Positions 1 through 20,231 of a stretch of 20,231 nucleotides of DNA are shown in pieces (within the stretch, counting starts at the first letter, position 1; each line of letters starts with the position of its first letter). Under the pieces are notes generated by a model. It was given only the letters and a program-made list of their open reading frames with translations. It searched no databases and had not been told where the DNA came from. Source of the stretch: a virus; the IMG/VR virus record IMGVR_UViG_3300025168_000897, positions 1 through 20,231 of that record. The stretch is one strand, 5' to 3'. The position numbers and the translations under genes are program-made.

Positions 1-287
1 ATATTAATTACGGATTAAAAGATGTGCTAAATATAAGAGCGGTAGAGTTTGACTGGAAAGAAAAAAGAGAAGGTAAACACGATATTGGATTTATAGCACA
101 AGAGATAGAAAAGATTATACCTGAAGTAGTAAATGAAGTAACTACTATTGGAGAGAATGCTAAAGAGGGCGACACTCATAAAGTAGTAGATTATGCTAAG
201 CTTACTTCGGTATTAATGAAAGCAATACAAGAACAACAAGTTCAAATAGATGAACTTAAAACACAAATAGGAGAGCAAAATGGCTAA
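1..287 (+). CDS. Tail spike/fibre C-terminus with peptidase S74 intramolecular chaperone domain (5' partial)
   Basis: The frame is already open at base 3, so only the last 94 residues of a longer protein are visible. They match the C-terminal half of the peptidase S74 (intramolecular chaperone auto-processing) domain: YGLKDVLNIRAVEFDWK, then GKHDIGFIAQEIEKIIPEVV at visible residues 24-43, then VVDYAKLTSVLMKAIQEQQ. The chain ends in a short coiled coil (QVQIDELKTQIGEQ). In this family the domain helps trimerise phage tail spikes or fibres and then cleaves itself off. The catalytic Ser-Lys pair lies further upstream and cannot be checked here. The gene end overlaps the next start (ATGGCTAA, 280-287), so the two are translationally linked. 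An internal GTG at 24 is in frame but would cut the domain, so it is not a start. Family call is firm; the fibre body is unseen. Confidence 0.85.
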   Translation, partial: INYGLKDVLNIRAVEFDWKEKREGKHDIGFIAQEIEKIIPEVVNEVTTIGENAKEGDTHKVVDYAKLTSVLMKAIQEQQVQIDELKTQIGEQNG

Positions 288-519
288 AGTAATAGCAGAA
301 AAAGCTGCATCAGAACTAGCAGCAGGAAAAAAAGTTGAAATCAAATACACTAGAGTAATGAAAAATGCAGCAGGTAACGATGTTACTGTTGTTGATTCAA
401 CTGAAATAAGACCAGTAGATGATATGATTACACAAGCAGAAGCACAATTAGTAACAGCTGAAGCACAAGTAGTTGAATTAAAAGCAGACATCGTTGAATA
501 CAAAAAAATAAAGGGATAG
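280..519 (+). CDS. Small coiled-coil protein downstream of the tail spike, function unknown
   Basis: A 79-aa protein beginning MAKVIAEKAASELAAGKK. The N-terminal half looks beta-prone (KVEIKYTRVMKNAAGNDVTV). The C-terminal half, from about residue 49, is a regular heptad-like helix (ITQAEAQLVTAEAQVVELKA) ending in a basic KKIKG. The ATG lies inside the end of the spike gene and is preceded by an AGGAG-type ribosome site at about 269-273. The next gene starts one base after its stop. Its position between two tail-fibre-type genes suggests a small virion or assembly-helper protein. No known family is recognised. The reading frame is real by position, codon use and Shine-Dalgarno; the function is open. 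Confidence 0.75.
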   Translation: MAKVIAEKAASELAAGKKVEIKYTRVMKNAAGNDVTVVDSTEIRPVDDMITQAEAQLVTAEAQVVELKADIVEYKKIKG

Positions 520-520
520 T

Positions 521-1105
521 ATGACCCTTACAGCATCAGGACAAATTACATTAGGAGAGATTCACGCTGAATTAGATGACGAAAATCCAATTAATGGTTC
601 TTTAACAGGAGCATCAGATGGAACAGTAGCTACTATTAATACAACTAATGCATCTGCAAATAGACCTGATGGTAGTGCTCCACATAGTATGAGTGAGTTT
701 TATTCTTACAATCATGATTTAGCATGGGGAGCATGGAGTTCATCCAGTTGGACAGCTGATGCAACACCTGGAGGTACTGTATACGTTAATAGAAGCCACA
801 CCTTTACAAATGGGAGTGGTAATGTGGATATATATGGTACATTAAATAGTGGTACAATTAGAGGAACTTTACGAGTAGCTTTGTCTACTTCTTCATTTCC
901 TAATAATAGTGCTACTTATCATATTATAGGATTAGGAACTGGTAACTTTGGTGCTGGGTTTTCAATAAGTGGAAGTGGTACATTATATATGCGATTTAAA
1001 TATAGTACTCACTCTTCTTTAATTGAAAGCACTAATAGGACTTTAAATTTAAAAAACAATAATCAAACAGGTGCTAATTTTACAATGGTAGTATCTGGGT
1101 TTTAA
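521..1105 (+). CDS. Putative phage tail/fibre protein, Ser/Thr/Gly-rich beta structure
   Basis: A 194-aa protein. Its opening, MTLTASGQITLGEIHAELDD, and the later SAPHSMSEFYSYNH (about residues 53-66) form a pattern I associate with marine phage tail proteins: a short 'ASG-I-L-I-E' strand followed by a 'S-EFY' turn. From about residue 70 the chain is rich in Gly, Ser, Thr and Asn with alternating hydrophobic residues (TNGSGNVDIYGTLNSGTIRG), typical of secreted or virion beta-sandwich or fibre domains. There is no signal peptide or membrane segment. It starts one base after the preceding stop, with AAGGGA at 511-516 as ribosome site. It is probably a minor tail or adhesion component next to the S74 spike. 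The role is inferred from composition and neighbours; no catalytic motif is visible. Confidence 0.65.
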   Translation: MTLTASGQITLGEIHAELDDENPINGSLTGASDGTVATINTTNASANRPDGSAPHSMSEFYSYNHDLAWGAWSSSSWTADATPGGTVYVNRSHTFTNGSGNVDIYGTLNSGTIRGTLRVALSTSSFPNNSATYHIIGLGTGNFGAGFSISGSGTLYMRFKYSTHSSLIESTNRTLNLKNNNQTGANFTMVVSGF

Positions 1106-1120
1106 TAATAGGGGGATAAG

Positions 1121-1420
1121 ATGACCGAGTTGAGTAAAGGAAGTAAGTTTACCATAAGTATAGAAACTGCTGCTAGTATAGCAGTTACAATAGCTTTAGT
1201 AGTTGGTATGTGGTATACGCTACAAGCAGATATACAACTAGCAAAAGAATTACCAGAACCAGAAGTATCACGTATGGAGTACGATCTTAAAGATCAAATG
1301 GTTCGTGATTCAATTATGAATACAGAAGAAAAAGTATCAAAACTTGAAGAGAAAGTAGATTCGGTTAAAGACGATACACAGATGATTAATAAAACTCTAC
1401 TTAATATGAACAACAAATAG
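1121..1420 (+). CDS. Single-TM protein with C-terminal coiled coil, candidate spanin- or holin-like lysis accessory
   Basis: A 99-aa protein with one clear membrane segment at about residues 14-35 (IETAASIAVTIALVVGMWYT), preceded by a short charged N-terminus. A long charged helix follows: LPEPEVSRMEYDLKDQM, then EEKVSKLEEKVDSVKDDTQM at about 70-88. This 'short inside tail, one TM, periplasmic coiled coil' layout is that of inner-membrane spanins (Rz type), and some one-TM holins look similar. The ribosome site GGGGGATA (1111-1118) sits directly before the ATG. It lies about 1 kb upstream of a 3TM holin, which supports a lysis role. No outer-membrane spanin lipoprotein was found beside it, so the spanin assignment is a guess. 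It could also be a membrane-anchored structural helper. Confidence 0.6.
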   Translation: MTELSKGSKFTISIETAASIAVTIALVVGMWYTLQADIQLAKELPEPEVSRMEYDLKDQMVRDSIMNTEEKVSKLEEKVDSVKDDTQMINKTLLNMNNK

Positions 1421-1425
1421 GATGT

Positions 1426-1830
1426 ATGATGAAAAAATATATTACATTACAATTGCTTTGGCTTGGATTAGTTTTATTTCCATCGTCATTGCAATCGCAA
1501 ACAGTTAATTTAGATAGTTTTCAAGGTATACAGCTAATGAAAAATGAGTTTTGTGCCGTCATAGAAGTTAATGCAAGTTGGAATTATCGAAATAAAGTAG
1601 CTTTAGAGAAACTAGAAGGATGTTATACTGGATATATAGATATATCTAATAAAGATATTGGTGCAGTAATACAGAATGAATTAAACATTAAAGTAGTGCC
1701 TACAATTATTATCTTTGAATATGGTAAAGAGGTTAAAAGATTTGAAGCAGACCTAAGTATGAAGTTTGGAGAAGATGAAATACTTACAAAAATTAAAGAT
1801 GAAATTCAGAATTTAAAAAATATTGATTAA
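1426..1830 (+). CDS. Exported thioredoxin-fold protein lacking the CXXC motif
   Basis: A 134-aa protein with a signal peptide: MMKKYITLQLLWLGLVLFPS, probably cut after SLQSQ near residue 25. The mature part follows the thioredoxin fold. Strand FCAVIEVNASWNYRNK (42-57) sits where thioredoxins have the WCxxC loop. It is followed by YIDISNKD, then the cis-proline strand IKVVPTIIIFEYGKEV (88-103) and a final helix from about 115. The two active-site cysteines are absent (W52-N-Y-R), although C43 and C66 could pair. Two ATGs are possible, 1426 and 1429; AGGA at 1419-1422 fits 1429 better. It is probably a redox-inactive periplasmic protein, or one using a non-canonical disulfide. Its placement among membrane and lysis genes suggests action in the host envelope, but the role is unknown. 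Confidence 0.65.
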   Translation: MMKKYITLQLLWLGLVLFPSSLQSQTVNLDSFQGIQLMKNEFCAVIEVNASWNYRNKVALEKLEGCYTGYIDISNKDIGAVIQNELNIKVVPTIIIFEYGKEVKRFEADLSMKFGEDEILTKIKDEIQNLKNID

Positions 1831-1884
1831 TAGATTAAAATATTAGTAAATTTAGTGAATATAATAACAAAATAAAGGAATACA

Positions 1885-2085
1885 ATGGCTAAAGAAAAAA
1901 AAATAGACCTTAAAGCAGTTGCAATGCAAGAAATGGAAACATTAGTAGAGCAACATAATGAATTAATAAAAACAATTCAGGAACAGCAAGGCAGACTAAC
2001 TGAAGTAAAAAACATGTTAGTAGAAAAACAAGGATACTTAAAAGGCCTTGAAGACTGCGACGCAAATTGCGATAAAGATGCCTAA
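1885..2085 (+). CDS. Small coiled-coil protein, function unknown
   Basis: A 66-aa, almost fully helical protein. MAKEKKIDLKAVAMQEME leads into a continuous heptad-type coil up to about residue 55 (LVEQHNELIKTIQEQQGRL), and the acidic tail EDCDANCDKDA carries two cysteines four residues apart. It follows the widest intergenic gap of the window (54 bases) and has a good ribosome site, AAAGGAA, at about 1873-1879. Its end overlaps the start of the 3TM holin by 8 bases, so the two are probably co-translated. It could be a holin partner or a small virion protein. No family is recognised; the gene call rests on spacing, Shine-Dalgarno and overlap. Confidence 0.7.
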   Translation: MAKEKKIDLKAVAMQEMETLVEQHNELIKTIQEQQGRLTEVKNMLVEKQGYLKGLEDCDANCDKDA

Positions 2086-2449
2086 CTTAAATTTAATAGG
2101 CACACTTATTGACAAGGTTGCACACAATGTTGATAGATTCACTTTAGACAAACAAGAAAAAGCTGAGCTTATAGCAGAAATAAACAAAGCTCAGTTAGAA
2201 GTTAATAAAGTAGAAGCAGGTCATAATTCAATATTTGTGAGTGGATGGAGGCCCTTTACGGGCTGGGTTTGCTCATTTGCATTGGCTTATCATTTTATAT
2301 TGCAACCCTTACTAACTTTCATACTTTACGCTAATGGTGTTGAAATGTTGTTGCCTGTATTTGATATGGGTACACTTACTACAATACTTCTTGGCATGCT
2401 CGGGTTAGGCGGGATGCGTAGCTTTGAGAAAGTAAAGAAAAAAAACTAG
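2078..2449 (+). CDS. Holin, 3TM gene-transfer-agent type
   Basis: A 123-aa protein from ATG 2078; a TTG at 2048 is in frame but would deepen the overlap with the upstream gene. The N-terminal half is soluble and helical (about residues 20-48). It is followed by HNSIFVSGWRPFTGWVCSFA (49-68), the 'WRPF-GW' entry into hydrophobic segments at about 62-84 and 98-114. The chain ends LLGMLGLGGMRSFEKVKKKN with a basic tail. This order (charged helix, WRPF.GW, DMGTL, LLGMLGLGG.R.-EK) matches the Pfam family of 3TM holins for gene-transfer-agent release and related phages, as I remember it. It would form lesions in the inner membrane that allow the lysozyme at 7258-7725 to reach peptidoglycan. The endolysin is about 5 kb away, so the lysis genes are split. 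Confidence 0.8.
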   Translation: MPNLNLIGTLIDKVAHNVDRFTLDKQEKAELIAEINKAQLEVNKVEAGHNSIFVSGWRPFTGWVCSFALAYHFILQPLLTFILYANGVEMLLPVFDMGTLTTILLGMLGLGGMRSFEKVKKKN

Positions 2450-2453
2450 GAGA
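2448..2453 (+). promoter_or_regulatory. Ribosome binding site selecting a TTG start
   Basis: AGGAGA overlaps the stop codon of the holin gene and lies 5 bases before the TTG at 2459. No in-frame ATG exists near the conserved N-terminus of the downstream phosphoesterase, so this strong site supports the TTG as the real start. Confidence 0.6.
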
Positions 2454-2458
2454 ACTTT

Positions 2459-3232
2459 TTGAAAATAACTAAACGTGGTATTATAGTACCAGATACGCAT
2501 TTTCCATTACAGGATGATGCGGCGATGGATTGTGTTGTACAAGCAATAAGAAAAATTAAACCAGATGTTTTTGTTAATCTAGGAGATGTAGGAGAATGGG
2601 AATCTGTATCGGCATGGAAGTATAAGGATAAGAAATTACCGCCGCTAGAGTATGTAATACCTGTTGTAGACGAAGAAATAAGATTAGTTAACGAACAAAT
2701 GGACATTTGGGATGAAGTTCTTAAAGAAGTGGAATGTAAAGAAAAGTATTTATTACAGGGTAACCACGATCTTTGGTTGGATAATTTTGTTAATAAGTAT
2801 CCTTATATGGATAAGTACGCATTTTTTAAGGCGTGCAAAATAAAGGAAAGAGGGTATAAGTATACTGAATATAATTTACCTATACAGATTGGTAAACTCA
2901 CTTTTTTTCACGGTGCTTTTGCAACTACATATCATGCGAAAAAGCATCTTGAAGCTTATGGAGAGAATGTAATATATGGACATACTCATGACGTACAAAG
3001 ACATACACAGACTAAACTAAATGGTACTGTTGCAGCTTGGTCTATGGGATGTTTGAAAGATATGTCACATGAAAGTAATAGATGGTTAAAGGGACGACTA
3101 CATAACTGGGTGCATGCGTTTGCAATTGTAGACTGGTATAGCAATGGAGAGTTTAAAGTGGAGGTCGTAGAAATAAAAGATGGAATAACAAGTGTATGGG
3201 GGGAATTAATAGATGGTACAAATAATAAGTAG
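2459..3232 (+). CDS. Calcineurin-like metallophosphoesterase
   Basis: A 257-aa protein with the complete metal-binding motif series of the calcineurin-like phosphoesterase superfamily: D-x-H in PDTHFP (D12, H14), GD in NLGDVGEW (G42-D43), GNHD (101-104), H151 in FFHG, and GHTH (174-177). These residues normally hold two divalent metals and hydrolyse phosphoesters of nucleotides, nucleic acids or phosphoproteins. The substrate cannot be told from sequence. It begins with TTG behind a strong AGGAGA site. Its end overlaps a 45-aa gene. Phages often carry such enzymes near replication or late genes, but here it sits between the holin and tail genes. The length fits a stand-alone single-domain enzyme, with no signal peptide, so it is presumably cytoplasmic. 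Confidence 0.88.
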   Translation: MKITKRGIIVPDTHFPLQDDAAMDCVVQAIRKIKPDVFVNLGDVGEWESVSAWKYKDKKLPPLEYVIPVVDEEIRLVNEQMDIWDEVLKEVECKEKYLLQGNHDLWLDNFVNKYPYMDKYAFFKACKIKERGYKYTEYNLPIQIGKLTFFHGAFATTYHAKKHLEAYGENVIYGHTHDVQRHTQTKLNGTVAAWSMGCLKDMSHESNRWLKGRLHNWVHAFAIVDWYSNGEFKVEVVEIKDGITSVWGELIDGTNNK

Positions 3233-3350
3233 TAATGGAATAGGCAATACTTGGAACTCAGATGCAGATGTAAAACCTAACGATAGAAGAGACCATAACC
3301 TTAAAAAAGGTACAGTTAAAAAAACTTCTAAGGGAAATAAGAAGAAATAA
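3213..3350 (+). CDS. 45-aa basic protein in overlapping frame, function unknown
   Basis: A short frame from ATG 3213 to TAA 3348-3350 encoding 45 residues: MVQIISSNGIGNTWNSDADV, then KPNDRRDHNL and a lysine-rich end (KKGTVKKTSKGNKKK). It overlaps the end of the phosphoesterase by 20 bases, and its stop shares bases with the ATG of the next gene (TAATG). It fills a gap that would otherwise be empty. A GGGGGGAA ribosome site at about 3198-3205 precedes it. The very basic tail could bind nucleic acid or simply be disordered. No family is recognised. The gene call rests on the exact coupling to both neighbours and the Shine-Dalgarno. Confidence 0.6.
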   Translation: MVQIISSNGIGNTWNSDADVKPNDRRDHNLKKGTVKKTSKGNKKK

Positions 3351-6076
3351 TGCCTAAGCAAGTAGCAAATATAGAAAACTTTAGTGGTGGGTTAAACAAT
3401 AAAACAAATCCAAGAGATATAGAAGTAAATCAATTTCAAAACTTAGATTCATTAAGTGTTGAAACTCCAGGTAAGTTAAAAGTTATGGGTTCTATTGTTC
3501 AGGAAGTATCCAAACTTAATAATGTTATCACTGGAGGAACTATCAATCATGGTAATGGATTATTATACTTAAAAACAGATAGAGATTTAGGCAGTAATGC
3601 CGAAGAATCTACTGAGTCGTTTTTTGTTAATGATACTCAAGCAAAAACTGTTAAAATATTTGATTATACAGATAATGCTTATGAATCAGGAGAGGCAATA
3701 TCTTTAGCAAAAGTAGGTGGAACTGCTGTAGCCTCTAAAGTAGATTATTTACCTATAGATGGTAATGTTTTAATATCTCCTTATGGTTCGTTTAATAGTA
3801 ATAATGTTCCTAAGTGGTATGGACATATTGATAGAGAGTATGATTTAGGAGTATCAGCTGCTGGTAGTAACTTAAATAATATAAAACATAGTTACGATGG
3901 ATATTATGTTGATGATATGTTTTTAGCACCAGTTAAAGGTAGAGAAGCAACTTCTGGGGATTTACATGATTATGACTTTAGTAAGGATATGCTATCACAA
4001 AGATATTCTGAAACTCTAAAATCAGAAATTGTATTGAATTCTTCTTCTCCTACAATAAGTTTTAATTCAACTGGAAGTTCTGCAATCGGTGCTTTAAATC
4101 TTGCCTACGGAGATATTATGAATGTACTAGATAATCACTCTGAATATAGTTCTCACTTTGGAACAATGCGTATGTATGCATGGTTTGACCAACAAACTAC
4201 AAATGCAGATATTGGTGATGGAACTATAAAAGTATATAAATCAGCTATTAACACAACTGGTATTTATAAATATCATGAATTATACGCTGCTATTGTTTAT
4301 GAAGATGGAGAGTCTTATCCAGTTCATATTGGAACAATAGCACAACCAACATTAAGTGCAAATTATGAAAGAGATTTATATTTTGCTTTCATAGGGAGAC
4401 TTCCTAATAATCCTAGACAAAAAGGTATGAAGATTTACTACGCAGAAAGCGAAGAAGACATACATAGTAATGCTAACTATGGGTATAGTAAAAAAAGACA
4501 TGGGGTAAAATATTTATTCTGTGAACTTGATTATGAAAGAGGAATAAGAATGGGTGGTACAGAAAACTATCTTCCATTTTCTATTCCAACTCAAGACGGT
4601 AATACTGCTTTAAATGCGAATACTAGTAGTAGTGGTGCATTTAATTATGTATTTCCTACTAATTATGTATATGGTGCATATGATAAACTTAATGGATCTA
4701 AAATTAATACTCTTCAACGCATATTTACAGAGCCTTGGATAAAAAAAGAACAGAATATTATTGGTAAACCAGGTACTGGATGGAAAACAAGCACTACGTT
4801 AAATAGAAAAGCTTATATAGGAAATGTATCTTATTCAAATGAAACTAATACAGAGTTAATAGAATCTCCCGATACAGTATTTAAGTCTTATGTAAATGAA
4901 TTTGGTTACTTTGAATATAGCAGACGTTTAGAAGTTGAAATTAATGATGGAGATGGCATTGTTAAACTAGCCTCTTTAAATGGAAGATTGTTTGAATTTA
5001 AAACTAAAAAATTATATATAATTAATCTTACAAGAGATATCGAATATTTAGAAACAGAACTATTGTATAAAGGAGTTAATAAAGACTATCACGTATTAGA
5101 TGGAGATAATTTTATTGCATGGTTTAATCAGTATGGAGTATTTTTATATGATGGAGAACAAATTCGTGAATTATTGTTGGATAAAAAAGGCCAAGAAAGA
5201 TTAGAGGGATGGAAAGATAACTACTATCACGATGATGCTATAATAGGATATGAACCTCATAGCAAATCTATTATCATTACTAATAAAAGTAATCAGTCGG
5301 TATTATCTTTTGATATAAAATCACAAGCTTGGACCATAGGTTCTAAAAAATGTACAGATAAGGTTGCTACTAATTTTATAAATGACTCAGATGGAGAGTT
5401 AATAAATTACTCACAAAACACAAATGGAAATGTTAACACTGGAATACCGATACAATTTGATATATCGGCAACTGATACAAAAATAGCAATTCCAGGGAAT
5501 GTTAATCCTTGGCCTAATGGAACTATATTATTACTTGATAGTGAAAAAGTTACAGTAGGTAGTCCAACATCAAGTGGAGCTGGATATGCTTTCATTACAA
5601 TAAGTAGAGGAACAGGTAGCACTACTGCTGCTTCACATACGGGTGGTTCTACTATCATATATGTTGTAAATGTAGTCCAAATAGCTCTTTATAAGTGGAA
5701 TAATAGCCCTTCAAGACTTTTACGTACCCATGAAATCGACGATATGGCACTAAAAACGAAGGATTTCACTTTTGGTGAGCCAAGTGTAGATAAAAAGATT
5801 GTAAGCGTGTATATAAGCTATAAAAACGGTAATGGTGTTACTTTATATGGATTTTCAGATGGGATAGAAGAAAAATTAGCTGATTTAGATGGAAGTTTAG
5901 AAACAAGTTATAAAACCTTACATTTAAAAATTAAAGATATAAAAGATGAGTTTGCTGATTCTAATGCGTTTAATGCAATTAAAAGTTTTGGATTGAGGTT
6001 AGATGGAGCAAATATAGAAGAAGATTTTGAAATAAATGATATGCAAATAATATTTAGACCGAAAGCAATAAAATAA
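3350..6076 (+). CDS. Large tail structural protein, probable tail nozzle/tubular protein with beta-propeller
   Basis: A 908-aa protein opening IENFSGGLNNKTNPRDIEVN (about residues 7-26) and then KPGKL-type 'ETPGKLKVMGS'. This 'FSGGLN...P..I....F....N..V...GKL....G' signature is shared by phage tail proteins of the podovirus nozzle/tubular type. The middle carries repeated strand motifs that fit a propeller: RLFEFKTKKLYIINL, then YGVFLYDGEQIRELL, then IIGYEPHSKSIIITN and VLSFDIKSQAWTIGS. Near residue 753 there is an RGTGSTTAASHTGG element, a motif often seen in phage tail-domain insertions. The ATG is coupled to the preceding stop, with AAGGGA at about 3330. There is no membrane segment. Structural identity is well supported; nozzle rather than another tail protein is inference. 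Confidence 0.7.
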   Translation: MPKQVANIENFSGGLNNKTNPRDIEVNQFQNLDSLSVETPGKLKVMGSIVQEVSKLNNVITGGTINHGNGLLYLKTDRDLGSNAEESTESFFVNDTQAKTVKIFDYTDNAYESGEAISLAKVGGTAVASKVDYLPIDGNVLISPYGSFNSNNVPKWYGHIDREYDLGVSAAGSNLNNIKHSYDGYYVDDMFLAPVKGREATSGDLHDYDFSKDMLSQRYSETLKSEIVLNSSSPTISFNSTGSSAIGALNLAYGDIMNVLDNHSEYSSHFGTMRMYAWFDQQTTNADIGDGTIKVYKSAINTTGIYKYHELYAAIVYEDGESYPVHIGTIAQPTLSANYERDLYFAFIGRLPNNPRQKGMKIYYAESEEDIHSNANYGYSKKRHGVKYLFCELDYERGIRMGGTENYLPFSIPTQDGNTALNANTSSSGAFNYVFPTNYVYGAYDKLNGSKINTLQRIFTEPWIKKEQNIIGKPGTGWKTSTTLNRKAYIGNVSYSNETNTELIESPDTVFKSYVNEFGYFEYSRRLEVEINDGDGIVKLASLNGRLFEFKTKKLYIINLTRDIEYLETELLYKGVNKDYHVLDGDNFIAWFNQYGVFLYDGEQIRELLLDKKGQERLEGWKDNYYHDDAIIGYEPHSKSIIITNKSNQSVLSFDIKSQAWTIGSKKCTDKVATNFINDSDGELINYSQNTNGNVNTGIPIQFDISATDTKIAIPGNVNPWPNGTILLLDSEKVTVGSPTSSGAGYAFITISRGTGSTTAASHTGGSTIIYVVNVVQIALYKWNNSPSRLLRTHEIDDMALKTKDFTFGEPSVDKKIVSVYISYKNGNGVTLYGFSDGIEEKLADLDGSLETSYKTLHLKIKDIKDEFADSNAFNAIKSFGLRLDGANIEEDFEINDMQIIFRPKAIK

Positions 6077-6297
6077 TGAATAAAATAATGAATAAATTGA
6101 GACAAATAGAAGAACATCACGATGTTCCTCTAAAAGTACAACGAAGTGCACCATCTAACTCAGAAGGTAAAGATGGCGATAAAAAAATAGTAACGATTGT
6201 AGGAGAAAATCTTACAACTGGAGTATCAGAAGATAAATATTACTTATACCATAAAATTAATAAAGAGTGGTTTAAAGTAGAACTAGAGAGGGCATAA
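6076..6297 (+). CDS. Small protein, probable tail-associated, function unknown
   Basis: A 73-aa protein whose ATG shares bases with the stop of the nozzle-like gene (TAATG); a second in-frame ATG at 6088 is an alternative start. After a basic helix, PSNSEGKDGDKKIVTIVG (about 26-43) leads into DKYYLYHKINKEWFKVELE. The layout 'P..S.G.DGD........YL..K....W..' recalls short modules found at the ends of marine phage tail or fibre proteins. It is followed by a gene starting 3 bases after its stop. No catalytic motif is present. It is probably a minor virion component by context. Confidence 0.6.
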   Translation: MNKIMNKLRQIEEHHDVPLKVQRSAPSNSEGKDGDKKIVTIVGENLTTGVSEDKYYLYHKINKEWFKVELERA

Positions 6298-6299
6298 AA

Positions 6300-7226
6300 A
6301 TGGCAAGAGGAATAGCACCAGTAACGATGGCTGATGATAGACAATCAATACAGACAAAAAACAAACAAGAAATTGATAAAATAGAAACTGATATTGGCTT
6401 AGACGCTTTAAAAGACCCAATTACAGGGATGGCTACTGTAATAGCAGATTCTGCGATACAAAGCAAGGCTTATAAAACAATAGGACAAAGTTTAGCTGAG
6501 TCTTCTTATTTATCAGAAAATGACGAAGGAGAATTTGAAAATAAGAAAAAATCTAAAGTTGGACAATGGTTACAAAAATCATTAAAAGGTTTAGTAGGTC
6601 CATCTCTTAGTGAAGAAATTGATACAATATCTAAAGAATCTTTAGGTGGGGTTAGTACAGAATTGGCGGCGATAGCAGCTGCAGCAATTAAACGTATCGA
6701 AGCTCTGTCGTTAAGTCCAGACGACAAAGACGGTAAATTAAAAGATATGGCAATATGGCTTACGGAACAAACCAAAATACCTATTAACAAAGATGGAACT
6801 AGAACTACTGACATACTACCTTTTTCAGAGTGGGAAGAAATTAATAATAAAGATTCAGAACCGACAGTAACAACAGATGAAATAATTTCAGATGTTAATG
6901 CAGCAGTTCGTAAAAATTATGACGGATTCGGCGTAGTATCTGACAATTTGTATCAATTCCCAAACAGTGATAAAGAAAAATACGGTGCTTATTATGCAAC
7001 TATATATGGAGGCAATAAAGCCATGTCTTTAAGTCATATTAACAGACAATTAAATAAAGGTTATATAAATATGCCTGGTTCTAAAAGTGTCTTTGATAAA
7101 ACTAAGTATTTAAATGAGGGATTTATGAGGGAATTAATTAGTGTAGGTTCTTTAGCACTTTACAATAGATTGTATAACGATGGAAAGCTACCTAATGTTA
7201 AAGGTCCTGAGTCTTATGATTTTTAG
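6300..7226 (+). CDS. Putative virion protein, function unknown
   Basis: A 308-aa protein starting MARGIAPVTMADDRQSIQTK. It is predicted mostly helical. There is an alanine-rich stretch at about residues 115-130 (GGVSTELAAIAAAAIKRIEA), too short and polar at its edges to be a sure membrane span. An acidic linker around 176-195 is followed by a C-terminal part containing YGAYYATIYGGNKAMSLSHI. The ribosome site AGAGGG lies at about 6287-6292. It is flanked by a tail gene and the lysozyme, inside a run of likely virion genes, so a structural or internal role is plausible. No family or active site is recognised. Confidence 0.6.
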   Translation: MARGIAPVTMADDRQSIQTKNKQEIDKIETDIGLDALKDPITGMATVIADSAIQSKAYKTIGQSLAESSYLSENDEGEFENKKKSKVGQWLQKSLKGLVGPSLSEEIDTISKESLGGVSTELAAIAAAAIKRIEALSLSPDDKDGKLKDMAIWLTEQTKIPINKDGTRTTDILPFSEWEEINNKDSEPTVTTDEIISDVNAAVRKNYDGFGVVSDNLYQFPNSDKEKYGAYYATIYGGNKAMSLSHINRQLNKGYINMPGSKSVFDKTKYLNEGFMRELISVGSLALYNRLYNDGKLPNVKGPESYDF

Positions 7227-7257
7227 TGCTATTTTTAAAAAAAAAGAAGACCGATTT

Positions 7258-7725
7258 ATGGATAAGCTTTTTGACCATATAAAAGAAAGAGAAGGATACA
7301 AGCAAAGCGTGTACTTAGATGTTTTAGGTAAAGCAACGTGTGGTATTGGACATCTTTTAAGTAAGGATGAAAAAGAAAAATATCCTGTAAAGTCTTTAGT
7401 TTCAAAAAAAGTTATAGATAGTTGGTTTAAAAAAGATATTAAAACTGCAATGGACGCATCTAATACACAAATGAAATTATTAGAATTAATAGATGAAGAT
7501 TTTAAAATAGCTTTAATATCTGTTAATTACCAATTAGGTACTAGTTGGCATAAGAAGTTTCCGATGACATGGAAGTTATTAAAAGCAAAGCATTATGATG
7601 ATGCTATAAAAGAATTATTATATAGAAACCCACCAGAAATGGACCCTTCTACATGGAAAGAACAAACTCCAGTAAGAGTTGAAGACTTTGTAGAGGCAAT
7701 AGAGAGAATTAAGGAGATAGCGTAA
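7258..7725 (+). CDS. Endolysin, T4-type lysozyme (GH24)
   Basis: A 155-aa enzyme of the T4 lysozyme/GH24 muramidase family, which cuts the N-acetylmuramic acid to N-acetylglucosamine bond of peptidoglycan. From ATG 7258 the catalytic triad is seen as E12 (KEREGY), D21 (VYLDVLG) and T27 (KATCGIGHLL). The spacing is identical to E11-D20-T26 of T4 lysozyme. The C-terminal lobe matches too: NYQLGTSWHKKFPMTWKLL and a QTPVRVEDF segment corresponding to the T4 'QTPNRA' region. The length is normal. The frame is open further upstream, with ATGs at 7216 and 7180. Start 7258 was chosen because homology begins there and GAAGA precedes it, but 7216 would add MIFSAIFKKKEDRF and is possible. No clear signal peptide, so it depends on the holin for export. 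Confidence 0.9.
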   Translation: MDKLFDHIKEREGYKQSVYLDVLGKATCGIGHLLSKDEKEKYPVKSLVSKKVIDSWFKKDIKTAMDASNTQMKLLELIDEDFKIALISVNYQLGTSWHKKFPMTWKLLKAKHYDDAIKELLYRNPPEMDPSTWKEQTPVRVEDFVEAIERIKEIA

Positions 7726-8228
7726 TGGCTCAAGATAAAAAGAAAAAAGGAACAGGAAGAGATTTAATGATGGGATTACCTGGTCAAGCATATTTTGGAG
7801 ATGACCCAATATTAGAAGGAACAGGTCAACCAGGAGAATTAGCTAATACTCCTGCAACACCCGATTCTGTGTTTTCACAAGAACAAAAAATGCAACAAGA
7901 AGGAATAAATCAAGACCCTGCGTTAGAAGGTACAGGACAACCAGGTGAATTATATGGTACGCCCGATGAACCTAGCGAGCAAATGATACAAGATATGGAA
8001 GAAAAAAGAATTATATCTGAAGGTGGAGAATCGTTTCAAGAATTTCAAGATCAAAACATGGAAACACCAGCAGAGTATATTCATAGAATGCAAGCTGAAA
8101 CAGTGTATCATATGCATAGAAAAAAAGATTTTGAACTTAATAAAGATATAAATTTTGATTACTACCTTAACAAAGGGTGGAATTTAACAAAAAGATTAAA
8201 TAACGAAAATGACAAAACATACAGTTAA
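7725..8228 (+). CDS. Putative virion protein with tandem DP-LEGTGQPGEL repeat
   Basis: A 167-aa hydrophilic protein. The N-terminus is lysine-rich (MAQDKKKKGTGRDLMMGLPG). The middle holds two copies of a 17-residue element, DPILEGTGQPGELANTP (residues 27-43) and DPALEGTGQPGELYGTP (64-80), separated by a Gln-rich spacer. The C-terminal half is charged and helical and ends near YYLNKGWNLTKRLNNENDK. The ATG is coupled to the lysozyme stop (TAATG), with AAGGAG at 7711-7716. The repeated Pro/Gly-rich element looks like a flexible peptide that could dock on a repeated partner in the virion. No known family is recognised. Confidence 0.6.
   Translation: MAQDKKKKGTGRDLMMGLPGQAYFGDDPILEGTGQPGELANTPATPDSVFSQEQKMQQEGINQDPALEGTGQPGELYGTPDEPSEQMIQDMEEKRIISEGGESFQEFQDQNMETPAEYIHRMQAETVYHMHRKKDFELNKDINFDYYLNKGWNLTKRLNNENDKTYS
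7803..7964 (+). repeat. Imperfect 51-base coding duplication (7803-7853 and 7914-7964)
   Basis: Two in-frame 51-base units encode DP[I/A]LEGTGQPGEL..TP and differ at four of 17 residues. Many codons differ only at third positions (for example gaaggaacaggtcaacca versus gaaggtacaggacaacca), so the peptide rather than the DNA appears conserved. Confidence 0.8.
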
Positions 8229-8239
8229 GGAGTAATATT

Positions 8240-8770
8240 ATGCCATGGGTAGGAACAGCAATTTCATTAGGAACTTCAGCGTATTCTTATTGGAAAGATC
8301 AAAAAGATACGCAAGATATAATTGACAGGGTGAAACCTAGTACAGATAGAGCTTTAGATGCTATTAATAGAGGAATGGACAACACAAAAGATTTTTACGG
8401 TAGTCAAGAAAGAACAATGGATACAGATGATTCTATTTATATGAATGACTTAGAAAGCAAACTAAAATATAATACCAATCAAACTGCAGAAAGTACTAGA
8501 GGTGTTGCTAATATGCAGTATTCAGCTGGAGCAGAATCAAAGTATGAAATGGCTACAAATGAAGCTAACATTGGGTTTGGTAGAGAAACACAAATGCTTT
8601 CTCAAGCTAAGTCACAAAGAAAACAAAGTTTGCTGCAACGTTTGTATGATTATGATGCAACTAGAAATCAAGTTATTTCATCAGCAAATCAAGCAGGCTA
8701 TCTTTCTGCTGGTCAAAGTGATGACCCTGGTTATCAAAAGTTAATACAACAAGCTAGTTCAATAGTTTAA
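8240..8770 (+). CDS. Putative internal virion (ejection-type) protein, function unknown
   Basis: A 176-aa, mostly helical, Gln/Ser/Asn-rich protein. Its N-terminus MPWVGTAISLGTSAYSYWKD is moderately hydrophobic. The rest alternates polar and small residues (TRGVANMQYSAGAESKYEMA) and ends in SDDPGYQKLIQQASSIV. The ATG is preceded by a strong AAGGAG (8227-8232). It lies directly before two larger proteins with ejection-protein character. Size and composition fit the small internal head proteins that leave the capsid with DNA in podoviruses, but this is by analogy only. No motif proves it. Confidence 0.55.
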   Translation: MPWVGTAISLGTSAYSYWKDQKDTQDIIDRVKPSTDRALDAINRGMDNTKDFYGSQERTMDTDDSIYMNDLESKLKYNTNQTAESTRGVANMQYSAGAESKYEMATNEANIGFGRETQMLSQAKSQRKQSLLQRLYDYDATRNQVISSANQAGYLSAGQSDDPGYQKLIQQASSIV

Positions 8771-8782
8771 AAAGGAGACAGA

Positions 8783-10174
8783 ATGAATATTTACGATGTA
8801 GTAACGCAAAGAAGAAAAGCTTTTAGGGATATGTTTGTAGCTTTAAAAGATTTTGCAGAGCCAACAGAACGAGAAAAAATGGCAACACAACATGCTATTA
8901 ATATGAGAGAAATGGCTCAAAGAGCAAAACTAGACTTAGAAACTGATATGATGAAATCTACTCAAGGCTTTGTTGAACAAATGAAGTTAGATGGTATAGA
9001 GTATGATAGAGACATTGAAAAACTAGGCCTTAGCATGCACGCACAATTAACACGAGACAATCAATTACATAACAATGCTCTAGAACTAGAAAAACTGCGT
9101 GTTTCAAATGATACGACGGCTGCTGGGACACTTAGAAAGCAGACTAAAACAGATTTAGTAGAAGCAGAAAATAAAGTTAAGAACGATGCATTTATAGCGT
9201 ATTCTGGAGCAAGTGGTACACGTACTGCTGCAGGGTGGGAGGCTTATTCACAACAATTGAGTACAGCTACTCGAGGTGATAACGATGAAAAAAGAGATTT
9301 TCAAATGCCCGACCCTAGCTTTAGAACATTTTTTGCTGAAGTGGGAACAGGAGCATGGAAAGGTGGAGTTGGCGTTTCAACACTTGGAATGATCGGTGGA
9401 CCACCGATTGCAGCAGTAGGTGGTGTATTAGGTGCTGTAGGAGGTGGTATTAAAGGTGCTTATGACTACACTGTGGGTAGAGGCGACATTACTAATCTTC
9501 AACCTGCTTTTGGGTGGGTTGCTAAAGGTTCAAGCGATATAGCTCATACTGGTCTTTTTGAAAAAGGTACTTATAGAGACGATGAAAAAAAACTAAGAGC
9601 TAAGAAAAAAGAAGACGGTCGTACCGCTATGTTTAGTGATGAAGATATTGAAGATATGATTAGTAGAATGGAATATCAAGATTACGACGCAACTATAGCT
9701 TTTGAAATGTGGTATCCCGAAGGAGTACAAACAGCCGACGGAATGCAATATGCACTTGGTGGCTTAGATCTTGCAATAAATGCTAACTACCAAGAGGATT
9801 ATTCACATATGTTTCCATGGATGGGATCAAAATCAGAGCAAGAAGCGAAAAAAGATACAGTTAAACTTAAAATGCCTAGAAATATGTTATCTGAAAAGAA
9901 CTCTGCTATGTATGGAAATTATCGTTTAATTGAACATACTTTAAACAATTCTTTAAGTGATAAAACTATAGCACTGGTAGGAATACAATTAGGTGCAGAA
10001 GCAGAAAATTTGCTAAAACAAAAGCAATATCAAATGAAGGCTAAGAAAAAACATTATGAAGACTATTCGACGCAAAACGACGCCGACATAAGAAACGGTG
10101 GAGTAGTAGACTTGTCTGACCATGAATATATTATAAGTAAAGCTAATACTACAGTAACAACTATTGGACAATAA
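8783..10174 (+). CDS. Putative internal/ejection protein with glycine-zipper hydrophobic segment
   Basis: A 463-aa protein. Residues 1-135 form long charged helices (QHAINMREMAQRAKLDLETD), probably coiled coil. Residues about 186-228 form a Gly/Ala-rich hydrophobic stretch (GTGAWKGGVGVSTLGMIGGP, then IAAVGGVLGAVGGGIKGAYD) with repeated GxxxG spacing, as seen in membrane-inserting or channel-forming segments. The C-terminal half is soluble and charged. A strong AAGGAG at 8772-8777 drives its start. Its stop overlaps the start of the giant gene (TAATG), so the two are made together. Ejection proteins that form a trans-envelope conduit often combine long helices with such segments, hence the call. 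No named family is recognised. Confidence 0.6.
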   Translation: MNIYDVVTQRRKAFRDMFVALKDFAEPTEREKMATQHAINMREMAQRAKLDLETDMMKSTQGFVEQMKLDGIEYDRDIEKLGLSMHAQLTRDNQLHNNALELEKLRVSNDTTAAGTLRKQTKTDLVEAENKVKNDAFIAYSGASGTRTAAGWEAYSQQLSTATRGDNDEKRDFQMPDPSFRTFFAEVGTGAWKGGVGVSTLGMIGGPPIAAVGGVLGAVGGGIKGAYDYTVGRGDITNLQPAFGWVAKGSSDIAHTGLFEKGTYRDDEKKLRAKKKEDGRTAMFSDEDIEDMISRMEYQDYDATIAFEMWYPEGVQTADGMQYALGGLDLAINANYQEDYSHMFPWMGSKSEQEAKKDTVKLKMPRNMLSEKNSAMYGNYRLIEHTLNNSLSDKTIALVGIQLGAEAENLLKQKQYQMKAKKKHYEDYSTQNDADIRNGGVVDLSDHEYIISKANTTVTTIGQ

Positions 10175-13100
10175 TGAGTAAAGAATACTACATGAAATTA
10201 GCTTCTAGCGGAGCTATAACTGAAGCTCAATTAATGCAATCTATGCAGGCAATGTATAGAAGCAATCCTCGTAACTTTACTATGGAAGAAGTTGATTATC
10301 TAGAAAAATATAACGAACAAGTTAATCAAGCTTTCAATAGAAATATGGAAGCTGAAGATGGTAAAATACTTGAAGGCGTTAATCAATTTATATCAGGTGT
10401 CGTAGAAGGGTTTACTACACTTGGTTGGGCAGACGAAACAGATAAGCAAGGACATGCATTGGCTAATAAAATAGGTCACTTTATCGGTTTTGCTCCAGAT
10501 ATTATTGCTGGAGTAGTAACAGGTGGTCTTTCAGCGTCATTAACAGCAGCAAAACTTGGTGGAAAATTAGGTACAAAGCATATGTCTAAATCTGCTAAAA
10601 AGAAATTAGGCAGCAGTATTGCTAAGCAACAAGCTAGAAATGATAATCTTCAAGATAAAATAGGTCAAATACAGCAAACAGCTGGTGCATGGGGTAAAGA
10701 AAAAATACCATTTTTAGTTACTGAAGGTGAAGGTGGTTCTTTAGCACTAAGGTCTGTTCCAATGAGAGCTGCTGATTATCTTTTAGGTCAATCAAAAGCT
10801 AAAGCAGGTGCAATGGGTATAAATGCAGCTAAATATTTTGGTAAACACGGTGAAATTGCTTCAGATATATTAATTGATAAAGGTGTTCATCTAGGTCTTG
10901 CTTTAGGAGTTTCTTCTATATGGGAAGGACCTAAAGCAGCTTCTGAAGCTGCAGTACATGGAACTATTGCTGGTATTGTATTTGGTGGTGTTGGTAATTA
11001 TATGAATTTTGGTAAAATGTTAAGTAGTAGTAATTCTCTTGTCAGGAAAAATGGAGAAACTTTATTACGTGATAAAGCTGCTAAAATAAGTAGAGAAGGT
11101 GGACAAGCACTAGATTTCCTTGTAAAAGGTACTGCTGGTGCTTCATATACAGGTTTTATGGCCAAGGATGCTCCTTTACCAGACCAAGTTTATGAATTGA
11201 TGCTAGGGTTCTTCTTCGGTGCTTCATCACGACCATGGGCCGAAATTCAACGAACAAAATTGGTTAATCAACATAGCAAAGAAATCTTTGAAGAAATGAC
11301 ACCTTATATAGCAATTGATAAAGCTACGGGAAAACCTGTATGGAATGAAAGTACTGGTAAACGAGAATTAACACCTATAGAAATTGAAGAGCTAAAAACT
11401 TTATCAAAACCAGGTGTAGAATTAGATAAATTTCAAGAAAAAAAATTAGATGATTTGCGAAATAAACAGTTTGAGTTTGATAAAAAGAATAAAGAAAACG
11501 AAGATATCATTGGAGTTATTCCAGTCGATATAACTACTTTTGATTTTTATAAAGAAGCGCATCCTCAAGTTCAAGCTGAATTAAAAAAATTCGAAGGTAG
11601 AGTTTTACAACAAGTGTATGAAAGAAATATGGAACCATGGGATATACTTTTAAAGAAATTATATGAAAAATCAGAAGAAAGTGTTGAGATAAAAGAAAAG
11701 TTAACAGAAATAGATTTTAGTGCTCAATTAATTAAAATTAGAAATGATATAATGGCAGAAAGAAAAAGAACAAATCTAGAAGAGCAAATTGAAGGAACAG
11801 TTCTTACGAGTGGAGAATTATCACAAACAGTTGATAAAGATGGTAATGTAGAGTTTTCTTATATCCCAGGTGGTCCAAAATGGAAAAGACCTGCTATTGA
11901 AGAAGCAAAAGATACTTTGTTTGTTTATGCAGACAATGTTAAGGGAGATACAGTATCTGAAGCTTCTACAGAAGCTCGTGGATTAGATAATAGTACTTTT
12001 ATTAGAGCTAATAACTCTAAAACTGAACAATGGACAGATAAAACTTTTAAAGAAAATAAAAAATCTATTGATGAAGATATTACTTTAATTGAACAAAAGA
12101 TGAAAAAAGGTAATTTTGATATGATCGCCATTATGGATGTACCTATTAATATTGCTACTAATGCACCAAAGACAGCAAAATATTTAGCTAAAAAACTAGG
12201 AACACTTAGAAAAACACATGGATTTAAAGGAATAAAAGTTTACTCTGGTGGAGCTACAGGGGCCGATAGTATATTTAATAATATTCTTGCTAAATATAAT
12301 ATTAAAGTAACGCATTATTATGGAGAAGGTGGTAAAAAACCTATAAAAGGTAATACTGAAATTAGCAAAGATGAATTAAGAGCCGCCGATGAACACATAT
12401 CTAAAGCTAATGATACATTAGACAGAGATATAAGCAAACTTTCTGATTATTCTTTAAACTTATTAAGAAGAAATTGGTTTCAAATAAAAGATGTAGACCA
12501 AGTTATTGCTATTGGTCAAATTGAAAAAAATGTAGTAGATGGAGGCACTGCTTGGGCTGTGCAAATGGCTATTGATGCAGGTGGTAAAGAAGTTCTTGTT
12601 TATGATGTTATAGCAAAAAGATGGAATAGATGGGATGCTGACAGAGGAATATTTAAACCAACGGATTCTATTCCAACACTAGCTAAAAGTTATGCTGCAA
12701 TAGGTTCTAGAAAAGTAGGACAAGAATATGTAGGTAAGACTAAACTTACAGAGTCGTGGAAAGCTGCTGAAGGAGCAATTGAAGAATTAATAACATATAA
12801 TTATGGTGATTCAAGAAATCCTTATCCAGAACTTACTGACACCATTGTAACTTCAAGAAAAATAAAAAATAATCCAAATCGTATTAACGACGATGATTCA
12901 GTGAGAACTGGTAGAGCTGAGTTTGACGAAGAACCTGGAGAAGAGTTTAGTACTAGAGATGGTAATACCGATATTGAAGAACACTTACAATACAATGCAC
13001 CAGAAATTAAAACTCAAATAATAAAAAAACTTAAAAAAGAAGCTTGGAACGCTGAAAGTAAACAAGAATTTTTAGATAAAGTAACTCCAATATTAAAAGA

Positions 13101-16100
13101 TATGGGTGTTGTTGCTGATTTAGAATCAGCATTAAGTAAATATTATAATTTCCATGGAAATAGTATGACAGAACCTACCATGGCAATAGCTATTACTGTA
13201 GTGGAACAAAAACCCAATAAAAAAGGTAAGGTTTATCCTAAATGGGATGCAGTAGATATTATTGCAACTCCTACTACAGATAGACAGGGTAAATCATTAC
13301 TTGAAAATAGACCAGAAAGTATTACTAATTTAGCTTATGGTAGAAAAGTTGCTTTTTATATTGATTATATAGACCAACAAGGTCAAAAAAGTTATTATAC
13401 AAAAGATTTTGATGATTTAAACTTTGGTAATCGAGGTTCAGATTATCATTTAGGATTTACTCCGTGGAATATACAGAAAATAAATGATGTATTACGAAAT
13501 AAAGAATGGATAAGTAAAGCTTTTCCCGAAGAAGTATATACACTTAAATCAGGAGAAGAAGTAAATACTGTACCAGGAGCTTATATATTTACACTACCTA
13601 AAGATAAAAAAACTATGGAAATTAGAAGGATTCCATGGCAAACAGTAACTTCGAAATTACCTAATCACATACCAAAGTCTTTAATAAATTCAATAAGACA
13701 ATCTCTTATGGATACTTATAGAGCAAATGGCGGTAGAGTATTAACAGCTTCACCGTTTTTTAATAATGTTATAACTGACATGGGTGGTAAAACTCAAGGA
13801 ATACAAAAAGATAGAAGGTTTCCAAAACAAAATCGTCAAAGTTTTTTTGCTGAAAATAAACGTGCTTTAGAATGGGGAAATGCAGAAAATAAAAAAAGAC
13901 TTGAAGAACAAATTATGTCTAACATGATATATGAATTACAGGAGCATGGATTTTTAAATAAAGATTTATCAAAAGTTAACAGAGATATGTACGCAGAAGC
14001 ATTAGATGCTTATTACGAATTACCACCTATTACAAATATTCAACAATGGAATAAATATAGAGCATTATATAGAGGTAATGGTAGACAGCTTAGTAATGAA
14101 GAAGTATTTAAAGCTTTAGGAAAAGATACGTTGAGAGCTATAGCAGTAGAAGATATCGAAATATCAGATATAGAGTTTCTTGCTGAAAGATTAAAAGTGT
14201 CTGAAGGAGAAGTAGAGTCTTATATAAGTAATATAGCTAACACTGATGGTGCTATTGGTGCTTCTCATAAGCTAATGAAATATATAGGTAAAGACACTGA
14301 AACACCAGGAAGAAGTTCTGTTAAGCCTGTAATTGTAAAATATGGTGAAGTAGATGGTATTGGTTTAATTTTAGGTAAAGCTGGTATGTTTTCAGTATCA
14401 AAAGAATTAAATACATGGATGGAGTCTAAAGGATATGATTTAATTATTAGAAAGTCTGCTTTAAAGGGAGATGCTCGAGTTGACATTGGACGATTAAAAA
14501 CAGAACAAGATAAAGATAATCCAAGTGAATATATTTATGGCGAAGAAATAGAAGCGCAGCCTTTTGATTTAAATCCATCAGATATTCGTATTATTGATAG
14601 TGAAATTGAAATGTCTCAAGAAAGAGGAACAAAAAATATTAGGTCGCACAAAGGTGTTTGGAATAAAATAAATAATAAATTCGGTGAACCTTTTCAAGAA
14701 GCTTGGAATAGATTAATAGATAAACAATTAAATCCAGACCCCGATTTTGATTCAGCTGTTGACCCAAAGTCGTATGTTTCTAGGCCAGAACAATCTTTAA
14801 TAGATGGTACAATAAAAAGCAATCCTAATAAAATTACTAGCGATACTATTGATAGATTGAGTACACATAAAATACAAGAGGTTGTTAATAAACACGCTGA
14901 TACTGAACTGATGATAGATATTGTTAAGGCTATCATGGGTTATAGTGGTAGAAAAACTAATTTATCTGATATTTTTGAAAAAGCTCAAGATCAAACCCAC
15001 AATCTTCAAGAAAGAAAGATAATGCAAGATGTATTGAAGCAACTAGATTATAATCCAATATATATGTCAAGAGCTGATGTAGCACCTTATATAGAAACTA
15101 CTATTAAAAATTATTTATTTGCAAGATTTCAAAGACCTATAGTTGAACGTGGATTTGATTATACTAGAAGTCATTCTGCTGAAGAAATTTTCATAAACAA
15201 GAATCCTGAACTATTTAAAGATGGAAGTAATGATAAGTTCTTTTTAAATGAAGGACACAGAACTGATGAAATTATAGTTAGACAAACGGATGGTAGTACT
15301 AAATATATGGAATTGGGTAGAGCTTTTGACCTATACAATGGAACAGCCCTTGATAAGAATGGAAACGTAGTAAAAATAGGTAAAAAAGCAAAAGAATTGC
15401 TTTACCAAGACTTACATTATGTTATTACAAGAGCTCCTCAAGCTGGTAATAGTGGAATGCAATCTCTTCTATTTTCAGGATTTACTGGAGTAGAGGGAAG
15501 AGGTTACATATCTAATGCAAAAACTTATAGAGATTTAAACGGAATGGACGTAGATATAGATGCTGTATCTGGATATCAGTCATTGGAATGGGCTATAAAA
15601 GAAGGATTTAAAAATCCAGAAGTAGCAAATGAATTGGTAGGTAAAAAAATGATGGATTTAGATGTTTACAATACTGGTAAAGAAGCTAATTCTCTTAAAT
15701 TAAAAGAAATATTAGCACAAAATTTAGGTCTTATTGATGGAGAAGTTAATGGGAGTTTATTAAATTTTTATTTTAAATCTAATCCTAAATATGTTGATAT
15801 AGATAAAGCAGCTGTTTCAACAATATTTCATCCTTGGTGGAGAATGGAACAAGGAAAAGAATCTCAAATAGGTAAAGATAATATTGGTATAGTTACAGAT
15901 AACTTAACTTACTTTAGTCAATTAGCTACTTCCATAGAACAGTATGGACCAAAAAAATATGATTTACTTTCTGGTTCAAAAGAAACAGAAGGGTATGAAA
16001 TAGATTTAAGAAAAACATTTGATAGCCCTACTCTTTCATCGGACCGATATGCACCTTATGTATCAAGTTATGTAGGAAAACATAAACTCAATATTACAGA

Positions 16101-19100
16101 TTTTTTAACTGAAGCAATGCATTCAGGGATAGCAAGTTCCGTAGATGGTTCTAAAAATTGGATAAATAGACCAGCAGGTGGCTTTATAGATGAAGTATTT
16201 AATACTGCGTTTGTAATTAGAGATATAAAAACTGGTAAAGAACAAGAATTTGAACCAGGGTGGACAATTCCTGAATCATTTAGTTCTTTAATGGGAGGAA
16301 AAGACGGAAAAGTACAAAAAGATTATATTTTTACATCTGAAAAAGATTCAGGAGGAACACCAGTTCGTGCTTCTTCAAGAAAGGTAGACGAAAACGGAAG
16401 ACCAGAAAAACAAAGAGCTGAATATGGCAAATATGTAGAACCGTATAATATGAACAATGCAAGCGATAAAGCAGAAGCAACAAAAATTATACAAGAAATT
16501 GTACGAGAACCTGCAATGAATAGAGCAAATATATTGAATAAAGTTGGGTTTAAAGAAGAAATATTAGAAACTCAAGTAGAGGGAATGCTTAGTGATTTAG
16601 AGGCATATTACAATCCAATAGAAGCCGTAACACCGCTTGAGGTTACAGATGTAGTTAAGACAAAAACAGTAAAAGGAACACAAGCAGTAGAAACAAAAGG
16701 GTTCCCTATCGAAGGTAAAACAATTCCTAACAATAGAGAGTTATTTATTCTAGGTTTTGATTTAAACCAAGTAGAGTTTGGCTATCTTGCTACAAATTTA
16801 CCTGAAAAACCTATGCTAGTATTTAAAACTAATCTTGAAAATATAACTAGTATATCTACTGGTGTAGACCCAATGAATACTTTAAGGTCAATGAGAGCAA
16901 TGAATGGCTCTATGTCACAAAAAAGAAATAAAAAAGACCATACTGCAGCTTCTATGAACTGGAATGCAAAAGATTATCTTGACTCATTTAAAGATCATTC
17001 TGGTGGATTATCTAAAACATGGAGTACTAAGCAAGCTGAAATAGTAGATGGTCATGGAAGAGATGGTCTTGACGTAAATATAGATTTATTAAAAAGTGTT
17101 GAAAAAACTTCTGACCAACAATTAACTGATGTTTTAGATGTGTATGAAGCTATAGTTAAAAATAATCCATGGTACGTAGAATTAATTGAACGAGGATGGT
17201 TTAAAGAAGACCCTTTATTAGCTGGAATTGTTCAAGATAAAGTATTGACTGAGCAAGGATATGATGCTACTAAGTTTAGAGACAGAAAAGATATGCTTAA
17301 AAAGATTTATTCGAGTGATGTACTTTCAGATAAACAATTATTTAAAAGTATCACAAATTTAACTCATCATGTAAACAGTATAAGACAACAACTAATTGTA
17401 ATAGATATGGTAAATAAAGTATTAAGTGATGCTGGTTTATCAAGCGAGTTAATTAAAGATAAAATAGGTGAAGTAATAGAGATAGCTTGGGAATTAAAAA
17501 CTAAAGACCAACTAAAACGTAATATAGGAATAAAATCGGGTGATACTGATGTTAAAGATTCAAGACTTAATAAACTGGTATTTAATTATAAAGAAGGCGT
17601 ATTAGATAACTATTACTTTAATGCAGCTGGTGAAAAAGTTGTAGATAAAAGTTTAGGTATGATGACCTTAAGTATTTACGACAAAGGACTTGAAACAGTT
17701 GAGTCTTATGATAATACATTAGGTTCTAACGAACCAGTTAAGGAAAAAACTGTAGCTAGACATAAAGTTATAGAGCAAGAGTTTTTAGATAATCCTGATA
17801 TATATAATGCGCTAGAACAATTGTTTGATTTTTCTATGCTTTCTTCTCATATAGGTGGTGATATTCATAGAAATAAACTTAATCATAGTTTAACATATGA
17901 ATACCTACATAAGGATTTAGTAAAAGATAAAAATGGAAATCTTACTCCCCAAAGCGAGTATAAACGAAAACAAAGAGAGCTTTCTTTACGAAAACAAGTA
18001 AAATTAACGGACTCTAAAGAATTTATAGTATCTCAAAAAGAACTTAACTTTATTGATATTCCTTATCATGAAATGATACAAAAACGTATAGAGGAATTGT
18101 CTGGTGTAGATAAAAAATATGGTACAGAATCATTAGCAGCTTATAAAAGTATGATATCTGGGAAAAATCAGAATCTTATAAAAGCTGTTCAAAAATGGGA
18201 AGATATAACTACCATTCGTGGTGGAAAATTAATTGAAAGACTTTCATCTATAAATCCATCTAATCTTAAATTGTTTTATGATAATTCTTATAAATTTTGG
18301 AAAGAATTAAATTCTAAAAATTTAATGGATGAAATGTTAGTAAATCTAGGTGATGTAGGTCAAAACCCTAACAACCCAGTATCTTCATATGTCTTAAATC
18401 AGCAATTAAAAAATAAATTTAAAGAAGAAAATAGTAGAAAAAATCCTCTAGAAAAAGAAGACCCAATTTTATTAAGCAAGGCAGTTAAAATTAAAGATGT
18501 AAAAGAAGACAATATAAACCTAAGAAGTAAAGATGGAGAATTTCAAGTTGCAGCTAAACTTTATCAAAATAAAGAAACTGGAAAAAATGAAATTTACTTT
18601 TCAAGCGCAGCTATAAGTGAATCTTTTAAGAAAAAATCTTGGAAAAACCCTAAAGTATCTGGTGTTAAGCCTATTCCTATTGACTTTACTAGCGAAAGTC
18701 AATTTAAAGAATTTGTTGTATATCACGAGTTGTCTCATTTTTTACATCCACAAAAATTAACTGAAAAAACTTCTGTATATGAAAATAGAATGAATCGTAT
18801 TGCATTGAAAAGTTTATTTCAAAATAAATTAAATAAAAAACAATTAGAAGTTTTAGAGTCAGAAAACTTTTTAGATTGGAGAACAAACAATGTTAAAGAT
18901 TTTAATATTCTTTCAGTTAATGAAAAAGGATTAATTTCTTTAGAGTATGATAAAGCACAAAATACATCTAACGCAGAAACTTTAATTCGTATTAGAGAAA
19001 TAGAGTTAAAAGAAACAGTGTTGGATAACATTATTTTAAAAAGTATAGAAAAGAAAATTAAGAAAAAGACATATATTAAAAATGACATGACTAATGAAGC

Positions 19101-20231
19101 ATTAGATGCTCTTTCGGAAAGATATTCTCAAAGATCGTTAGACGATGAAGTTTTTGAACCTCCAAAAAATACTGAAGATTGGGCAAAAACATTAGATGAG
19201 CCTGGACCAAGTATTAAAGAAGTACAAAAAATGGTAGAAAATTATGAAGGACCTTTAGAAAAAGGACCAACCGAAGAAGTACAAATTAAGGAAAAAATTG
19301 AAAAAAATGTAGTAGAGATAGAAAAGGTTTTAAAAGTACCTACTAAGAAATTAGAATCAAAAACTTTAAATGAAGCAATAGAAAAATTAATAGAAACTAA
19401 ACATGAACATTCAAGATTGGAACCTAAAGAAGTTACTTCTAGCAAGAAAGAAGGTTTTGAAGTTAGTACAGCTGGAGATAAGCTTGGAAAACAATTTAGT
19501 GCTCTTAATGCAACTTTAAAAGATGGAAGAACTGTTGAGTTAGCATATCAACAAGCTAAGGGATATAAAACAATCGGAGAAGGTAAGGGTAAGGAAGCTC
19601 TTAATCCTGAATTTGATTACTATGGTACTTATAAAGAACTTTGGAATAGATGGGCTAAAGAGAATCCTAAAAAGATTAAAGAGTTAAGTGATTATTTACT
19701 AGATAATAATATTACAAGTTTAAAAGATAGTAAGAATTTTAAGAACACTCCAAACAATCAGGCAAAAGCTTTATCTGAGATAATTACTACGTTCAGAAGA
19801 AAGCAAAGAATTGATTCAGATAGAAAAATGATGAATACTATGAATAACCTTAAAAGAGAAATACAGAAAAAATCAGATGAAAAAATTATAGACGAACCAG
19901 CTCTTAAAGAACCTAAAGTTGTTGAAAAAGAAGTTATTATCCCCAAAGAATCAATAAAGGTTGAGTTGGAAGAAGAAGTTATAAAACCAGCTGATGTACC
20001 TCTTATTGGTGACCCAATTACAGAACGAGGTAATGTTAAAAAACTAATTGCTAAATTGACTAAAATGCAAAAAACAAAAGAACAAGAAGATTTATTAAAT
20101 GAAATAATGGATATTTTTAGAAAAAAGAGTAAGGATAATACAATTGATATTGACCAAGAAGATATTCTTGCACTGAGTGATTTTTTTAGTAATCAAAAAT
20201 CGAAAGAATTAAATGAAGGCCATTCTATGAA
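10174..20231 (+). CDS. Giant multidomain polyvalent phage protein: SLOG, two-barrel RNA polymerase-like core, zincin (3' partial)
   Basis: One frame stays open from ATG 10174 to the window edge: 3352 codons with no stop. Its start is coupled to the preceding stop (TAATG) with only a weak GGA upstream. Order of parts: helical N-terminus; hydrophobic segments (about 101-130 and 236-277) like those of ejected virion proteins; a SLOG nucleotide-binding domain (about 680-828) followed by a PTLAKSYAAIGSRKV element; an acidic linker (about 905-930); RNA polymerase-like barrels at about 1350-1450 and 1740-1810; a zincin metallopeptidase at about 2806-2882; a charged Pro/Glu/Lys linker (about 3010-3090); an STAGDK-type domain (3097-3205); and a second Glu/Lys/Pro linker. 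Such giant fusions are known as polyvalent proteins of phages and conjugative elements, thought to be delivered into the host with the DNA. Packaging and polymerase activity here are inferred. Confidence 0.9.
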   Translation, partial: MSKEYYMKLASSGAITEAQLMQSMQAMYRSNPRNFTMEEVDYLEKYNEQVNQAFNRNMEAEDGKILEGVNQFISGVVEGFTTLGWADETDKQGHALANKIGHFIGFAPDIIAGVVTGGLSASLTAAKLGGKLGTKHMSKSAKKKLGSSIAKQQARNDNLQDKIGQIQQTAGAWGKEKIPFLVTEGEGGSLALRSVPMRAADYLLGQSKAKAGAMGINAAKYFGKHGEIASDILIDKGVHLGLALGVSSIWEGPKAASEAAVHGTIAGIVFGGVGNYMNFGKMLSSSNSLVRKNGETLLRDKAAKISREGGQALDFLVKGTAGASYTGFMAKDAPLPDQVYELMLGFFFGASSRPWAEIQRTKLVNQHSKEIFEEMTPYIAIDKATGKPVWNESTGKRELTPIEIEELKTLSKPGVELDKFQEKKLDDLRNKQFEFDKKNKENEDIIGVIPVDITTFDFYKEAHPQVQAELKKFEGRVLQQVYERNMEPWDILLKKLYEKSEESVEIKEKLTEIDFSAQLIKIRNDIMAERKRTNLEEQIEGTVLTSGELSQTVDKDGNVEFSYIPGGPKWKRPAIEEAKDTLFVYADNVKGDTVSEASTEARGLDNSTFIRANNSKTEQWTDKTFKENKKSIDEDITLIEQKMKKGNFDMIAIMDVPINIATNAPKTAKYLAKKLGTLRKTHGFKGIKVYSGGATGADSIFNNILAKYNIKVTHYYGEGGKKPIKGNTEISKDELRAADEHISKANDTLDRDISKLSDYSLNLLRRNWFQIKDVDQVIAIGQIEKNVVDGGTAWAVQMAIDAGGKEVLVYDVIAKRWNRWDADRGIFKPTDSIPTLAKSYAAIGSRKVGQEYVGKTKLTESWKAAEGAIEELITYNYGDSRNPYPELTDTIVTSRKIKNNPNRINDDDSVRTGRAEFDEEPGEEFSTRDGNTDIEEHLQYNAPEIKTQIIKKLKKEAWNAESKQEFLDKVTPILKDMGVVADLESALSKYYNFHGNSMTEPTMAIAITVVEQKPNKKGKVYPKWDAVDIIATPTTDRQGKSLLENRPESITNLAYGRKVAFYIDYIDQQGQKSYYTKDFDDLNFGNRGSDYHLGFTPWNIQKINDVLRNKEWISKAFPEEVYTLKSGEEVNTVPGAYIFTLPKDKKTMEIRRIPWQTVTSKLPNHIPKSLINSIRQSLMDTYRANGGRVLTASPFFNNVITDMGGKTQGIQKDRRFPKQNRQSFFAENKRALEWGNAENKKRLEEQIMSNMIYELQEHGFLNKDLSKVNRDMYAEALDAYYELPPITNIQQWNKYRALYRGNGRQLSNEEVFKALGKDTLRAIAVEDIEISDIEFLAERLKVSEGEVESYISNIANTDGAIGASHKLMKYIGKDTETPGRSSVKPVIVKYGEVDGIGLILGKAGMFSVSKELNTWMESKGYDLIIRKSALKGDARVDIGRLKTEQDKDNPSEYIYGEEIEAQPFDLNPSDIRIIDSEIEMSQERGTKNIRSHKGVWNKINNKFGEPFQEAWNRLIDKQLNPDPDFDSAVDPKSYVSRPEQSLIDGTIKSNPNKITSDTIDRLSTHKIQEVVNKHADTELMIDIVKAIMGYSGRKTNLSDIFEKAQDQTHNLQERKIMQDVLKQLDYNPIYMSRADVAPYIETTIKNYLFARFQRPIVERGFDYTRSHSAEEIFINKNPELFKDGSNDKFFLNEGHRTDEIIVRQTDGSTKYMELGRAFDLYNGTALDKNGNVVKIGKKAKELLYQDLHYVITRAPQAGNSGMQSLLFSGFTGVEGRGYISNAKTYRDLNGMDVDIDAVSGYQSLEWAIKEGFKNPEVANELVGKKMMDLDVYNTGKEANSLKLKEILAQNLGLIDGEVNGSLLNFYFKSNPKYVDIDKAAVSTIFHPWWRMEQGKESQIGKDNIGIVTDNLTYFSQLATSIEQYGPKKYDLLSGSKETEGYEIDLRKTFDSPTLSSDRYAPYVSSYVGKHKLNITDFLTEAMHSGIASSVDGSKNWINRPAGGFIDEVFNTAFVIRDIKTGKEQEFEPGWTIPESFSSLMGGKDGKVQKDYIFTSEKDSGGTPVRASSRKVDENGRPEKQRAEYGKYVEPYNMNNASDKAEATKIIQEIVREPAMNRANILNKVGFKEEILETQVEGMLSDLEAYYNPIEAVTPLEVTDVVKTKTVKGTQAVETKGFPIEGKTIPNNRELFILGFDLNQVEFGYLATNLPEKPMLVFKTNLENITSISTGVDPMNTLRSMRAMNGSMSQKRNKKDHTAASMNWNAKDYLDSFKDHSGGLSKTWSTKQAEIVDGHGRDGLDVNIDLLKSVEKTSDQQLTDVLDVYEAIVKNNPWYVELIERGWFKEDPLLAGIVQDKVLTEQGYDATKFRDRKDMLKKIYSSDVLSDKQLFKSITNLTHHVNSIRQQLIVIDMVNKVLSDAGLSSELIKDKIGEVIEIAWELKTKDQLKRNIGIKSGDTDVKDSRLNKLVFNYKEGVLDNYYFNAAGEKVVDKSLGMMTLSIYDKGLETVESYDNTLGSNEPVKEKTVARHKVIEQEFLDNPDIYNALEQLFDFSMLSSHIGGDIHRNKLNHSLTYEYLHKDLVKDKNGNLTPQSEYKRKQRELSLRKQVKLTDSKEFIVSQKELNFIDIPYHEMIQKRIEELSGVDKKYGTESLAAYKSMISGKNQNLIKAVQKWEDITTIRGGKLIERLSSINPSNLKLFYDNSYKFWKELNSKNLMDEMLVNLGDVGQNPNNPVSSYVLNQQLKNKFKEENSRKNPLEKEDPILLSKAVKIKDVKEDNINLRSKDGEFQVAAKLYQNKETGKNEIYFSSAAISESFKKKSWKNPKVSGVKPIPIDFTSESQFKEFVVYHELSHFLHPQKLTEKTSVYENRMNRIALKSLFQNKLNKKQLEVLESENFLDWRTNNVKDFNILSVNEKGLISLEYDKAQNTSNAETLIRIREIELKETVLDNIILKSIEKKIKKKTYIKNDMTNEALDALSERYSQRSLDDEVFEPPKNTEDWAKTLDEPGPSIKEVQKMVENYEGPLEKGPTEEVQIKEKIEKNVVEIEKVLKVPTKKLESKTLNEAIEKLIETKHEHSRLEPKEVTSSKKEGFEVSTAGDKLGKQFSALNATLKDGRTVELAYQQAKGYKTIGEGKGKEALNPEFDYYGTYKELWNRWAKENPKKIKELSDYLLDNNITSLKDSKNFKNTPNNQAKALSEIITTFRRKQRIDSDRKMMNTMNNLKREIQKKSDEKIIDEPALKEPKVVEKEVIIPKESIKVELEEEVIKPADVPLIGDPITERGNVKKLIAKLTKMQKTKEQEDLLNEIMDIFRKKSKDNTIDIDQEDILALSDFFSNQKSKELNEGHSM
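10474..11004 (+). other. Hydrophobic, glycine-rich segments of the giant protein (membrane-interaction candidates)
   Basis: Residues about 101-130 (GHFIGFAPDIIAGVVTGGLS) and about 236-277 (GVHLGLALGVSSIW, then HGTIAGIVFGGVGNYMNFG) are the only strongly apolar stretches seen in the giant chain. A basic KKK-rich helix lies between them. They are consistent with insertion into the host envelope during DNA ejection. This is inference from hydrophobicity only. Confidence 0.45.
12211..12657 (+). other. SLOG (DprA/LOG-like Rossmann) domain in giant protein
   Basis: Residues about 680-828. KVYSGGATGADSIFNNILAK (689-708) holds the glycine-rich loop (G692-G-A-T-G-A-D698) typical of SLOG domains. It is followed by HYYGEGGKKPIKGN, LNLLRRNWFQIKDVDQVIAI (762-781) and GGTAWAVQMAIDAGGKEVLV (790-809). 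The second GGT-A loop plus the conserved Arg-Asn-W are characteristic of the phage branch. SLOG domains bind nucleotides or nucleotide-derived ligands or cut N-glycosidic bonds. In phage polyvalent proteins they are proposed to counter host defences or sense nucleotide signals. The downstream YAAIGSR (840-846) resembles the first strand of another SLOG copy. Confidence 0.8.
14221..14523 (+). other. Candidate RNA polymerase double-psi barrel 1 (beta-subunit-like) in giant protein
   Basis: Residues about 1350-1450. NTDGAIGASHKLM (1356-1368) is followed by SSVKPVIVKY (1381-1390) and GLILGKAGMF (1397-1406), then WMESKGYDLIIRKSALKGD. The bacterial beta subunit barrel has 'DG...S', 'VKPGD' and 'LVGK' with two catalytic lysines. 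Here K1384 (VKP) and K1402 (LILGK) fall in matching motifs with a short insertion between them. It is suggestive because the second, DxDxD-bearing barrel follows in the same chain, as expected for single-chain polymerases. Confidence 0.5.
15391..15603 (+). other. Candidate RNA polymerase double-psi barrel 2 with DVDID catalytic loop in giant protein
   Basis: Residues about 1740-1810. YVITRAPQAGNSGMQSLLFS (1749-1768) leads to GFTGVEGRGYISNAKTYRDL and then NGMDVDIDAVSGYQ (1789-1802). The order R-x-P, a hydrophobic strand, G-x-x-I-x-x-A, then D-x-D-x-D matches the beta'-type barrel, where three aspartates (here D1792, D1794, D1796) hold catalytic magnesium. In cellular enzymes the loop reads DFDGD. 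In crAss-like phage and RNAi-type polymerases it is DxDxD with a variable fourth position. A non-polymerase barrel cannot be excluded by eye. Confidence 0.6.
18589..18819 (+). other. Zincin metallopeptidase domain in giant protein
   Basis: Residues about 2806-2882. GVKPIPIDFTSESQFKEFVV (2830-2849) runs into YHELSHFLHP with the HExxH zinc motif at 2851-2855. This is followed 15 residues later by YENRMNRIAL (2869-2878), whose E2870 is the likely third ligand. The ordering 'VKP.P....F..F..FV..HE..H.......YENR.N..AL' is that of zincins embedded in phage polyvalent proteins, as I remember the family. It could mature the giant polyprotein or cut a host protein. Confidence 0.75.
19462..19788 (+). 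other. STAGDK...QAxALSEI domain of unknown activity in giant protein
   Basis: Residues about 3097-3205: VSTAGDKLGKQFSALNATLK (3097-3116), then DGRTVELAYQQAKGYK, GKGKEALN, YKELWNRWAKENPKKIKELS (3153-3172) and TPNNQAKALSEII (3192-3204). The same chain of motifs recurs in many phage and plasmid proteins in my recollection, alone or on the same polypeptide as SLOG domains. I cannot give a reliable name or reaction. It is bounded on both sides by charged Pro/Glu/Lys linkers, so it is probably an independent module. Confidence 0.6.

Follow-up and report, generated by a model that had tools for sequence, protein, structure and literature searches.

A giant phage protein with a predicted single-chain, two-barrel RNA polymerase core

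Single-chain, two-barrel RNA polymerases (RNAPs) carried inside giant virion proteins are a kind of phage enzyme already known from phi14:2 and P23-45. In the crAss-like phage phi14:2, gp66 is reported to be a functional virion RNAP (PMC7886860). In P23-45, gp96 is a virion protein of 5,002 residues that contains both an RNAP and a metallopeptidase, and gp64 is a non-virion RNAP (PMC10770324). In addition, podoviruses eject the giant N4 virion RNAP (~3,500 aa; PMC12633501). Among RNA-interference polymerases, QDE-1 has its barrels at residues 690-792 and 916-1018, with invariant active-cleft lysines K743/K767 and aspartates D1007/1009/1011 (PMC1750930), and archaeal PolD shares the two-barrel core (PMC4996933). 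Here we describe a giant phage protein whose core is strongly supported as an RNAP by structure prediction, invariant residues and a family of relatives.

Layout of the giant gene and its surroundings

The window, the whole stretch of DNA analysed here, covers the entire 20,231-base virus record IMGVR_UViG_3300025168_000897. Its last open reading frame starts at 10174 and stays open for 3,352 codons to the contig end. The features of this region are as follows.

7180..7725, + strand: lysozyme/endolysin (phrog_7, E 8e-15; internal virion lysozyme motif phrog_2083, E 3e-7)
8783..10174, + strand: 463-aa protein coupled to the giant gene, with a glycine-rich hydrophobic stretch
10174..20229, + strand: giant multidomain open reading frame, at least 3,352 aa, cut by the contig end
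10186..11373, + strand: N-terminal domain, aa ~5-400 (blastp to relatives L184, E 2e-57, L189, L103 and L061)
11881..12189, + strand: DUF7831 domain, aa 570-672 (Pfam PF25176, E 7.6e-7, above the curated cut-off)
12223..12753, + strand: SLOG/DprA-like domain, aa ~684-860 (phrog_768, E 8.9e-14; tblastn)
13570..16179, + strand: single-chain two-barrel RNA polymerase core, aa ~1133-2002, strongly supported by AlphaFold2 models, structure matches and alignment
14251..14643, + strand: barrel B (DPBB-B), aa ~1360-1490 (model strands, invariant columns, range of the QDE-1 alignment)
15139..15576, + strand: barrel A (DPBB-A), aa ~1656-1801 (model strands, invariant columns, profile match to crAss RNAPs)
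15832..15945, + strand: candidate bridge helix, aa ~1887-1924 (AlphaFold2 models; alignments to largest subunits of cellular RNAPs)
18691..18783, + strand: HELSHFLH zincin-like metallopeptidase motif, aa ~2840-2870 (motif only)
19438..19788, + strand: phrog_9995 domain, aa 3089-3205 (E 1.3e-19)

The window encodes, in order, a holin, a metallophosphoesterase, a 908-aa protein, small genes, the lysozyme, three genes and the giant gene. The stop/start coupling to the upstream gene proposed in the initial annotation is present as TAATG at 10172-10176, in which the upstream TAA stop overlaps the ATG start of the giant frame. The coupled 463-aa protein has no family match and is a candidate ejection protein. 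The N-terminal domain is common to most of the giant relatives by blastp and contains a hydrophobic stretch by hydropathy (aa 103-128), making it a candidate ejection or membrane part. The SLOG module named in the same annotation was recovered; by tblastn it matches DprA-like proteins as well as a record of Klebsiella phage Pylas that is annotated as virion RNAP. The zincin module was recovered in the form of a motif, with HELSH at residue 2851. The phrog_9995 domain also adjoins the RNAP motif in relative L175.

The best-covered relative is G024, the 43-kb record of L184, which shares much of the window's gene order and in which, as in the window, the giant gene closes the structural/lysis cluster. 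The holins of the two are 87% identical and the phosphoesterases 84%, and G024 also encodes a terminase, a portal, a major head protein and a DnaB-like helicase. Identity between the two giant proteins is 35% for the N-terminal domain but 22% for the RNAP; the closest cores to that of G024 belong to another clade, of the DKDSD type. Side by side, window positions 1121-3232 and the corresponding G024 genes (L234, L235) are 84-87% identical, against 22% for the RNAP. The combination of conserved neighbours and a divergent RNAP indicates that the core appears to have been exchanged or to be evolving extremely fast; from the sequences, exchange of the polymerase module is likely.

The head genes of G024 place it outside the crAss-like phages. 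Its terminase, portal and head protein belong to phrog_38, phrog_156 and phrog_1328, whereas those of phi14:2 belong to phrog_6681, phrog_6547 and phrog_11589, and a blastp comparison of structural proteins with phi14:2 revealed no homology. The terminase has distant similarity to terminases of the N4 type and others, and distant matches of the portal include records annotated as P22-like portals. Because the head genes of this relative are not of the crAss type, the giant protein represents a new branch of single-chain phage RNAPs.

Several other loci were noted in passing. A small window protein (1426-1830) has a signal-like N-terminus, looks thioredoxin-like by eye and is 59% identical in G024, with no PHROG match. 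The cut first frame of the window (3-287) resembles by eye a tail-spike C-terminal chaperone of the peptidase S74 type, and matches the end of a 1,850-aa frame in record G008 (E 5e-6). A promoter search of G024 and the window by repeats, word counts and a sigma-70 scan gave no set of candidates that exceeded chance expectation. One near-perfect sigma-70-like site, TTGACA-17-TATACT, lies where the G024 early region begins (L233, 10600-10628); it adjoins a repeated TTAGTATACTTATAGTAG element and, from its sequence, may be a host-type promoter.

Fold of the core and its invariant residues

The initial annotation had placed a possible single-chain RNAP at 14221-15603 and proposed structure prediction as a check. 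Our AlphaFold2 models bear out the RNAP and indicate a wider catalytic unit, at about 13570-16180. Two models were built, a core model of aa 1323-2002 (pTM 0.78) and a longer model of 1,040 aa from alignment A3 (pTM 0.76). In the longer model most barrel regions exceed pLDDT 80 and confidence is poor after aa ~2030, and some parts of the core fall below pLDDT 50 in the models. The first PDB match of the longer model is the phi14:2 gp66 virion RNAP (Foldseek E 5.2e-9), followed by QDE-1, and a structural aligner superposes it on gp66 641-1649 with Z 12.3 over 600 residues. The alignment of the core model with QDE-1 691-1142 takes in both barrels (Z 17.4, 393 residues); RDR2 aligns at Z 12.5-15.7, and P74-26 gp62 and P23-45 gp64 at Z ~11 (10.9 for gp64). 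The models also match the largest subunits of cellular RNAPs, all 50 of the 50 matches listed for the core model are RNAPs or complexes containing one, and no contrary fold emerged. P23-45 gp96 is absent among these 50 listed matches, an absence that excludes nothing. After barrel A lies the candidate bridge helix of 38 residues, which is of moderate confidence (pLDDT 77-87 in the longer model and 63-67 in that of the core), and the trigger loop region has low model confidence. Structural matches in BFVD reach E 2e-24 and are without names, indicating that related proteins have been deposited but apparently remain unannotated.

Both motifs reported earlier were confirmed on the sequence in position and order: VKP..LILGK, with K1384 at nt 14323 and K1402 at nt 14377, and RAP..GMDVDID, with R1753 at nt 15430 and D1792/D1794/D1796 at nt 15547-15561. 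Alignment A3, of 70 sequences over aa 1133-2172, contains 14 invariant columns: D1358, G1359, K1384, K1402, K1431, R1753, P1755, S1760, G1761, G1769, G1790, D1792, D1794 and D1796. The lysines and aspartates thus do not vary freely among homologues, the point that the initial annotation had asked of an alignment, and a third invariant lysine, K1431, joins the two that it had listed. Barrel B carries the three lysines, and barrel A carries R1753 and the predicted Mg-binding aspartate triad. A shorter alignment, A4, contains a few lysine exceptions, all in rows that are cut or insertion-shifted at that stretch. By Pfam, L118 has a DUF4326 domain after its DxDxD loop, and about four A4 members carry domains of the GNAT family; in L143, L200 and L214 the core appears by eye to be shifted by such an insert.

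Comparison with QDE-1 revises the proposed catalytic pair K1384/K1402. K1402 and K1431 are 29 residues apart, compared with 24 for K743-K767 of QDE-1, and by order and spacing these two fit the QDE-1 pair better than K1384 and K1402 do. By this analogy K1402 and K1431 are likely the active-site lysines, so that K1402 is kept and K1384 gives way to K1431. The gp66 lysines K1012, K1027 and K1065 occur in the same order as the three here. Structural superposition suggests that the lysines and aspartates may meet in one active site.

A family of giant phage proteins and its place among known systems

Searched directly, the RNAP part of the window protein is unmatched in phage records, PDB, Pfam, PHROGs and NCBIfam. 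Tblastn of the core and the N-terminus against 50,697 phage records gave no match, nor did a single-protein search of viral contigs, and PDB sequence searches with the protein and with profiles gave nothing relevant. Relatives were reached by motif. A first scan of viral contigs with GMDxDID led to proteins with the fuller signature R-x-P..SG....F.GFTG..G.G....G[MA]D-x-D-x-D, of which L061 matches the window by blastp over aa 1355-1813 (E 1.8e-16) and L153 over aa 1238-1821 (E 2e-30). A second DNA pattern, R-x-P-x5-G-x5-F-x-G-F-T-G, left out the aspartates, and neither pattern includes the lysines. It matched at least 120 viral contigs and had no match in shuffles of the window. Among the matches listed, DxDxD follows downstream in 119 of 121 readable contexts, the two others being one and the same unrelated frame, and 89 of these 119 relatives carry the DLDGD variant. 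Since the aspartates lie outside the second pattern, DxDxD in the relatives is not a search artefact, and its co-occurrence with the pattern is far beyond chance.

Encoded by tailed phages, the relatives are likewise giant, reaching ~3,400 aa. The Pfam family that they match most often is PF05183 (RdRP; 5 of 73, best E 3.2e-4); the window sequence itself does not match it, and attempts to trace the relatives' matches to a given stretch were without success. No T7-type RNAP was found in 30 family records, mostly fragments, in a search whose T7 positive control worked. A tree of 70 RNAP cores groups the window with L153 at support 100/97, a pairing that is uncertain because both branches are very long (2.37 for the window). 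One side of the tree consists mainly of DLDGD members; DKDSD, DKDAD and most DLDID members fall on the window's side. The family is absent from Mel-JY34, CRP-810, Kuura and ctwe8250, which are cultured or named phages whose head or portal genes are distantly related.

A search of one genome per GTDB species returned only two relatives. One, L247, is a 2,925-aa protein with GGADLDID on a 142-kb contig of a Bacteroidetes metagenome-assembled genome (JAHISV010000010.1). The other, L246, lies on a 46-kb contig filed under the Prochlorococcus single-cell genome AG-436-M02 (QCPL01000010.1; the whole contig is L259-L261) and encodes a 2,632-aa giant protein with RVPADSISG...GGADKDSD. The terminase on this contig is 64% identical to that of G024, and its head protein and portal are 62% and 57% identical to those of G027. 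The contig looks wholly phage. Prochlorococcus is a possible host of this lineage, with carry-over of a free particle during sorting as the alternative, and the window phage is probably marine.

Among known systems, gp66 (PDB 6vr4) resembles the giant protein in holding both barrels in one giant chain, in the barrel A signature G-[SM/A]-D-x-D-x-D with an upstream R-x-P, and in a gene that adjoins structural genes, whereas its fused domains differ from those of the family. According to the models, the RNAP fold of the giant protein is among those closest to the crAss enzyme. With the family profile, phi14:2 gave no match at E <= 1; sequence alignment is confined to barrel A, in a profile match to crAss RNAPs (E 2.2e-4), and a barrel-B profile gave no match to gp66 above decoys. 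QDE-1 and RDR2 (PF05183) have the closest fold to the core, at the Z-scores given above, and QDE-1 appears, by order and spacing, to share the arrangement of two lysines and DxDxD (PMC1750930). Unlike the giant protein, these are cellular eukaryotic enzymes that copy mostly RNA, and in them the motifs lie about 125 residues closer together.

P23-45 gp96 shares with the giant protein a single-chain two-barrel RNAP, a metallopeptidase and membrane segments, with its RNAP N-terminal and fused to the tape measure of a very long tail (PMC10770324). In the giant protein, by contrast, the RNAP is central (aa ~1133-2002) and follows the N-terminal, DUF7831 and SLOG parts, and the phages are podovirus-like. 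The N4 virion RNAP is T7-like, whereas the giant protein lacks PF00940 in Pfam and has a two-barrel fold; the likeness to N4-type phages (Schitoviridae) lies in the giant size of the protein, in the SLOG-like domain of the Pylas record annotated as a virion RNAP and in the distantly related terminases. No description of the giant-protein family was found in the open-licence papers searched, a comparison that does not extend to the 23 RNAP families of the PMC10770324 supplement.

Function in infection

Computation establishes the fold class, conserved residues, family and gene context of the giant protein. We consider it probable that this protein is a working single-chain two-barrel DNA-dependent RNAP that is packed in the virion, ejected and transcribes the first phage genes. 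In such an enzyme, the catalytic magnesium would be held by D1792/D1794/D1796 of barrel A, and the basic residues contributed by barrel B would likely be K1402 and K1431. A podovirus-like phage of about 40-55 kb would carry the protein in its capsid and eject it together with the DNA, a step in which the N-terminal domain and the coupled upstream protein would assist. Once in the cell, the protein would transcribe the first phage genes, either ahead of the host polymerase or in its place. We infer packaging, ejection and activity from the gene position, the fused N-terminal domain with its hydrophobic stretch and the precedents of gp66 and gp96; DNA as the template and the early timing are likewise presumed. 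By analogy, virion delivery is plausible, and the SLOG and zincin parts may, as the initial annotation proposed, be effectors injected along with the RNAP. Against this explanation, barrel B has no significant sequence match to gp66, and the sigma-70-like site of G024 would fit host-driven early transcription, though taken as a set such sites are no commoner than in shuffles.

An unlikely alternative is that the protein is a two-barrel RNAP made in the infected cell and left unpackaged, like P23-45 gp64, and that it serves middle or late genes; gp64 and P74-26 gp62 are of the same fold class (Z ~11). An enzyme needed during infection more usually sits with early genes, whereas the giant gene comes last in the late structural/lysis cluster, coupled to a gene that looks ejection-like. 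A further point against this alternative is the fusion of the RNAP to a large N-terminal domain that is kept across the family.

It is very improbable that the core is another two-barrel enzyme, such as a PolD-type DNA polymerase, a primase or an RNA-dependent RNA polymerase. PolD is also two-barrel (PMC4996933) and the best structural matches of the core are RNA-interference polymerases that copy RNA, but the best match in the whole PDB is a DNA-dependent phage RNAP and the phage has dsDNA packaging genes, as seen in G024. PolD is absent among the matches listed, a weak point, as an unlisted family is not thereby excluded. That the core is an inactive, purely structural RNAP relic in an ejection protein, as its strong divergence might hint (window branch 2.37, DVDID instead of the common DLDGD), is scarcely credible when every invariant catalytic position is kept and gp66, reported as a functional RNAP (PMC7886860), itself reads DFDID.

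Our analysis of the giant protein as a virion RNAP leads to a broader picture for which the chances appear about even: a large, unannotated, podovirus-like lineage, some of it perhaps on Prochlorococcus, in which a QDE-1-like virion RNAP is the only phage RNAP and its core is exchanged among close relatives. Many IMG/VR phage contigs encode a polymerase that standard annotation has missed, and these phages provide a further setting for single-chain virion RNAPs besides the crAss-like phages and P23-45. The more than 100 sequences allow the link between phage RNAPs and RNA-interference polymerases to be traced. If active, the enzyme would explain how transcription starts in these phages without a T7-type enzyme, and virion-carried transcription becomes testable in a possible Prochlorococcus phage.
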